Assembly (NCBI RefSeq): GCF_025997995.1
Contig: NZ_AP026683.1
Coordinates: 2,294,501 to 2,358,500 of the forward strand
Direction: 5' to 3'
Length of the DNA stretch: 64,000 bases
DNA from: Sediminibacterium sp. TEGAF015
Lineage (GTDB): Bacteria; Bacteroidota; Bacteroidia; Chitinophagales; Chitinophagaceae
How positions within the stretch are numbered: the stretch's first letter is position 1; each line of letters begins with the position of its first letter. Positions 1 to 64,000 of the stretch are shown one piece after another. A program made the position numbers and the translations under genes. The notes under the pieces were generated by a model. The model had not been told where the DNA came from. It ran no database searches and worked only from the letters and a program-made list of their open reading frames with translations.

Positions 1-77
1 TAACAAAGTTTTCCCGATATACACATGCCTAATAGTAGTAGTTGATTTTATATAAATAATTATTAAATATTATTACT

Positions 78-1088
78 TTGAATATTAACATCGCAAAAGA
101 GAAATTAGCAGTTAACGGATTTTTAGATTTGGAAATTGATCCTGAATTGGATCTATTTGCAGAGATAGAAAAATTGAAAAAAGAAAAAAATGCTGTTCTA
201 CTCGCTCACTATTACCAGGATACAGATATACAAGATGTGGCAGATTATATTGGGGATAGTCTCGGTCTTGCTCAACAAGCTAAACAGACAACTGCTGATA
301 TTATCGTTTTTGCCGGAGTACATTTTATGGCAGAAACAGCTAAAATTTTAAACCCTACAAAAAAAGTTCTTCTACCCGATTTAAAAGCAGGTTGTTCTTT
401 GGCTGATAGTGCTCCTGCCCCACTTTTTAAGGCTTTTAAAGAAAAACACCCCGATCATCTAGTTGTTTCCTATATCAATTGTACGGCAGAAATAAAAGCA
501 TTAAGTGATATTATCTGTACTAGTGGAAATGCAGAGAAAATTATTGAAAGTATCCCTGCCGATCAACCCATCCTATTTGCTCCAGATAAAAATTTAGGTG
601 CCTACCTTAATAAAAAAACAGGCAGGAATATGTTGCTTTGGAATGGTGCTTGTGTAGTGCATGAAATATTTAGTCTGGAGAAAATAGTAAAATTAAAAAT
701 TAGACATCCTGAAGCAAAATTGATTGCACATCCGGAATGTGAAGAAGCTATTTTAAATATTGCTGATTATATTGGGAGTACCACCCAATTATTAAAATAC
801 ACACAGACAGACGCTAATTCCTCTTATATCGTAGCAACTGAAACTGGTATTTTACATCAGATGCAGCTAAATAATCCAACCAAAACTTTTATTCCTGCAC
901 CACCTAATAACAATTGTGCCTGCAATGATTGTCCGTATATGAAATTAAATACCTTGGAAAAAATATACCTCTGTATGAAGTACGAACTTCCTGAAATTCA
1001 TATGGATGAAACATTAAGATTACAGGCACTTATACCAATGGAAAGAATGATGGATATCAGTAGGGCTGCCGGTTTAATAGGTGGATAA
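78..1088 (+). CDS. nadA: Quinolinate synthase NadA
   Basis: Cytoplasmic 4Fe-4S enzyme that condenses iminoaspartate with dihydroxyacetone phosphate to quinolinate in de novo NAD synthesis. The 336 aa length is normal for the family. Candidate cluster cysteines are visible at C106 (KAGCSLAD), C192 (WNGACVVHE) and the C280/C282/C285 group ([10 protein letters not shown]); the family uses one Cys from each region. The start is a TTG; no in-frame ATG lies near the conserved N-terminus and a stop (TAA, 57-59) sits upstream, so TTG is the best choice. nadB and nadC are not in the window. The frame is intact and the family is clear. Confidence 0.95.
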
Positions 1089-1157
1089 ATTTTCTTTTAA
1101 CATATTATTTTATTTTTCATTTAAACGAAAGGAAATTATTCATATCAAAGCATCCAA

Positions 1158-2342
1158 ATGCCAGATATGAATAAAACTTATTCTTTCCTGCTGATTCTTT
1201 TGATTAGCCTTGTTGCTTGTAATAAGGCCGATCAAACCGTAGTTACACCTATTACCAATAGTTCAGGAGATAATCCTTTAATATCTGCTGCTTTAAATTT
1301 ACCCGCAAGTCCTTTTGATTATGTGAATGCAGGATTGCCTGCTTATTTTTTTCAGAATGCTGGTGGAGGAGCGCCTACTTCAGTAAATGGAATTGATAAT
1401 ACACCTGCTGCAAATCCCATTACCAATAATGGTGCAACATTGGGAAGAGTCTTATTTTATGATAAAAATTTAAGTGTCAATAAAACCATTTCTTGTGCCA
1501 GTTGCCATAATCCGGCATTTGGATTTAGTGATACTGCTGTTTTAAGTAATGGATTTGCTGGTGGAAAGACAGAAAGACATTCCATGAGTTTAATTAATGC
1601 AAAATTTTATCAAAGAGGACGTTTTTTCTGGGATGAAAGAGCAGCAACACTGGAAGACCAGGTTCTTATGCCATTTCAGGATCCCGTAGAAATGGGTATG
1701 ACGCTGGCATTGATTGCGCAAAGAGTAAGAGAGCAAACATACTATGCTCCTTTAATCACGAATGCATTTGGTGATACAGCAGTGAATACGAATAGAATTG
1801 CAAGAGCACTGGCTCAATTTGTAAGAAGTATTGTTAGTAGCAATAGTAAATATGATGCCGGAAGAGCCCAGGTAAATAATCCCGTGGCTGATTTTCCTAA
1901 TTTTACTGCTGAAGAAAATCAGGGAAAAAGAATATTTATAATCCCTGTTCAAAATGGCGGTGCCGGATGTTTTGGCTGTCATACTACAGAAGCTTTTGTT
2001 GCAGCTGTTCCTGGTCCAAGAAATAATGGACTTGATTTAAATACCAGCAATGACAATGGTGCCGGATTGGGTGCATTTAAAACACATACACTCAGAAATA
2101 TTGCATTAACGGCACCCTATATGCATGATGGTAGATTTAAAACCCTGGAGGAAGTAGTGGAACATTATAATAGTGGCGTAAAAGCTCATCCTAATCTGGA
2201 CAATGCATTAAAACAACCCAATGGTCAACCTATACGGTTAAACTTAACGGCTGCAGAAAAAGCATCATTGGTGGCATTTATGCGAACACTAACTGATCCT
2301 ACCGTTGCAACCAATATAAAATGGACGAATCCATTTAAGTAA
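1158..2342 (+). CDS. Di-haem cytochrome c peroxidase / MauG-family lipoprotein
   Basis: Probable periplasmic peroxidase reducing hydrogen peroxide with electrons from small cytochromes. The N-terminus is a lipoprotein signal ending LLISLVAC, so the mature protein should be anchored at a lipidated Cys. Two haem c motifs are visible: CASCH at residues 113-117 and CFGCH at 271-275, the spacing of the bacterial di-haem CcpA/MauG fold. The FFWDERAATLEDQ segment is typical of the family. An in-frame ATG at 1167 is an equally good start. Which substrate it acts on (peroxide only, or protein oxidation as in MauG) cannot be told from sequence. It is flanked by unrelated genes on the same strand. Confidence 0.9.
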   Translation: MPDMNKTYSFLLILLISLVACNKADQTVVTPITNSSGDNPLISAALNLPASPFDYVNAGLPAYFFQNAGGGAPTSVNGIDNTPAANPITNNGATLGRVLFYDKNLSVNKTISCASCHNPAFGFSDTAVLSNGFAGGKTERHSMSLINAKFYQRGRFFWDERAATLEDQVLMPFQDPVEMGMTLALIAQRVREQTYYAPLITNAFGDTAVNTNRIARALAQFVRSIVSSNSKYDAGRAQVNNPVADFPNFTAEENQGKRIFIIPVQNGGAGCFGCHTTEAFVAAVPGPRNNGLDLNTSNDNGAGLGAFKTHTLRNIALTAPYMHDGRFKTLEEVVEHYNSGVKAHPNLDNALKQPNGQPIRLNLTAAEKASLVAFMRTLTDPTVATNIKWTNPFK

Positions 2343-2389
2343 TTTTTATAATATCAGTTCCCTATTTGCCCAATCAAAGAAATATTCTA

Positions 2390-2418
2390 TTGATTCCAGT
2401 ACAAATTTTTTAGCTTTA
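2390..2418 (+). promoter_or_regulatory. Candidate Bacteroidota promoter for the M19 dipeptidase
   Basis: A -33-like TTG (2390-2392) lies 18 bases before TAGCTTTA (2411-2418), a 7 of 8 match to the Bacteroidota -7 consensus TAnnTTTG. The start codon follows 14 bases downstream. Spacing fits the known 17-23 base range; activity is inferred. Confidence 0.4.
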
Positions 2419-2432
2419 GCCAAAGCCAATAA

Positions 2433-3647
2433 ATGAAGTACTTGATTTTTGCACTTTGTTGTGTTGTATCTGTTGCAAACGCACAAAAAAGCAAACCCGT
2501 TACCCAGTATAAAAAAGTGCATAACCGCGCAATAATGGCTGATTCGCACAATGATTTATTAACAGCATCCATTGAAAAAAATCTGTTGATTGATCAGGAC
2601 CTGAAAGGAAAAACACATTCTGATTTGAATCGCTTCAGGGAAGCCGGAGTTGATGTACAAATTTTCAGTGTCTGGTGTGATGGTGAAAAGAAGCAACCTT
2701 ATGCCTGGGCCAATAGAGAGATTGATACACTCAATGCAGTTGCTGCCCGAAATCCGGATAAAATTCAAATCATTCAAAGTTTCGCGGACATAAAAAAAGC
2801 AGTTAAAAAGAACAAACTGGCTGCTTTATTTGGTGTAGAGGGCGGACACATGATTGAGGGCGATTTGAATAAACTGGAAGCGTTATATAAACGAGGTGTT
2901 CGTTATATGACTTTAACCTGGAACAATTCAACAGAATGGGCTAGCTCTGCCATGGACGAATCTTCATTGGTAAATCTGAACAAAGAATATACGAATGCTC
3001 AGATCCCCCAACGCACAATGGGGCTCAATACTTTCGGAAAGGAAGTAATCAAAAAAATGAATGAACTAGGTATGATGGTAGATTTGAGCCATGTGGGAGA
3101 AAAAACTTTCTGGGATGCAATACAAACAACTACCAAACCCGTGCTAGTTTCGCATAGCAATGCCTATACTTTGTGTCCGGTTTTCAGAAATTTAAAAGAT
3201 GAACAAATTGATGCAGTTGGAAAAAACGGAGGCGTTATCCAGTTGAATTTTTATTCTGCTTTTATTGACAGTTCCTTCAAAAAAAGGGAAAAAGTGTTTT
3301 TACAGAATAAACAAGCAAAAATTGATTCATTGGTAGCAACAGGTATGCAGAAGGAATATGCACAATCTATCATTGTAGATATGTATAAAGAAGAGTCTAT
3401 TTCAATTCAACCTCCTATGGAAATGTTATTAAAGCACCTAGATTATATTGTGAATAGAATTGGAGTGGACCACGTAGGAATGGGTTCTGATTTTGATGGA
3501 ATTAGCGCTAGTCCTAAAGAGTTAACCGATGTAACCACTTATCCACTGATTACAAAAGCGCTGTTGGAAAGAGGGTATTCAAAAAAAGATGTTTACAAAA
3601 TAATGGGCGGCAACTTGTTGAGAGTGATGAAAGCCCAGCGTAATTAA
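2433..3647 (+). CDS. Secreted membrane dipeptidase (peptidase family M19)
   Basis: Zinc dipeptidase of the renal dipeptidase family, which cleaves dipeptides including Cys-Gly from glutathione breakdown. The first 18 residues form a signal peptide ending VANAQ, so it acts outside the inner membrane. Expected metal ligands are present: H39 and D41 (DSHNDL), E136 (GVEGGH), H220 (DLSHVG), H241 (SHSN), with D353 in GSDFDG. The length of 404 aa is usual. The gene ends one base before the gamma-glutamyltransferase reading frame, suggesting cotranscription and a joint role in extracytoplasmic glutathione or gamma-glutamyl peptide degradation. Family assignment is firm; the substrate is inferred from the neighbour. 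Confidence 0.92.
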   Translation: MKYLIFALCCVVSVANAQKSKPVTQYKKVHNRAIMADSHNDLLTASIEKNLLIDQDLKGKTHSDLNRFREAGVDVQIFSVWCDGEKKQPYAWANREIDTLNAVAARNPDKIQIIQSFADIKKAVKKNKLAALFGVEGGHMIEGDLNKLEALYKRGVRYMTLTWNNSTEWASSAMDESSLVNLNKEYTNAQIPQRTMGLNTFGKEVIKKMNELGMMVDLSHVGEKTFWDAIQTTTKPVLVSHSNAYTLCPVFRNLKDEQIDAVGKNGGVIQLNFYSAFIDSSFKKREKVFLQNKQAKIDSLVATGMQKEYAQSIIVDMYKEESISIQPPMEMLLKHLDYIVNRIGVDHVGMGSDFDGISASPKELTDVTTYPLITKALLERGYSKKDVYKIMGGNLLRVMKAQRN

Positions 3648-3669
3648 TATGTATTCAAACAACTGTTTT

Positions 3670-5559
3670 ATGAAGAAAATTTTTCTGAGTGTTAGTATCC
3701 TTTTTACGGGAACGATGTTGATGGCACAGGCAACACAGAAGCCACCACTTCATGGTAAAAACTGGATGGCCATAACAGGTAAACCACTTGCAGCAACAGC
3801 TGGTTCCATTGTATTTCAACAAGGGGGTAATGCAGTAGATGCAGCCTGTGCAATGTTGGCAGCTACATGTACCATGTGGGATGTATTAAGCTGGGGTGGC
3901 GAAACACAGGCAATCATCTATAATCCAAAGACTGGAAAAGTAATTGGTATCAATGCCCTTGGAGTAGCACCAACAGGCGCAACGCCGGAATTTTTTAAGT
4001 CGAAGGGTTATGAATTTCCTCCTGAATACGGCCCACTGGCAGCGGTAACACCAGGAACCGTTGGCGGATTGATCCATATGCTTTCTGAATACGGAACCAT
4101 GAGTCTGAAACAAGTATTGGCACCTGCCATGCAACTGGCAGCTGGTTATCCAATTGATGCACAAACCGCCAATAGCATTGAAAGAGGAAAAGAACGGATT
4201 AAACAATGGCCTTACAGTAAAAAAGTATTGTTACCCCATTTGGGTGAAAAAAGAGAAGCTCCGGAGGCTGGGGAAATTTTTGTACAACAGGATTTGTTGA
4301 ATACACTTACTAAACTAGTGGAAGCAGAGCAAAATGCTTTGAAAAATAAAAAAACAAGAAAGCAGGCTTTACAAGCAGCATATGACCGTTTTTATAAAGG
4401 AGACATTGCAGATGAATTTGTAAGAGGTGCACAGGAACAAGGTGGCTTAATTACCAAACAGGATCTTGCCAACTGGAAAGTAAAAGAAGAAACACCGGCA
4501 ATGGTGAATTACAAAGGAGTTGATGTATATAAGCTAACCCAGTGGACACAAGGTCCTTCGATGTTACAGGCTCTGAATATTCTGGAGAACTTCGACTTAA
4601 AAAAAATGGGATATAATTCTCCACAGTATATTAATACAGTATATCAATCTATGAGTCTGGCATTTGCAGATCGTGATTTTTATTACGGTGACCCGGCTTT
4701 TGCTCCTACCCCACAACCCATGAGTGGCTTATTAAATAAAGCATATGCAAAACAAAGGGCAGCTTTAATCAACCCCGAAAAAAACAACGCCCTGGTGGCA
4801 CCGGGTGACCCCTATCCTTTTGAAGGAAGAACCAATCCATACACAGAACAAATTAAACAATGGAACTTTATTGATAGTACAGGTAAAAGAAATTTTGTTC
4901 CCGCACACGACAGTACAGTAACCGCAAAAGCAGAATTGGAAGCATATATGGATCGTCTTTGGAGAGGCACCACTTCGGTGGAAGCGGCTGATAAAGATGG
5001 TTGGGTTGTTTCTATAACCCCTAGCGGGGGATGGCTACCTGCTACCATTGCCGGAAACACCGGAATTGGTATGAGCCAGCGCATGCAAAGTTTTGTATTG
5101 GATCCAACCATTAATCCATTCAATGTAGTGGCTCCTGGTAAAAGACCCCGTGTTACTCTAACGCCATCTATGGCATTAAAGGATGGAAAACCATATTTGT
5201 CATTTGCTGTACAGGGAGGTGATACCCAAGATCAGAACCTATTACAGTTTTTCCTGAATATGGTTGAATTTAATATGACGGTTCAACAAGCATCCGAAGC
5301 AGAAAATATCAATACCAATCAACTATGGTTATCATTGGGTGGAACCAAAATAAAAGACAGAATGCCCAGAGCAGGCGACTTGCTGATTTCTGCAAGAACC
5401 CCTGAACCAACCAGAGAAGCGTTGAAGAAAATGGGGTACAAGCTGAGTTTTGGTCAAAGAACCAGCGGTCCTATCAATGCCATATTTTTAGATCGTAAGC
5501 ACAATAGCTTATGGGGAGGATCTTCCAATAACGGGGAAGATTATGGTATTGGCTGGTAA
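3670..5559 (+). CDS. ggt: Gamma-glutamyltransferase (Ntn hydrolase)
   Basis: Periplasmic Ntn-hydrolase that removes or transfers the gamma-glutamyl group of glutathione and related peptides. Translation from ATG 3670 gives a clean signal peptide (MKKIFLSV...LMAQ); the frame is open from ATG 3649, but those seven residues would precede a normal signal. The autoprocessing site aligns with E. coli TTHYSVVDKDG as GTTSVEAADKDG; the nucleophile Thr is retained (T441 counted from 3649), but the usual His-x-Ser after it is Ser-Val-Glu. The small-subunit half follows, including PRVTLTPSMALKDG. It sits directly behind the M19 dipeptidase. Because the post-Thr motif is atypical, it could be a hydrolase or acylase with a different substrate. 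Confidence 0.88.
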   Translation: MKKIFLSVSILFTGTMLMAQATQKPPLHGKNWMAITGKPLAATAGSIVFQQGGNAVDAACAMLAATCTMWDVLSWGGETQAIIYNPKTGKVIGINALGVAPTGATPEFFKSKGYEFPPEYGPLAAVTPGTVGGLIHMLSEYGTMSLKQVLAPAMQLAAGYPIDAQTANSIERGKERIKQWPYSKKVLLPHLGEKREAPEAGEIFVQQDLLNTLTKLVEAEQNALKNKKTRKQALQAAYDRFYKGDIADEFVRGAQEQGGLITKQDLANWKVKEETPAMVNYKGVDVYKLTQWTQGPSMLQALNILENFDLKKMGYNSPQYINTVYQSMSLAFADRDFYYGDPAFAPTPQPMSGLLNKAYAKQRAALINPEKNNALVAPGDPYPFEGRTNPYTEQIKQWNFIDSTGKRNFVPAHDSTVTAKAELEAYMDRLWRGTTSVEAADKDGWVVSITPSGGWLPATIAGNTGIGMSQRMQSFVLDPTINPFNVVAPGKRPRVTLTPSMALKDGKPYLSFAVQGGDTQDQNLLQFFLNMVEFNMTVQQASEAENINTNQLWLSLGGTKIKDRMPRAGDLLISARTPEPTREALKKMGYKLSFGQRTSGPINAIFLDRKHNSLWGGSSNNGEDYGIGW

Positions 5560-5589
5560 GGGATAAAAAACGTTCATAGACCTGAATAA

Positions 5590-5618
5590 ATACGCTGTCC
5601 TCTTATTGGGCAGCGTAT
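5590..5618 (+). terminator. Probable intrinsic terminator after ggt
   Basis: ATACGCTGTCC (5590-5600) pairs with GGGCAGCGTAT (5608-5618), an 11-base stem with one mismatch around a 7-base loop. It lies 30 bases after the ggt stop and is followed by a T-rich tract (TATATTT). It separates ggt from recA. Confidence 0.65.
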
Positions 5619-5743
5619 TATATTTGGTACCTAAACGAGAAAACTAAACGGATTAGCAAAAAAATACTAAAAAAATTAGTTCGTTTAAATAGTATTAATT
5701 AGTTTTACTTTCTCATTCATTAAGACACGTTAAAAAACACACT

Positions 5744-6766
5744 ATGAGTAATGCAGAAAAACTAAAAGCCCTTAAGCTGACCATTGACAAGATTGATAAA
5801 GATTTTGGAAAAGGCAGTGTAATGATGATGAATGAAAAAAGTTCCGCTCCCATGGAAGTGGTATCTACGGGATCGCTGGGATTGGATGCTGCATTAGGTG
5901 TGGGAGGCTTACCCAAAGGAAGAATTGTAGAAATCTACGGCCCGGAATCTTCTGGTAAAACCACTGTTGCGATTCATGTTATTGCCGAAGCGCAAAAGAA
6001 GGGTGGTATGTGCGCAATCATTGATGCGGAACACGCTTTTGACAGTGCATATGCACAAAAATTAGGAGTTGATGTAGACAATCTGTTGATTTCACAACCA
6101 GATTATGGTGAACAGGCACTTGAAATTGCAGACCGTTTAATATTATCAGGAGCTTTAGATGTGGTAGTAATCGACTCTGTTGCTGCACTAGTTCCAAAGG
6201 GTGAATTGGAAGGCGAAATGGGGGACAGTAAAATGGGATTGCAGGCGAGATTGATGAGTCAGGCGCTAAGAAAATTGACTGCTACCATTAATAAAACCAA
6301 CACGATTTGTATTTTCATCAATCAGCTTCGTGAAAAGATTGGTGTAATGTTTGGTAATCCCGAAACAACAACCGGTGGTAACGCATTGAAATTCTATGCT
6401 TCTGTACGTCTGGATATCAGAAGAATGACACAGATTAAAGATGGAGATGCGGCTGTTGGTAATCGCGTAAAAGTAAAAGTGGTAAAGAATAAAGTAGCTC
6501 CTCCTTTCCGTGCCGCTGAATTTGATCTGGTATTCGGAGAAGGAATTAGCAAAGTGGGTGAAATCATTGATATGGGTGTTGAAATGGGAATTGTACAAAA
6601 AAGTGGTTCCTGGTTTAGTTATGAAAGCAATAAACTGGGTCAAGGAAGAGAAGCGGTCAAGGCATTACTGTTGGACAATCCTGAATTATCAAATGAAATT
6701 GAGGCAAAAATCAGAGCCAAATTAATTACAGTTACCGAAGCACCTGTTCAGGCTGCTGAAGAATAA
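5744..6766 (+). CDS. recA: Recombinase RecA
   Basis: ATP-dependent strand-exchange protein of homologous recombination and SOS signalling. The Walker A loop (GPESSGKTT) is near residue 67, followed by the conserved [19 protein letters not shown] and loop-2 region [23 protein letters not shown] split by family-typical residues. At 340 aa it is full length, with a short acidic C-terminus (APVQAAEE). It is a stand-alone unit with a terminator on each side; recX is about 26 kb away rather than adjacent. The leader (5632-5743) is AT-rich and contains repeated TAAACG heptamers that might be an operator. Confidence 0.98.
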
Positions 6767-6793
6767 AGTCGTTTTTTGATGGGTTAGTAAATG

Positions 6794-6821
6794 GCCCTGG
6801 CTAGCAATAGCCGGGGCTTTT
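6794..6821 (+). terminator. Intrinsic terminator after recA
   Basis: GCCCTGGCTA (6794-6803) pairs with TAGCCGGGGC (6808-6817) around a GCAA tetraloop, with one G-T wobble, then TTTT. Textbook shape, 27 bases after the recA stop codon. Confidence 0.85.
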
Positions 6822-6918
6822 GTATTAAATAATGATTTATTGAATAATAATTCACCCTATTTGGTCGTTTATCAGTCACATAGTGGGCTTTTTTGGCCCT
6901 ACTCAATTATTCGTGCAT

Positions 6919-8250
6919 ATGAACGCAAAGGTACCCAGACTGTTGATCCTTCGCGGCCGCATTTTGCAATCCATATTTTTATTGGGTTTGCTGTTCGGCG
7001 GGTTCACCTATGCACAGAAAGGAATAGGATTTGATATCCGCCCTTTTAAAAAAGAAGCCATTTTCAGGGATGATGATAAAATTGGCTATAATCTCCGGTT
7101 TAGAAATAATACCAAAGAAAAAATCAGGGGCACCATCAAGGCCAAAGTAACCAATTACAAAGGCGAAGAAGTATTCAATCAGGAAATGGGCTTTACCATG
7201 GATGCCCGTAAGGGATACATGAAAGATCTTTATCTTGAAAATGATAGAATAAAACCAGGATTTTATCAGCTACAGTTAATGGTTTCAGCCAACAATTATG
7301 TTGATACATTGCTATTTGGTTATGGTGTAGACCCGGAAAAAGTATATGCCAATGTGAATCGTCCTGCAGATTTTGATCAGTTCTGGGATGATGCCAGAAG
7401 AGAGTTGGTTAATATAGATCCTAAATTCAGGGTTACCCGAAGGGGTGATCAGAGCACCCGTGATGTAGATGTATTCCTTGTTGAATTTCAATCATTAGAA
7501 TACCAAACCATTCGGGGTTGGTTGTCTGTACCAAAGAGAAAGGGTAAATTTTCTGTGGTTTACGAACTACCCGGATATCTGCAGGATTTGCGCCCCGACT
7601 CCCTTAGAACAGATATGGCGGTTTTCAGATTAAATGTCCGTGGACATGGAAACAGTAAGGACAACACGAATGCCGATTATAATACGTTTAATATCATTAA
7701 TCTTAACGACCGCAATAAATACATCTATCGCGCAGTTTATATGGATGCACTTCGCGGATTAGATTTTATATACCGTCACGAGTACTTAAAATTTGATCTT
7801 AAAAAAGTAATTGTGAAGGGAGAAGGACAGGGTGCTGTGCTCGCAACGGTTGTAGCGTCTTTGGACAACCGTCCTCAGGGATGTATCATTGAAAGACCCG
7901 TGTACACAGATATGAGAACCCTATTCTTTATGGCAGGTTCTCAGAAAGTGATCCCCTGGCCTGTAACCAACTTTCAGACGTATTTAAAAAATCCAAGAAA
8001 CCGATTAAACCAGGAAGGACTTTTTAGGATATGGGACTTTTTTGACCCAGTCAATTTTGCTCCCAATATCAGGTGTAGGGTCTTATTTGGTCATAATCAA
8101 AAAAATACGCAATGTCCGCCTCAGGCGGCTATTGCCTTATATAACCAGATCCGGATTGATAACAGAAATATATACATGAGCCTGGATGATAACGGAATGG
8201 ATGATGTGTATTACCGATATGAAAGTTTCTGGATGAAGAAAATTCTCTGA
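6919..8250 (+). CDS. CE7 acetyl-xylan-esterase-like protein, catalytic residues lost
   Basis: Exported protein with a signal peptide (ending FGGFTYAQ), one Ig-like domain (about residues 25-130) and a carbohydrate esterase family 7 alpha/beta-hydrolase domain opening with RPADFDQFWDD. Against the paralogue at 10295, GGSQG reads GEGQG (Ser to Gly, G303), the acid Asp reads Asn (N396 in NTQCPP), and the GHE histidine site reads GMDD (about M427), with no His in the last 30 residues. The fold is kept but hydrolysis is not expected, so it may bind glycan or act as a scaffold. ATG 6919 is chosen for its signal peptide; the frame is also open from 6883. First gene of a tight six-gene operon. Confidence 0.82.
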   Translation: MNAKVPRLLILRGRILQSIFLLGLLFGGFTYAQKGIGFDIRPFKKEAIFRDDDKIGYNLRFRNNTKEKIRGTIKAKVTNYKGEEVFNQEMGFTMDARKGYMKDLYLENDRIKPGFYQLQLMVSANNYVDTLLFGYGVDPEKVYANVNRPADFDQFWDDARRELVNIDPKFRVTRRGDQSTRDVDVFLVEFQSLEYQTIRGWLSVPKRKGKFSVVYELPGYLQDLRPDSLRTDMAVFRLNVRGHGNSKDNTNADYNTFNIINLNDRNKYIYRAVYMDALRGLDFIYRHEYLKFDLKKVIVKGEGQGAVLATVVASLDNRPQGCIIERPVYTDMRTLFFMAGSQKVIPWPVTNFQTYLKNPRNRLNQEGLFRIWDFFDPVNFAPNIRCRVLFGHNQKNTQCPPQAAIALYNQIRIDNRNIYMSLDDNGMDDVYYRYESFWMKKIL

Positions 8251-8264
8251 GTTTCAAAATTTGA

Positions 8265-9092
8265 ATGATGAAAAAAATTGTAGCGCTTATTCTAGTTGTA
8301 TTGTTGGTTAACTCGGCAAAGGCCGGCTTTCCAATCGGAAGAGGTAAATACCTTATTGTTCCCTCCTACAATTTATATATGGCCAAGGGTTACTGGGATG
8401 CAAACGGAAACTACTTTGCCTATTCCAATAATGGAAGATTTGCTTCTCATTATTTTGGTCTCTATGGTGGCATTGGTATTGGTGAAAAACTGGATTTTGT
8501 TGGGAATATCTCTTATATCATGCAAAGAAAGCTGGAAACAAATTCTACTCAGTCCAATTCCAGCTTAGGAGATGCTAGTTTTGGTCTATCCTATTTGCTG
8601 AATACTTTTGATTACTCTAAGTTTTTAACGGTTACCGGATCATTAATTGTTCCTTTATACACCAACGATGTGAATAAAGCCCCCTATACTGGATTTCAGC
8701 AAGTAGGTGGGGAAATTAAGTTTACCTACTCCGGCTCTAATGGAGAGCGTTATTCCAATACCTACTTCGATATTAATTTAGGCGTAAGACAATATTTTAG
8801 CCCCGAGGGCCCAACACAGGTATTTGGTGATGCATTATTGGGTGTTCCGCTGGATGAGGACAACAAGCTGACTTTTCAGCTGGCAAGCACAAAATCTTCA
8901 AGTACACAGACCCTCTTCAATCCGAACAATTTGTTCTTAAACAGACAGTTTAATTATTTTAGATTAACCGCAGGATATGGCAGAAGAATCAGCCAAAACC
9001 ATCAATTATTCTTCACTTTGTTTACAGATGTAAGCGGAAGGAATACGGGTAAGGGTGGTGGAGGTGCTATATCGTTAGTGGCAGAACTCTAA
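8265..9092 (+). CDS. Outer-membrane beta-barrel protein, paralogue A
   Basis: 275 aa protein with a signal peptide (cleavage near NSAKA) and alternating aromatic/hydrophobic strands typical of an outer-membrane barrel. Its only close relative seen here is the gene at 12150: both begin the mature part with FPIG/YPVG, share Y(W/F)DANG, and share FNPN...LN..FN and GRN near the C-terminus. The gene begins 14 bases after the esterase-like gene and ends 15 bases before the O-acyltransferase, so it is operonic. The function is unknown; by context it may be a pore or anchor for a surface-glycan acylation system. No named family is claimed. Confidence 0.75.
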   Translation: MMKKIVALILVVLLVNSAKAGFPIGRGKYLIVPSYNLYMAKGYWDANGNYFAYSNNGRFASHYFGLYGGIGIGEKLDFVGNISYIMQRKLETNSTQSNSSLGDASFGLSYLLNTFDYSKFLTVTGSLIVPLYTNDVNKAPYTGFQQVGGEIKFTYSGSNGERYSNTYFDINLGVRQYFSPEGPTQVFGDALLGVPLDEDNKLTFQLASTKSSSTQTLFNPNNLFLNRQFNYFRLTAGYGRRISQNHQLFFTLFTDVSGRNTGKGGGGAISLVAEL

Positions 9093-9107
9093 CTAAACGT
9101 ATAATTA

Positions 9108-10298
9108 ATGACGGCAAAACAGTACATCCCATCTTTAACTGGGGTAAGGGGCCTAGCTTCTATATTGATTTTTTTTCACCACTTTAATCAACAGGATTTT
9201 CCGCCGTTATTATTCAGGGTATTAAATGAGTTTCATTTTCCTCTCTCCATGTTTTTTGTTTTGAGTGGATTTCTGATTTGTTTGCGTTATTATGATACCG
9301 TAGAATTATCTGGAAACTGGATGCGCAAATATTTAAAAAATAGAATTGCCCGCGTTTATCCTATCTATCTTATTTTAACCATTGCTGTTTTTGTGTATGC
9401 CTGGATAGCCAATGATAACAGCATTTACAACGGAAAAAATAGTCCCACTACTTTGTTTTTCATGAACGTCACTTTCCTGCGTGGATTTTTTGATGACATG
9501 AAATTTACAGGAATAGCACAAGGCTGGTCTTTAACTGTAGAAGAATGTTTTTATTTTTCAGCACCCATTTTCTTTTTATTGATAAAGCGCAGTAAAATTT
9601 ATTTTCTAGTTGCGCCATTAGTAGTAACAGGGATTGGTGTTTTGCTGGTACTCATTTTTAGAAATGTTGATTTCTATGGTTTCTTCGGATCGTTCAAATT
9701 TTTATTCATCTCTACTTTTTTAGGAAGAACAGTTGAATTCTTTTCAGGGATGGTTCTTGCCATGATTATCAGAAAAGCAGACGATAGTGTAAGCAATTTT
9801 TCTTTATATACCTGGATGGGAATCATTGGGATTGGCTGCACCAACCTAATCATGATTAATCAGCCAATCAGTAAAGAAGTGCCATTTGCCTTATACCAAC
9901 CGATTGGTATTTTTACCAACAATATTATACTGCCGGTTTTTATTTGCATGTTCTTTTATGGATTAATCAAAGAGAATTCAATTCCCAAAAAAATATTGGG
10001 TAGCAAGCTTGGTGAATTGATTGGCAAGAGCTCATATATCCTTTATTTAATACACCTAGGCTTTATCTCGAATCTTACCTCAAACTGGTTACATAATACA
10101 GCCGATACTTTTTATGCTTGGTTAGATAAAAATGAATACTGGTGGCTCTCTGAACACCTGAATTATACCGTACTGGTCTTGTTTTCCCATCTCTTTATAC
10201 TCACTATCATTTCGATTATTTTATATAAGTTTATAGAAGAGCCAATTAATTTATATATCAGAAAGTCGAATTTCCTGGAAAAGAAAACTGCAAGATGA
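9108..10298 (+). CDS. Acyltransferase 3 family membrane O-acyltransferase (OafA-like)
   Basis: Multi-spanning inner-membrane protein of 396 aa with about ten hydrophobic segments. It has the family N-terminus SLTGVRGLASILIFFHHF with the conserved histidine pair, and the WSLTVEECFYF motif around residues 143-153. Members transfer acetyl or other acyl groups to sugars of O-antigen, exopolysaccharide or peptidoglycan. It sits between two esterase/barrel pairs and overlaps the next gene by 4 bases (10295-10298), implying translational coupling. I infer that it adds acyl groups to a glycan that the neighbouring esterases recognise; the target is unknown. Confidence 0.88.
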   Translation: MTAKQYIPSLTGVRGLASILIFFHHFNQQDFPPLLFRVLNEFHFPLSMFFVLSGFLICLRYYDTVELSGNWMRKYLKNRIARVYPIYLILTIAVFVYAWIANDNSIYNGKNSPTTLFFMNVTFLRGFFDDMKFTGIAQGWSLTVEECFYFSAPIFFLLIKRSKIYFLVAPLVVTGIGVLLVLIFRNVDFYGFFGSFKFLFISTFLGRTVEFFSGMVLAMIIRKADDSVSNFSLYTWMGIIGIGCTNLIMINQPISKEVPFALYQPIGIFTNNIILPVFICMFFYGLIKENSIPKKILGSKLGELIGKSSYILYLIHLGFISNLTSNWLHNTADTFYAWLDKNEYWWLSEHLNYTVLVLFSHLFILTIISIILYKFIEEPINLYIRKSNFLEKKTAR

Positions 10299-12145
10299 TA
10301 TTCAAATCCCAATACCGAGTCACAGCACTGCCATTGATGTTCCTGATCATGGGAATCTTTTGTTTTGCAGACAATGGCTATGCTCAGAAAGGCAAGACAA
10401 AAGATCCGGTTATTGTAAATATTTTGCCTTACAATAAAAAAGCTAGGTTTAATAGAAAGTTTCCTGTTAAGTATAAAATACAGTTCATCAATAATTTAAA
10501 AGATGCACAGGAAGGAACATTGGTATATACTGTATTTGACAATGCAAATCAGGAAGTGCTTCAAAATAGTTTGGATGTAAGGGTTAATGCTAAAAAAACA
10601 CTTGCAGCGAATTTTGATGTACCCATTGAAAAAGAAGGAAACTATACCATTAAAATGGCCATTGAATTAACCAACTTCAATAGCAATTATGATGGAAGCT
10701 TTGCCTACATTGGCCCCCCACGAAAAGCCAAAGACAGAAAACCATCCAATCAACAGGAACCAATTGTTAATACCCCACCGGTAAATTGGTCTGCCGATAA
10801 TCTATCTAATGATCCTAAAAGACAAAGTCTTGGAGCAGATCAAGTAGGAGAAGCGCCACCAGCCGAAGAAGAAGAAGGGGAAGAAGGCGAAATGATTATC
10901 AAATTAAAGCCTTATAAAAAAGATGGCGTTTTTTATACAGGAGAAAAGATAAAATATTCCGTTTCTATCGCGAATAAGTACAAAGTAAGGCAAGAAGGAA
11001 CATTTACTGCAATAGTGGAGACCGAATTAGGACAAGTAGTTAGTAAAACGCAGGTTAAATTAAAAATTGCTCCTAAAGGCCAACGTAGTTTTCAGATTGA
11101 AATACCAAAACCTGAAAAAGAGGGAATATATAATTTAAGAGCGGCTACCAATACGAGTACTTACGATGATACCGCACAATATGCTTTTGGATATGAAATA
11201 GGAAAAATAAACAGACCCTATTATTTGCCTCCAGATTTTGATGAATTTTGGCAAACTGCCATGAACGATTTGGCGAAAGTAGATCCACAGTACAAAATTT
11301 CCCGAAGCGAAGAATACAGCACCAAGTATCACGATGTGTATCGTGTTGATATGGTTGGGCTAGACGAGTTTCCTTTTTATGGATATTTATCTATTCCCAA
11401 ATTGAAAGGAAAGTATCCGGTTATCATTGGTTATGGTGGATACAAAAAAGAAGTATTTCCATTACTCTTCGACGAGTTTATATCTTTTGCAGTTAATGTT
11501 AGGGGTATTGATAAGAAATACGAGAAAGAATTTAATCCGGACAACAAAGAGCAAATCATGCTCAATGCTGAAGATAAAAACAACTATGTATACAAAGGCA
11601 TTTACATGGATTGTATACGTGCAGTTGATTTTATTTATGCGCATGAGCATATGGGCATGGATTTGAGCAGGGTTACTGCGTTTGGTGGTAGTCAGGGTGC
11701 AACTATGGGATTAATTACTGCTGCATTGTTGCCCAACAAGATAAATGCTGTTGTAGCTAGTAACCCAGTATTTGCAGATTGGAAAAACAGTTTTGCTGTG
11801 GGAAAAAATAAACGTGTCTTAACTTTTCCATCAGATGCTATTGTAAGATACTTGAGAGAAAATCCAGATTTTACAGAAGAGCAGATGTTGGAAACATTTA
11901 ACTATTTCGATTTGCAAAATTTTATGCCCAAAGTACAATGCCCTGTTTTATATGCGGTTGGTTTACAAGATGACTTTATTTCACCCAGCAGTGCAATTGC
12001 CGCCTATAATAAAATGAGAATGGATGCCCGAGCTTTGAGCGAATTGTATATATTCCCCGATTTAGGTCACGAAATCCCAGTGTATCACAATTCATTTATT
12101 GGAATCTGGTTTGCTGAACAAGCTGTAAAAAAGCGGAAAAGATAA
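10295..12145 (+). CDS. Exported CE7 acetyl-xylan-esterase-like protein with two Ig-like domains
   Basis: 616 aa exported esterase candidate. After the signal peptide (ending NGYAQ) come two Ig-like repeats (about residues 35-145 and 200-305) split by a Pro/Glu-rich linker (PPAEEEEGEEGE), then a CE7 alpha/beta-hydrolase domain starting LPPDFDEFWQ. The catalytic set is intact: S466 in GGSQG, D559 in LQDDFISP and H592 in GHEIP. The usual RGQG of CE7 enzymes reads RGID. Members remove acetyl groups from xylan and other sugars. It is the active counterpart of the gene at 6919 and is coupled to the O-acyltransferase by a 4-base overlap. The natural substrate is unknown. Confidence 0.85.
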   Translation: MIFKSQYRVTALPLMFLIMGIFCFADNGYAQKGKTKDPVIVNILPYNKKARFNRKFPVKYKIQFINNLKDAQEGTLVYTVFDNANQEVLQNSLDVRVNAKKTLAANFDVPIEKEGNYTIKMAIELTNFNSNYDGSFAYIGPPRKAKDRKPSNQQEPIVNTPPVNWSADNLSNDPKRQSLGADQVGEAPPAEEEEGEEGEMIIKLKPYKKDGVFYTGEKIKYSVSIANKYKVRQEGTFTAIVETELGQVVSKTQVKLKIAPKGQRSFQIEIPKPEKEGIYNLRAATNTSTYDDTAQYAFGYEIGKINRPYYLPPDFDEFWQTAMNDLAKVDPQYKISRSEEYSTKYHDVYRVDMVGLDEFPFYGYLSIPKLKGKYPVIIGYGGYKKEVFPLLFDEFISFAVNVRGIDKKYEKEFNPDNKEQIMLNAEDKNNYVYKGIYMDCIRAVDFIYAHEHMGMDLSRVTAFGGSQGATMGLITAALLPNKINAVVASNPVFADWKNSFAVGKNKRVLTFPSDAIVRYLRENPDFTEEQMLETFNYFDLQNFMPKVQCPVLYAVGLQDDFISPSSAIAAYNKMRMDARALSELYIFPDLGHEIPVYHNSFIGIWFAEQAVKKRKR

Positions 12146-12149
12146 AACC

Positions 12150-12977
12150 ATGCAATTGTCTAAATCATATATAATTTTTCTTATTACGGTAATGCTACTT
12201 TCCGTTGGAAAGGTTCGTGCTGACTATCCAGTAGGAAAGAAAAGAACAGCCCTAACCGGAACCTTCAATTATTTTTATTCCAATAAATATTTTGATGCAA
12301 ACGGTAAACTGATAAATAATTTTCCAGGAGATTATTTTCAATCTACATTCTATAGTTTAAACATTACGCACGGACTTAGCAGAAGAATTGATTTAACTGC
12401 CACATTGCCTTTTGCCAAACAAACATTGGTAAATGGCAATAATTCTGAGTCAAGATCGGGTATTACCGATGTAAACCTGGGATTGTCTTTTCATTTTCCT
12501 TCGGTGGATTACAAACGCTATTTCACTTTAAAGGCATCAGTAGGCATACCGGCTTATCAGAATAATCAAACCCCATATTTGGGATTTGCATCCAAGGCAG
12601 TAATGTTGGGCGCTAACTACTCTTTTACGCCATACAAAAACGGATACGCTATTCTGGAATTCATGTATACCCGGTTTTTGGATTCTGGTGATGGTCCTAA
12701 TCAGTACAGAGGTTCTTTAACTATTGGGAAAATGTATAATAAGCATACATCTGTAACTGCATCTCTTTCGCATTTGGTATCACAAAGTGTTAACACCACA
12801 TTTAATCCCAATTTACAACTGAACAAAGATTTTAATGCGGCAACGTTTAATGTAAGTGTAGGAAGAAAACTTAACAGATCTATCACACCAACTATACAAG
12901 GATATTATACGCTGCTAGGCCGGAATGCAGGATTGGGTATGGGTGTTAATTTCTTTGTAACTGTAAGACTGCCATAG
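12150..12977 (+). CDS. Outer-membrane beta-barrel protein, paralogue B
   Basis: 275 aa, exactly the length of its paralogue at 8265. The signal peptide ends near KVRA; the mature part starts DYPVGKKRTAL and contains YFDANGK, VDYKRYFTLK and TTFNPNLQLNKDFN, which align with the other copy. The alternating hydrophobic pattern points to an outer-membrane barrel. It starts 4 bases after the CE7 esterase stop, so the esterase/barrel order seen upstream is repeated. The function is not known; a role in export, anchoring or sensing of an acylated surface polymer is only a context-based guess. Confidence 0.75.
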   Translation: MQLSKSYIIFLITVMLLSVGKVRADYPVGKKRTALTGTFNYFYSNKYFDANGKLINNFPGDYFQSTFYSLNITHGLSRRIDLTATLPFAKQTLVNGNNSESRSGITDVNLGLSFHFPSVDYKRYFTLKASVGIPAYQNNQTPYLGFASKAVMLGANYSFTPYKNGYAILEFMYTRFLDSGDGPNQYRGSLTIGKMYNKHTSVTASLSHLVSQSVNTTFNPNLQLNKDFNAATFNVSVGRKLNRSITPTIQGYYTLLGRNAGLGMGVNFFVTVRLP

Positions 12978-12990
12978 AAAACTGTTTTCC

Positions 12991-13908
12991 TTGTTATACC
13001 GGATAATAAAGCCATTTATACGTGTTGCCTTGTATTTTTTCTTCAGAAAAATCTACCTAAACCATTCTGAGGTATATGCAATAAAAGGACCGGTATTAAT
13101 TACGGCCAACCACCCTAATTCTTTTTTAGATGCTATTTTGATTGGTGCTTTTTTTAAAAAGCCAATTCATTTTTTAGCAAGAGGAGATGCTTTTAAAAAG
13201 CCGATTCATCGTTTTTTCTTAGGTCTGCTCAACATGATCCCTATTTACAGATTAAGTGAAGGAAAAGAAAATTTATATCTGAATGAATATGCGTTTAGGG
13301 CTTCAAAGAAAATTTTAGAAGACGATGGCATCGTGCTAATATTTATTGAGGGGATTTGTTTATTAACCAATGAGATTCAGCCGTTTAAAAAAGGCGCAGC
13401 CAGAATTGCACTGGACTATAAGGGAAAAAAGCCCTTGCAGATTCTGCCCTTGGGAATTGCCTATGACCGGTTTAATTCCTGGGGATCAACAGTTAACCTC
13501 CATGCCGGCAAAACCATTTCGTTAGCAGAGCTATTGCCATTTGATGACCGGGCTAAAAACATGCGCTATTTTAATGATAGCATAGTTCAATCACTGAATC
13601 GGTTGATAGTAACTCCATTAAACGCAAAGCCTGCTCAGAATAGAATCGTAAAACTGATAGGTAATCTTGGATACATCATTCATCGTTGGTTTTTTCTTGG
13701 ACTAGACTCTTTTGTGAGAAGAAAAACCCAAAACACGGTATTTCACGACTCTGTTTTATTTGGCACTTTATTCATTTTATATCCTATTCTTATTGTTATT
13801 ATTGGTTTCTGCCTGATTTCCCTCTTTGGCCTGAAAATGATTCTGCCTCTGCTAGGGATTTTGGTTATGGCTAGGTGTATTGTTTTAGTGAAAAATCCAA
13901 ACGAATAA
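12991..13908 (+). CDS. PlsC-type 1-acylglycerol-3-phosphate acyltransferase family protein
   Basis: Membrane-associated glycerolipid acyltransferase family protein, 305 aa. Motif I reads ANHPNSFLDAI (His and Asp five residues apart instead of the usual four, with N as second helper), and the substrate-binding motif reads FIEGICLLTN in place of FPEGTR. The N-terminus carries an amphipathic or membrane segment (RVALYFFFRKIY), and two hydrophobic segments close the protein. The start is a TTG 13 bases after the barrel gene; no ATG precedes the conserved region. Its place at the end of the glycan-acylation operon may be meaningful, or it may be ordinary phospholipid synthesis. Confidence 0.82.
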   Translation: MLYRIIKPFIRVALYFFFRKIYLNHSEVYAIKGPVLITANHPNSFLDAILIGAFFKKPIHFLARGDAFKKPIHRFFLGLLNMIPIYRLSEGKENLYLNEYAFRASKKILEDDGIVLIFIEGICLLTNEIQPFKKGAARIALDYKGKKPLQILPLGIAYDRFNSWGSTVNLHAGKTISLAELLPFDDRAKNMRYFNDSIVQSLNRLIVTPLNAKPAQNRIVKLIGNLGYIIHRWFFLGLDSFVRRKTQNTVFHDSVLFGTLFILYPILIVIIGFCLISLFGLKMILPLLGILVMARCIVLVKNPNE

Positions 13909-13945
13909 TGGTGTAGCCCAATAATATTGCTAATTTGTAGGTATC

Positions 13946-15604
13946 ATGAAAAATACATTACTTCTTCTAAGCCTGCTTTTTTGTGCTCAAATACATGCAC
14001 AAGACACTATTTCAAAAAAAGACATTGTTGCCGCATCAAAACTTTTTCATTTACAATTCACAGAAAAAGAAATTGACACGATGTATCTAGGCGTAAAGGA
14101 TAATCTGAAAGTTTATTCCGATATGCATAAAAAAAGCATTCGCAACAGTGTTCCCATGAGTCTTTGGCAAAATCCGCTTGTACCGGGTATGGAACTGCCG
14201 GCTATACAAAAACCCATAAAATGGAAATTGAATAAGCAGGCTCAGCTTCCGCAGAATAAACCCAATCTGGCTTTTTATAGCCTAACAGATTTAGCTTCTC
14301 TGATTAAATCAAAAAAAATAAGTTCGGTAGAGCTAACTCGTTTTTTTATTGATAGAATCCGACAATACGGAGATAGTTTAGAGTGTGTTATATCTATTAC
14401 CGAGGATATAGCACTGATGCAAGCCAAAAGAGCAGACGATGAAATTGCTGCGGGAAAATACAGGGGCTTATTACATGGCATTCCTTATGGTTTAAAAGAC
14501 TTGTTTTCTGTAAAAGGAACCAAAACTACCTGGGGAGCTGCACCATTTAAAAATCAGGTAATTGAGGAAGATGCCTATGTATATAACCGTCTCACAGAAG
14601 CTGGCGCAGTATTGGTTGCCAAGTTTACACTGGGGGCATTGGCAATGGGAGATTATTGGTATGGAGGAAGAACCAAAAACCCCTGGAATCTAAAAACAGG
14701 ATCATCGGGTTCATCTGCGGGTTCTGCAGCTGCAACCGTTGCCGGATTGGTTCCCTTTGCTATAGGAACAGAAACCTGGGGATCTATTATTTCTCCATCC
14801 TCAACATGCGGAGCTACTGGTTTAAGACCTACATTCGGTAGAATCAGCAGAACAGGGGCAATGGCGCTAAGCTGGAGCTTAGATAAGATAGGGCCAATCT
14901 GCAAAAATGCAGAAGATGCTGCCATCGTCTTTAGCCATATTCATGGAACAGATGGCTTAGATATGTCGGCGGTTAATATTCCTTTCAACTATCAACCAGA
15001 TGCGGATATAAGAAAACTTAGAATAGGGTTCGCTAAAAACTATTTTGATTTAATCAGAGATACATCCAGAAACGAATGGAAAGTATTAAAGTCTTTTCAA
15101 GAGCAGGGTATTGAACTAATTCCTGTTGAGTTCCCGGATACAGCAGTGTATAAGGCCAATATTATGGACGTAATCATCAGCGCAGAATCTGCGGCTGCTT
15201 TTGATGAACTCACCCGATACAATATTGATGATGAATTAACCAGACAAGGCCCTTTTGACTGGCCGAATAGTTTCAGGGTTTCCCGTTTGGTTCCAGCGGT
15301 TGAATATGTAAATGCCAACAGAATGCGCTATGAGTTGCAGCAAAAAATACACGCGGCGTTGAAGGATATTGATGTATTGATTTGCCCAACCAGAGGAAGT
15401 GGAAATCAATCTGCTATTACCAATTTAACGGGTCAACCGGTAGTATGCACCCCTACAGGCTTTGATAAAAGAACGGGGCTTCCTACCAGTATCAGCTTTA
15501 TTGGCAATCTTTATGATGAAGCAGCAATTTTATTGACAGCCAAATTTTATCAGTCTATTACAGATTGGGAGACGATATATCCACCCTCTTTTCTCAAATA
15601 CTAG
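13946..15604 (+). CDS. Secreted amidase-signature hydrolase
   Basis: Amidase-signature family enzyme hydrolysing an unknown amide. The Ser-cisSer-Lys triad is visible as K184 (GLKDLF), S256 (in GSSAGSAA) and S280 (TETWGSII; the consensus second Gly is Trp, giving WGS). A signal peptide ending IHAQ plus about 100 residues of helical leader precede the domain, so it acts outside the cytoplasm and is not the GatA tRNA amidotransferase subunit. The 552 aa length fits secreted Bacteroidota amidases. The next gene, a histidine kinase, begins 3 bases after the stop. Confidence 0.87.
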   Translation: MKNTLLLLSLLFCAQIHAQDTISKKDIVAASKLFHLQFTEKEIDTMYLGVKDNLKVYSDMHKKSIRNSVPMSLWQNPLVPGMELPAIQKPIKWKLNKQAQLPQNKPNLAFYSLTDLASLIKSKKISSVELTRFFIDRIRQYGDSLECVISITEDIALMQAKRADDEIAAGKYRGLLHGIPYGLKDLFSVKGTKTTWGAAPFKNQVIEEDAYVYNRLTEAGAVLVAKFTLGALAMGDYWYGGRTKNPWNLKTGSSGSSAGSAAATVAGLVPFAIGTETWGSIISPSSTCGATGLRPTFGRISRTGAMALSWSLDKIGPICKNAEDAAIVFSHIHGTDGLDMSAVNIPFNYQPDADIRKLRIGFAKNYFDLIRDTSRNEWKVLKSFQEQGIELIPVEFPDTAVYKANIMDVIISAESAAAFDELTRYNIDDELTRQGPFDWPNSFRVSRLVPAVEYVNANRMRYELQQKIHAALKDIDVLICPTRGSGNQSAITNLTGQPVVCTPTGFDKRTGLPTSISFIGNLYDEAAILLTAKFYQSITDWETIYPPSFLKY

Positions 15605-15607
15605 TCA

Positions 15608-17464
15608 ATGTTTACAATAAACAACAAGCCTGTAGTCATCTTTATAAGTGTGCTACTGTTTGCTGGCTTTATATTTTCCCTATATACAATTACACAATCG
15701 GGAAAACGGTTTGAACAAGTAAGCATGAAAGTGATGGAGGATAAAAATAATCTGCTGCCAAGTAAGGCTGTTGTTCAATTAAAGCGTAATTATAAAACCA
15801 TCAGCAGTGGGTTTTTTAATCCAGGATTTTCCGCAAATAAATGGTGGATATTAGCAGAGACTCCGGCAGCACCCGGCTATTTTCTGCAGATTGCCAATCC
15901 ACATATCAATGAAATCAGAATCTATACGCTCAAGAATAATCAACCTTTACTCGCTTATGAATCCGGAGATTATTTTCCTTTTAAGAAACGATTTTTAGAT
16001 GATCCCGATTTTTGGTTTCCAATACCATTTAATACAGAAGGAGTTTTGATTGAAGTTGATAAAAGAGGGGAGTCTTTAGAAGTACCAGTTAGAATTATTA
16101 CTCAAAAAGAAATGATTCATTATCTCTCCGATCAAAAAATGGTATATGGTATTTTTCTAGGATGGATGATCTTTCTTGGTTTGCTGAATATTTTTTTATG
16201 GGCATCTTTAAAGGACAATATCCATGTGTTTTATATATTATTTATCGGCTCTTCAGCTTTATGGGTAATAGCCAACTGGGGACTGGGTTTTCAGTATATC
16301 TGGCCCAATACACCCGAATGGGCAAGTAAGGCGAGGCCCGTTTTTAGTACCACATCTTTTTTGTTAATCCTAGAGCTGGCCAGTCGCTATTTTACACCCG
16401 ATGAAAGAAAGCCGGTATATATTGGTTTCACTAGACTTTTACAATCGCTCTTACTTATTTTATTAGGGGTTTTTGTATTTGGTAATATAATAATTGCTAA
16501 TCAACTGATACGCTTATTAACACTGAGTTTTGCAAATATTTTATGGTTTCTTTCGATGTTGACGGTTTTGTTTTTTATTGCTAAAAGCTATCAAAAAATG
16601 AAAGCCATTGCTTTGTTTTTCCTTTTTGCATTTCTTTCTCAATCTGTATTTGGAATCCTTATTATTTTTTCTCAATTCAATGTAGAAGCAGACTGGGTTT
16701 TCTTTATTAATCGATATGGTTCAGCCATTGGCATACTTGCCAACAGTACCATTCTTTCATTTGGTTTGAGTCAACGTTATAATTACTATAAACAGGAAAG
16801 AGAACAGGCACAGCAGGAGCTGGTAAATGAGCGAAATCAACAGGCAGACCGAATGATACAGGCCCAGGAAGAAGAGCGGTCCAGACTGGCCAGAGAACTA
16901 CATGACGGATTGGGCGGGTTATTGGGAAGTATACGTATTGGTGCTTTTAATAAACTAAAACAGGACAATGTTAATCAGGAATGGTTAGATGCGCAACTAT
17001 CTGAAGCAATAGAGGATTTAAGAAATATTGCCCATGATTTGATGCCGGTGAGTTTACCCGAAAAAGGCCTGGTTTATATTTTAGAAAAGACTGTAGCCCG
17101 CTGGAACGCAGCCAATCAGTTTAAAACGCATTTGGATTGCAGTATCAGCAAACGATATCCTTTGCCTGTTGAAGCCGGTTTGTATAGAATTGTTTCTGAA
17201 TTAATTTACAATGTAAAAAAACATGCCAGAGCATCAGAAGTGTACGTATCCATCTGGGAAGAGAAAAACAACGATACGCTTACTTTATTGGTTGAGGATA
17301 ATGGAATAGGCTTTTCTACTGATGTTGCTACAGGAATCGGATTAAAGAATATCCGTTACAGGGTGGATTATCTGGGTGGAAAAGTTTCTATTGATTCCAA
17401 CTCAAATGGAACTAGTATTGTAATTGAAATATCCGGACTGAAAAAACCTATTCATGCACAATAG
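15608..17464 (+). CDS. 7TMR-DISM sensor histidine kinase (HisKA_3 type)
   Basis: Membrane sensor kinase of 618 aa. An N-terminal anchor is followed by an extracytoplasmic 7TMR-DISM sensing region (about 30-180), seven hydrophobic segments (about 185-395), a short coiled coil, a HisKA_3 dimerisation/phosphoacceptor segment (EERSRLARELHDGLGG, His near 437) and a HATPase_c domain (DNGIGF, GIGLKNI). It overlaps the response regulator by 11 bases, so the two form a cognate pair. DISM regions often sense carbohydrates or small ligands; the signal here is unknown. Confidence 0.92.
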   Translation: MFTINNKPVVIFISVLLFAGFIFSLYTITQSGKRFEQVSMKVMEDKNNLLPSKAVVQLKRNYKTISSGFFNPGFSANKWWILAETPAAPGYFLQIANPHINEIRIYTLKNNQPLLAYESGDYFPFKKRFLDDPDFWFPIPFNTEGVLIEVDKRGESLEVPVRIITQKEMIHYLSDQKMVYGIFLGWMIFLGLLNIFLWASLKDNIHVFYILFIGSSALWVIANWGLGFQYIWPNTPEWASKARPVFSTTSFLLILELASRYFTPDERKPVYIGFTRLLQSLLLILLGVFVFGNIIIANQLIRLLTLSFANILWFLSMLTVLFFIAKSYQKMKAIALFFLFAFLSQSVFGILIIFSQFNVEADWVFFINRYGSAIGILANSTILSFGLSQRYNYYKQEREQAQQELVNERNQQADRMIQAQEEERSRLARELHDGLGGLLGSIRIGAFNKLKQDNVNQEWLDAQLSEAIEDLRNIAHDLMPVSLPEKGLVYILEKTVARWNAANQFKTHLDCSISKRYPLPVEAGLYRIVSELIYNVKKHARASEVYVSIWEEKNNDTLTLLVEDNGIGFSTDVATGIGLKNIRYRVDYLGGKVSIDSNSNGTSIVIEISGLKKPIHAQ

Positions 17465-18068
17465 AATCAAAATTGCCATAGCAGACGATCATAAAATTTT
17501 TGCAGAGGGTATTAGAAGTGTTCTTAAGGAACAGGAATGGATAAACTGGGTAGGCGAAGCGTTTAATACAAGAGATGCCATACAATTGTATATTGACAGA
17601 AGACCTGATATTTATTTACTTGATTATCATTTTCCTGATGGAACAGGGTATCAGGTTGCCGAAAAAATTTTGTCACAGTTTCCGGAGGCCAAAATCATTC
17701 TTCTTAGTATGGAGAACGATAACGACATTATGTTGGAGTGTAAGGCACTGGGAGTAAGGGGATATATCATTAAAAACCTTTCCTCAGATGAATTGATTGA
17801 GGCTATTGAGACCGTCTTACACAATCAATCCTTTTTTATGTGGGGCGAGGAAGAAGCAGCATTGATGAAAGATGCAGAGGGCGGACTTAGTAAAAGAGAG
17901 AAGGAAATTGTATCCTTAATCACCAAGGGGTTTACGAGCCAGGAGATAGCAGATGCCATTAATTTGAGTGTTCTTACCATAAATACGCACAGAAGAAATA
18001 TCTTGCGCAAATTAAATTTGAAAAATACGGCCATGATGGTTCAATATGCCCGTATCAATAAATGGTAA
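17454..18068 (+). CDS. NarL/FixJ-family response regulator
   Basis: 204 aa transcription factor partnered with the kinase just upstream. The receiver domain shows the acidic pocket (IADDHK), the phosphoacceptor Asp near residue 57 (LLDYHFPDG) and the conserved Lys (YIIKN). The C-terminal LuxR helix-turn-helix starts at LSKREKEIV and includes TSQEIADAINLSVLTINTH. The start lies inside the kinase gene (11-base overlap), typical of coupled translation. The regulated genes cannot be read from sequence; the downstream lipoprotein and cyclophilin are candidates because they follow without a gap. Confidence 0.93.
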   Translation: MHNRIKIAIADDHKIFAEGIRSVLKEQEWINWVGEAFNTRDAIQLYIDRRPDIYLLDYHFPDGTGYQVAEKILSQFPEAKIILLSMENDNDIMLECKALGVRGYIIKNLSSDELIEAIETVLHNQSFFMWGEEEAALMKDAEGGLSKREKEIVSLITKGFTSQEIADAINLSVLTINTHRRNILRKLNLKNTAMMVQYARINKW

Positions 18069-18078
18069 AACTCCTTTA

Positions 18079-19236
18079 ATGCGAAAGACACTTATTGTAT
18101 TGGCTTTTACTGCTCTTACATCCTGTACTACTTATAAACAACTCACTGTTCAGTCTTCAGAGTCTGTTAAACAGTTAAAGTATTTGCACACGTATACCGT
18201 TCCCTTCAACCTGCAATACAAGGAAACTACAGTTGGAGGCCTATCCTCCATTGACTATGATGAGAAGTCGGATATGTATTATCTGGTTTGTGATGATCGC
18301 TCTGCTATCAATCCGGCCAGGTATTATGCTGCAAAAATTAAGATTGGACAGCAAAAAATCGATACGGTTATTTTCACTAACCGTTATTTCATGCTGGATC
18401 AAGGCGGCAAAACCTATCCGGGAATTAAAGAAAATCCATTCCGGGTTCCCGATCCGGAAGGCATGCGCTATATTCCTGCTGGTCGCAATCTCGTATGGTC
18501 AAGCGAAGGGGAAAGATCATTCAGAGCAAATGACACAATACTGAATAACCCGGCAATTTACCTGATAAACAAGGCCGGTATGTGGAAAGACAGTTTTAGA
18601 TTACCGGCTAACTTAATTATGTCTGCAGAAGAAAAAGGACCCAGGCAAAACGGGGTGCTCGAGGGAATGAGCTTTACCAATGACTTCAGATTTTTAATGA
18701 CCAATGTAGAAGAGCCCTTATATGAAGATGGCCCAAGAGCTGCACCAGAGCGAAATCAGGCTATGATTCGTTTTTTTGAATTTGATACTAAAACCAAAAA
18801 GCCTACGCGTCAGTTTGCGTATGAGTTAGAGCCTGTTGCTCATTTGCCAAATCCTGCAAATGCTTATTATATAAATGGTGTACCAGAATTTTTGTACATA
18901 GGCAATGATCAATTGATCGTATTGGAAAGATCTTATTCTACAGGAAGAATTCCTTGTACCATCCGAATCTTTCTTGCAGATTATAAACAGGCTACAGATG
19001 TGGCATCATTGGGTTCTTTAAAAAACAGGAATGCCTACAAACCCATGAAGAAAACCTTATTGTTGAATATGGATCAATTGGGCATTTTTACTGATAATAT
19101 AGAAGGGATTACCCTGGGCCCGATACTTCCTAATGGAAACAGAAGTGTCATATTGGTTTCAGATAATAATTTCAGTCCTACACAACAATCACAATTTTTG
19201 TTGCTGGAGCTGATCACAGAAAAAAAAGGCAGATAA
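18079..19236 (+). CDS. Phytase-like (esterase-like activity of phytase) lipoprotein
   Basis: Exported lipoprotein of about 385 aa with lipobox LTSC near residue 16. The body matches the family called 'esterase-like activity of phytase' (PF13449 type), with landmarks such as GGLSSIDYDE, the EGM segment and NVEEPLYEDG, and a probable beta-propeller pattern of repeated short strands. The biochemical activity of this family is poorly defined. ATG 18079 is chosen since it starts the lipoprotein signal; the frame is open from 18046, which would overlap the regulator. The cyclophilin starts 3 bases after the stop. Confidence 0.8.
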   Translation: MRKTLIVLAFTALTSCTTYKQLTVQSSESVKQLKYLHTYTVPFNLQYKETTVGGLSSIDYDEKSDMYYLVCDDRSAINPARYYAAKIKIGQQKIDTVIFTNRYFMLDQGGKTYPGIKENPFRVPDPEGMRYIPAGRNLVWSSEGERSFRANDTILNNPAIYLINKAGMWKDSFRLPANLIMSAEEKGPRQNGVLEGMSFTNDFRFLMTNVEEPLYEDGPRAAPERNQAMIRFFEFDTKTKKPTRQFAYELEPVAHLPNPANAYYINGVPEFLYIGNDQLIVLERSYSTGRIPCTIRIFLADYKQATDVASLGSLKNRNAYKPMKKTLLLNMDQLGIFTDNIEGITLGPILPNGNRSVILVSDNNFSPTQQSQFLLLELITEKKGR

Positions 19237-19239
19237 TAG

Positions 19240-19854
19240 ATGCGTAAATATTCGTTTCAATTCTTTTTCAATCTTTTATTACTTCTCTGGATTGTATCCA
19301 CTATAGCTGCCTGCAAATCACCAGAGAAAAATGGTCTGCCACATATTATTATTGAAACAGGATACGGAGACATTGAAATTGAGTTGTATACGGATAAAGC
19401 ACCATTAACAGCGAATGCTTTTTTACGTTATATCGACTCTGGCTATTATGATCAGTCTAACTTTTATCGGGTGCTCAATATGTATAATCAACCCTCGAAT
19501 GCACCAAAGGCATTTTTAATTCAGGGCGGAATCTGGAAATCGAACAATGAATTGGCACAAAGCCTTCCTGGTATTCCACACGAAAGCACCAAACAAACAG
19601 GCATCTTACACAAGGAAGGAACCATTTCTATGGCCAGAAACGAACCGGGTTCAGCTGGTCCTGAATTTTTTATTATGGTAGAAGAAGAAACAGGATTTGA
19701 TTTTGGAGGAGAAAATATGGGAGACGGATTGGGATTTGCTGCTTTTGGTTCGGTTGTTAGGGGAATGCCGATTGTTAGAAAAATACACAACCTGAAAGAA
19801 GCCAATCAATACTTGCAACCCCCCGTTTATATACATACTATCAGAAGAAAGTAA
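19240..19854 (+). CDS. Peptidyl-prolyl isomerase, cyclophilin type, lipoprotein
   Basis: 204 aa periplasmic prolyl isomerase candidate with a lipoprotein signal ending STIAAC. Cyclophilin landmarks are in order: GDIEIELYTDKAP, the active-site Arg in FYRV, IQGG, SMARNEPGSAG and FFIM, then GFAAFGSVV. It probably assists folding of exported proteins. It ends 3 bases from the convergent transglutaminase-like gene, and no terminator hairpin fits in that gap. A second, distinct exported cyclophilin lies at 42496. Confidence 0.92.
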   Translation: MRKYSFQFFFNLLLLLWIVSTIAACKSPEKNGLPHIIIETGYGDIEIELYTDKAPLTANAFLRYIDSGYYDQSNFYRVLNMYNQPSNAPKAFLIQGGIWKSNNELAQSLPGIPHESTKQTGILHKEGTISMARNEPGSAGPEFFIMVEEETGFDFGGENMGDGLGFAAFGSVVRGMPIVRKIHNLKEANQYLQPPVYIHTIRRK

Positions 19855-19857
19855 GGC

Positions 19858-21078
19858 TTATCGTTGAGCAGGCTGGTATTCATATACCACTTCAAATGTT
19901 TGTTTTTTCAGGGAAGGAATACCTTGACCAATTTTTAAATCCTTCCATTGTGGAGTAGGTTCACATACCCAATAAGGATTTCCCTTGTACATGATAGGAT
20001 TGCTTTGAGGCGCATCAAACTGAATGGCTACAGTTACGTGTTGCGGGTAAGAAAGTACAATCATGGGTAGATTATAAATTTCTTTTACCAGATAGAAGAA
20101 AAACGCAGCACGGTCTTCGCAATCACTGTAATCAGAATACAAGGTTTGTTCAGGAGAAAAGCGCATGTCTTTTCCATATATGGTTGCATCGTTTTCAAAT
20201 GCGAATGAAGATCTTGTTAAGTGCATCAAATAATCAACCCCTTTTTTCTGATCCATTTTGGCCACTACATCTTTCAGTGCAGGTATTAATGACTGGTAAG
20301 TTGCGTTGCTTAAGGGTGCAGTAAACTGCATGGCATATTCAACGGAAGGATAGTTGTTGAACAACTTGTTTATAGACTTATTCACTTTTACTTTAAACTC
20401 ATAGTTCCGCTGACCATAGGCAAACTGGATCGGTTTTACTTCGTAGCGATCAAGATTAAAATCGGGCATCCGATTGATTTTATAAGAAAAAGCTTTTGCT
20501 TCCTGGCTTCTCTTTGTCAATTGAATGTTTTGAAAAGCTCCGGCTTTAAAATCGATTTTGCTTCCGTAATCGTGATAGTTCAGACAAATAAATTGGTTTC
20601 CATTTAATACCATAGAAGGAATATCATACACATTTTCATTAGACTGCACATACATGAGCAGCGTATCGTTTCTTAAACGAGTAATGGCATTGTAACCTGT
20701 CTGATTCAGCAAAAACCATTTGTAAAGTGTATAGCGTTGATAATTGTCTTTTTTGGGACTGATGGCTTCAGCGGCGGTTCTAATCAACTGATAAAACAAC
20801 CAGTCATCCAATTGTTTCTCATTTTTATAAGCCTGCAGGTTATTTACCAATTCTTGATAAGGCAGCCGGGAAAGGGAGCTGTAAAATTCTTCTATGGAAT
20901 GATGGCTCAGGGGTGTTGACAAAGAAACATTCAGCTGATGGATATCAGGAGTATGTACGGTATCCCCATAAAAATCTACAAAAGACGACTCCACAAAAAT
21001 AGCCTGTTGCTGAGCCTGGGCAGGTTGTCCCCAAAGACAGACCCCAATGATTAATATGGTCCAAATACCCCTTTTCAC
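19858..21078 (-). CDS. Secreted transglutaminase-like protein
   Basis: 406 aa exported protein with a signal peptide ending QPAQAQ. The C-terminal part holds a transglutaminase-like cysteine-peptidase core: the Cys in YSDCEDRAAFF (about residue 321) and the His in YPQHVTVAI (about 350). The third triad position is unclear; CEPT near residue 383 could supply an acidic residue. The N-terminal half has no family I recognise. In Bacteroidota such proteins are usually stand-alone exported proteases or amidases of unknown substrate. It is convergent with the cyclophilin and divergent from uvrB. Confidence 0.8.
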   Translation of the reverse strand: MKRGIWTILIIGVCLWGQPAQAQQQAIFVESSFVDFYGDTVHTPDIHQLNVSLSTPLSHHSIEEFYSSLSRLPYQELVNNLQAYKNEKQLDDWLFYQLIRTAAEAISPKKDNYQRYTLYKWFLLNQTGYNAITRLRNDTLLMYVQSNENVYDIPSMVLNGNQFICLNYHDYGSKIDFKAGAFQNIQLTKRSQEAKAFSYKINRMPDFNLDRYEVKPIQFAYGQRNYEFKVKVNKSINKLFNNYPSVEYAMQFTAPLSNATYQSLIPALKDVVAKMDQKKGVDYLMHLTRSSFAFENDATIYGKDMRFSPEQTLYSDYSDCEDRAAFFFYLVKEIYNLPMIVLSYPQHVTVAIQFDAPQSNPIMYKGNPYWVCEPTPQWKDLKIGQGIPSLKKQTFEVVYEYQPAQR

Positions 21079-21187
21079 TGATAGTGGATTCCCTTAAAGT
21101 TACAAAAAGGTAACAATTAATTAATATTAAGTTTTTTCAAAGCCTTGTTAAAAACCAGTATTATCCCCTTTTTGCCCTATTTACGGT

Positions 21188-21195
21188 TAAATTTG
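21188..21195 (+). promoter_or_regulatory. Candidate -7 box for uvrB
   Basis: TAAATTTG is an exact match to TAnnTTTG, 14 bases before the uvrB start codon. The nearest upstream TTTG (21171-21174) is closer (13 bases) than the usual 17-23, so the -33 part is uncertain. Confidence 0.35.
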
Positions 21196-21209
21196 CCCAT
21201 AATTAAGCC

Positions 21210-23246
21210 ATGCCATTTCAATTACACACTAATTATCAGCCAGCAGGAGACCAGCCCAAAGCCATTGATGCCCTGGTGCGTGGCGTAAATGAAGGGGAGC
21301 AATACCAGACTTTATTGGGTGTAACGGGTAGCGGTAAAACTTTTACTATTGCCAATCTGATTCAACAGGTCCAGCGCCCTACCCTGGTTTTAACGCATAA
21401 CAAGACATTGGTAGCTCAGTTATATGGGGAGTTCAAGCAGTTTTTTCCCGAGAATGCGGTTGGGTATTTTGTGAGTTACTACGATTATTATCAGCCGGAA
21501 GCTTATATGCCGGTTACCGGAACTTATATTGAAAAGGATCTCAGCATCAACGAAGAGTTAGACAAATTAAGGCTTCAGGCAACTACCCAATTGTTAAGCG
21601 GTCGAAGAGATATTATTGTAGTGGCCAGTGTAAGCTGTATCTATGGTATGGGAAACCCTACTGAATACGAAAACGGGATTATCCGTATTCAGAAAGGACA
21701 GGTTTTATCGAGACAGGGATTTTTGCATTCTTTGGTTAACTCTTTATACAATCGTTCGCAGGGCGATTTTACCCGCGGAACCTTCAGGGTAAAAGGAGAC
21801 ACAGTAGATATCAATCTACCTTATGTGGATTTTGGGTATCGTATTACTTTTTTCGGAGACGAAATTGAAGAAATAGAAAGCATTGATACGGCTTCCAATA
21901 AGCGAATTGGACTCATGGATGCAGCAGCCATCTTCCCCGCAAACCTTTACCTGGCGCCCAAGGATATGATTACACAGGTGATGCATGAAATCCAGGATGA
22001 AATGATGTTGCAGGTAGAATATTTTAAATCGGTGGGCAAGTTTATAGAAGCATCGCGGTTAAAAGAAAGAGTGGAATATGATTTGGAAATGATCAGAGAG
22101 CTGGGCTATTGCAACGGTATTGAAAACTATTCAAGGTTTTTCGACAGAAGAAAACCCGGCACCCGCCCCTTCTGTTTGCTTGATTATTTTCCCAAAGATT
22201 TTTTGTGTGTGATTGATGAAAGTCATCAGACAATTCCCCAGGTAGCAGGTATGTATGGGGGTGATAGAAGCAGAAAACTGGTTTTGGTTGATTATGGTTT
22301 CCGCTTACCCAGTGCCATGGACAACCGCCCATTGAATTTTCATGAATTTGAGAGCCTGACTGGCCAAACAATTTTTGTTAGTGCAACCCCAGGTGAATAT
22401 GAGTTAGAAAAAACAGGCGGTGTGGTGGTAGAGCAGGTAGTTCGTCCAACCGGGCTGTTAGATCCCCCTATTGAAATAAGACCGAGTACCAATCAGATAG
22501 ACGATTTACTCGATGCCATTGATGATCGTGTTAAAAAAGGCGATCGGGTTTTGGTAACGACGCTTACCAAAAGAATGGCAGAGGAAATGGATAAATATTT
22601 GGGAAGAATCAATATTAAATCTAAGTACATACACTCGGATGTGGACACACTCGAACGTGTAGAAATATTGAGGGACCTGCGTTTGGGTGTTATTGATGTA
22701 CTGGTGGGTGTAAATTTATTAAGGGAGGGATTAGACCTGCCGGAAGTGTCGCTGGTTGCCATTTTGGATGCAGACAAAGAAGGCTTTTTGCGAAACGAAC
22801 GCTCATTAACGCAAACAGCTGGTCGTGCTGCAAGAAATGTAAACGGCCTGGTGATTTTCTATGCGGATAAGATGACAGAAAGTATGCAGCGGACCATTGA
22901 TGAAACCAATCGCAGAAGAGCAAAGCAGATTGCGTATAATCAGGAACATAATATTATTCCCACAACGGTTAGCAAGAGTAAGGAACAGGTTTTTGCCCAG
23001 ACTTCCGTTCTGGATATCAAGGGCTATGATCCATCCAATCCTTATGCCGTACAGGCTGATTCGCCGCTGGTGGTGCATGCTGCAGAAGAGCAAGAAACAT
23101 TTAATACGATACCTCAGGTAGAGAATGCCATTAAAAAAGTGAAAAAAGAAATGGAAAAAGCTGCTCGTGATTTAGATTTTATTGAGGCGGCAAGATTAAG
23201 AGATGAAATGTTCAACCTTCAGAAAAAGCTCGAAGTCATGAAATAA
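21210..23246 (+). CDS. uvrB: Excinuclease ABC subunit UvrB
   Basis: DNA-damage recognition helicase of nucleotide excision repair, working with UvrA and UvrC. Visible landmarks are Walker A (GVTGSGKT, about residue 38), the beta-hairpin region YYDYYQPEAY, the DEAD-like box VIDESHQT, the helicase motif LLREGLDLPEVS, TAGRAARN, and a C-terminal UVR domain (about 633-678) that binds UvrC. At 678 aa it is full length. It is divergent from the transglutaminase-like gene across 131 bases. Neither uvrA nor uvrC is in the window. Confidence 0.98.
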   Translation: MPFQLHTNYQPAGDQPKAIDALVRGVNEGEQYQTLLGVTGSGKTFTIANLIQQVQRPTLVLTHNKTLVAQLYGEFKQFFPENAVGYFVSYYDYYQPEAYMPVTGTYIEKDLSINEELDKLRLQATTQLLSGRRDIIVVASVSCIYGMGNPTEYENGIIRIQKGQVLSRQGFLHSLVNSLYNRSQGDFTRGTFRVKGDTVDINLPYVDFGYRITFFGDEIEEIESIDTASNKRIGLMDAAAIFPANLYLAPKDMITQVMHEIQDEMMLQVEYFKSVGKFIEASRLKERVEYDLEMIRELGYCNGIENYSRFFDRRKPGTRPFCLLDYFPKDFLCVIDESHQTIPQVAGMYGGDRSRKLVLVDYGFRLPSAMDNRPLNFHEFESLTGQTIFVSATPGEYELEKTGGVVVEQVVRPTGLLDPPIEIRPSTNQIDDLLDAIDDRVKKGDRVLVTTLTKRMAEEMDKYLGRINIKSKYIHSDVDTLERVEILRDLRLGVIDVLVGVNLLREGLDLPEVSLVAILDADKEGFLRNERSLTQTAGRAARNVNGLVIFYADKMTESMQRTIDETNRRRAKQIAYNQEHNIIPTTVSKSKEQVFAQTSVLDIKGYDPSNPYAVQADSPLVVHAAEEQETFNTIPQVENAIKKVKKEMEKAARDLDFIEAARLRDEMFNLQKKLEVMK

Positions 23247-23283
23247 TTCTTCCTGCACAGAATTCATTAAATTTAAGCAAGCA

Positions 23284-23291
23284 TATTTTTG
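23284..23291 (+). promoter_or_regulatory. Candidate -7 box for the GH32 gene
   Basis: TATTTTTG matches TAnnTTTG exactly, 4 bases before the GH32 start codon. No TTG is seen at the expected upstream distance, and so short a leader would be near-leaderless, so this is tentative. Confidence 0.25.
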
Positions 23292-23295
23292 ATTC

Positions 23296-24783
23296 ATGAA
23301 AAAATTGGTACTCCTTCTCCTTACGATTATACCCCTTTTAATGCAGGCACAAACGCCCTATTATGCGGAACGTTTTAGACCGCAGTACCATTTTTCTTCT
23401 CAGAAAAACTGGATCAATGATCCCAATGGATTGATTTATCACAATGGCGAGTACCATTTGTTTTATCAGCACAACCCTTTCGGAACTAACTGGGGATTTA
23501 TGAGTTGGGGACATTCCGTTAGTAAGGACTTGGTAAAATGGACTCCGTTGCCTTTGGCACTAAGGGTGGAAAATGGTAAAATGGCTTTCTCCGGTTCGGT
23601 AGTTTTTGATGCAAAAAACAGTAGCGCACTCAGCAACAATAAAGAGAACCCGCCGCTGGTAGCCGTGTTTACAGCACACGACAGTTTAAATCAATCCCAA
23701 CACCTTGCTTATAGTATAGACCAGGGCCGATCTTGGAGTAGGTATTCGGGCAATCCTGTTTTGGATTTGAACATGACCGATTTTAGAGATCCCAATGTTT
23801 TCTGGCACGATAAGACAAAGCAGTGGGTAATGGTTGTAGCCATGCCGAATGAAAAAATGATTTCGTTGTACACTTCCTTTAGTTTGAAGCAATGGACTTT
23901 TCAAAGTGATTTTGGTCCGATTGGAGACACTTCAGGTGTATGGGAATGTCCCGATTTAATTCAGGTTCCCATTGTTGGGGAGCCAGAAAAAAAGAAATGG
24001 GTTTTATTGGTTTCACAGAATTCCAGCATGCAATATTTCGTGGGAGAATTCGATGGGTATAAATTCTATAATGAGAATCCTTCCAACAAAATCGTAAGAC
24101 CCGATTATGGTAGCGATTATTATGCCGCCATCACCTATAAAAATACACCCGATAAAATTCCCGTTTCTGTGGGTTGGATCAACAACTGGAATTACGCCAA
24201 TGAAATTCCAACCTATCCCTGGAAGGGAGCGATGTCCATTCCCAGAAAACTGGCAGTGAAAAAAATGGGTTCCGAGTGGGTGCTCGTGCAAGAACCTATC
24301 AAAGCCTTACGTGCCATGCGTTCTACTGGCCAGGTATTGAATGGTCCTATCGCTGTGAAGAATGGTTATACACTTCCCTTCCGCAGCAATTGTTTTGAAA
24401 TGGAAGTGGATCTAAAACCCGCAGTTACCAGTATTAGCGGGATTAAAATTGCCGTGGGTGGCAATCGTAGTTTTGTAATTGGATACGACGCTATGTTGGA
24501 ACAACTATTTATAGATAGAACCAATACACCATCCAGCTTCAGCAGACAGTATCCTTTTTTTGCTAAAAAGAATGCGTATTTAAAACAGCAGAATGAAAAG
24601 GTGAAACTGCATATCTTTTTTGACAAGAGCATTGTGGAAGTATATGCAAACGATGGAGAACTGGTATTTACGTCTCAGGTATTTCCGGAAGAAAATGATA
24701 CGGGTATTGAATTTTTCAGTGATGGAAATATTTCTGTCTTCGAAAATATCTGGTTCTGGCCCATGAGATCCATCTGGAAATAA
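23296..24783 (+). CDS. Secreted glycoside hydrolase family 32 (levanase/inulinase type)
   Basis: Fructan- or sucrose-hydrolysing enzyme, 495 aa, with a signal peptide ending LMQAQ. The three GH32 acidic residues are present: nucleophile D42 in WINDPNG, transition-state stabiliser D165 in FRDPNVF, and acid/base E217 in WECPDL. A C-terminal beta-sandwich follows, ending at the stop. Substrates of the family are levan, inulin and sucrose; context does not resolve which, as no SusCD pair or fructokinase is adjacent. It lies 30 bases before the KdnB-like gene on the same strand. Confidence 0.93.
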   Translation: MKKLVLLLLTIIPLLMQAQTPYYAERFRPQYHFSSQKNWINDPNGLIYHNGEYHLFYQHNPFGTNWGFMSWGHSVSKDLVKWTPLPLALRVENGKMAFSGSVVFDAKNSSALSNNKENPPLVAVFTAHDSLNQSQHLAYSIDQGRSWSRYSGNPVLDLNMTDFRDPNVFWHDKTKQWVMVVAMPNEKMISLYTSFSLKQWTFQSDFGPIGDTSGVWECPDLIQVPIVGEPEKKKWVLLVSQNSSMQYFVGEFDGYKFYNENPSNKIVRPDYGSDYYAAITYKNTPDKIPVSVGWINNWNYANEIPTYPWKGAMSIPRKLAVKKMGSEWVLVQEPIKALRAMRSTGQVLNGPIAVKNGYTLPFRSNCFEMEVDLKPAVTSISGIKIAVGGNRSFVIGYDAMLEQLFIDRTNTPSSFSRQYPFFAKKNAYLKQQNEKVKLHIFFDKSIVEVYANDGELVFTSQVFPEENDTGIEFFSDGNISVFENIWFWPMRSIWK

Positions 24784-24812
24784 ACACGATCTTTGCAACG
24801 TAAAATAATACT

Positions 24813-25886
24813 ATGAGTTTCAGGAATTTTAAGATGGTCAGCTATGTGGTATTTGGCCGTGGAAGTTTTAATCAGTTAGATGAAATTTTAACGCCACACC
24901 GAAAGGGAGATGCACCCATGGTGTTTCTGGTAGATCATTTTTTTGAAGGCAAGGCTTTACTAAACAGAATTCCTTTAAGAGGAAAAGATAAAATAGTATT
25001 AGCGGATGTTACCTATGAGCCTAAGACCACACAGGTTGATGCATTAGCCCGTTCTTTAAAAGAGGAATTCGGAATGATTAGTGGGGTTATCGGTATTGGT
25101 GGCGGATCTACCATGGATTTGGCAAAAGCGGTTTCTTTGATGATGACTAATCCTGGCTCTTCTGCAGATTACCAAGGCTGGGACCTGGTGCAGGTTCCGG
25201 GTGTATATAAAGTAGGTATACCTACCTTAAGTGGAACAGGTGCAGAAGTGAGCAGAACTACGGTATTAACAGGCCCAACGCGCAAACTGGGAATGAACTC
25301 TGATTTCACCCCATTTGATCAAATTGTTTTAGATCCTGAATTAACGAAGGACGCACCAGTGAATCAGCGATTTTATACCGGTATGGATTGTTATATCCAT
25401 TGCATTGAAAGTTTAGAAGGAACCTACTTAAATGAATTCAGCAAAAGCTACGGAGAGAAAGCGCTACAGCTTTGTCAAAAAGTATTTGTAGAAAAGAATC
25501 ATTGGGATGATGAAAGCAATGATCAGTTGATGATGGCCTCTTACGCAGGGGGAATGAGCATTGCGTATTCACAGGTTGGCGTAGCGCACGCAGTAAGTTA
25601 TGGACTGAGCTATTTGTTGGGCACCAAACACGGTATAGGAAATTGCATTGTGATGAATCATCTGGAAGAATATTATCCTGCTGGTGTGAAAGAATTCAAA
25701 TTAATGGTAGAGAAAAATAATATTGAAATTCCACAGGGTATTTGCAAAGGACTTACCGATGAGCAATTTGATACCATGATGAATGTATCCTTGGGTATGA
25801 AACCCTTATGGGAGAATGCTTTGGGCAAGGACTGGGAAAAAATCATGACCCGAGAAAAACTCAGGGCACTGTACGAGAGACTGTAA
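24813..25886 (+). CDS. kdnB: Iron-containing alcohol dehydrogenase, KdnB-like (Kdo 8-oxidase candidate)
   Basis: 357 aa group III metal-dependent alcohol dehydrogenase. It has the NAD-binding GIGGGSTMD motif (about residue 95), IPTLSGTGAE, and candidate metal ligands in MDCYIHCIES and AHAVSYGLSYLLGTKHG. The N-terminal pattern FKMVSYVVFGRGSFNQL resembles 3-deoxy-D-manno-octulosonate 8-oxidase KdnB, which oxidises Kdo at C8 before amination to 8-amino-Kdo. The facing gene 54 bases away is kdsB (CMP-Kdo synthetase), which supports a Kdo role. The partner aminotransferase KdnA is not in the window. The family is certain, the specific function likely but inferred. Confidence 0.75.
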   Translation: MSFRNFKMVSYVVFGRGSFNQLDEILTPHRKGDAPMVFLVDHFFEGKALLNRIPLRGKDKIVLADVTYEPKTTQVDALARSLKEEFGMISGVIGIGGGSTMDLAKAVSLMMTNPGSSADYQGWDLVQVPGVYKVGIPTLSGTGAEVSRTTVLTGPTRKLGMNSDFTPFDQIVLDPELTKDAPVNQRFYTGMDCYIHCIESLEGTYLNEFSKSYGEKALQLCQKVFVEKNHWDDESNDQLMMASYAGGMSIAYSQVGVAHAVSYGLSYLLGTKHGIGNCIVMNHLEEYYPAGVKEFKLMVEKNNIEIPQGICKGLTDEQFDTMMNVSLGMKPLWENALGKDWEKIMTREKLRALYERL

Positions 25887-25940
25887 ATTTAGTCAACGCG
25901 AAATAAGAGTTGATGGTTGTCTTATTAAACTCTGGCAGCT

Positions 25941-26657
25941 TTACAAAAGCTTTGCTGCTTTTATTAAATCTTCGGGTGTATCTATTTCCACGCCCATGTA
26001 TTGGGTCAATACCATTTTAAGCGGAACTCCATATTCTAGGTAGCGAAGACATTCAATTTTTTCAGCAGCTTCCAATGGTGTCATGGGCCAGTTAGTGAAA
26101 TTGAGCAATGCCTGTTTTCTGAAAGCATATACACCAATATGTTCATAGTATGGGATAGTAATGTTTTTGTCTCTCGGATAAGGAATAACACTCCGCGAAA
26201 AGAACAGAGAATTCATATTTCTATCTACCGCTACTTTTACATAGTTGGGGTCTTCAATTGATGCGGCATCTTTTAGTTCCTGCATCAACGACGCAACTTG
26301 AACTGTGGGGTCTTTAAATGTGGCGAGTAATTTTTCTAAAGGATCTTTTTGCACAAAGGGCTCATCTCCCTGTACATTTACAATAATATCTACCTCCATG
26401 TTCGCTGCGGCTTCTGCAATTCGGTCGCTACCACTCTCGTGATTTTTTTTGCTCATCACTGCTTTACCGCCATGGCTGGTAATTTCATTGAAAATGATAT
26501 CACTGTCTGTTACTACTACTACATCGCTGAACAAACCCGTTGCCATTGTATTATCATAGGTATGACGAATCACAGATTTGTTTCCCAGTTGCTGCATCAG
26601 CTTTGCAGGAAAACGAGTAGCCGCATAACGCGCAGGAATCATCGCAACAATCTTCAT
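25941..26657 (-). CDS. kdsB: CMP-Kdo (or CMP-8-amino-Kdo) cytidylyltransferase KdsB
   Basis: Cytoplasmic enzyme activating Kdo-type sugars with CTP for lipid A core assembly. The N-terminal signature [15 protein letters not shown], then [15 protein letters not shown] and the C-terminal [12 protein letters not shown] block are all family-typical; 238 aa is close to the usual 245-255. It starts 5 bases after the upstream sterol-desaturase-family gene on the same strand, and its end faces the KdnB-like gene. If KdnB is real, KdsB may use 8-amino-Kdo, as described in Shewanella. Confidence 0.95.
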
Positions 26658-26662
26658 AAATC

Positions 26663-27484
26663 CTAATAGTTGGTTTTAATGCTGTTGTCGAAAGGAATTT
26701 TCAACTGATAGTTCAATTGCTCGTCTGTGCTGTCGTCTAATACATCTAGCCCATAGCGTAGCGATTCTACGGGAGTATAATTATAGGTTCCAAACAAACG
26801 GTCCCAAATAGAAAAGATATTGCCGTAATTGCTATCTGTCTGTGGTTGTTTGTAGTGATGATGCACTTTGTGCATATTTGGAGAAATGATGATCCAGCTG
26901 ATGGCATTGTCTAACCAAAGCGGCAAGCGCATATTCGCATGATTGAACTGAGACAAAACCGCACTTAAACTCTGGTATAACATCACCAGCCACATAGGGG
27001 CACCACAGATGATTACGCCGATGGTAGTAAACACTGCTCTGAAAACACTTTCACCCGGATGGTGTCTGTTGGCAGTGGTGGTATCCACATGGGTATCTGC
27101 ATGGTGAACCATATGAAACTTCCACATCCATTTTATCTTATGTTCTATAAAATGAATAAAATAAGCTCCAACCAAATCAAGCAATAACAGTCCACCAATC
27201 AACATTGCCCAAGATGGCAGGGTAGTCAATTGCAATAAACCAAATTGGTTGGCAATAGCCCATTCACTGGCTTTTACAATCACCAATGCAAAAGCAAAAT
27301 TGATGATGATGGTAGTGGCGGTGAAAAACAGGTTAATGCCTGCATGGCGGTATTTATTGTACTTGAAATTGGCCAATGGCACGATGCCCTCCACTATCCA
27401 AAAAAACAAAATTCCTCCCGCTAAAATCAGCGCTCTGTGTAAACTGGGAATGGTATTGAAATAGTCTATGATTTGGTCAATCAT
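26663..27484 (-). CDS. Sterol desaturase / fatty acid hydroxylase family membrane protein
   Basis: Integral membrane di-iron oxygenase family member of about 273 aa. Histidine clusters that bind the di-iron centre are visible: [17 protein letters not shown] and [12 protein letters not shown], between four or so hydrophobic helices. Such enzymes hydroxylate or desaturate lipid chains; the substrate is not predictable. ATG 27484 ([10 protein letters not shown]) is preferred over the GTG at 27517, which would add an unlikely 11-residue tail and abut the regulator. It is followed 5 bases later by kdsB, so a role in envelope lipid modification is possible. Confidence 0.88.
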
Positions 27485-27517
27485 TTTTAAATTATTTACA
27501 ACTTCACAAATTGGCAC

Positions 27518-28165
27518 CTAAATATCCACAATACCCGCTTTAATAGCAAATTTTACTAATTCTTCTCTTGATTTAATATTAAGTTTTTCATATATGGAAT
27601 CTCTATAATTTTCAATTGTTTTTATTGAAACAAACATCTTGTTTCCTATTTCTTTGTATTTATTTCCACTTACTGATAGTTGTATAAATTCATACTCTTT
27701 TTCTGTAAGTAAAATATTACCAGCGAAAACAATTTTTTGTTTATTTACTTTTAAATCAATTTTTTGGTAGTATTCATTCAAAAAAAAGCCTGCTTCGATG
27801 ATTTCATTAATCGCTTTTTCAATTGGAAAAGATCTTGCTTTTTTTGACAAAAAACCATTGATTCCAAAATAAAATAAATTTTTAATTGCATTTTTTTCAT
27901 CCAAATTTGAAAAAACTAAAATCTTAACCATTGGATAAGCCTTTCTTAATCTTTTTGTTGTTTCCAAGCCATTTAATAAAGGCATAAAATAGTCTATTAA
28001 TACTATATCGGGTTGTAACTTATTTTTTTCAATTTCATTTAACAATTCAACACCATTCGATACTTCGAAAAGTATTTTTAAAAAACTTGTTTGCGATATT
28101 ATATCCTTAATTGCATTACGCATTAATGGATGATCTTCTGCAATAGCAACACTAACTTTTTCCAC
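27518..28165 (-). CDS. Orphan LuxR-type response regulator
   Basis: 215 aa NarL/FixJ-like regulator: the receiver has the acidic pair (IAEDHP), the phosphoacceptor Asp near residue 58 (VLIDYFMPLLNG) and a Lys in GFLSKKA; the C-terminal helix-turn-helix contains LLTEKEYEFI and KEIGNKMFVSIKTIENY. No kinase is adjacent. Codon use is much richer in A/T than in flanking kdsB or uvrB (many AAA, TTT, ATA codons), matching the AT-rich patch to its right and suggesting recent acquisition. A role in controlling the divergent T9SS protein/barrel genes is possible but unproven. Confidence 0.88.
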   Translation of the reverse strand: MEKVSVAIAEDHPLMRNAIKDIISQTSFLKILFEVSNGVELLNEIEKNKLQPDIVLIDYFMPLLNGLETTKRLRKAYPMVKILVFSNLDEKNAIKNLFYFGINGFLSKKARSFPIEKAINEIIEAGFFLNEYYQKIDLKVNKQKIVFAGNILLTEKEYEFIQLSVSGNKYKEIGNKMFVSIKTIENYRDSIYEKLNIKSREELVKFAIKAGIVDI

Positions 28166-28350
28166 TTGTATATTTTTTGTTGCCGCAGTATAAATAAAAA
28201 ACTAATACAAAATCATAACACTTCACGAACGACTATATTTATTTCATTAAAGGGGACATTTTAAAAAGGGGCTAACACCCCCACAAAATATTAGAAGTTT
28301 AATTGTTCTTTGTGAAAGATAAGTATAAAGGCAACTTACGTTTATTATAT
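28166..28350. other. AT-rich intergenic region between divergent units
   Basis: Between the orphan regulator (minus) and the barrel pseudogene (plus). Very AT-rich. A short GGGGCTAACACCCC hairpin (about 28268-28281) is the only structure seen; no clear TAnnTTTG promoter or coding frame was found. It probably holds the promoters of the divergent genes. Confidence 0.4.
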
Positions 28351-28843
28351 TATATCAAAAGTGGGTCATGAAAAGTGTCTTTTATTCTTGCAAAAATGAA
28401 TATTATCAAATCTTTATAACAAAAGGGAAATACATTCTAATCAATTTATTTCCAAATATTGAATATTTTATTACTGACAGATTTCATTTGAATCAAAGTC
28501 AACCCTTTCTTCTATAAGAGGTGAATTTAGTATTGCAGAAGGGAACAGTCGAGGCGGGGCCAACAGTAAAAGATATTTATTTGGAACAAATTGGCGGTAT
28601 TCTTTTTTGAAGAAATTAAACCAATCAATTTATTAGTTCAAGCTAGCTACCTAGTGGGACATATAATACATGAGGCGGTTTAACAAGCTATTCATTATTT
28701 GTAGGCCTAGTTTTGTATTTTAAATCTACCGTAAAGATTGAATTTTTGTTGGGTATGTAAATAATTCAGAAAAATATGCTAGTTAAATTTTTGGTGAAAA
28801 TTTGATTGGTTTTCACCTGAACATTGGCATTCAAATACTATAA
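28351..28843 (+). pseudogene. Decayed outer-membrane barrel gene, paralogue of 30538-31128
   Basis: Reading the three frames by hand gives fragments colinear with the barrel at 30538. One frame from 28368 gives KGKYILINLFPNIEYFITDRF (cf. NGKYTQINLSPNVGYFFADRF); next comes GEFSIAEGNSRGG then RYLFG (cf. GEFTVAGGNGRGG, RYFFG); then LLVQASYLVG (cf. LLVEASYQAG), VLYFKSTVKIEFLLG, and GYVNNSEKYAS-stop-IFGEN (cf. GYVTNSEKFTSQVLNEN) ending near a TAA at 28841. Several frameshifts and at least four in-frame stops break it. No intact start or signal peptide is seen. It directly precedes the T9SS-sorted gene, mirroring the intact barrel after it. Confidence 0.85.
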
Positions 28844-28860
28844 ATGAAATAAAAATTATT

Positions 28861-30411
28861 ATGAAGTACTCTATTATTTTGATATTATTTTTTTTAATAC
28901 ACAACGCCGTCTTCAGTCAAAAATCGATAACTCCGAATGAAAACAATGAATTTTGTCCTTTGGTTAACACAACTTTTACAGTTACAATCCCATTAATTAA
29001 ATCCGGTACTTCTGTAACAATAACCGCAATCGGCACTTCAACTGTTATAACTGGAGTTTCAGGACTTACATCTACATCGAATACAACATTTACTTTTGTT
29101 GGTAGGTTTAGCGACGATAATAACACCCAATCGTTTAGAGTAGATTTTACAAAAAGCGACAACAGCTCTGATTTTTATATTCCAGAATTTAAGAAAATAA
29201 AGTCTTTAAAACATCCTTCTATACCTTCAACAATCAACACAAATATCCCTGAAATAGTCTCTCAGATTTGTCAAATAACCACACATAATTTATCTTTTAC
29301 TAATATTCGTTTTGGCAATGGATTTGATGGCTCGGTTGCAGGTTATGGAAATTCAGTAACTCAATATGAGTACTTACTTCCCAATGGTTGGAGTTTAAAT
29401 GGTACACCATCAACAGGTTCCTGGATAACGTCAACAAATTCTGTAACTATAACATCTGATCAAACAAGCGGAGATAGAAGTAGTATTCAAATACGTTCAT
29501 TAAATACAGATTGTGGCACTTCATTATCAAAAAGCCCAATAAAAAATATTCCGATTTCACGACCGGAACCACCCTTAAGTATTACAGGCCCCACCCAATT
29601 GTGTTACCCTAATTCTTATAACTATACTTTGAGTGGTGTACCATCTGGTGGTGTTGTTACTTGGAATACAAATAGTTATTACACCAGTTCTTCAAGTGGT
29701 AATACAGCAACAATTTTACCTACTTCTGCAGCTAATGGTGTTACTAATATAACCGCATCAGTTTATCTTCCAAGTTGCGGTCTTACTTTTACAAAGTCAC
29801 TTACTGTGAGTATAGGTACTCCATATGTTACATTCGATATAGTAGGTTATCCTTTTTCAGAGCCAAGTTGCTACGAAGCATATGGATTTTATACTTTTCA
29901 AGCACAGCAAGTAACAGGTTATCCTAATACTTATACTGGATACCAATGGGGTTGGAGAAATCTTACAACAAATTCCGTTTCAAATGACCCAACTATTTAT
30001 GGTTCAACGTACACATTTTACCCTGATGAAGCTGGCACATATCAAATCTGGGTAAGACCTACTAATGAGTGTGGTACAGGTCTATTAGAATCAGTTAAAA
30101 CAGTTACAGTAAATAATTTCTGTTATTCGTTTCGCAGTAGCACAAGTTCCATAATAGCCTTTCCTAATCCTACTAAAGATGTAATTAATTTAACAGTTAC
30201 TAGAAAGGATAAAAGCGACAAGTTTGTTAGAATGAATAAAGTTGTTGTTGTACTTTTTGAAGCTCAAAGTGCTTTGAAAGTACGTGAGTGGAAATTTGAA
30301 AACTTGCAAAAAACGTACACTTTAAACGTTAAAGGATTAAAAAAAGGAATCTACTATTTAAGATACATGAATGGTAATGAAAGAGAAACTAAACAAATTA
30401 TTATTGAATAA
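28861..30411 (+). CDS. T9SS type A sorting-domain secreted protein
   Basis: 516 aa protein for export and surface attachment by the type IX secretion system. A signal peptide (ending NAVFSQ) is followed by Thr/Ser/Asn-rich segments that look like PKD/Ig-type beta domains (for example GPTQLCYPNSYNY and the VTWN strand), scattered Cys residues, and a C-terminal sorting domain of about 85 residues starting AFPNPTKDVINLTV and ending TKQIIIE. No catalytic motif is recognised, so an adhesin or matrix role is the best guess. It is flanked by a barrel pseudogene and an intact copy, in a strongly AT-rich segment. Confidence 0.85.
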   Translation: MKYSIILILFFLIHNAVFSQKSITPNENNEFCPLVNTTFTVTIPLIKSGTSVTITAIGTSTVITGVSGLTSTSNTTFTFVGRFSDDNNTQSFRVDFTKSDNSSDFYIPEFKKIKSLKHPSIPSTINTNIPEIVSQICQITTHNLSFTNIRFGNGFDGSVAGYGNSVTQYEYLLPNGWSLNGTPSTGSWITSTNSVTITSDQTSGDRSSIQIRSLNTDCGTSLSKSPIKNIPISRPEPPLSITGPTQLCYPNSYNYTLSGVPSGGVVTWNTNSYYTSSSSGNTATILPTSAANGVTNITASVYLPSCGLTFTKSLTVSIGTPYVTFDIVGYPFSEPSCYEAYGFYTFQAQQVTGYPNTYTGYQWGWRNLTTNSVSNDPTIYGSTYTFYPDEAGTYQIWVRPTNECGTGLLESVKTVTVNNFCYSFRSSTSSIIAFPNPTKDVINLTVTRKDKSDKFVRMNKVVVVLFEAQSALKVREWKFENLQKTYTLNVKGLKKGIYYLRYMNGNERETKQIIIE

Positions 30412-30537
30412 AAAATTATCTGGCATTAACTAATTTTATTCTGGAGGAGGTCAACAGATAAGTAAATTTTTTGAATAATGGGGTAGTACTCCTTTAATAT
30501 TTATCTTTATATCATGGATCTTTATAAAACAACAATC

Positions 30538-31128
30538 ATGAAAAAATCTCTTTACTTAATATTTTTTTTACTAACCACTAATTCTATTTGGGGGCAATTG
30601 ACTAAAGGCCATTGGCTTGTTGGAGGTAGTGCTTACTTTAACTCTTATAAAAATGAAATATTTAGTAATTCTTACAGTGAGAACGGAAAATATACGCAAA
30701 TCAATTTATCGCCCAATGTTGGATACTTTTTTGCCGACAGATTTGCGCTTGGTCTAAAAACAACTTTTACTTCTTTAAAAGGAGAGTTTACTGTGGCAGG
30801 AGGAAATGGTCGAGGTGGATCAGATACCCAACGATATTTTTTTGGGGCATTTGGACGCTATTACTTTTTAGAAGAAGCAAAACAAACTAATTTGTTGGTT
30901 GAAGCAAGTTATCAAGCAGGTATAGTTAGGGGTACGAATAATACTAAAGGAAACTTAAATAACTTTTCTATTTCCGCAGGTCCTGTAATATATTTTAACC
31001 CCTCTGTAGGTGTTGAATTTTTGCTGGGATATGTAACTAACTCAGAAAAATTCACTAGTCAAGTATTGAATGAAAACAAGAAAGGGTTTCAGCTTAGCAT
31101 TGGTCTACAAATACACTTAATAAAATAA
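30538..31128 (+). CDS. Outer-membrane beta-barrel protein (porin-like family)
   Basis: About 196 aa protein with a signal peptide (MKKSLYLIFF...IWGQ) and an eight-strand-like pattern of the small barrel families: GHWLVGGSAYF, NVGYFFADRFALGLKT, FGAFGRYYF, GVEFLLGYV, GFQLSIGLQIHL. ATG 30538 is preferred; the frame is open from 30514, but a -7-like TATCTTTA at 30502-30509 would make that ATG nearly leaderless and the extra eight residues precede a normal signal. Its decayed twin lies at 28351. The function is unknown; by context it may serve the adjacent T9SS-exported protein. Confidence 0.82.
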   Translation: MKKSLYLIFFLLTTNSIWGQLTKGHWLVGGSAYFNSYKNEIFSNSYSENGKYTQINLSPNVGYFFADRFALGLKTTFTSLKGEFTVAGGNGRGGSDTQRYFFGAFGRYYFLEEAKQTNLLVEASYQAGIVRGTNNTKGNLNNFSISAGPVIYFNPSVGVEFLLGYVTNSEKFTSQVLNENKKGFQLSIGLQIHLIK

Positions 31129-31160
31129 AAGTTGGAAAAAAATACAAAAATCTATTAAAA

Positions 31161-31194
31161 GAAGGAAACCATTATAACTATAATGGTTTCCTTC
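31161..31194 (-). terminator. Strong intrinsic terminator for dnaN (possibly bidirectional)
   Basis: GAAGGAAACCATTATA (31161-31176) is a perfect inverted repeat of 31179-31194, giving a 14-16 bp stem. On the minus strand it is followed by TTTTAATAG and further T-runs, so it ends dnaN transcripts; on the plus strand it lies 32 bases after the barrel gene and may stop that too. Confidence 0.85.
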
Positions 31195-31203
31195 TGAATT
31201 ATT

Positions 31204-32319
31204 CTAATTATTCAACATCAACGGCATCACCAGCATCAAAAGGTCTTCGCCTTCTGCCTGCTCGGTTGGTTTAATTAAACCAGCTTTGGTTGGTGTAGAC
31301 AATTCCATTTTAACATCGTCGGTATCTGCTGCGTTCAGCATTTCAATTAAGAAACGAGCATTGAAAGCAATCTGTAAGTCTTCTCCATCGTACTGACAGC
31401 TCATGCGCTCGTTACCTTCAAAGCTGAAGTCAACGTCTTGTGCAGCCATCTGTAATTCAGCGCCGGTAATATTCAAAGCTACCTGATTAGTACTCTTGTT
31501 AGAGAATACATTCACGCGACGCAAAGCATTCTGGAAAGCAGATTTATTAACAATCAACTTATAAGGATTGTCTGCAGGAATCACCACTTTGTAATCGGGG
31601 AAACGCGCATCAATCAAACGACAAATCATATGCGTAGAACCATGCTTCACAAACAAATGATTGCTGTTGTAGCTGATGGTTAGTTCGTCTTCATTATCAG
31701 GTAAAGCATTCTTCAACAAATTCAATGGCTTCTTAGGTACAATGAATGAATCGGTCTTGGTAGCATGGGTATCGGTGCGCTTGTAACGTACCAAACGATG
31801 TGCATCGGTAGCCACAAATTGAACGCCGTCTTTGCTCAACTCAAAAAACACACCCGTCATCGCAGGTCTTAAATCATCGTTGCTTACTGCGAATAAAGTT
31901 TTATTAATTGCAGTCAGTAATGCACCGCTATGCATAGAGAAGCTGGTGGTATCATCTGCTGATGGTTCTTTTGGAAAATTATCTGGGTTCTCTCCCATTA
32001 CCTTGTACTTACCATTGTCGCTGGTAATTTCAACAGCAAAGTTTTTGTCAATGGTGAAAGTCAGCGGCTGGTCTGCAATATTTTTCAATGAGTCCATCAA
32101 AATTTTTGCTGGAATACAAACCCGACCATTGGCCTTGCTTTCTACATCCATTTGTACGCGCATCACCGTTTCTAAATCGGTTGCAACTACATTTAATTTT
32201 TTATCTTCTATTTCAAACAAGAAATCTTCAAGTATCGGAAGTACGGTATTGGCATTAATAACACCACTGATCTGCTGCAAATGCTTTAACAGGGAAGAGG
32301 AAGAAACGATAAATTTCAT
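31204..32319 (-). CDS. dnaN: DNA polymerase III beta subunit (sliding clamp)
   Basis: Ring-shaped processivity clamp for replication. At 371 aa it is full length with three repeated clamp folds; landmarks include the N-terminal SSSLLKHLQQI, ILMDSLKN, GVFFELSKDGVQFVATDAHRL and the C-terminal LLMLVMPLMLNN, which matches the usual hydrophobic clamp end. The gene is a single-gene unit with a good promoter upstream and a strong terminator downstream. dnaA and recF, often neighbours elsewhere, are not here, which is common in Bacteroidota. Confidence 0.97.
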   Translation of the reverse strand: MKFIVSSSSLLKHLQQISGVINANTVLPILEDFLFEIEDKKLNVVATDLETVMRVQMDVESKANGRVCIPAKILMDSLKNIADQPLTFTIDKNFAVEITSDNGKYKVMGENPDNFPKEPSADDTTSFSMHSGALLTAINKTLFAVSNDDLRPAMTGVFFELSKDGVQFVATDAHRLVRYKRTDTHATKTDSFIVPKKPLNLLKNALPDNEDELTISYNSNHLFVKHGSTHMICRLIDARFPDYKVVIPADNPYKLIVNKSAFQNALRRVNVFSNKSTNQVALNITGAELQMAAQDVDFSFEGNERMSCQYDGEDLQIAFNARFLIEMLNAADTDDVKMELSTPTKAGLIKPTEQAEGEDLLMLVMPLMLNN

Positions 32320-32338
32320 ATGAACGATTTAATCTGGA

Positions 32339-32370
32339 CAAACTTACTGTAAAGGGATGATATTTCACAA
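32339..32370 (-). promoter_or_regulatory. Bacteroidota promoter for dnaN
   Basis: On the minus strand, TTG (complement of 32368-32370) is followed after 21 bases by TAAGTTTG (complement of 32339-32346), an exact TAnnTTTG -7 box. The dnaN ATG follows about 19 bases downstream. Spacing is within the published 17-23 base range, making this the best promoter seen in the window. Confidence 0.65.
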
Positions 32371-32389
32371 GCAATTTACACCCAAAATA

Positions 32390-32809
32390 TCAGCCATTGT
32401 AGAAGTTAAGCCGGTCAATCAGCTCCTGGTATTTGATCTTGTTGATGGGCTTCACTATATAGTCGGTAACCCCGCTGTACTCCTTGGATCGCTGTATGTC
32501 GCAATCGTCTACAGAGGAGCTCACCATATATACATAAATTGGCTTTTTAAAACGCTCCATCAATTTGTGGTATTCGTCCAAAAACTGCCACCCGTTCATA
32601 ATGGGCATATTAATATCCAGGAAAATCACATCTGGTAATTCCTGCTGACCGCTCTCTACTTTCTCTTTAAAGAATCCAATGGCTTCGCTCCCGTTGTAAA
32701 AGGACAATATATTCTTGGCAAGTCCGGTGGACTCAAGAATTTTGCGCGAGGTAAATTGATAGATTTTGTCGTCGTCTATCAAACAAACATTGTATTGTGT
32801 TACAGCCAT
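32390..32809 (-). CDS. Single-domain CheY-like response regulator
   Basis: 139 aa stand-alone receiver domain with no output domain. The acidic pocket is LIDDDK, the phosphoacceptor Asp sits in VIFLDINMPIMNGW (near residue 65), and the switch Thr/Ser and Lys are in VSSS and YIVKPI. Such proteins in Bacteroidota work by protein contact within phosphorelays. No kinase is adjacent, so the partner is unknown; the hybrid kinase at 51745 is not obviously linked. A perfect -7 box (complement of 32857-32864) lies upstream. Confidence 0.93.
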   Translation of the reverse strand: MAVTQYNVCLIDDDKIYQFTSRKILESTGLAKNILSFYNGSEAIGFFKEKVESGQQELPDVIFLDINMPIMNGWQFLDEYHKLMERFKKPIYVYMVSSSVDDCDIQRSKEYSGVTDYIVKPINKIKYQELIDRLNFYNG

Positions 32810-32856
32810 TTCGTACAGGACTTCAGTTTTGCCGGGGGATATTTGGGGTCCTGAAA

Positions 32857-32864
32857 CAAATATA
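32857..32864 (-). promoter_or_regulatory. Candidate -7 box for the CheY-like gene
   Basis: The complement reads TATATTTG, an exact TAnnTTTG match, 47 bases before the start codon of the CheY-like gene. No TTG is found at the ideal upstream distance. Confidence 0.4.
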
Positions 32865-32890
32865 ATTACTTTACCTAAAAATACTAACAG

Positions 32891-33373
32891 TTGTTTTCAA
32901 CCGACCCCAATAGCACCATCGAGAAAGCTTACATGAAGCTGAAGCATTACTGTGGCTACCAGGATCGATGTCATCAGGAAGTGAAAGAAAAGCTGTATAG
33001 CCTGAAACTGAATAAAGCAACAGTGGAACAACTGCTTTCCCGCTTAATAGAAGAAGATTATCTGAATGAGGAGCGTTACGCAAAAGCCTTTGTGGGAGGG
33101 CATTTTAGGCAAAAGCAATGGGGTAAAGTTAAAATAGCGTATGGCCTAAAGCAGAAAAGAGTTAGCGAGTACAATATCAGAAAAGCGATGAACGAAATTC
33201 CCGATGAGGAGTATCATGCATTGGCTGAAAAACTGGTAAAAGCCAAGTGGAATAGTTTGAAGAAAGACCAATATATCCACAGGGTGGTGAAAACAAAGGC
33301 ATTTTTACAACAAAGGGGCTTTGAGCCAGCTTTGGTTCAATCCATCATACAGCAAATCCGGGATACCTTATGA
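32891..33373 (+). CDS. recX: RecX-family regulator
   Basis: Small helical protein of 160 aa that modulates RecA filaments. The family pattern is visible from the start: IEKAYMKLKHYCGYQDRCHQEV resembles the usual AL..L..R.RS..EL segment in three-helix repeats, then RLIEEDYLNEERYAKAFV and KVKIAYGLKQKRV. Because homology begins upstream of the first ATG (32933), the TTG at 32891 is kept as start. The end overlaps the LpxR-like gene by 4 bases (ATGA), so the two are translationally coupled. recA is about 26 kb away. Confidence 0.85.
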   Translation: MFSTDPNSTIEKAYMKLKHYCGYQDRCHQEVKEKLYSLKLNKATVEQLLSRLIEEDYLNEERYAKAFVGGHFRQKQWGKVKIAYGLKQKRVSEYNIRKAMNEIPDEEYHALAEKLVKAKWNSLKKDQYIHRVVKTKAFLQQRGFEPALVQSIIQQIRDTL

Positions 33374-34287
33374 GTTTGTATAAAGTAATTGTATTGATTG
33401 GAATCATAGGCATCTGTTCGGTAAGGCTGCAGGCACAGTCAATTGGTTTTACCACAGAGAATGATGCCTACCTTCTAAAAATGGAAGATGCCTATTATAC
33501 CAACGGCCTGTTTTTTCATTACAGCATTGCCAAACCGGACAATTCGGCCTCCAAAATAATACACCAGTTTACCCTGGGTCAAAAAATTTTTACCCCTTTT
33601 TTCAGAAATACCCGAACACCGGCAGATATTGACCGGCCTTATGCTGGCTACGGTTTTGCTCAATATAGCCAAACCCGGTTTTTTGGAGAAAAAACGGTAT
33701 TTCTATGGTCTGGAACCCTTGGTATCATTGGTCCTGCATCCGGGGGAGAAGGCCTGCAAAATACCTATCACCGTTGGTTGAATTATGCCAGCTTCAAGGG
33801 GTGGAGGTACCAAATTAACAACCAGCTTGTGTTGAATGCAGGTGCATTATATGCGTACAATATGGTGAACAGCCTACGATTTAAAGGCATTCTTATTTCC
33901 GATGCACAACTAGGTACCGGATTTGTGAATGCATCTTTAGGAACCAAATGGGTCTATGGAACGATTAATGCATCCCAAAAGAGTCAGCTTTGGAATGCCG
34001 CACAGGAGTCCAAAAGCGCTAACAAAAAGGAGTTTTATTTCTATTGGTATCCAAAATTTACCTGGCAGGGTTACAATGCCACCATATCGGGAGGAAGCAG
34101 AACCACTGCGGATTCTTCAGTTACGCGCAATCCGCAGCGATGGGTATTTCAACATACCATTGGTGTGGCATACAGTGCTGGCAGATGGGCTGCTCAAATA
34201 GAACTGGTGCACCAGTCAAGAGAAACAATTGAGCAATTGAAAAAACATCGTTACCTGGGTCTGCAATTACAGTATCGAATCCATTAA
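33370..34287 (+). CDS. LpxR-like lipid A deacylase family outer-membrane protein
   Basis: 305 aa outer-membrane barrel of the LpxR/DUF2219 family, whose studied members remove the 3'-acyloxyacyl chain from lipid A. The signal peptide ends RLQAQ. Family landmarks are TENDAYL, DAYYTNGLFFHY, DRPYAGYGFAQ and IGPASGGEGLQNTYHRWL, including the Asn/Asp near the mature N-terminus and the active-site His in TYHRW. The C-terminus (LQLQYRIH) is a plausible final strand. It overlaps recX by 4 bases and is followed closely by the nitrilase gene. Activity on this organism's own lipid A is inferred. Confidence 0.88.
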   Translation: MSLYKVIVLIGIIGICSVRLQAQSIGFTTENDAYLLKMEDAYYTNGLFFHYSIAKPDNSASKIIHQFTLGQKIFTPFFRNTRTPADIDRPYAGYGFAQYSQTRFFGEKTVFLWSGTLGIIGPASGGEGLQNTYHRWLNYASFKGWRYQINNQLVLNAGALYAYNMVNSLRFKGILISDAQLGTGFVNASLGTKWVYGTINASQKSQLWNAAQESKSANKKEFYFYWYPKFTWQGYNATISGGSRTTADSSVTRNPQRWVFQHTIGVAYSAGRWAAQIELVHQSRETIEQLKKHRYLGLQLQYRIH

Positions 34288-34309
34288 CTTGCTGTTTCAA
34301 AACAGCCCT

Positions 34310-35101
34310 ATGCATCCTTTATCTGTAACCCTTATACAAAGCAATTTATACTGGGAAAATAAAGAAGCAAATCTGAAACAGTTTACAGAAAAAATAAACA
34401 ATCAGACTGCTCCCGGTCAGCTGGTAATACTACCGGAAATGTTCAGCACTGGCTTTAGTATGAACCCTGCACAATTGGCGGAGACCATGGATGGGCCAAC
34501 TGTTCAGTGGATGAAAGAGATGGCAGCCAAACAAAAAATTATTCTGACAGGGTCGGTTATCATTACAGAAGACAGCCAATTTTTTAATCGGCTTTTGTGG
34601 GTATTGCCCAATGGCGTTGTTGCCCACTACGATAAAAGACATTTGTTTGCTTATGCAGGTGAAGACCAGTTTTATGCACCCGGAAATAAAAGATTTATTG
34701 CTTCTGTTAATGGCTGGAAAATCAATCTGCTCATTTGTTACGACTTGCGTTTTCCGGTTTGGGCAAGACAGCAAATTACGGAGACACCTGAATATGATTT
34801 GCTGATTTATGTGGCCAACTGGCCAGAGAGAAGAAACCATGCCTGGAAAACATTGCTAACAGCAAGAGCTATCGAAAACCAGTGTTATGTAATAGGTGTA
34901 AACAGGGTGGGTGAAGATGCCAATGGAATCAATCATAGCGGAGACTCTATGTTGGTAGATCCGCTCGGGCAAGTCCTTTACCATGGTGTACAGGAGGAAG
35001 CCATTACCACACATGTTCTGAATCCCGAACATTTACAGGATTGCAGAACGCGCTTTCCATTTTGGAAAGATGCAGATACATTTTCGATTTATCAACCTTA
35101 A
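34310..35101 (+). CDS. Nitrilase-superfamily amidohydrolase, YafV/omega-amidase type
   Basis: Cytoplasmic C-N hydrolase of about 263 aa. The Glu-Lys-Cys triad is visible as E43 (LPEMFSTGF), K109 (YDKRHLF) and C143 (LICYDLRFP). The DKRHLFAYAGED and RFPVWARQ segments match the omega-amidase (alpha-keto acid omega-amide) branch that clears ketoglutaramate in metabolite repair. ATG 34310 starts at the family N-terminus (LSVTLIQSNL); the frame is also open from a TTG at 34289, right after the LpxR-like stop. It probably shares the recX/LpxR transcript. Confidence 0.9.
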   Translation: MHPLSVTLIQSNLYWENKEANLKQFTEKINNQTAPGQLVILPEMFSTGFSMNPAQLAETMDGPTVQWMKEMAAKQKIILTGSVIITEDSQFFNRLLWVLPNGVVAHYDKRHLFAYAGEDQFYAPGNKRFIASVNGWKINLLICYDLRFPVWARQQITETPEYDLLIYVANWPERRNHAWKTLLTARAIENQCYVIGVNRVGEDANGINHSGDSMLVDPLGQVLYHGVQEEAITTHVLNPEHLQDCRTRFPFWKDADTFSIYQP

Positions 35102-35168
35102 TAACCGGACTAAAGTTGTAAAGTGACCATTAAAATAAAAACAGGAGATTGAAAATATAAATGGAATT

Positions 35169-36257
35169 ATGAAACAAATAGTAGCAGCAGAAAAATTATT
35201 TACGGGTACGGATTGGTTGTTGAATCATGCGATGGTGGTAGAAGAGAATCATATTCATTCGATAGTTCCGATTGTGTCACTGAATGAAAAGCCAGCATAT
35301 CAATACTCTTATATAATACCGGCACTGATAGACTTACAGATTTATGGAGCAGGGGGACAACTGTTAAGTGTTTTTCCAACTATGGAAGCGTTGCAATTAT
35401 TGCAGGATTACTGCATCAAGGGAGGAGCTGCCTGGTTTCAACCAACGGTAGCTACGAATAGCCACGAAGTTATTTATGCATGTATAAATGCTGTAAGACA
35501 ATTTCAACAAAAACCGAATAACCGTTGTATAGGATTACACGTGGAAGGTCCATGGATTAATCGGGAAAAAAGAGGCGCACACTTAAGCGAATACATTTAT
35601 CAACCCAATAAAGAACAGGTTACCTCTTTGCTAGAATATGGTAAGGGAGTCATTACAATGATTACCCTAGCCCCGGAAATAGTGAGTTCCGATTTGGTTG
35701 AATTCATACAGTCTAAAGGCATTGTTGTTTCTGCAGGACATAGCAATGCCGACTATGCAACTGCTACAAAGGCTTTTAACGAAGGGATTACGACCGCCAC
35801 TCATTTGTACAATGCTATGAGTCCTTTGCAACACCGCGCCCCCGGCATGGTGGGAGCCATTTTTAATCACCCTACAGTTAATTGTAGCATTGTTCCGGAT
35901 GGATACCATGTAGACTTTGAAGCCATACAAATTGCCAAAAAGCAAATGGGTGAAAGATTATTTGCCATTACTGATGCGGTAACTGAAACACAAACCGGTC
36001 CTTATCCACATCAGTTAAACGGAGACAAATACGAAGCAAATGGCATCTTAAGCGGATCTGCCTTAACTATGTTGACCTGTCTACAAAAATTACACTTGCA
36101 TGCGAATATTGAATTGGGAGAAGCCATCAGAATGTGCTCTTTGTATCCTGCAAGGGTCATTCAAAAAGAAAACATTTCAGGAATGTTAAAGCCAGGCCAA
36201 AAAGCTGATTGGATTGCATTAGATGTGGATTTGTCTTGTGTTAAAGCAGTAGAATAA
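35169..36257 (+). CDS. nagA: N-acetylglucosamine-6-phosphate deacetylase NagA
   Basis: Cytoplasmic amidohydrolase converting GlcNAc-6-phosphate to glucosamine-6-phosphate in amino sugar and cell-wall recycling. Metal and catalytic landmarks are HVEGPW, SAGHSNADY, THLYNAMS, PDGYHVD and the catalytic Asp in ITDAV. At 362 aa it is slightly shorter than E. coli NagA (382). nagB is not adjacent. It precedes a small secreted helical protein by 32 bases, which may be coincidental. Confidence 0.93.
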   Translation: MKQIVAAEKLFTGTDWLLNHAMVVEENHIHSIVPIVSLNEKPAYQYSYIIPALIDLQIYGAGGQLLSVFPTMEALQLLQDYCIKGGAAWFQPTVATNSHEVIYACINAVRQFQQKPNNRCIGLHVEGPWINREKRGAHLSEYIYQPNKEQVTSLLEYGKGVITMITLAPEIVSSDLVEFIQSKGIVVSAGHSNADYATATKAFNEGITTATHLYNAMSPLQHRAPGMVGAIFNHPTVNCSIVPDGYHVDFEAIQIAKKQMGERLFAITDAVTETQTGPYPHQLNGDKYEANGILSGSALTMLTCLQKLHLHANIELGEAIRMCSLYPARVIQKENISGMLKPGQKADWIALDVDLSCVKAVE

Positions 36258-36289
36258 ACTAATTTTAGGGAGTAATAAAACAAATCATC

Positions 36290-36676
36290 ATGAAAAAATT
36301 ATTGGTATTGGCATTGGCCGCCATCTTTACTGTTGGTGTGCATGCGCAGGAAGCAAGTTGGAAACAAATGGAAGATTTTCACAGTGTAATGAGCAAAACT
36401 TTTCATCCAGCAGAAGAAGGTAATTTAAAACCATTAAAGGAAAATATTACCACATTGGTAGCTAAGGCAAAAGCCTGGGAATCGGGTGCAGTACCATCCG
36501 GATACGACGCTAAAGTTGCCAAGCCAATTTTGAAACAACTGGTTGCAAAATGCACGGCAGTGGAAGCAGCGATAAAAGCAAAAAAATCAGATAAGGAATT
36601 AACTACCTTGATTACTGCTACACACGATGTATTTCATGAACTAAAAGAAAAATGTAAACCAGGAGAAAAACACTAA
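36290..36676 (+). CDS. Small exported four-helix protein, unknown function
   Basis: 128 aa with a signal peptide ending GVHAQ and a mature part of about 108 residues that is almost entirely helical and Lys-rich. Histidines lie in helix 1 (MEDFHSVMSKTFHPAEE) and in the last helix (THDVFHELKEKC), the arrangement of metal-binding or cytochrome b562/c'-like four-helix bundles, but no CxxCH haem motif is present. I do not recognise a specific family. A periplasmic metal- or haem-binding role is a structural guess. Its stop overlaps that of the convergent S41 peptidase gene. Confidence 0.7.
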   Translation: MKKLLVLALAAIFTVGVHAQEASWKQMEDFHSVMSKTFHPAEEGNLKPLKENITTLVAKAKAWESGAVPSGYDAKVAKPILKQLVAKCTAVEAAIKAKKSDKELTTLITATHDVFHELKEKCKPGEKH

Positions 36677-38181
36677 TTGTTTTTTGATTGAATCATTTGA
36701 AGAATAGCCGCCATTTTCGGATCCCATCCTTCACGGATGGCAGCAGAGGATGGCGGTATTTTTATGTCCGGAACAATGCCTCTTCCCTTAGGCCGATTGC
36801 TATTAATCACCATTCTGTAAAGCGGTAGTCTTACCCTCAGTTTTGAATTAGGCAAAGTAATATTGGGTATATGCATGGCAGAATTACCATAATATCCTCC
36901 TCCCGATTCTTCCCCCACCACTTTTATATTCTCTTGGCCTTTCAATGCGCCAACAACCATGGTAGTAGCACTAAATGTATAGCCGCCCTGTACCAGGTAT
37001 ACCTGCCCACTGAATTTATTTTTCGTATATGGTTGAAAATAGTGTTGCTCAAATCTGCGATAATGAATACTGCCATCTGTTGCTTTGTGTGCGCCCAGGT
37101 TCATTGCCAGCCAATACATCCAACTATGCTGAATATATTTTCCGTATGTTAATTTTCGATTGGTGGCTACAACTGAGTCGGCCACTTTAAACGGTTTGTT
37201 TGAAAGGTATCTGGTAAGATCAATGCTGTTGCTGATTTTACCACCGCCGTTTTCTCTTAGATCAATGATTAAATGCTGAATATTTTCTTTTTTCAATTTT
37301 TTAAAACTTCTCCTGAAAAACTTTTTTAAGCCTCCTTTGCTAAAACTGGTCAATCTAACATATGCACTATGTGTAGTGGTATCAATACTTAAAGACCGAA
37401 TGCTTAAAAGACGTATTTGTCTTTTTGAAAAAGTTGGTCCTGTTGGAGGAATCCGATTGTTTGCGGGTGGTAGCGCTTTTCCACTCAGACTGTCTCTGGT
37501 CACGGGTGTAAAATTTCCCAGTGATGCCGTATCACTTTTTCCTTTTCCATCAATAAATCCAATCAGATAACTGCTATCGACCCCAAAGACCTGCTTATAT
37601 AAATCAGGAAATCCGTTACTGATTACCTGATAAGAATGATTAGTGGCGTTTCCATCGTTGGATATTTGCTGAAATAAATGATTTCTGTACCAGGACATGG
37701 GTAATCCATTAATCTGTTCAATAATAGTTCCCCTTTTGATAATCGAATCCTTGGTGTAACCATTGTTCAAAACGACAGCACTGTCTTCCCAGAATTTAAT
37801 CTGTAGCGGAAATCTCGGATAACGGAATTGGTTGGGGTTTTTAAGGAAGCTTTTAGAAAACAAAGTACTCGTGTGCCCGCATTTAATCTGTGCAATCCAA
37901 CCAGCTACCCGATTTTTGAATTGAATTTCATTGAGCGAATCATTCAATGATAGCATCAAGCTGTTAAATCCACTGTCCAGCGACTCCTTGGAACTATACC
38001 AATATAAACTCGGATGATTGGCTTCCAGAATTTTTTTTAACAGTATGGCATCTTCTTTTAGCGCAGTCGATGAAAACTTTGGCATGTAGGTCATTGATAT
38101 TTGTGCAATGGCCGATTGTGCAGGTATGATTATGCGTAAAATAAATAGTAATACCCATCCAATCCATACCTTTTTTTTCAT
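36673..38181 (-). CDS. Exported S41 (C-terminal processing) family peptidase
   Basis: About 502 aa tail-specific protease-like serine hydrolase. The signal peptide starts MKKKVWIGWVLL. A catalytic-domain landmark LIIDLRENGGG is followed by the nucleophile region GGYTFSATTMVVGAL (Ser in TFSA) and a C-terminal FGP-like end; no clear PDZ domain is apparent from sequence alone. ATG 38181 is preferred to the TTG at 38190 that overlaps the thiL stop. It is the last gene of a minus-strand run after thiL. In Bacteroidota this family is diverse and substrates are unknown. Confidence 0.87.
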   Translation of the reverse strand: MKKKVWIGWVLLFILRIIIPAQSAIAQISMTYMPKFSSTALKEDAILLKKILEANHPSLYWYSSKESLDSGFNSLMLSLNDSLNEIQFKNRVAGWIAQIKCGHTSTLFSKSFLKNPNQFRYPRFPLQIKFWEDSAVVLNNGYTKDSIIKRGTIIEQINGLPMSWYRNHLFQQISNDGNATNHSYQVISNGFPDLYKQVFGVDSSYLIGFIDGKGKSDTASLGNFTPVTRDSLSGKALPPANNRIPPTGPTFSKRQIRLLSIRSLSIDTTTHSAYVRLTSFSKGGLKKFFRRSFKKLKKENIQHLIIDLRENGGGKISNSIDLTRYLSNKPFKVADSVVATNRKLTYGKYIQHSWMYWLAMNLGAHKATDGSIHYRRFEQHYFQPYTKNKFSGQVYLVQGGYTFSATTMVVGALKGQENIKVVGEESGGGYYGNSAMHIPNITLPNSKLRVRLPLYRMVINSNRPKGRGIVPDIKIPPSSAAIREGWDPKMAAILQMIQSKNN

Positions 38182-38186
38182 GCTTA

Positions 38187-39215
38187 TCAATTGAATGCAT
38201 TCCAGCCCTGCGCTTTCAGGTCAAAGGTATTTCCTCCCTTGGTCAGCAACTTCACTCCCTCTGTTAATTCTGTCATGTACCCTATCACACTAATTTCTTC
38301 GTTGAGTACAATTTTATCGTGGTCTTCTTGACGAATGGTAAAAATCAGTTCGTAGTCTTCCCCTCCATTCAGTGCACAAACGGTTGGATCGAGTCCAAAC
38401 TTGAATGCAGCTTTTCTGCTGGCATCTGCAATCGGAAGTTTTTCTTCGTATATGCGCGCCCCTAAACCGGATTGTTTGCAGATATGCAATACTTCACTGC
38501 TGATGCCATCACTTACATCCATCATGGCAGTTGGAACAATTTCATTTTTTCCAAAAAACTCAATGATGTCTTTTCTGGCCTCGGGCTTTAATAATTTCCC
38601 TACTATATAACTTTCTCCTTCCAGGTCAGGTTGAATACTAGGATTCTCCTGGTAGATTTTCTTTTCTCTTTCCATTAGGGTTAAACCCAGATAAGCACCC
38701 CCCAAATCGCCACTCACACAAATTAGATCTCCTTTTGAGGCCGTACTTCTTTTGATGAACTGATCTGGAGCCACTTCTCCAATGGCAGTTACCGAAATAA
38801 TAAACCCCTTCTGTGAAGAAGAAGTATCCCCGCCAATTAAATCAACTCCGTATTTTTCACAGGCGAAATATACGCCTTCATAAAATTCATTCAACGCTTC
38901 CAGACTGAAACGATTGCTGATGCCGATACTAAGGGTTATCTGTGTAGGGGTAGCATTCATTGCGTATAGATCACTAAGATTCACTACCACCGCTTTGTAT
39001 CCCAGGTGCTTTAATGGAGTGTACATTAAATCGAAATGAATTCCTTCCAATAAAAGGTCGGTTGTAATTACTGTTTGCTTACCAAAATGATCAATCACTG
39101 CAGCATCGTCTCCAACACCAAGAATTGTTGAAGCATTCTGGATTTCTGCATTTTTTGTCAGGTGTTCAATCAAACCAAATTCACCTAAACTCGCTATTTC
39201 TGTTCTTTGTTCCAT
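38187..39215 (-). CDS. thiL: Thiamine-monophosphate kinase ThiL
   Basis: ATP-dependent kinase making thiamine diphosphate from thiamine monophosphate. Family landmarks are FGLIEHL near the N-terminus, LGVGDDAAVI (metal/phosphate binding), the DLLLEGIHFD segment, NLSDLYAMNA, GGDTSSS and MDVSDGIS, GGEDYELIF. The 342 aa length is normal. It begins 9 bases after the inositol-phosphatase family gene and ends just before the S41 peptidase. No other thiamine genes are adjacent, so this is a scattered housekeeping gene. Confidence 0.95.
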   Translation of the reverse strand: MEQRTEIASLGEFGLIEHLTKNAEIQNASTILGVGDDAAVIDHFGKQTVITTDLLLEGIHFDLMYTPLKHLGYKAVVVNLSDLYAMNATPTQITLSIGISNRFSLEALNEFYEGVYFACEKYGVDLIGGDTSSSQKGFIISVTAIGEVAPDQFIKRSTASKGDLICVSGDLGGAYLGLTLMEREKKIYQENPSIQPDLEGESYIVGKLLKPEARKDIIEFFGKNEIVPTAMMDVSDGISSEVLHICKQSGLGARIYEEKLPIADASRKAAFKFGLDPTVCALNGGEDYELIFTIRQEDHDKIVLNEEISVIGYMTELTEGVKLLTKGGNTFDLKAQGWNAFN

Positions 39216-39224
39216 AGGGATAAT

Positions 39225-40001
39225 TTAAAATGCGCCTCCATTTACTACCGCAACCAGCTCATCATGTATCAATCCGTTGGTTGCAATAATATGCGGTTGA
39301 TAGGGAGAATAATAATTTCCTTTGAAGTCTGTTACCTTACCACCTGCTTCTTCTACCATTAAAAAACCTGCTGCACTGTCCCAGGCTTGTAATTTATGCT
39401 CATAAAATCCATCAAATCTACCTGCAGCTACCCAGCACAAATCGATGGCAGCACTTCCCAGCCTTCTCACCGGTACACCCTTTCTGATTAATTTTTCAAA
39501 AACCTGTAAAGGTCCATTGGGGGCATCCAGATAGGTATATGGGAATCCTGTTACCAGACAGCTTGTAATCAGCGTTGTTTTATTTCCTACTTGTATTTTT
39601 TTATCGTTCAAAAAAGCACCCTGACCTTTTTCTGCAAAATAAAATTCATTTATAAAAGGGTTATAAACCGCACCCAATATCATTTTTCCTTCTTTCTCCA
39701 CCCCAATGCTTACACAGCAGATGGGTATGCCATTGGCAAAATTTACCGTGCCATCAATCGGGTCAATTATCCATTTGAAAGTGGAATCCTGCTTCAGTTC
39801 ACCGGATTCTTCACTTAAAATAAAATGATCAGGAAAAGCAGCCTGAATGGTTTCCATTATGGCTTTTTCTGCAGCATGATCCGCTTCTGTAACTAAATTA
39901 TTAATCCCTTCTTTATTACTAATAACAAAACTTCCATTGAAAAATCTTCTTAGTTCTACGGCACCTGCTTCGGTGGCTTTTAACAAGGTTTCTTTAAGCA
40001 T
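39225..40001 (-). CDS. Inositol monophosphatase family protein
   Basis: Mg-dependent sugar phosphatase of about 258 aa. The metal-binding motifs are present: EESGE, DPIDGTVNFANG and WDSAAGFLMVEEAGG. Family members act on inositol phosphates, fructose-1,6-bisphosphate, or 3'-phosphoadenosine nucleotides (CysQ); the sequence alone does not separate them, although SuhB-like is most common. ATG 40001 matches the family start (MLKETLLKA); the frame is open up to 40028 but would add nine unlikely residues. Divergent from the glycosyltransferase 42 bases away. Confidence 0.92.
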   Translation of the reverse strand: MLKETLLKATEAGAVELRRFFNGSFVISNKEGINNLVTEADHAAEKAIMETIQAAFPDHFILSEESGELKQDSTFKWIIDPIDGTVNFANGIPICCVSIGVEKEGKMILGAVYNPFINEFYFAEKGQGAFLNDKKIQVGNKTTLITSCLVTGFPYTYLDAPNGPLQVFEKLIRKGVPVRRLGSAAIDLCWVAAGRFDGFYEHKLQAWDSAAGFLMVEEAGGKVTDFKGNYYSPYQPHIIATNGLIHDELVAVVNGGAF

Positions 40002-40043
40002 GAAGCAAAAGTAACCCAGATTCTGCATCTTTGAAATATTATT

Positions 40044-40904
40044 GTGTCTTCACTACTAACCATAATTATTGTAAACTATCGGGTGTATCATCACCTGGGC
40101 AATTGTCTGGAATCTATTCAGGGCTCTAAGCATGCTTTTCCCGTTGATATCATTGTGGTTGATAATGCTTACAGTCCAGAAGATCAGGCATTGCTTGCAG
40201 AGAAATACCCAACTGTTCAATGGTTGTCAGCATCAAATAACATTGGATTTGCCAAAGCCAATAATTGGGCATTGCAGCAAGTGGAGACCGACTTTGTATT
40301 ATTTCTTAATCCTGATACACTTATTGCAGAAACTGTTTTGCAGAAAACAATTGATTATTTGAACCAACACCCCGAAGTTGGTACATTGGGTGTTCAGATG
40401 AGAAATATCCAAGGAATATTTTTACCCGAGAGTAAAAGGGAAATTCCATCCATTAAGGGCTCTTTCTTTAAAATGATTGGATTGGCTGACCGGTTTTCCC
40501 ATTCTGCTTTTTTTAATAGCTATGCTTTGGGACAGTTACATTCAGATGGTATTTATTCGGTGCCGGTTCTGGCAGGTGCATTCATGATGATGCCAACAAC
40601 AATTGCTAAACAGGTTGGCGGTTTTGATGACTCTTTCTTTATGTACGGAGAAGATATTGACATAAGTCTCAGAATCCTTGAACTGGGAAAGGAAAATCAC
40701 TATTTGGGAACGGTTGTAATTACCCATGTTAAGGGCGCCAGCTCAAAACAAAACCCGGATTATCTCAATCACTTTTATGGTTCCATGAAAATATTTCTCA
40801 ATAAATATCCTCATTTATATGGTGGTATTGTTGGAATTACCCTTTTGAAGTTTTTTATTGAGACTGTGTGGCTTACTTCCCGTCTGACCAAAAAATACAA
40901 ATAA
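40044..40904 (+). CDS. Family 2 glycosyltransferase (rhamnosyltransferase-like)
   Basis: 286 aa inverting GT-A glycosyltransferase. The N-terminus LTIIIVNYRVYHHLGNCLESI and VVDNAYSPED form the nucleotide-sugar site, LFLNPDT is the DxD-like metal motif (NPD), and GGFDDSFFMYGEDIDISLR is the conserved acceptor block. The C-terminus has a weak hydrophobic stretch. It resembles dTDP-rhamnosyltransferase RfbF/WcaA-like enzymes for surface polysaccharide. The start is GTG. It is a single gene, divergent from the inositol-phosphatase gene; the acceptor is unknown. Confidence 0.9.
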   Translation: MSSLLTIIIVNYRVYHHLGNCLESIQGSKHAFPVDIIVVDNAYSPEDQALLAEKYPTVQWLSASNNIGFAKANNWALQQVETDFVLFLNPDTLIAETVLQKTIDYLNQHPEVGTLGVQMRNIQGIFLPESKREIPSIKGSFFKMIGLADRFSHSAFFNSYALGQLHSDGIYSVPVLAGAFMMMPTTIAKQVGGFDDSFFMYGEDIDISLRILELGKENHYLGTVVITHVKGASSKQNPDYLNHFYGSMKIFLNKYPHLYGGIVGITLLKFFIETVWLTSRLTKKYK

Positions 40905-40972
40905 CCCTTTTTCACAAAATATTTTATATAATTCATTTAGTTTAGCTTCGTAACTCAACTGTTAAGGAAAGC

Positions 40973-42496
40973 ATGCCAATCTTTGATCTGAAACTCCCCA
41001 ATGCTATATTGAAAGCCCTCCGGCTTCCTCAGAACAATCTCAGACGAGAACAGTTAAGGGTATTGAAAAAGTTATTAAAAAAAGCGAGGTTCACTTCTTT
41101 CGGACAGCAATATCGTTTTGATGAAATCCTATTGAGTAAACATCCTGGAAAAAAATTCCAGGAAATTGTCCCTACGTTTAATTATAATAAAATTTATAGC
41201 GAATGGTGGCATAAAACCATTGAAGGGCAGTCTGATATCTGCTGGCCAGGTAAAATAAAATATTATGCACTCAGCAGCGGTACCAGTGAGTCGGCTAGTA
41301 AATACATCCCCATTACCAATGATTTATTAAGGGGGAATAAAATGGTGATGATTAAACAATTGCTGAGCCTTAGCAAATACGAAAATATTCCTTACACTTC
41401 TATTGGAAAGGGCTGGCTTACATTGGGCGGTAGCACCGAATTGCAAAAAGGCCCAGGATATTTTGCGGGAGACCTGAGTGGTATTACCGCAAAGAAAGCG
41501 CCATTCTGGTTTCAACCTTTTTATAAACCAGGCAAGAAAATTGCAAAACAAAAAGACTGGAATAAGAAAATTGCAGAAATTGTTGACAAAGCTCCTCAGT
41601 GGGATATTGGATTTTTAATTGGAGTTCCTGCCTGGATTCAAATGTGTGTGGAGCAAATAATTGAAAAGTATCAACTAAAAGACATTCATGAACTCTGGCC
41701 AAACCTCGCTTTCTTTGTGCATGGAGGTGTAAGTTTTGAACCCTACAAAAAAGGGTTTGAAAAAATGCTGGGGAAACCAATCACTTATATAGAAACTTAT
41801 TTAGCCAGTGAGGGCTTTATTGCTTATCAGGATCGTCAGCATGCCAAGGGTATGCGATTGGTAACCAATGAACATATATTCCATGAATTTGTACCCTTCG
41901 ATGATAAGAACTTTACAGCCGACGGAGAAATGATTGATAATCCGGAAGCGCTGATGTTGCATGAAGTAGAAGAAGGAAAAGATTATGCATTGTTAATCAG
42001 TACTACTGCTGGTACCTGGCGATATCTGATTGGCGATACCGTAAGATTTGTAGATAAAGAAAAATCTGAAATTATTATAACAGGAAGGACCAAACATTTC
42101 CTGAGTCTTGTAGGAGAGCACCTAAGTGTGGACAATATGAATAAGGCCGTGCAAATGGCATCTGAGAAATTAAATATCAGCATTCCTGAATTTACTGTAG
42201 CAGGAATTCCTTCAGGAAACTTTTTTGGTCATCATTGGTTTGTTGCCTGTAACGATACAGTAGATGAGCAGTTACTATGTAATTACATTGATAGTTGTCT
42301 GAACGAATTGAATGATGACTACGCTGTTGAAAGAAAAAGCGCACTCAGAGAAATCAAATTAACTGCACTCAAAGAAGAAGACTTTTTAAATTTCATGTTG
42401 AGTAAAGGTAAAATTGGAGGACAACATAAGTTCCCAAGAGTATTAAAGGGATCTATGTTACAGGATTGGTATCAGTTTTTAGAAAAGAAGAACTAA
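40973..42496 (+). CDS. GH3-family acyl-adenylate-forming protein
   Basis: 507 aa member of the GH3 family, known in plants for amide conjugation of jasmonate or auxin by acyl-adenylation. A phosphate-loop motif ALSSGTSESASKYIPIT is near residue 103, followed by a Tyr/Glu block (TYLASEGFIAYQ), and a C-terminal domain with RTKHFLSLVGEHLS. In bacteria the substrate is unknown; an amino-acid conjugation role is only a family-level guess. The cyclophilin gene begins at its stop codon (TAATG overlap), so the two share a message. Confidence 0.88.
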   Translation: MPIFDLKLPNAILKALRLPQNNLRREQLRVLKKLLKKARFTSFGQQYRFDEILLSKHPGKKFQEIVPTFNYNKIYSEWWHKTIEGQSDICWPGKIKYYALSSGTSESASKYIPITNDLLRGNKMVMIKQLLSLSKYENIPYTSIGKGWLTLGGSTELQKGPGYFAGDLSGITAKKAPFWFQPFYKPGKKIAKQKDWNKKIAEIVDKAPQWDIGFLIGVPAWIQMCVEQIIEKYQLKDIHELWPNLAFFVHGGVSFEPYKKGFEKMLGKPITYIETYLASEGFIAYQDRQHAKGMRLVTNEHIFHEFVPFDDKNFTADGEMIDNPEALMLHEVEEGKDYALLISTTAGTWRYLIGDTVRFVDKEKSEIIITGRTKHFLSLVGEHLSVDNMNKAVQMASEKLNISIPEFTVAGIPSGNFFGHHWFVACNDTVDEQLLCNYIDSCLNELNDDYAVERKSALREIKLTALKEEDFLNFMLSKGKIGGQHKFPRVLKGSMLQDWYQFLEKKN

Positions 42497-43146
42497 TGCG
42501 AAAAGTTTTTATTGCTGTTTTGTTCTTGTTGAACTCAATATTCATTCACTCCTCTTTTGCACAGAAGTCAAGAATTAAAATACATTACTCCTATAAGGAC
42601 CTTGTTTCACCAGATACACTAAAGGTTCTGTTTAAGACCACACAGGGAAACTTTGTTATTCATTCATACAGAAATTGGGCCCCTCTGGCAGCAGATCGAT
42701 TTTATACCCTGGTTAAACAGCAGTACTATACGAACAACTATATATTCAGGGTAGAAAAAGACTATGTAGTTCAATTTGGTATAGCAGGTAAGCCAGCAGA
42801 AGACCGTAAATGGGATCAACGTCGTTTATTAGATGAACCGGTCACAAAAAAACACCTAAAATCAATTGTTGCTTTTGCCAGAAGTGGAAAGCATTCAAGA
42901 ACCACACAATTGTTTGTAAATATGCAGGATAATCCAAAACTAGACACAACCATGAGAGAAGGAGTGCATGGCTATCCTCCTTTTGGAAAAGTAGTATACG
43001 GAATGGACGTACTGTTTAAACTAAATGGAAAATACAGAAAACAAATACTGCCCTTACAGGATTCCGTATATAAATGGGGCAATATCTATTTTGATAAATA
43101 TTTCCCAGGGCTCGATAAAATTATAAGCGCAACAATTATCCGATAA
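42496..43146 (+). CDS. Exported cyclophilin-type peptidyl-prolyl isomerase
   Basis: About 216 aa with a signal peptide ending SSFAQ, then a divergent cyclophilin domain: KTTQGNFVIHSYRNWAPLA, the active-site segment IFRVEKDYVVQFG, SIVAFARSGKHSRTTQLFVNM and PPFGKVVYGMD. ATG 42496 overlaps the preceding TAA; the frame is also open from 42466, inside the GH3-family gene. It differs from the lipoprotein cyclophilin at 19240 and may be soluble in the periplasm. The motif QLFVNM replaces the usual QFFI, so isomerase activity is likely but not certain. Confidence 0.88.
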   Translation: MRKVFIAVLFLLNSIFIHSSFAQKSRIKIHYSYKDLVSPDTLKVLFKTTQGNFVIHSYRNWAPLAADRFYTLVKQQYYTNNYIFRVEKDYVVQFGIAGKPAEDRKWDQRRLLDEPVTKKHLKSIVAFARSGKHSRTTQLFVNMQDNPKLDTTMREGVHGYPPFGKVVYGMDVLFKLNGKYRKQILPLQDSVYKWGNIYFDKYFPGLDKIISATIIR

Positions 43147-43162
43147 AATAGGCCCAATCAGT

Positions 43163-43170
43163 TATTTTTG
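43163..43170 (+). promoter_or_regulatory. Candidate -7 box for the LysE-family gene
   Basis: TATTTTTG matches TAnnTTTG exactly, 23 bases before the LysE-family start. No clear -33 TTG is seen at the expected distance, so this is tentative. Confidence 0.35.
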
Positions 43171-43193
43171 TAATTCAACTTTAAAGCGTTTAG

Positions 43194-43850
43194 ATGATTG
43201 CACCATTGATGAAAGGACTGGTTTTAGGGCTGATTCTAAGTATTTCAGTGGGTCCGGTAATTTTTGCCATCATCAAACAAAGTCTTGCAAACGGCCATAA
43301 AGCAGGTTATACATTTGTTGCAGGAGTTTCTGCCAGCGATATAAGTCTGGTGCTCGTTTGTAATTTATTTACCAGCTTTTTTACTACTGCACTTTCTCAT
43401 AGCAATACAATTGCCATTGCAGGAAGTATTTTTTTAATCGGGGTAGGCATTTATACTTTTTTCTTCAAAAAAGTAATAGTAGACGAAGAAAACAAAGTAG
43501 AAGTTAAAAAATTCAGGAAAAGAGATCTTGTTGGAATCTTTCTCTCAGGATATTTTATGAACATGTTGAATCCGGCTGTATTTCTTTTCTGGTTTGCTTG
43601 GACTGCAGCAATCACAGGGGATGCTGCCAGTACCCCCAATCCCAATCAATACAAATGGATTGTATTTATTACCTGTCTGATTTTCGTTTTGTTGGCTGAT
43701 ATTGCCAAAGTTGCATTGGCTGGAAAATTAAGACAGCGTTTAACACCTAAGAACCTCCATTTTATCAATAAACTATCAGGTATTATCCTGATTGGATTTG
43801 GCGTTGCCTTAATTTGGGGCGTGCTAAATTTTGGAGACAAGCTGAAATAG
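43194..43850 (+). CDS. LysE-family amino acid exporter
   Basis: 218 aa inner-membrane protein with six hydrophobic segments. The N-terminal motif GLVLGLILSISVGPVIFAIIKQSLANGHKAG matches the LysE/RhtB signature in pieces (GPVIF, GHKAG), and the loop between segments three and four is charged (EENKVEVKKFRKRD). The NMLNPAVFLFW stretch is also family-typical. Family members export basic amino acids, homoserine or other small solutes; substrate not predictable. It ends one base before the mtgA frame. Confidence 0.9.
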   Translation: MIAPLMKGLVLGLILSISVGPVIFAIIKQSLANGHKAGYTFVAGVSASDISLVLVCNLFTSFFTTALSHSNTIAIAGSIFLIGVGIYTFFFKKVIVDEENKVEVKKFRKRDLVGIFLSGYFMNMLNPAVFLFWFAWTAAITGDAASTPNPNQYKWIVFITCLIFVLLADIAKVALAGKLRQRLTPKNLHFINKLSGIILIGFGVALIWGVLNFGDKLK

Positions 43851-43851
43851 G

Positions 43852-44580
43852 TTGTATCTTCTTTTAAAAATATTTGTTGTGATTAAAAAAATCTGGAAGA
43901 AAACAAAACGTATCCTTTTGATACTTTTTCTGAGCTCCCTGTTGTACACTATTCTTTGCAGATGGGTAATGCCACCGGTTACTATCACTCAGATTGCCAA
44001 TGCATTTGGTTATGGATTAAAGCGGGACTATGTTTCGTGGAATCAAATTAATTATTCCGTAAAGCTGGCAGCCATTGCCAGCGAGGACCAGGCCTATCCG
44101 GATCATAGTGGTTTTGACTGGGATGCCATAGAAAAAAGCCTGAAGCCCAAAAAGAAGAACAAGAAAACCAAGATACCATTGGGCGGAGGAGCAAGCACCA
44201 TTACCCAACAAACAGCTAAGAATGTTTTTCTTTGGCAGGGAGGATCTATCACAAAGTTTATCCGTAAAATTCCAGAGCTGTATTTCACTAAACTAATAGA
44301 ATGGATCTGGGGTAAAGAAAGAATTCTGGAAGTATATCTGAATGTGATTGAAATGGGTCCAGGTATTTTTGGAATACAAGCTGCTGCTAAACATTACTTT
44401 AATAAAGACGCTTCAAAATTAACTCGGGCTGAAGCTGCTATGATTATAGCCTCTTTGCCCAATCCCAAAAAGTTTCTGGTTAAACCAATAAGCCGTAGAG
44501 TTTCCTGGCGCTATCCTCAAATTCTTAAACAGATGAATAACATTGAGGGTGATGAAGACATTAAATCACTACTTCGATAA
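43852..44580 (+). CDS. mtgA: Monofunctional peptidoglycan glycosyltransferase MtgA
   Basis: Membrane-anchored GT51 enzyme polymerising lipid II into glycan strands, without the transpeptidase half. One N-terminal transmembrane helix (RILLILFLSSLLYTILC) precedes the domain, which contains the catalytic Glu in SEDQAYPDHSGFDWDAI, the GGGASTITQQTAKNVFLW motif and KERILEVYLNVIEMG. 242 aa is normal. The start is a TTG; a GTG at 43879 would also give a sound anchor. It is convergent with the NadR-like kinase gene, overlapping it by 12 bases at the 3' ends. Confidence 0.93.
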   Translation: MYLLLKIFVVIKKIWKKTKRILLILFLSSLLYTILCRWVMPPVTITQIANAFGYGLKRDYVSWNQINYSVKLAAIASEDQAYPDHSGFDWDAIEKSLKPKKKNKKTKIPLGGGASTITQQTAKNVFLWQGGSITKFIRKIPELYFTKLIEWIWGKERILEVYLNVIEMGPGIFGIQAAAKHYFNKDASKLTRAEAAMIIASLPNPKKFLVKPISRRVSWRYPQILKQMNNIEGDEDIKSLLR

Positions 44581-45120
44581 TTGCAGGAATTGATTAGTTG
44601 CTTCTATTGCAGCAGTCGTTCTTTCTGCATTTGTTCCGCTGATCAATGACCAGGGTACCGGCTGGTTGATTAATAAGTCTTTGTAAATGGAAAACAATTC
44701 TTGTCTTGGTTTTTCATCGGGATACTCTCTCAGCTCATCTTTTACCCAGGGCAAATCTATATTACACAATAAATAGCCGTCGTATTTTCTCTTAATAATG
44801 GTATCTAATATAAAAAAATCACAGGTTCCGAATACATATTCACTCCATACTTTCATTACATACATATCTGTGTCAACAAACAAAACGGAACACTTATTTT
44901 CTTCCTGTACCTTTCGAGTGTAAACATCTTCCAGTTCTAACTGTCCTTTAGCAATAGTTAGTAAATCTGCTGCACTGTAATTGGTTCCATTTTGTAACAA
45001 ATATTCTCTCGCATACTCCGGGCACCACAAAGTTTGGTAATGTTCAGCGAGCGTTTTACTCAGTGTGCTTTTTCCGGTACTCTCCGGACCAATAATGACT
45101 ATTTTTTTAATTTCCTGCAT
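44569..45120 (-). CDS. NadR-type ribosylnicotinamide kinase domain protein
   Basis: 183 aa P-loop protein equivalent to the C-terminal kinase domain of NadR, which phosphorylates nicotinamide riboside. The Walker A loop is GPESTGKST (about residues 11-19), followed by EYAREYL, and the LFVDTDMYVMKVWS block. The adenylyltransferase and regulator parts of full NadR are absent, as is common in Bacteroidota. It overlaps pnuC by 14 bases, giving a coupled import-and-trap pair for nicotinamide riboside. A PnuC-linked thiamine kinase is the alternative, less likely given the NadR-like motifs. Confidence 0.88.
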   Translation of the reverse strand: MQEIKKIVIIGPESTGKSTLSKTLAEHYQTLWCPEYAREYLLQNGTNYSAADLLTIAKGQLELEDVYTRKVQEENKCSVLFVDTDMYVMKVWSEYVFGTCDFFILDTIIKRKYDGYLLCNIDLPWVKDELREYPDEKPRQELFSIYKDLLINQPVPWSLISGTNAERTTAAIEATNQFLQLSK

Positions 45121-45739
45121 GACTGGCTTTTTTCCGCCAGCTAATTAAACCGGCAATTGCTAAAATGAGCAATACGCAAAACTGAACACTGGTGAACACG
45201 TATCCCTTCATAAAGTATAACGGAATAGAAGCAATATTTGTTGCTATCCACCAATACCAGCTTTCTACTTTTTTTCTGGCCATAAGCCACATACCTGTAT
45301 AAGCGGTTGCACTAGCAAAAGCATCTGCCCAGGGTATAGCTTCAGGCGCAAACGAAACCTGTAGTTGTTGCAGGGAAAAATATAATATACTATAGAATAC
45401 CCCGAAGAATACAATTTGACTGCCCCATTCTTTAGGCGAGCTAAATTGAATCTTCATTATTTTTTCATGCGTCTGGTTATTTTTTCTGGCCCATAATATC
45501 CACCCGTAAATACTCATAATGGTATAATATAAATTCACACTCGCCTCTCCGTATAAATGTCCTTTTACACTCAGATAGATATAAAAAGTTGTATTAATCA
45601 ATCCTATTGGGTATACCCAAATATTTTCCTTTCTGCTAAACCATACACTGGCAATCCCCGCAAATACAGCAATGAATTCCAACAGACTTGTTTGTTGCAT
45701 TCCGGTAATAAAGGATTCAAATATTTGTGATAATGTCAT
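45107..45739 (-). CDS. pnuC: PnuC-family nicotinamide riboside transporter
   Basis: 210 aa inner-membrane protein of the PnuC family with seven or so hydrophobic helices. The substrate-site motif WxxWxxxN appears as WYWWIATN, and EFIAVFAGIASVWFSRKENIWVYPIG is split by family-conserved W and Y. PnuC facilitates entry of nicotinamide riboside, which the overlapping kinase then phosphorylates. The start ATG overlaps the preceding gene's TAA (TAATG). A thiamine-specific PnuT is possible in the family, but the NadR-type kinase neighbour favours nicotinamide riboside. Confidence 0.9.
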   Translation of the reverse strand: MTLSQIFESFITGMQQTSLLEFIAVFAGIASVWFSRKENIWVYPIGLINTTFYIYLSVKGHLYGEASVNLYYTIMSIYGWILWARKNNQTHEKIMKIQFSSPKEWGSQIVFFGVFYSILYFSLQQLQVSFAPEAIPWADAFASATAYTGMWLMARKKVESWYWWIATNIASIPLYFMKGYVFTSVQFCVLLILAIAGLISWRKKASHAGN

Positions 45740-47256
45740 TAATCTTTGATTCTTGTAAAATAAAAAATTGACCCGTCTTTAAATTGCCATTCACTTGTCT
45801 TTTGATAATGTTTTCTGATAAAGATATCGTCTATTAGGTCCTCATTTTTACCATATTGAAACCATACAAGGTATATATGACGGATTTTAAGGAATTCTCC
45901 AATTTCTGTGGGAATATCTTTATGAGGTAAAGGACTTGCTTTAATGCCCGCAAGAAAAAAAACAGCATCATTGGCATTTGAATATATGGGTGCCTGGTAT
46001 TGCTGATGATGGCTTTTCATGAACTGTAAAAGGGGAGCATTTTTCCAGTGTATATCTGTATAGCCAGGAACACCTGCATAGCCAATACCTTCCCAGTTGA
46101 AAGTATGTGTTCGATAATGATACTTTGCACCAGCTGTATATACACTTAAAAAAAGTAGGAGTATTATCCACTTTTTATATCGTCTGCTTTTAGATATCCC
46201 GAAATAAAAATTATAAGCCAGTAACACAATTAATGGAATAAACAGTGGAATCAACAGTCTGCTGCTAAGCGTTTCAAAACGGGAAACAGTTGCAATAAAA
46301 AGCATGAATCCACCATAAACAAGAATGAACAAACTCAAAATGGTAACCGGACTATTGTAATACTGCTGCTGTATCAATCGGAATCCTAGAAGGATAATAA
46401 CTATTAACAGTAATAGGATACAGCTTGTTACTAAAAGGACTTTATTCTCTTCATTTCCTATTGGAAACCAATAGCCAAGCACGTTTAGAAAATCAGCTAA
46501 GTTTACAGAAAATGATTTCAAAGATGTTTGTCTGACTCCTGCAATAGTTTCGCTTACCCAATGATTTCGAAGCATATTCAACAAGGGCAAACTGCAACCG
46601 GCTAATCCAAAGAGCATGATATGTTTCAATGTAGACTTCCAGTTCAATCCTGCTTGAAATAAGATTAAAACACTTCCTGTGATAATCCAGGTGATACCTA
46701 CATACCGGACTAAACAGGAAGCAGCAGCAAAAAAAGAAGCTAAGAGAAGCCAGGAAAGAGCATTGTTTTTTAAGTAGCGCAAAAAAGCAATCACAAAGAA
46801 CAAACCGAGCAATAAAAAAAGTGTTTCAGACCACAACATCGAATACACTTCCAGTATACCTGGATTACTCAGAATAAATAGTAAAATCAACAACCTGAAA
46901 ACGCCTGATTTAATTCCACACTCCATTAATAATAAGCTGACCACATACAGTGCAGAGGCGAGGAGGATGCCATTCAGGTAAGGAGCTATCAACAGCAAAT
47001 CTGCGCCCGAAATCATTTTCAAGAACCCCAGAAAAAAAGGGTATCCTACGGGAAAATTAACAAGTGGAAGATTATTATAATCGAAAAAACGAAACTCGCT
47101 GGCAAAGTGATTGGCCGAACTTAAATAAGCTACAGAATCAGGCGAAATGCCAATCCCTCCTTTTGAGGTATAAAAAGCAATCCATATACAACACACAGCA
47201 GACGCCAACAATGCTTCCCAGTGGCTCAATAATAAACGATGGAGTACAAGCTTCAT
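45739..47256 (-). CDS. Polytopic membrane protein, GT39/ArnT-like glycosyltransferase
   Basis: About 505 aa with roughly ten to eleven transmembrane helices and a soluble C-terminal part of about 110 residues. Early in the protein the extracytoplasmic loop GGIGISPDSVAYLSSANHF contains an Asp typical of the GT-C superfamily (dolichyl-phosphate-mannose mannosyltransferase/ArnT), which transfers sugars from lipid-linked donors. I see no residues that fix the acceptor. ATG 47256 is preferred to the TTG at 47265. It sits between the NifU-like gene (19-28 bases upstream) and pnuC (1-base overlap), an unusual mixture for one transcript. Confidence 0.75.
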   Translation of the reverse strand: MKLVLHRLLLSHWEALLASAVCCIWIAFYTSKGGIGISPDSVAYLSSANHFASEFRFFDYNNLPLVNFPVGYPFFLGFLKMISGADLLLIAPYLNGILLASALYVVSLLLMECGIKSGVFRLLILLFILSNPGILEVYSMLWSETLFLLLGLFFVIAFLRYLKNNALSWLLLASFFAAASCLVRYVGITWIITGSVLILFQAGLNWKSTLKHIMLFGLAGCSLPLLNMLRNHWVSETIAGVRQTSLKSFSVNLADFLNVLGYWFPIGNEENKVLLVTSCILLLLIVIILLGFRLIQQQYYNSPVTILSLFILVYGGFMLFIATVSRFETLSSRLLIPLFIPLIVLLAYNFYFGISKSRRYKKWIILLLFLSVYTAGAKYHYRTHTFNWEGIGYAGVPGYTDIHWKNAPLLQFMKSHHQQYQAPIYSNANDAVFFLAGIKASPLPHKDIPTEIGEFLKIRHIYLVWFQYGKNEDLIDDIFIRKHYQKTSEWQFKDGSIFYFTRIKD

Positions 47257-47284
47257 GTAATGCAAGATAATGCACTACAGAGGT

Positions 47285-47884
47285 TTATTCTGCTTCGGCA
47301 ACCACTTCTTTCACTTCAGGAATCATTCGTTTCATCATTCCCTCAATACCGGCTTTCAGCGTTATCATGGATGACGGACAACCAGAACAAGATCCTTGTA
47401 GCATTAAGTTAACTACACCGTCGTTATAGCTTTTGAACTGAATGGCTCCACCATCCATTTCAACTGCGGGCTTTACATAGTTTTCCAATAATTCTTTAAC
47501 TCTCTTCACAATATCATCGTCATCCGCACTTACCGTGTTGCTGGCTTCCTGTTTTACTTTGGCAACTTCTTCTTCGTTTACAACTACTCCGCCATTTTCA
47601 AGGTATTGTTTTAAAAATTCCTTGATGGTAGGGATTACATCCTGCCAATCTTCCGTGTCAGCCGTTTTGGTGAGTGTAATAAAATTACTTGCTATGAAAA
47701 CGCTTTTGATAAAAGGAAAACTAAACAATTCCTTGGCTAACGGTGAAGGAGCCGAAAGCGTTTCATCTGCAAAATCAATGCTTTTTCCTGGATACAAAAG
47801 CTTGTTGGCTACAAACTTCATAGTCTCAGGATTAGGAGTCATTTCTGTATAAATGCTGATGACAGGGTTGCCAGTCGTTATCAT
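47285..47884 (-). CDS. Nfu/NifU-type iron-sulfur scaffold protein
   Basis: 199 aa iron-sulfur carrier. An N-terminal Nfu_N domain (about 10-95, TEMTPNPETMKFVANK) is followed by a linker and a C-terminal NifU domain with the cluster-binding CxxC in GSCSGCPSSMITLK (about residues 165-178). It delivers 4Fe-4S clusters to apoproteins; a client such as NadA is possible but only by inference. A -7-like box (complement of 47915-47922) lies upstream. First gene of the nifU/membrane glycosyltransferase/pnuC/nadR run. Confidence 0.93.
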   Translation of the reverse strand: MITTGNPVISIYTEMTPNPETMKFVANKLLYPGKSIDFADETLSAPSPLAKELFSFPFIKSVFIASNFITLTKTADTEDWQDVIPTIKEFLKQYLENGGVVVNEEEVAKVKQEASNTVSADDDDIVKRVKELLENYVKPAVEMDGGAIQFKSYNDGVVNLMLQGSCSGCPSSMITLKAGIEGMMKRMIPEVKEVVAEAE

Positions 47885-47914
47885 GGTATGCGTTTTTTAA
47901 ATATGAATCAGATA

Positions 47915-47922
47915 CAAATTTA
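47915..47922 (-). promoter_or_regulatory. Candidate -7 box for the NifU-like gene
   Basis: The complement reads TAAATTTG, an exact TAnnTTTG match, about 31 bases before the start codon. A TTTG 25 bases upstream may act as -33, slightly beyond the usual spacing. Confidence 0.45.
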
Positions 47923-48076
47923 AAACAAATCGACGGGAGCGAATGTTCAAAGCGTCGAGTTTAACGGTTTGATACGCTTATTTTTCGGATATCGTAAGTT
48001 AAGCCAATAATCAGCCAAATTTTACGTTATCAATATTGCATTTCGCCTTTTTGAAGTCTAGCTAATGAAATAACCC

Positions 48077-49306
48077 ATGCGAAACCTTGTCTTTTTATGT
48101 ATCTGGATGATGTTTTCCAGCCAGTTGAAGGCTCAGATAGACCCTTTTGTGCTTGGAATGACCCTGGGTGGCGGTGAAATAAACGACAATCAGTTGCCTG
48201 GACATCTTAATGAACATTATCAATATCCCACAGAGGAAGAAGTAGACTACTATTATCAGAGGGGGTTTAGACTTATTACGATCCCTTTTCGCTGGGAGCG
48301 TGTACAAAAAAACCTGGGCGGAGACTTGGATTATGGAGAAATTGGAGAGATCCGCAAAGTTGTAACCTGGGCTTCCAATCGGAATATGCAGGTTATTCTT
48401 TCCATGTACAACAGTGGCAGATACCGCAAATATGGAGTAGATTATATAGTAGGTTCTTATTCGGTAAGCAGACAGGATTTTGCGGATTGCTGGAATAAAA
48501 TTGCCAACGCTTTTGCCGGATACCCCAATATATATGGATATAATCTGATGTCTGAACCACATGATATGCAGGCGTTTGATTGGCAAACTACCGCCCAGTG
48601 GGCCATTAGTTCCATCCGTCAGGCGGATCGCAGAAGCCGCATTATTATTTCAGGCAATAACTATGCAGCTGCCGAAAGCTGGCCGGATTATTCTGACGCC
48701 TTAAAATACCTGAATGATCCTCAGGACAAACTAGTGTATAATGCACACTGTTATTTTGACAACGACTTTACCGGGAAGTATTTATTTTCCTATGATCAGA
48801 ATCAGGCATGGGATTCAACAGGTATACAGCGGGCAATGCCTTTTGTACAATGGTTAAAACAGAATAATAAGCGAGGGATGATTGGCCAATTTGGTGTACC
48901 CGATACAGATGCCCGCTGGTTGAATATTATGGATAAATTCCTTCAATATTTAAAGTCAGAAAATGTTACTGCTCAGTATAGTTCTTCTGGAAAAAAACTT
49001 TCAGGTAATCCGGTTAGTACTTATCCACTGGCAAGTGTAGAACGCCCCCAGATCAAAACCCTGCAATCTTTTCTGGATGCTTCCGGATTTTCGAATAAGC
49101 CCTGGTCAGAAAAAACAGAAACAGTTGCCAATAACGATGCGGCAAAAAAGGCCGAAGTTGAAGCTCCGGCAGAGCCGCCTTCCTCTTTTTTATTTTTACC
49201 TGGTACTGTTTTATTGCCGCAACCCAATGGAGGTTTGTACAAACCGGTTTTAAAATCAAATATCCGGGAGAAAGCTGTTAGAACTGCTAAATATCGGACA
49301 CCCTAG
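48077..49306 (+). CDS. Secreted GH5-like protein with nucleophile Glu replaced by Gln
   Basis: 409 aa exported protein. After a signal peptide ending QLKAQ comes a glycoside hydrolase family 5 (cellulase-like) TIM-barrel: GFRLITIPFRWERVQ, YGYNLMSEPHD (acid/base E160; the usual Asn-Glu-Pro is Ser-Glu-Pro), YNAHCYFDND, and the strand-7 motif as MIGQFGVP where GEFG is expected. The nucleophile position is thus Q271 (CAA; one base from GAA). Such a protein may bind rather than cut glycans. The last 110 residues are low-complexity (Ala/Glu/Pro-rich) and not part of the domain. Divergent from the nifU-like gene. Confidence 0.82.
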   Translation: MRNLVFLCIWMMFSSQLKAQIDPFVLGMTLGGGEINDNQLPGHLNEHYQYPTEEEVDYYYQRGFRLITIPFRWERVQKNLGGDLDYGEIGEIRKVVTWASNRNMQVILSMYNSGRYRKYGVDYIVGSYSVSRQDFADCWNKIANAFAGYPNIYGYNLMSEPHDMQAFDWQTTAQWAISSIRQADRRSRIIISGNNYAAAESWPDYSDALKYLNDPQDKLVYNAHCYFDNDFTGKYLFSYDQNQAWDSTGIQRAMPFVQWLKQNNKRGMIGQFGVPDTDARWLNIMDKFLQYLKSENVTAQYSSSGKKLSGNPVSTYPLASVERPQIKTLQSFLDASGFSNKPWSEKTETVANNDAAKKAEVEAPAEPPSSFLFLPGTVLLPQPNGGLYKPVLKSNIREKAVRTAKYRTP

Positions 49307-49353
49307 TAGCCAGATTGTACATAGAAATATTAAAATTCTAAATGACATCTAAT

Positions 49354-51705
49354 TTATGGGTTCACGATTCTGAGCTTTGCGTAATTCAACAAAATTTTCT
49401 TTTCACCGTTCACGCCAAAATCAATCGTGGCAACAGGATTGTGTGCAGACCCTTCCATAGATTTAACAATACCGAACCCAAATTTCTGGTGTTCTACTTT
49501 TTGCCCGGCTTCTAAATTAGAAGTATCGCTGGGTGTAAAATCTGCTGAAGGAATATGTGCTACTACTTTAGGTGCTAAAGGCTGAATGGGCATGTATTCA
49601 GGTTTATTAGCAGCTGGTTTTTTGGCTGGAGGAGGTCCATATTTCTGTGCAGCCTGTTGCGCAGATGAGCCAAAACCTCTGTTCATTCTTTCAAAGGCAG
49701 ATCCCCATTGTGAGGAACCGTGATTTCTGGCGCCTCCGCCCGCATAGGATTTATCTATTGACTCTTCTGGCATTTCTTCTATAAAACGACTGGGTTCATT
49801 TTGTACCAATTGACCAAAACGATAACGAGAATTGGCGTAGGTTAACCAAAGTCTTTCTTTTGCCCTGGTTACAGCCACATAAAACAATCTTCTTTCCTCT
49901 TCCAGTTCTTCCCTTGTATTAATACTCATAGCACTTGGAAATAAAGTCTCTTCTACTCCACCCACAAATACACATCCGAACTCAAGACCTTTTGCTGCAT
50001 GAATGGTCATTAGTTTAACCACATCATTATTTTCCTTATCGTCATCTGCATCGGTCAATAAAGTAATCTGCTGCAGATAAGATCCTAGTGTCTTATCACC
50101 CAGTTCCCCATCTTCATTACTAGGACTTTCTGTCCATTCTTTGATAGAGTTAAATAGCTCCTGTACGTTTTCGTATCGGGCAAGACCTTCGGTAGTTTTG
50201 TCATTAAAGAGCTCTTTAACCAGGTTAGTATGTTTGCCCACCTGAGTTGCTACATCAAATGCATTATTATTGTTCAGCATACTCTGGAAGTAGCGAATCA
50301 TGGTAGCAAAATTCTGTAACGCTTCCAGTGTACCAGCTTTGAATCCAAATTCACCTGCCCTTACTACTACATTAAATACAGGAATATTTTGTTCATTGGC
50401 AATGATGACTAACTTTTCAATTGTCGTTTTTCCAATCCCTCTAACAGGATAGTTGATGATGCGTTTTAAGGCCTCTTCATCATTGATATTGACAATCACT
50501 CTTAAATAAGCAAGTATATCTTTGATTTCCTTTCGCTGATAGAAACTAACTCCACCGTAAATCCGGTAAGGGATTCCCATTTTTCTAAGACTTTCCTCAA
50601 AGGAACGGCTCTGGGCATTGGTTCTGTAGAGAATAGCAAAGTCTTTATTGTAATAATGATTACGAAGTTTTTGTTCCTGTATAGTGTCAGCAACAAATTT
50701 TCCCTCCTCATTATCAGTTAGCGTTCTTACTAATTTTATTTTTTCTCCTTCCTGGTTCTCGGTCCAGAGGTTTTTTGGAATCTGTCCTTTGTTATTTTTA
50801 ATAACTTGGTTGGCAACTTTTAAAATTTGCTGGCTACTTCTGTAATTCTGTTCCAGTTTAACCACTTTAACATCGTCATAGTCTTTCTGGAATTGTAAAA
50901 TATTTTCAATGGTTGCGCCCCGGAAACTATAAATACTTTGTGCGTCATCTCCAACAACGCAGATATTTTCATGTGCAGCAGCCAATAATTTACTAATCTG
51001 GTACTGAACCGGATTGGTATCCTGGTACTCATCAATCAGCAGATATTTGAATTTGTGCTGATACTTGTGTAAAGCTTCAGGAAAATTATTCAGTAACTCA
51101 TACATTTTTAACAACAGGTCGTCAAAATCCATCGCACCATTCTTAAAACAACGTTTTGCATAGGCGCCATATACCTGTGCAATAGCAGGACGATTCGCCC
51201 TTGCATCTTCCTGTTGAATGGCATAGTCTGTTGCATATTCTGCAGGACCAACTAATGCGTTTTTTGCTGATGAAATTCTATTTCCTACTATATTGGGTTT
51301 ATAGTGTTTATCATCTAGGTGTAATTCGTTGATTACCGTTTTTAATACTGATCGGCTATCATCTGTGTCGTAAATAGTAAAATTGCTTGGGTAGCCTAAT
51401 TTATGCGCTTCGGCTCTTAATATGCGTGCAAACACACTATGAAAGGTTCCCACATATAAGTTTCTTGCTTCTGAGTTACCAAGAATTTTTTCAATTCTCT
51501 CTTTCATTTCAGCAGCAGCCTTATTGGTAAAGGTAAGCGCCAGTATATTGAAAGCATCTACTCCATTGGCCATTAGGTGCGCAATGCGAGTGGTGAGCAC
51601 TTTTGTTTTCCCGCTTCCTGCTCCCGCTACAATCATCAACGGTCCCTTAATATGAGTAACAGCTTCTCTTTGCGAGTCGTTCAATCCATTCAAATAATCC
51701 TGCAT
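49354..51705 (-). CDS. UvrD/PcrA-family DNA helicase
   Basis: About 783 aa superfamily 1A 3'-5' helicase for repair and fork maintenance. Motifs in order: Walker A AGAGSGKT, TFTNKAAAEMKERI, DEYQDTNPVQY, GDDAQSIYSFRGA, EQNYRSSQ, TIHAAKGLEF, VAVTRAKERLWL. The C-terminal extension ends in the PcrA-type Tudor-like region (VEHQKFGFGIVKS). ATG 51705 (MQDYLNGLNDSQREAV) is the family start; TTG 51714 adds three residues. It lies 40 bases downstream of the hybrid kinase gene on the same strand. Confidence 0.95.
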   Translation of the reverse strand: MQDYLNGLNDSQREAVTHIKGPLMIVAGAGSGKTKVLTTRIAHLMANGVDAFNILALTFTNKAAAEMKERIEKILGNSEARNLYVGTFHSVFARILRAEAHKLGYPSNFTIYDTDDSRSVLKTVINELHLDDKHYKPNIVGNRISSAKNALVGPAEYATDYAIQQEDARANRPAIAQVYGAYAKRCFKNGAMDFDDLLLKMYELLNNFPEALHKYQHKFKYLLIDEYQDTNPVQYQISKLLAAAHENICVVGDDAQSIYSFRGATIENILQFQKDYDDVKVVKLEQNYRSSQQILKVANQVIKNNKGQIPKNLWTENQEGEKIKLVRTLTDNEEGKFVADTIQEQKLRNHYYNKDFAILYRTNAQSRSFEESLRKMGIPYRIYGGVSFYQRKEIKDILAYLRVIVNINDEEALKRIINYPVRGIGKTTIEKLVIIANEQNIPVFNVVVRAGEFGFKAGTLEALQNFATMIRYFQSMLNNNNAFDVATQVGKHTNLVKELFNDKTTEGLARYENVQELFNSIKEWTESPSNEDGELGDKTLGSYLQQITLLTDADDDKENNDVVKLMTIHAAKGLEFGCVFVGGVEETLFPSAMSINTREELEEERRLFYVAVTRAKERLWLTYANSRYRFGQLVQNEPSRFIEEMPEESIDKSYAGGGARNHGSSQWGSAFERMNRGFGSSAQQAAQKYGPPPAKKPAANKPEYMPIQPLAPKVVAHIPSADFTPSDTSNLEAGQKVEHQKFGFGIVKSMEGSAHNPVATIDFGVNGEKKILLNYAKLRIVNP

Positions 51706-51744
51706 AGAAATCAATTCAACTGCAAGATACTCTCTTAACCTGTT

Positions 51745-54126
51745 TTATTGAGGGTGAATTCCTGTATAATGAAGAATAAGTTTAAATAATTCTGAAGGTA
51801 TAAATGGTTTTACTACTATATCATTGATACCCATATTTTTAATCCGCTCTTCTATATCACGGGGCAAACTGGCTGTAAGTGCAATAATGGGAGTTTTAGC
51901 GCCTCTTTCCCTTAATATTCTTGTAGCCTGATAACCATCCATTACCGGCATATGCATGTCCATCAAGACAATTGTATGTTTCTCCTCATCAAAAAGATCA
52001 ATTGCTTCCTGTCCGTTTTGAGCAATATCAATTGCCGCTCCCCATTTGCTTAAAAATGTTTTGGCAACCAAAACGTTCACTTCATTGTCTTCTACCAGCA
52101 ACACATAGATCCCCTTCAGGGGCCTACTTTCTTCAGCCGGAAATTCCTGTATTACTTCTTCCTTAGCTAAGATCTGCGAATGTAAAATCGGATAACTGAT
52201 TTCAAAATAAAAAGTAGATCCTTTGTCAGGTTCGCTTTTTAGTTTTAATTCTGCACCCTGTAAAGCCAATAGTTTTTTACTGATGGCCAGTCCAAGTCCG
52301 GTACCTCCAAAGTTTCTGGATGTACTATTATCCGCCTGTGTGAATTGTTCAAAAATCAATTGTTGTTTTTCTTGTGCAATACCAATTCCGGTATCCTCAA
52401 TTTCAATTAGCAATCTCAATCTTAATTCATCTCTGCTGAGGACACCAATTCTTAAGGCAACATGTCCTCTTTTTGTAAACTTAATGGCATTATGTATAAG
52501 GTTTCCAATGATTTGACTTGTTCGGGTAGGATCTCCCAAAACTTTAATGTTCACATTGTTATCTAAGATTAATTTTAATTCAATTCCTTTCTCTTTTGCC
52601 AATGTACCAAATCCTGCAACCAGATTTTCAGCAATGGTTTTCAGATTCATTTCAATTGACTCAAAACCTATTTTTCCAGCTTCAATTTTATTGAAATCCA
52701 GAATATCATTAACAATCGATAATAAATTTTTGGCTGAAAAAAGCAGCACATTCAACTGTTCTTTTTGCTCTTCAGATGGTTTTTCCATGAGCATAATATT
52801 GGTCATACCCAGAATAGAATTCAAGGGAGTTCTGATTTCATGCGACATAGTACTCAAGAAATCATTCTTCGCTTTTAATCCCATTTCTGCCTGTTTTTTT
52901 GCTTCTTTTAGTGTAAAGGCAAACCGATGAGAAAGGATTAAAGACTGACAGAAGAAAAAACTGATATAGCCAAAGAACAAAACAAATCTTGGAGGCTGAA
53001 TAACATTGAAATATTTTAAGTTAATCAGTATAAAAATGATTAATAAAATTCCTGTACTTAGCAGTGCGTATTTAGCACCTAACTTTTTATTAAAGTAGGC
53101 TTTGAAATAAATGTAAAAAGCATGCGCAATAACCATGAACATCACAATCAGAAAAGGATTCAATAACTGGGTAAAAACGCTCGGAGGAAAAAGTATTACA
53201 AGCAAACAAAGTATCCCAGCCATTATGGCTTCTATTCTGATTAACCATTTATTGGTTTCTTCTGGAAACAAATATTTGGTGTAAAACATAAAGAAGATCA
53301 CGCTGACAAATAAACTTAGGTATTCTAGATGAACCCCAATAATCCATGGATAACTGAGAAACAAACTGTGGAGTACATAATTATCTGAGCCAACAATCCG
53401 ATAACTATAAGCAATGCAGAATAAAGAGAAATACAAAATGACCCTGTCGTGTTTCCCAAAGTAAAAAAGACCAATGAAAAAGAGTCCGCCCATTAGGATG
53501 GCTCCTGCCAACAATAAATCAAAACCATCTTCTGCAGCTTTCTCTGCTGTTAACTGAGTGGTATTTCCAATAACTATGGGTTTATATGGTCCCCCTTTTG
53601 AATGTCTAAAATTGGCAACTTGTAAAACAAGAGAAATAGTATCTGAAACCGGTAGCGTTACTACCTGTTCTATCCATTTCTCAATGGTAGTCTCTTTGGT
53701 CTTCCCCGGTTTACCTGCTACCGCAAATAGATTTCCGTTTATAAATAATTCAAATGAACAATAGGTATCCGGTAGTACTATGGAGAGGTCTTTTTGTTTG
53801 TTGGGGTCCAGTAAAACTTTTAAAGTATAGGTTGCAAAACCCTTTACTGATAATTTTTGTCCATTCAGCACTTTTGTATCCCATCGTTCAGGAAAATAGG
53901 TAAAGTATTCAGGAGCGTTTTTAATTTCATTCGGCTGGAGTAGTTCATTCCAGTAAAAACCCCAGTTGCCATTTAAGGCAACAGGTTTATTCTTTATATC
54001 AACTTTTCTTAAATCAAGTACCCCATTTTGTATTGATTGCTCTTGTGCAATGGAAAACCCAACTGAAAAAAGGAACAGTATAAAGATCAGGAATCTGAAA
54101 ATTGGTTTTCCAGGGATATGGAACAT
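51745..54126 (-). CDS. Hybrid sensor histidine kinase with 7TMR-DISM sensor and receiver
   Basis: 793 aa. Signal/anchor, extracytoplasmic 7TMR-DISMED2-like domain (about 30-190), seven hydrophobic segments (about 205-400), HisKA with phosphoacceptor His in MSHEIRTPLNSILG (about residue 431), HATPase_c (NAIKFTKRG, DTGIGIAQ, GGTGLGLAIS) and a C-terminal receiver (LVEDNEVN; phosphoacceptor in VLMDMHMPVMDGY; Lys in VVKPF). No separate output domain is present, so phosphate is likely passed on to another protein. It differs from the HisKA_3 kinase at 15608 but shares the sensor type. Confidence 0.92.
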   Translation of the reverse strand: MFHIPGKPIFRFLIFILFLFSVGFSIAQEQSIQNGVLDLRKVDIKNKPVALNGNWGFYWNELLQPNEIKNAPEYFTYFPERWDTKVLNGQKLSVKGFATYTLKVLLDPNKQKDLSIVLPDTYCSFELFINGNLFAVAGKPGKTKETTIEKWIEQVVTLPVSDTISLVLQVANFRHSKGGPYKPIVIGNTTQLTAEKAAEDGFDLLLAGAILMGGLFFIGLFYFGKHDRVILYFSLFCIAYSYRIVGSDNYVLHSLFLSYPWIIGVHLEYLSLFVSVIFFMFYTKYLFPEETNKWLIRIEAIMAGILCLLVILFPPSVFTQLLNPFLIVMFMVIAHAFYIYFKAYFNKKLGAKYALLSTGILLIIFILINLKYFNVIQPPRFVLFFGYISFFFCQSLILSHRFAFTLKEAKKQAEMGLKAKNDFLSTMSHEIRTPLNSILGMTNIMLMEKPSEEQKEQLNVLLFSAKNLLSIVNDILDFNKIEAGKIGFESIEMNLKTIAENLVAGFGTLAKEKGIELKLILDNNVNIKVLGDPTRTSQIIGNLIHNAIKFTKRGHVALRIGVLSRDELRLRLLIEIEDTGIGIAQEKQQLIFEQFTQADNSTSRNFGGTGLGLAISKKLLALQGAELKLKSEPDKGSTFYFEISYPILHSQILAKEEVIQEFPAEESRPLKGIYVLLVEDNEVNVLVAKTFLSKWGAAIDIAQNGQEAIDLFDEEKHTIVLMDMHMPVMDGYQATRILRERGAKTPIIALTASLPRDIEERIKNMGINDIVVKPFIPSELFKLILHYTGIHPQ

Positions 54127-54174
54127 GGATTTTTAATTGACAATTCAATTTATGATTAAAAGTTTATATAAAAA

Positions 54175-54204
54175 AAGCGCCAGAGATTGCTTTCCCCGGC
54201 GCTT
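54175..54204 (-). terminator. Intrinsic terminator after the OmpA-like gene
   Basis: On the minus strand AAGCGCCGGGGA pairs with TCTCTGGCGCTT (with G-T wobbles) around a 6-base loop, followed by a run of T. It lies about 20 bases after the OmpA-like stop. Confidence 0.85.
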
Positions 54205-54224
54205 CATTATCAATTAGTTAAAAA

Positions 54225-55115
54225 TTATTTCTTTCGTTCCAACAATTTAAAGAACTGATCCAATTGAGGTAAAATTACAATACGAGTTCTTCTGTTGGTG
54301 GCTCTTCCTTCTGCAGTAGTATTGTCTGTTAAAGGAACATACTGGCTTCTTCCGGCTGCTGTCATGCGCTTGGGATTCATTCCATATGATTCCTGCAGGA
54401 TTCTTACTACTGTTGTTGCTCTTTTAACACTCAGGTCCCAGTTGTCAATCATTCCTCCGCCTTTAATTAAAGGAATGGAATCCGTATGACCCTCTACCAT
54501 GAATTCAATTTCAGGCTGAGCATTAAGCACTTTGGCAACCTTTCCTAGAACATCTTTAGCACGGTCAGTTACATCATAGCTACCACTTTTGAATAAAAGC
54601 TTATCAGAGATATCTACATAAACCACGCCCTTGTCTACTTTGATATTGATATCCTTGTCGTCCATATTACCCAATACACCTTTTAGGTTCATCACCAATG
54701 CCATGTTTAAAGAGTCTTTTCTGGCAATGGATCCCTGTAAGTCCTGAATGTATAAGTCTTTGGCACCAATATTTTCCAGTGATCTTCTAATACTTTCCGC
54801 CTGAGCTCCTGTTACAACTGACAAATCCTTCAGTTGATTCAATACCATACTATTGGTTTGTTTTACGTAATCCAGTTGTGTATTGGTAGTACCCAATTGC
54901 GCTTCAACAGATTGTTTCTGTGTTTGTAGATTACTGATCTGATTTTTGGCTTTGTTAAATTCCTCTTCCAGGTTTCTGTATTTTCCCTGTAATTCTGCAT
55001 ATGCCCCATTCAATTCGCCATACCGGGCTTCTGCTTGTCTCAATTGTTTCGGGCTAACACAGGCGAATAAACTCATAGAAGCCAAAACGGCTAAAGTGTA
55101 GAATTTCATTTTCAT
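54225..55115 (-). CDS. OmpA-family peptidoglycan-binding lipoprotein with coiled coil
   Basis: 296 aa. Lipobox SLFAC (Cys near residue 19) predicts outer-membrane lipidation. Residues about 25-125 form a long heptad coiled coil rich in Gln/Glu/Lys, then an OmpA/MotB-type C-terminal domain (about 165-290) with VEGHTDSIPL and NWDLSVKRATTVVRIL, and GRSQYVP, the residues that contact diaminopimelate. It probably tethers the outer membrane to peptidoglycan. It stands alone with its own terminator. Confidence 0.93.
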   Translation of the reverse strand: MKMKFYTLAVLASMSLFACVSPKQLRQAEARYGELNGAYAELQGKYRNLEEEFNKAKNQISNLQTQKQSVEAQLGTTNTQLDYVKQTNSMVLNQLKDLSVVTGAQAESIRRSLENIGAKDLYIQDLQGSIARKDSLNMALVMNLKGVLGNMDDKDINIKVDKGVVYVDISDKLLFKSGSYDVTDRAKDVLGKVAKVLNAQPEIEFMVEGHTDSIPLIKGGGMIDNWDLSVKRATTVVRILQESYGMNPKRMTAAGRSQYVPLTDNTTAEGRATNRRTRIVILPQLDQFFKLLERKK

Positions 55116-55205
55116 TGGTCTTACATATTATTGGTCAATTGTTGGTACAAACGCAAACCCATACCAATTATTGTGCCGTTACTAAATAAGTTAAACGGGT
55201 GCAAG

Positions 55206-56852
55206 TTACACAAAAACCACTTTGACAGATTCGTTATACCAATTGTTGTAGAAGTCTTTAAATGTTTCATCCAACACCTTGCGCTTAATTTTTAAAGTTG
55301 GAGTTAGAATTCCATTCTGGATAGTCCATTCTTCGGCCATTATGATCAATTTAGCCAGTTGTTCGTGGTGTTCTAGTTCTCTATTTATACGTTCCAAAAG
55401 CTGATGTAAATGATCCTGTAAATGTGTTTGCGCCAGATTCTTTGCTTGCTCCGAAAGCGTGCACAAAAGCAGTGGTGCAGGCATTCCCCAGCCCACTACA
55501 CAAGCCTGAGCAATCATGGCATCAGTTAGTACTTTGGATTCTATAGGTGCTGGTGCCACATATTTACCCTTACTCGTTTTAAACTGGTCTTTGATTCTTC
55601 CAGTAATAGAAAGGTATCCCTCTTCATCTATGCTTCCTTCATCTCCTGTCTTTAAAAACCCATCTTCAAACATTTCTTCAGATAAGAGAGGCTCTTTGTA
55701 ATATCCAAGCATATTGGCTTCACTTTTTACCAATACTTCTTTTTGTTTGCTTAGTTTAACTTCAACACCAGGATAGGATTGTCCTACAGTTCCGAATTTA
55801 CAGGCACCCTTTCTGTTAGAATGAGATAAGGCTGAATTCTCTGTCATTCCATAGGCTTCCTGAATTTCCATCCCCAAAGCTTTATACCAATTGAGTACGG
55901 CAGGGTTAATAGGAGATGCACCAGTAAACAAATGTTTGGTTCTACCAAGGCCCAATTTTTTCCGAATTAGTTTCTTAATTAATACAGAAACCAACGGCAC
56001 ATTAAGTAATCTGCTCAGTTTTTGCTGAGGCATTTTTCGCAAAATCTCTTCCTGTATTTTTTCCCATATTCTGGGTACGGCCAAAAACATTGTTGGCTGG
56101 CTATATTGCAGATTTCTGGAAAAACTATCCATGGACTCTACAAAATGTATGCAGCTCCCTGTAAAAATAGCCCCACATTCCACCAACATTCTTTCCGCAA
56201 CATGGCAAAGTGGCAAATAGGAAAAAAAGACTTCATTTGCCAATGGTGGCGTACTTTCTAAAAAAGAATAAACGGCAAAAGACATGGTGTGGTTGCTATG
56301 CATCACTCCTTTAGGAGTGCCTGTAGTGCCAGAAGTATAAATGATGCAGGAAAGTTCTTTCGGATCTTTCTTTACAGGCTCCTCCAGTGGCTTGACCTCA
56401 GCTACCAAGTCGTTCCAGTTTAAACAACCGATATTAAAATAAAAAGGAAAACTGATTTGAGTAAGCGAATCCGGAATTCCCATTCTGATTAATTCAGGAT
56501 TGTCCAGTTTTCCTACAAAAATGGCTTTGGCTTCACTATGAACAAGAATTTCATTGACCGCACTGCTGGTGATGTTTGGATATAAAGGAACCGAAACCAT
56601 ACCTGCCATATTAATCGCCAGGTCGGCCATAATCCAGTGTGCACAATTCTTGCTGAGAATAGCAACTTTATCACCTGGAATCAATCCTGATTGCAATAAC
56701 CAGGCTGCCATTGATCTAATCTCTCTTCCTGCATTTGCCCACGAAAAATTCTGATAAACACTTTTCACAGGTTCAGATAAAAAGAGTTTACTGGGCTGAG
56801 CTTTTTCGTAATGGCAGAAACGATCTATAATGGTAGGAAAAGTTTGACTCAT
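55206..56852 (-). CDS. Long-chain acyl-CoA synthetase (AMP-forming)
   Basis: 548 aa ANL-superfamily adenylating enzyme. The P-loop IIYTSGTTGTPKGVM (about residues 172-186), the GAYGMTEN-type motif seen as EAYGMTENSALS, and the hinge GDEGSIDEEGYLSITGRIKDQFKTSKGKYVAP are all FadD-type landmarks in pieces. It activates free fatty acids to acyl-CoA. The PlsC-type gene is 14 bases upstream on the same strand, so fatty acid activation and lipid acylation may be coupled. Confidence 0.93.
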   Translation of the reverse strand: MSQTFPTIIDRFCHYEKAQPSKLFLSEPVKSVYQNFSWANAGREIRSMAAWLLQSGLIPGDKVAILSKNCAHWIMADLAINMAGMVSVPLYPNITSSAVNEILVHSEAKAIFVGKLDNPELIRMGIPDSLTQISFPFYFNIGCLNWNDLVAEVKPLEEPVKKDPKELSCIIYTSGTTGTPKGVMHSNHTMSFAVYSFLESTPPLANEVFFSYLPLCHVAERMLVECGAIFTGSCIHFVESMDSFSRNLQYSQPTMFLAVPRIWEKIQEEILRKMPQQKLSRLLNVPLVSVLIKKLIRKKLGLGRTKHLFTGASPINPAVLNWYKALGMEIQEAYGMTENSALSHSNRKGACKFGTVGQSYPGVEVKLSKQKEVLVKSEANMLGYYKEPLLSEEMFEDGFLKTGDEGSIDEEGYLSITGRIKDQFKTSKGKYVAPAPIESKVLTDAMIAQACVVGWGMPAPLLLCTLSEQAKNLAQTHLQDHLHQLLERINRELEHHEQLAKLIIMAEEWTIQNGILTPTLKIKRKVLDETFKDFYNNWYNESVKVVFV

Positions 56853-56866
56853 ATGGTTTAGGGGGA

Positions 56867-57424
56867 TTAATGATCTAAATGTTTCAGGCCGTATTCGGGT
56901 ATCTTACCTTCTTTGTCGGCAAAAAAATGAATGATTTTTTTAAAGTCTTCTTCCATATTTCCTGTTGGTAGAATGGGTTCGCTGAAACTGATTTCCTTTC
57001 TACCAAAATCTAACCCTGCAAGCACTATTGGAACGCCTGCTTTTAGTGCTATATGATAAAAGCCAGTCCTTAGTTTGTCTACTTTTTTTCTGGTACCTTC
57101 AGGAGATAGAGCCAGAACAAATTGATCGCGGATCTTGAATTGTTCTGCAACCTGATCTACCACATTGTTGTTGCTGAATCGGTCTACAGGATACCCCCCC
57201 ATTTTTCTGAAAAAAAAGCCAAATCTTCCTTTGAATAATTCTGCTTTACCTAGAAAATTTAGATGGTATAATTTAAGTTTACTTCTGACCGCCAATCCAA
57301 TAACAAAATCCCAGGCACTGGTATGGGGTCCTACGGCTATCACACATTTTTTCAAGTGATAGGGAAATTCATTACGAATTTTCCATCCCTGCATTTGCAG
57401 AAATAAGTTCCAGCATATACGCAT
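56867..57424 (-). CDS. PlsC-type glycerolipid acyltransferase
   Basis: 185 aa acyltransferase of the glycerol-phosphate acyltransferase superfamily. The catalytic HX4D motif is VGPHTSAWDFV, with SPEGTRKKVDKLRTGF as the substrate-binding block, both canonical. It is short, as is typical for the soluble or peripheral Bacteroidota form. It precedes the acyl-CoA synthetase by 14 bases and follows the five-PAS gene by 46. The acceptor (lysophosphatidate or an ornithine-lipid-like acceptor) is not settled by sequence. Confidence 0.9.
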   Translation of the reverse strand: MRICWNLFLQMQGWKIRNEFPYHLKKCVIAVGPHTSAWDFVIGLAVRSKLKLYHLNFLGKAELFKGRFGFFFRKMGGYPVDRFSNNNVVDQVAEQFKIRDQFVLALSPEGTRKKVDKLRTGFYHIALKAGVPIVLAGLDFGRKEISFSEPILPTGNMEEDFKKIIHFFADKEGKIPEYGLKHLDH

Positions 57425-57470
57425 AGCAATCGATTGGGAAAATCAAGATAGAAAAAAAATAGAATTGTTC

Positions 57471-59312
57471 CTAAAATTTTAAGTATCGTGCACTTGCATA
57501 AACAGAGTGAGTCATACTATCCCAGCTAGCGAACCACTGCATTATGATGGTAGAGCCATCTTTCCTTAACATCCTGTTTTCAAAGTCTTTTAATTCTACT
57601 CCGCGCTTAATTTGTGAAAAGGCTTCAAATGTTTTTCTCCGATCATCTTCCAGTACAAAATCAATGATATCTTTTCCAACCAGTTCCCAGTCTTCGTACC
57701 CCCACAATTCTTCAACCTGCTTGTTAATTCTTACAAATTCTCCCTTAATATTTAATACACACAAAATATCTAAGGAAGCATCCAGAATCTTTCTCAGGTC
57801 CCGTAAAGATTTTTCCAGTTCAAGTTCTTCAGCAACTTGTTCTGTAATATCATTAATCAGTGCATAAATACCCGTAACAATTCTGTTAACAGTTATAGGC
57901 ATATAAGTAATAATCCAGGTCTTTTCCCTGTTCCTAAGTGTTTGAACTCTGCACCTGAATTTTTGCGCCTGTCCCGCTTTAACTAAACTAAATTTTCTGA
58001 AAATGTCATCCATTTCTTCCGGAATCATGAAAGGAAAAATACTTTCTCCCTTAAGCTGTGCTTCAGGACATTCCAATAAGATGCTTAACTGTCTGTTCAT
58101 TGCAAGAATATTTCCGTCCAAATCAAGTGAAAATACAGCATTTGGATTCTGCTCAAATAGAGATTTGTATTCCTGTTCACTTTTCACAATGGCAATCTCC
58201 GCTTCCTTACGAACCGTTAAATCTACTACCTGTGCCAGAATAAATGCAAAACTTTCATCTTGATTTGAGATAGTAGAAGCTGTTACAAACCCCCAAAGAA
58301 TCTTACCGTCTTTATGAATGAATTTTTTATCGTATTCCTTTCTTTTTGTTACACCAGTTGTTAATTCCTGCAAATGCACTTTGTCAAGCGCTCCATATGC
58401 ATCATCTGTTACATCAAAAATGCGCATACTGCTTAACTCCTGTTTTGAATATCCGATAAAATTGATGAATGCATTGTTAACGTCTATGTATTCCCCTTTG
58501 TTATTTATGATGGCCATACCCACACCTGCATTATCAAATGCGGTTTTAAAAAGCGCTTCAGCCTTATTCAGGTTTTGCTTGTTAATCACTTCTTCAGTAA
58601 TGTCCTGAATAGTTCCGTAAGCCCTTACCATTTTACCTTCAAAGGAAACAGTATACCCCTTAGTGCGTACTATTTTCTTTACGCCTTTTGCGGTTGTTAA
58701 GTTCAATTGTAAATCGAAGGGTTGCCCGCTCTGAATGCTTTGTTTAAAAGCATTTTCCAGTAATTCCGGCTGATCAAACAAATGAAAAGTGGATGTAATA
58801 TCAGGTTGTTGATTGGGTCTAAGATCCACAATATGTAAGGCCCCGGGAGTCCAGATCATTTCGTTGGTAATATAGTCTGCCTCCCACCCGCCACTCTTGG
58901 TTAGCTGACTGGTTTCATCCAGCAACTTTTCTGTTTTCTTTATATAGGAAAGATCAATAATTCTTTTAGCTAAAAATTCTTCATTAGTATTAGGGTTTCT
59001 ATGAATTACAGAAATCAATGCTATGGGAAAACGTGTTCCATTTTTTTTAATTCCCACTGCACTCTCTCCCATTTCCGGATTGCTTTGGTGGTTATGTAAG
59101 CCAGCGATTAATTCAGTATCAGAATGATTAATAAGTGTTTTTATATTACACTTTCCAAATTCAGCTTCTTCGTATCCAAACATTTTTGCAGCTCCGCCAT
59201 TGAATTGTAGCAAATTTCCTTCAGTGCTACATAGAATAAATGCATTTGAGGAAAGAGCAATAATGTTGTCGAATACCCCATTGTAAGAGGTGTTTGTGTT
59301 GTAGTTACTCAT
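57471..59312 (-). CDS. Five-PAS sensor protein lacking an output domain
   Basis: 613 aa cytoplasmic protein consisting of about five PAS domains in tandem (approximately 10-125, 130-245, 250-370, 375-490, 495-610). Repeated PAS cues include NAFILCSTEGNLLQFNGGAA, AGVGMAIINNKGEY, NAVFSLDLDGNI and LDILCVLNIKGEF. It ends inside the last PAS C-strand (VYASARYLKF), exactly where the usual 'ARDITE' linker would lead into a kinase or cyclase. No kinase motif follows in the 46 bases to the next gene. It may be a truncated kinase or a stand-alone adaptor that presents PAS domains to a partner. Confidence 0.85.
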   Translation of the reverse strand: MSNYNTNTSYNGVFDNIIALSSNAFILCSTEGNLLQFNGGAAKMFGYEEAEFGKCNIKTLINHSDTELIAGLHNHQSNPEMGESAVGIKKNGTRFPIALISVIHRNPNTNEEFLAKRIIDLSYIKKTEKLLDETSQLTKSGGWEADYITNEMIWTPGALHIVDLRPNQQPDITSTFHLFDQPELLENAFKQSIQSGQPFDLQLNLTTAKGVKKIVRTKGYTVSFEGKMVRAYGTIQDITEEVINKQNLNKAEALFKTAFDNAGVGMAIINNKGEYIDVNNAFINFIGYSKQELSSMRIFDVTDDAYGALDKVHLQELTTGVTKRKEYDKKFIHKDGKILWGFVTASTISNQDESFAFILAQVVDLTVRKEAEIAIVKSEQEYKSLFEQNPNAVFSLDLDGNILAMNRQLSILLECPEAQLKGESIFPFMIPEEMDDIFRKFSLVKAGQAQKFRCRVQTLRNREKTWIITYMPITVNRIVTGIYALINDITEQVAEELELEKSLRDLRKILDASLDILCVLNIKGEFVRINKQVEELWGYEDWELVGKDIIDFVLEDDRRKTFEAFSQIKRGVELKDFENRMLRKDGSTIIMQWFASWDSMTHSVYASARYLKF

Positions 59313-59355
59313 AACAAAGCTTTACTTGAGGGGGAACCATATAAATTTCGGTTTT

Positions 59356-59363
59356 TATCTTTG
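59356..59363 (+). promoter_or_regulatory. Candidate -7 box for gmk
   Basis: TATCTTTG is an exact TAnnTTTG match, about 92 bases before the gmk start, giving an untranslated leader of roughly 85 bases. A TTG at 59326-59328 is 27 bases upstream, a little too far. Confidence 0.45.
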
Positions 59364-59455
59364 TACAATCACGCGGTTAAAGATGATTTTTATCAGGAAA
59401 ATTTGGCCGTGATAGTTCTGCCTAAATACTGTTTATTTGCAAAAACATTTCTTGC

Positions 59456-60031
59456 ATGGGAGCCGATACTCGCAAAATCATCATTATTGCCGCACCATCT
59501 GGATCCGGCAAAACCTCCATAACGCGCTACCTTTTGCAGCAATACCCATTACTTTCCTTGTCAATATCGGCCGCCACCAGAAAGCCCAGAGGTGAAGAAA
59601 AAGATGGAGTACACTATCATTTTATTTCAGAAGATGAGTTTAAGCAAAAGATTGAAGAGAACGCATTTGTGGAATGGGAAATGGTATATGAAGGCAGTTA
59701 TTACGGTACTTTAAAAGCAGAATTAGAAAGAATCTGGAATCTTGGTAAAGTTCCCATTCTGGATATTGATGTTAAAGGTGCCATTCATCTGCAAGATCAG
59801 TTTCCTCATCGTTGTCTTTCCATCTTTATAGAACCCCCTTCTGTTGAAGAATTAAAGAAAAGATTAGAAAGCAGGGGTACAGAAACGCCCGAGAGTTTGG
59901 CAAACCGGGTGAATAAAGCTAGTTATGAACTCTCTTTCAAAAACCATTTTCATAAGAATATCCTGAATGATAATTTGGAGAAAGCTTGTAGAGAAACCGA
60001 AGTTGTAATTAAAGAATTCCTCGGTTGGTAA
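59456..60031 (+). CDS. gmk: Guanylate kinase
   Basis: Cytoplasmic enzyme phosphorylating GMP to GDP. Landmarks are the P-loop IAAPSGSGKTS (about residues 12-19), SAATRKPRGEEKDGVHYHF (GMP-binding, split) and the ILDIDVKGA segment. At 191 aa it is normal length. The following SDR gene starts 38 bases later on the same strand. Divergent from the five-PAS gene. Confidence 0.97.
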   Translation: MGADTRKIIIIAAPSGSGKTSITRYLLQQYPLLSLSISAATRKPRGEEKDGVHYHFISEDEFKQKIEENAFVEWEMVYEGSYYGTLKAELERIWNLGKVPILDIDVKGAIHLQDQFPHRCLSIFIEPPSVEELKKRLESRGTETPESLANRVNKASYELSFKNHFHKNILNDNLEKACRETEVVIKEFLGW

Positions 60032-60069
60032 ATTGCTTTGGCTTAAATTGAGTCTCTAAGCGTTTAACT

Positions 60070-60894
60070 ATGTCATCATTTGCCAACAGAACCGTATTCA
60101 TTACCGGTGCCAGCAGAGGAATCGGAAAAGCCATTGCCTTAAGACTTGCCAAAGAAGGAGCTAATATTGTTATTGCAGCCAAAAGTGTAGAGGAGGATCC
60201 CCGATTAGGAGGTACCATTTATTCTGCTGCTGAAGAAGTGGAAGCGGCTGGTGGTAAAGCATTGGCAGTACAGGTAGATATCAGAGATGAAGCACAGATT
60301 GCTGCAGCTGTACAACAGGCAGTAGATAAGTTTGGGGGGATTGATGTTGTCATTAACAATGCATCCGCTATTTCTTTAACCAACACCGAAAAAACAGAGG
60401 CCAAGCGATTTGACTTAATGCAAAGCATTAATGTAAGAGGTACCTTTTTAGTTGTAAAACATTGTTTGCCCTGGTTAAAAAAGGGGAACAATCCGCATAT
60501 TATTACCTTATCACCGCCAATCAGTTTAAAACCTAAGTGGATGGGAGGACATATTGCTTATACGCTTACTAAGTACAATATGAGTATGCTGGCATTGGGT
60601 TGGGCAGCTGAATTCAAGAATGATGGAATTGCCTCTAATGCACTTTGGCCTAAAACCACTATTGATACAGCAGCGGTAAGAAACCTGCTGGGTGGAGAGG
60701 CATTGGCTAAAATGAGCCGTACACCGGAAATTATTGCAGACAGTGTATATTATATACTTTCTAAAACAGGATTGGCATATACGGGAAATACCTTCATTGA
60801 CGAAGAAGTTCTTGCCAAAGAAGGTATTTCCAATTTAGATCAGTACGCTGTTGTGCCCGGAGGTCAGTTGTATCCCGACTTGTTTGTTGATTAG
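60070..60894 (+). CDS. Short-chain dehydrogenase/reductase (HSDL2-like)
   Basis: 274 aa classical SDR. TGASRGIGKAIA binds NAD(P), NNASAISL is the NNAG-type structural motif, and the catalytic Ser (ITLSPP), Tyr and Lys (YTLTK) are in place. The extended C-terminus and the PPISL motif resemble the hydroxysteroid-dehydrogenase-like protein 2 group, sometimes fused to SCP2; no SCP2 domain is present here. Substrate unknown. It converges on lysS, 12 bases between the stops. Confidence 0.9.
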   Translation: MSSFANRTVFITGASRGIGKAIALRLAKEGANIVIAAKSVEEDPRLGGTIYSAAEEVEAAGGKALAVQVDIRDEAQIAAAVQQAVDKFGGIDVVINNASAISLTNTEKTEAKRFDLMQSINVRGTFLVVKHCLPWLKKGNNPHIITLSPPISLKPKWMGGHIAYTLTKYNMSMLALGWAAEFKNDGIASNALWPKTTIDTAAVRNLLGGEALAKMSRTPEIIADSVYYILSKTGLAYTGNTFIDEEVLAKEGISNLDQYAVVPGGQLYPDLFVD

Positions 60895-60906
60895 ACTACT
60901 AAGTTC

Positions 60907-62433
60907 CTAGTCTTCGAACTTTTCAGGCCTCATCTGAGGGAATAGTAATACATCCTGAATGGAAGCCTGGTTGGTCATCATCATACATAAACGATCTATA
61001 CCAATTCCGATTCCTGAAGTAGGTGGCATGCCGTATTCAAGGGCACGTAAAAAGTCGTAGTCGATAAACATGGCTTCATCGTCTCCTCTTTCCATCAGCT
61101 TTACCTGTTCTTCAAAACGCTCACGCTGGTCAATAGGATCATTTAACTCTGTGTAAGCATTCGCTAGCTCTTTTCCGTTAACCATCAGCTCAAAACGTTC
61201 AACCAGTCCTGGTTTACTTCTGTGCTTTTTGGTTAATGGACTCATTTCTACAGGATAGTCAATAATGAATGTTGGTTGAACATAGGTATGTTCACTGGTT
61301 GCACCGAAAATTTCATCAATCAGTTTTCCTTTACCTATAGTTGGAGGCACATCAATTTTCAATTGCTTGCAAACTTCTCTCAAACCTGCTTCATCCATTC
61401 CGCTCACATCAATACCTGTGTTTTCCTTAATGGCATCGTGTATGCTTATTCTTTTGAATGGTGCTTTAAAGCTTACAATTTTATCTCCCAATTGAACATC
61501 TGTAGTTCCGTGAATGGTCAGTGCAATTTTTTCGAATAATTGTTCTGTTACCTCCATCATCCAGATATAGTCTTTATAAGCAGTGTACCATTCTAATACC
61601 GTGAACTCCGGATTGTGGGTTCTGTCCATGCCTTCATTTCTGAAATTGCGGCTGAATTCATAAACCCAATCAAAGCCACCAACTATTAAACGCTTCAAAT
61701 ACAATTCATTGGCAATTCTTAAGTAAAAAGGAACGTCCAGTGCATTGTGATGGGTAATAAAAGGACGGGCAGCAGCACCTCCCGGAATAGCTTGCAGAAC
61801 AGGGGTATCTACTTCTACAGCACCTTGTGAATTCAAAAATTCACGAATGGTGTTGATAATTTTGGTTCTTTTAACAAAAGTGTCCTTTACATCGGGGTTG
61901 ATAATAAGGTCTGCATAACGCTGACGATACCTGAATTCCGGATCTGTTACAGCATCAAAAACATTACCCTCTTCATCTCTTTTTACCACGGGGAGTGGCT
62001 TTAAAGATTTGGTAAGTAGGGTAAGCGTTTGAGCATGTATAGAAGTTTCACCGGTTTTGGTAATAAAAGCGTATCCTGTACATCCGATAATATCTCCTAA
62101 ATCCAATCCGTGTTTTACAACCGTATCCCAGAACGATTTGTCTTCTTCCGGACAAATTTCATCTCGTTTAACATACAGTTGAATAATGCCTTTGCTGTCC
62201 TGAATCTTGATAAAGAAAACTTTTCCTTTATCATTCATGCTCATAATTCTTCCTGCTACACAAAGATTGGTAAACTGATCTTTGTTCTCTTCAGTGTAAT
62301 TATTTTTGATATCAACAGAAAAACTGTTGACTGGATACAATGGAGCGGGAAACGGATCAATCCCTGCGGCTTGCAATTTTGCAAGCTTCTCTCTTCTGAT
62401 TAATTCTTGTTCTGAAAAATGTACTTCGCTCAT
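60907..62433 (-). CDS. lysS: Lysyl-tRNA synthetase, class II
   Basis: 508 aa from ATG 62433 (MSEVHFSEQEL); the frame is open to a TTG at 62463 but that would begin in the tail of the leader hairpin. An N-terminal OB-fold anticodon-binding domain (about 45-160) is followed by the class II core with motif 2 (FRNEGMDRTHNPEFT), the GKELANAYTELND block and motif 3 GIGIGIDRL. Housekeeping aminoacylation of tRNA-Lys. The leader contains a terminator-like hairpin (62463-62486), which might regulate it. Confidence 0.97.
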   Translation of the reverse strand: MSEVHFSEQELIRREKLAKLQAAGIDPFPAPLYPVNSFSVDIKNNYTEENKDQFTNLCVAGRIMSMNDKGKVFFIKIQDSKGIIQLYVKRDEICPEEDKSFWDTVVKHGLDLGDIIGCTGYAFITKTGETSIHAQTLTLLTKSLKPLPVVKRDEEGNVFDAVTDPEFRYRQRYADLIINPDVKDTFVKRTKIINTIREFLNSQGAVEVDTPVLQAIPGGAAARPFITHHNALDVPFYLRIANELYLKRLIVGGFDWVYEFSRNFRNEGMDRTHNPEFTVLEWYTAYKDYIWMMEVTEQLFEKIALTIHGTTDVQLGDKIVSFKAPFKRISIHDAIKENTGIDVSGMDEAGLREVCKQLKIDVPPTIGKGKLIDEIFGATSEHTYVQPTFIIDYPVEMSPLTKKHRSKPGLVERFELMVNGKELANAYTELNDPIDQRERFEEQVKLMERGDDEAMFIDYDFLRALEYGMPPTSGIGIGIDRLCMMMTNQASIQDVLLFPQMRPEKFED

Positions 62434-62872
62434 AAATTGTGTGTTCAAATTGATACAAAACAAAAGTCTCGCAGAAGCGAGACCTTGTATATGGATGGGT
62501 TAGTAAGTACAGGGAAACGCATTTCCCTACACAATATTAAAAAGACTTTTAACTTATACAAAAATTTTTTTGAACAATTTTATTAACATTTTAAGCTTAA
62601 ATGTGAATTGAGCAAAAAATGTACTGCTTAATAATTTCATTTTTTGGAAGACAATTTTCTTTTTACAATCAAATAATATTTTTTACGATCTTCTGAAACA
62701 TTGATGAATAAAGGGTTTCATTAAATCTAATATTTTATGTTTACTTATTAGTTACAATTTGTTTTTCCTTTTTGAACCAGCATTTTGATAGATTTTTCAG
62801 TGAACCAATTTCAAAAAAAAATTTTCGGGAAAGCTTGTCTCACTACCTTTATCTCCTTAAAAAATCACTCAA
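62434..62872. other. AT-rich intergenic region with two hairpins, between lysS and the LpxD-like gene
   Basis: The 439-base divergent gap holds a terminator-like hairpin close to lysS and a short AGGGAAA/TTTCCCT stem with a CGCA loop (62511-62528). The remainder (62530-62870) is very AT-rich with no convincing open frame; short frames of 60-65 codons are not supported. Promoters for the two divergent genes must lie here but no exact TAnnTTTG box was fixed. Confidence 0.5.
62463..62486 (-). promoter_or_regulatory. Terminator-like hairpin in the lysS leader (possible attenuator)
   Basis: On the minus strand GTCTCGC pairs with GCGAGAC around TTCT, extended by A-T/G-T pairs to about 10 bp, and is followed by TTTTGTTTTG. 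The structure lies about 30 bases before the lysS ATG, so transcripts would have to read through it. It could be an attenuator or the terminator of a short upstream RNA. Confidence 0.5.
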
Positions 62873-63820
62873 ATGAAGTTTCCATCTCCTGTTTCCGTTT
62901 CCTGGATGTCTGGTTTTCTGGATGCAAAAATTGCCGGAAATGTCTATGCAGAAATTTTAGGCATCAATGAAATTCATCGTGTAGAAAAAGGAGATATGGT
63001 CTTTGTTGATCATCCAAAATATTATGATACCTGTTTAAGCAGCGCTGCAGATTTTATAATCATCAATACAGAAGATGTAAAAATTCCAGAAGGCAAAACC
63101 ATTTTTGTTGTTACTGATCCATTTGAATCGTACTTAAAAATTGTACAGCATTTCAGTCCTTTTTTACCGTCAACAAAATCAATTGATGATTCCTTAGTAG
63201 TTGGTGAGAATTCGATAATCATGCCCAATGTATTTATTGGGAAGCATGTAGTTATCGGAAACAACTGTATCATTCATCCGAATGTTACCATACATGATAA
63301 TACAATTATTGGAAATGATGTAATCATACAATCGGGTACAGTAATTGGGGGAGATGCTTTTTATTACAATACCAAGAAGAATCGTCCTGTCTGGTATAAA
63401 AAAATGTTGAGCTGTGGCAATGTTGTTTTAGAAGACTTTGTAGAAATAGGAACCGGCTGTATGATTGACAGGGGAGTTACTGCAGAAACCAGAATTGGTC
63501 AAGGAACCAAACTGGACAATATGGTACATATTGGCCATGATGTAACTGTTGGGAAAAATTGTTTGTTTGCTGCCCAGGTGGGCATCGCCGGCGGAACCGT
63601 TATAGAAGACGGAGTAACTTTATGGGGTCAGGTTGGCGTTAGTAAAACACTCACGATAGGTGCTAATGCAGTTGTCTTGGCACAAAGCGGTGTTCCTTCT
63701 TCTCTGGTGGGTGGCAAAACGTATTTTGGTTATCCTGCGGAAGACGCTTCCATCAAGCGTCGCGAATTGGTATGGATCAAACGAATTCCTGAACTATGGA
63801 AAAAAGTGATGGAATCATAA
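62873..63820 (+). CDS. lpxD: LpxD-like UDP-3-O-acylglucosamine N-acyltransferase
   Basis: 315 aa left-handed beta-helix acyltransferase of the LpxD family, which adds the N-linked 3-hydroxyacyl chain in lipid A synthesis. An N-terminal uridine-binding-like domain (about 1-100) is followed by hexapeptide repeats (GENSIIMPNVFIG, GNNCIIHPNVTI, GNDVIIQSGTVIGGD), the expected active His in HIGHDVTVG, and GIAGGTVIED. It may be a second LpxD copy, as many Bacteroidota carry both LpxD and related paralogues; the true lipid A enzyme cannot be confirmed from this window alone. Confidence 0.88.
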   Translation: MKFPSPVSVSWMSGFLDAKIAGNVYAEILGINEIHRVEKGDMVFVDHPKYYDTCLSSAADFIIINTEDVKIPEGKTIFVVTDPFESYLKIVQHFSPFLPSTKSIDDSLVVGENSIIMPNVFIGKHVVIGNNCIIHPNVTIHDNTIIGNDVIIQSGTVIGGDAFYYNTKKNRPVWYKKMLSCGNVVLEDFVEIGTGCMIDRGVTAETRIGQGTKLDNMVHIGHDVTVGKNCLFAAQVGIAGGTVIEDGVTLWGQVGVSKTLTIGANAVVLAQSGVPSSLVGGKTYFGYPAEDASIKRRELVWIKRIPELWKKVMES

Positions 63821-64000
63821 TTGATACTTTGCCTTTAATTCGGCACAAATCCTGTCTATGCTTGTTTTGAGCGGGGTATACGAAAAATCCGGAAATGACT
63901 GCAACAGTTTCGTATTGTTAAAAACCACTTTTGCTTGAGCTGTTTTGGCAGTTTCTTTGGTGAGCAATGGGTCTTTTCCCGTAAAATATGCTTTAATCGC
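63815..64000 (-). CDS. C-terminal fragment of an NAD-dependent epimerase/dehydratase-like protein (runs off the window)
   Basis: Only the last 61 codons are visible. The complement translates to IKAYFTGKDPLLTKETAKTA, then QAKVVFNNTKLLQSFPDF and YTPLKTSIDRICAELKAKYQL, ending at a TGA (63815-63817). The DNTK(L)-like NNTKLLQSFPDFSYTPL segment is the usual C-terminus of extended SDR proteins (epimerase or dihydroflavonol-reductase-like). It overlaps the LpxD-like stop by 6 bases, convergently. Catalytic motifs lie beyond the window. Confidence 0.65.
   Translation of the reverse strand, partial: AIKAYFTGKDPLLTKETAKTAQAKVVFNNTKLLQSFPDFSYTPLKTSIDRICAELKAKYQL

Follow-up and report, generated by a model that had tools for sequence, protein, structure and literature searches.

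Based on the whole analysis, it was concluded, with a probability of roughly 0.55, that a six-gene operon of the freshwater bacterium Sediminibacterium sp. TEGAF015 acts in the acyl modification of a synthase-made exopolysaccharide and in its export through the outer membrane. Two pairs of an esterase-fold protein and a barrel, the catalytic triad being dead in the first pair and intact in the second, are arranged around a standalone AT3 acyltransferase. It was proposed that a GH18-NodB-GT2 synthase encoded elsewhere in the genome would make and extrude a PNAG- or Xag-like polymer, that OafA would deliver acyl groups into the periplasm, and that the CE7 serine esterase E2 would hand these groups to the polymer or trim them. 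The barrels B1 and B2 would then serve as an outer-membrane passage or dock, and E1 may be a lectin-like guide that retains or directs the polymer at B1. Gene order, triad loss, the pairing of esterase and barrel, the usual vicinity of OafA to a triad-bearing esterase and the co-occurrence with the synthase are what the sequences show; the identity of the polymer, the direction of transport, the relay of acyl groups and what E1 does are what we infer in this scheme.

The window, i.e. the whole analysed stretch of 64,000 nucleotides, carries all six open reading frames on the + strand between positions 6919 and 13908 (Table 1). The intergenic distances were 14, 15, -4, 4 and 13 bases in operon order, the 4-base overlap being that of OafA and E2, which agrees with the tight packing described in the original prediction. 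The E1 start was placed at an ATG, the longest reading frame beginning with a GTG at 6883, and PlsC starts with a TTG codon. A Pfam profile search of the six proteins returned AXE1 (CE7) for E1 and E2, Acyl_transf_3 for OafA and Acyltransferase for PlsC, and no match above the cut-off for B1 and B2. E1 and E2 shared 31% identity over 383 columns (E 6e-62) and the two barrels 29% over 268 columns (E 1e-29). The earlier view of paralogous esterases and barrels from a module duplicated long ago was upheld. None of the six proteins was matched by PADLOC, and a defence system was therefore rejected. Among the papers listed by literature searches for a described CE7/AT3/barrel system, none was recognised as such.

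Table 1. Genes of the operon, with positions in the window
Feature	Position	Strand	Evidence
E1, Ig-like + CE7-fold pseudoesterase, predicted secreted	6919..8250	+	AXE1 1.7e-35; triad replaced
B1, predicted 12-strand outer-membrane barrel, E1 partner	8265..9092	+	
OafA, standalone AT3 membrane acyltransferase	9108..10298	+	PF01757 3.5e-23
E2, Ig-like region + CE7 esterase, predicted secreted	10295..12145	+	AXE1 6.1e-45; Ser-Asp-His triad
B2, barrel paralogue of B1, E2 partner	12150..12977	+	29% identity to B1; esterase and barrel distances congruent
PlsC-type acyltransferase, loosely attached member	12991..13908	+	PF01553 4.7e-17

The catalytic triad of E1 was found to be replaced (GEGQG, HNQKN, and no His); the residues at the Ser, Asp and His columns of E2 were G, N and N, respectively, or G for His depending on the alignment. 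The triad residues are missing throughout the 45 closest homologs of E1, of which two are fragments with gaps, and all three residues are intact in the 75 next homologs listed. An alignment of 16 E1-type sequences contained no invariant His. The clade that lost the triad spans Chitinophagaceae, its 33 pseudoesterase sequences falling on one side of a single branch (support 100/100), and the barrel tree mirrors this split (support 94/82). These trees and the distance test given below exclude the near-copy loci L011, L018, L019, L020, L022, L074 and L075, as well as esterases for which no barrel of >230 aa lies within 200 bases. The predicted model of E1 has the CE7 fold (6agq, TMt 0.83). With none of the three residues left, E1 is, judging by its sequence, a pseudoenzyme that cannot act by the CE7 mechanism; the earlier assignment as a CE7 esterase-like enzyme was not borne out, the AXE1 match notwithstanding. 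The suggestion that the operon both adds and trims acyl groups held for the link to an acyltransferase, but trimming by both esterases was left unsupported because none of those 45 homologs retains a triad residue.

The dN of E1 was the lowest among the six operon genes in 7 of 8 comparisons, and its dN/dS was 0.014-0.029 in four of the eight, the other four being saturated in dS and giving no computable value. E1 is kept under strong purifying selection, and a decaying pseudogene was ruled out by these low dN/dS values (4/8 pairwise values, the rest dS-saturated). A plasmid origin was also rejected: 32 plasmid records matched E1, five of them listed, all at <60% identity.

The triad of E2 is intact (Ser466/Asp559/His592) and, together with the AXE1 match, places the protein among the CE7 esterases. 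It matched the structure 1l7a (9.6e-32), and the solved CE7 relatives carry the names acetyl xylan esterase and cephalosporin C deacetylase. E2 resembles CE7 acetyl xylan esterases in both fold and triad, whereas E1 resembles them in fold, as modelled, and lacks the triad; both proteins differ from them by the extra N-terminal Ig-like region and by a fixed barrel partner. In the part of the literature consulted, one CE7 enzyme was observed acetylating xylan (PMC6209228). E2 is predicted to be the periplasmic partner of OafA, although it could simply be a hydrolase instead of a transferase.

In OafA, PF01757 covers residues 8-371 of 396 and an SGNH domain was not among the listed domains, which makes it a standalone AT3 protein. 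For such proteins, an "as yet unknown" partner has been suggested, and the completion of the transfer outside the membrane is stated to be open in the account consulted (PMC9833829). Among 40 loci found via the esterase, OafA was present in 10/20 with a triad-bearing esterase and in 0/20 with pseudoesterases only (Fisher 0.0004). When OafA itself was searched for, it was found in 13 of 264 genomes, all 13 of them synthase-positive, and adjoined a triad-bearing esterase in eight. The statement that OafA always occurs with a triad-bearing esterase, drawn from the esterase-found loci, was dropped because this search revealed three genomes (G024, G190 and G154) with OafA apart from the esterase-barrel pairs, which lie elsewhere in the genome. 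OafA also lacks an adjacent esterase in the distant genome G009, and the locus of G033 is cut. The AT3-SGNH proteins (OafB, OatA) and PatA/PatB likewise combine an acyl carrier in the membrane with a hydrolase-fold protein in the periplasm; in contrast to these, the candidate for the latter in the operon is an alpha/beta-hydrolase of family CE7, encoded by a separate gene, and not an SGNH hydrolase.

Structure prediction, a check proposed at the outset for the 275-aa proteins, was run on B1 and produced a 12-strand barrel (mean pLDDT 86.8), the best-matching structure being a COG4313 channel, a 12-strand barrel of that fold. This channel is described as unlikely to pass hydrophilic molecules (PMC4493636), which counts against the export reading. 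So does the number of strands: compared with the usual strand counts of polysaccharide exporters, 12 strands are narrow for a polysaccharide. The barrel family is set apart from COG4313 channels and FapF by sequence: 0/28 members, including B1 and B2, matched any Pfam family at 0.01, PF13557 included, and no match to PDB sequences was obtained. Over 60 pairs, the distances of esterases and barrels were correlated at r = 0.94, a value that none of 2000 within-locus swaps reached, and the two have co-evolved as pairs. Weak half-length barrel matches in g84/g35 (6/12 matching genomes) were left out; the three loci fetched from g84/g35 (L150-L152) had no esterase, and PAP2-type genes adjoin two of them.

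Further, the gene order was compared in 20 loci, two of which (L024, L025) proved to be distant CE7 genes. Among the remaining 18, the exact six-gene order was found in eight (including L011, where the E1 frame is split), an extra esterase-barrel pair in five and an extra Ig-only reading frame in three; one locus was reduced (L010) and one was cut by the contig end (L019). The arrangement exceeds chance: it recurs in close relatives, and modules are gained or absent elsewhere. Many loci carry the pseudoesterase-barrel pair without OafA or PlsC, and others carry OafA, esterase and barrel without the pseudo pair. At the G348 locus OafA, B2 and the CE7 part of E2 are missing, and this genome also has no synthase match. 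In 6 of 10 same-genus genomes drawn, no esterase match was detected at 1e-40. The gene order, whose conservation the original prediction proposed to check, was seen again in relatives, but the six genes do not form a unit that is always kept whole.

PlsC is the member without a clear place in the modification-export scheme. Its matches to NCBIfam models stayed below their cut-offs, it showed the lowest identity of the six genes in 7/8 comparisons, and it was not found in those cassettes of the second family that were examined.

A surface polymer had been suggested as the likely target, and this link was strengthened because relatives carry synthase, BcsB and TPR neighbours. In L056/L057 the gene of the GH18-NodB-GT2 synthase is part of the cluster, and in L166, of the second family, 3.9 kb separate it from the barrel. 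It was present in 31/34 E-positive and 127/360 other Chitinophagaceae genomes, and in 15/15 barrel-positive and 17/106 other genomes of the second family. The association was weaker at the genus level (9/9 versus 61/101 genera, p 0.008, in Chitinophagaceae; 2/2 versus 7/25, p 0.07, in the second family). Synthase and esterase shared a contig in 10 of the 31 genomes, six of these within 8.6 kb; in TEGAF015 the synthase (61% identity) is 141 kb from the operon. The synthase does not need the operon module, because no E match at 1e-40 was obtained in 127 genomes that carry the synthase; the module is present in G146 and G245, with no synthase detected. A TPR protein directly follows the barrel in 4/7 genomes of genus g203 examined and does not in 3/7, and the TPR matches in TEGAF015 are partial, far from the operon and not informative. 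The reading frames of 557-570 aa before E1 in L069/L073 and one of 1151 aa in L073 were not counted as synthases, because the former are amidohydrolases and the latter has no Pfam match.

Among the closest known systems are the synthase-dependent Pga/Ica (PNAG) exopolysaccharide systems, as far as described in the portions of PMC9833829, PMC5933820 and PMC9384988 consulted. They share a GT2 synthase and a NodB deacetylase with a GH domain, here fused as GH18-NodB-GT2, an AT3 protein (IcaC, likened to OafA; PMC9833829) and a barrel of the outer membrane with a TPR protein next to it, matched in part of the second family. However, the GT2 part scored 210 bits, below the PgaC/IcaA cut-off of 422, the barrel is predicted to have 12 strands, a CE7 esterase and a pseudoesterase are added, and the genes are scattered in TEGAF015. 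XagABCD of Xanthomonas is alike in having a barrel gene with a GT2 gene, BcsB also being present in L185/L186; homology of B1 to XagA is putative, one source giving the label "protein XagA" to 3/42 B1 homologs. The raised biofilm of an rpfG mutant depended on both xagA and xagB, and the sections of that account consulted do not mention CE7 or AT3 in XagABCD (PMC3609779).

Three other readings were weighed against the export module. It is rather unlikely that the operon handles lipids or hydrophobic esters, with the barrels acting as lateral-diffusion channels of the COG4313 type and OafA, PlsC and E2 remodelling an acylated outer-membrane lipid or glycolipid. The best fold for B1 is such a channel, a divergent barrel relative in L150 matches PF13557 at 2e-8, and PlsC belongs to the operon; yet the BcsB-barrel-GT2(MshEN) operons of L185 and L186 place a barrel of 33% identity between a GT2 synthase and BcsB, the TPR and GH18-NodB-GT2 neighbours speak against this reading, and PlsC was not found in the second family's cassettes and is kept at the locus that has lost OafA, B2 and the CE7 part of E2.

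Slightly less probable still is scavenging, in which E2 would deacetylate foreign plant or algal glycans entering via the barrels, the usual CE7 role, and OafA would be a passenger. The names of the solved CE7 relatives fit this, as do the occasional separation of OafA from the esterase and the L165 cassette, located downstream of SusD/TonB-type genes as for a degradative locus. However, no glycoside hydrolase, SusC or SusD occurred among the eight window proteins scanned (the six, RecA and an amidase), OafA adjoins a triad-bearing esterase in most of its genomes, and a dead esterase is strongly conserved. That both CE7 proteins are working esterases, which trim OafA-added acyl groups from a surface polymer while the barrels are generic partners, was considered very improbable: both match AXE1 far over the cut-off and the genes are closely packed, but E1 has neither the triad nor an invariant His among its type, the loss extends throughout the pseudoesterase clade examined, and for E1 the proposal is already refuted by its residues.

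Within the preferred reading of a modification-export module, a more specific and tentative possibility is that the periplasmic transferase still missing for a standalone AT3 protein is a CE7 alpha/beta-hydrolase and that its ancient dead copy is the polymer guide of a 12-strand exporter, i.e. that a new modification-export unit arose from one duplicated esterase-barrel pair. E2 would be a testable candidate partner for standalone AT3 proteins, overlapping OafA here and adjoining it in 8/13 genomes. The operon also supplies a partner in the outer membrane and a natural dead-enzyme control, and an exporter is proposed for the GH18-NodB-GT2 synthase, which is found in 158 of 394 Chitinophagaceae genomes.

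The six open reading frames of the operon, in the order E1 (CE7-fold pseudoesterase), B1 (barrel), OafA (AT3 acyltransferase), E2 (CE7 esterase), B2 (barrel) and PlsC, were analyzed by ORF, domain and pairwise comparisons, which confirmed the originally predicted frames, spacing and paralogy of the esterases and of the barrels. The host genome consisted of one contig of 3.06 Mb, and its nearest named relatives were Sediminibacterium strains, the E1 of S. salmoneum being 97% identical in the best segment. Hydrophobic leaders were present at the start of E1 and E2, and the region preceding the CE7 domain in both was called Ig-like on the basis of weak, sub-cut-off MG2 and Mannosidase_ig matches in E2. 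B1 was predicted to form a 12-strand barrel, OafA was a standalone AT3 protein, and the OafA and E2 reading frames overlapped by 4 bases.

Positions of the operon and of related features (L-numbers, fetched loci)
Feature	Sequence	Position
Six-gene operon	the window	6919-13908
recA	the window	5744-6766
GH18-NodB-GT2 synthase gene	C1, the window's genome	2449442-2452795
E1 with split frame	L011, S. salmoneum NBRC 103935	10001-11367
Free-standing ORF before PlsC	L010	12196-12618
Free-standing ORF before PlsC	L016	16124-16525
Lone barrel	L149, genome G037	7604-8494

The catalytic residues of E1 were checked in an alignment with E2 and the best 120 of 131 database homologs. In the triad columns of E1, the nucleophile Ser was replaced by Gly and Asp by Asn, and His was absent. 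Among these best 120, the Ser-to-Gly change was common to all 45 homologs closest to E1 (at least 38% identity, two of them fragments), none of which kept Asp or His; Ser, Asp and His were present in the remaining 75. In each esterase from the fetched loci the triad was either complete or wholly absent. When 60 esterases, 33 of them pseudo and 27 triad-bearing, were placed in a tree, the pseudoesterases occupied one side of a single branch (support 100/100), hence a single triad loss suffices. The 16-row alignment of the pseudo group contained an invariant G-x-G-Q-G and no invariant His; among more distant members, Gly at the Ser position was the sole residue kept throughout. The CE7 fold was retained in the E1 model (best match 6agq, TM-score by target 0.83). 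That E1 is a decaying gene was ruled out by its dN, which in 7 of 8 pairwise comparisons was below that of every other gene in the operon (in L008-L009, B1 was lower), and by a dN/dS of 0.014-0.029 in the four of eight comparisons that were computable. Identities to the distant Sediminibacterium locus L012 were 76% for E1, 66% for B1, 57% for OafA, 51% for E2, 50% for PlsC and 48% for B2. The E1 frame of S. salmoneum NBRC 103935 was split: tblastn matched it in two pieces, and the ORF was intact from residue 91 onward only. Either an error in sequencing or a genuine frameshift may explain this.

A barrel followed each full-length esterase in 40 Chitinophagaceae loci, except for the pseudoesterases of L056 and L057, which were followed by a GH18-NodB-GT2 fusion protein (the synthase) instead, and the esterases of L089, L094 and L098, located at contig ends; the L064 barrel was split into two ORFs. 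Esterase and barrel distances correlated with r = 0.94 over 60 pairs, compared with at most 0.12 for random pairing and at most 0.79 for partner swaps within loci (2000 trials). The barrels of the pseudoesterases also formed one group (support 94/82), and the sister of the pseudo group in both trees was the same triad-bearing pair, from L065. Taken together, these sequence comparisons suggest that the esterase-barrel pair was most likely duplicated as a unit. Barrels lacking an esterase occurred in L149, L185 and L186; the first of these lay ~7 kb from recA and lacked a neighbouring esterase, and the synthase gene was ~23 kb off. Distant barrel relatives in L150 and L152 adjoined PAP2/vanadium-peroxidase-like genes, and the L150 barrel matched PF13557.

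The six-gene order held in part among relatives: it was exact in 8 of 18 close named loci, and the remaining 10 were expanded, reduced or cut. An additional SDH (triad-bearing) esterase-barrel pair was present in five loci, in four of which PlsC was seen, and an additional Ig-only ORF in three; in L010, which kept PlsC, OafA and B2 were missing together with the CE7 part of E2, and L019 was cut. The free-standing ORFs of L010 and L016 (133-140 aa, with hydrophobic leaders) resembled the first N-terminal domain of E2. At a threshold of 1e-40, 34 of 394 Chitinophagaceae genomes matched the esterase; the 40 loci were fetched from these, several from one genome and some on short contigs of 4-5 kb. 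Half of these loci (20/40) held pseudoesterases only, eight of them directly after recA. The module immediately followed recA in 16 of 40 loci (6/9 genera), an amidase gene often being next; the site is a conserved chromosomal slot with variable esterase-barrel content. In genus g48 (L060, L062, L063; partial gene in L061), a PIF1/HRDC-type helicase gene, not recA, preceded the pseudoesterase-barrel pair. Within the genus of the window, G087 carried OafA, a triad-bearing esterase, a barrel and PlsC with no pseudo pair; of the 10 genomes sampled, 6 gave no esterase match at 1e-40. The barrel profile matched 12 of 248 genomes of an order-level sample, all in Chitinophagaceae and six weakly. The esterase profile matched 7 of 395 genomes of a phylum-level sample at 1e-60, all except G000 and G087 being genus g203 of a second Bacteroidota family, f23.

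OafA accompanied 10 of 20 loci with a triad-bearing esterase versus 0 of 20 pseudo-only loci (Fisher 0.0004), all found through the esterase, and for this reason OafA was searched for itself. A match at 1e-60 was obtained in 13 of 264 genomes, all with the synthase. OafA adjoined a triad-bearing esterase in eight (G000, G066, G078, G087, G121, G138, G207, G238) and stood apart from esterases in G024, G190 and G154, where triad-bearing pairs lay elsewhere; the contig of G033 ended at OafA, and G009 gave a distant match (42%) with no esterase nearby. The recA slot of G024 (L196) held OafA alone, with the synthase gene 12 kb off on the same strand.

In L056 and L057, the synthase (1132-1141 aa) separated the pseudoesterase from the pair after it. 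Its best NCBIfam match was to PgaC/IcaA, for the GT2 part, with a score of 210 bits (cut-off 422). The window's genome encoded a 61% identical protein 141 kb from the operon end, among seemingly unrelated neighbours. The synthase was present in 158 of 394 family genomes: 31/34 esterase-positive versus 127/360 others (Fisher 1.2e-10, uncorrected for kinship), or by genus 9/9 versus 61/101 (p 0.008). The three exceptions were G146, G245 and G348, the last taken as the L010 genome. Both genes shared a contig in 10 of 31 double-positive genomes (separate contigs in 21), six cases being at most 8.6 kb apart (three genera) and four 126-495 kb. To control for location, the distance to recA was compared: the synthase lay within 10.1 kb of recA in 5/9 esterase-positive versus 0/40 negative genomes (Fisher 6.6e-5); these were few-contig genomes selected by hand once the near cases were known. 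In the negative genomes it was on the recA contig in 25, always more than 80 kb away, and on other contigs in 15.

In f23, the barrel was found in 15 of 121 genomes, and the synthase in 15/15 of these versus 17/106 others (by genus, p 0.07). The barrel-synthase distance was 3.9 kb (G944), 8.0 kb (G783), 8.8 kb (G928) or 31-258 kb (G829, G1037, G1043 and G1054); in the remaining eight genomes the two genes lay on different contigs. The seven g203 genomes examined carried OafA with triad-bearing esterases and barrels, and no pseudo copy was found in the stretches fetched; the order in L163, L184 and L187 was barrel, esterase, esterase, barrel. A radical-SAM gene preceded OafA in L163-L167; those of L163, L164 and L166 were examined and matched PF16199. 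G944 (L166) showed synthase, radical-SAM gene, OafA, triad-bearing esterase, barrel and TPR protein on a single strand. Such a TPR-type protein (672-720 aa, hydrophobic leader; assigned by Pfam in L164 and L166, by similarity in L165 and L167) directly followed the barrel in 4 of 7 g203 genomes and was not found there in L163, L184 and L187. In two g202 loci (L185, L186), the barrel, 33% identical to B1 in L186, was flanked by a BcsB-family protein on one side and an MshEN-domain GT2 protein on the other; proteins of 526-554 aa with no Pfam match came next. The general scheme of synthase-dependent secretion is established. Its hallmarks include TPR plus barrel, BcsB and GT2 proteins (PMC9384988, PMC9734138). 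The g202 operons are candidates for a Xag-like system in a second Bacteroidota family.

The protein families involved are all known, barrels excepted, and no description of an AT3-CE7-barrel cassette or a pseudoesterase-barrel pair was found in the open-licence literature searched. PlsC appeared loosely attached, since the reduced L010 kept it, no other gene was less conserved in 7 of 8 comparisons, and none of the f23 cassettes examined was found to include it. One source states that standalone AT3 proteins may work with an "as yet unknown" partner that corresponds to the SGNH domain, and that some, e.g. IcaC, may need none (PMC9833829). We proposed E2 as a candidate for such a periplasmic acyl-transfer partner of OafA. 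With acetic acid in hexane, a cross-linked CE7 enzyme is described as having acetylated xylan (PMC6209228), hence acyl transfer is chemically possible; the simpler alternative is that E2 trims acyl groups. E1 would serve its barrel as a binding protein. The barrel is the weak point of this reading, its best fold being a COG4313 channel with a proposed role in the uptake of hydrophobic molecules (PMC4493636), although FapF, which shares this fold, is described as exporting amyloid (PMC5557850). The operon most probably serves to modify a synthase-made polysaccharide and pass it on.
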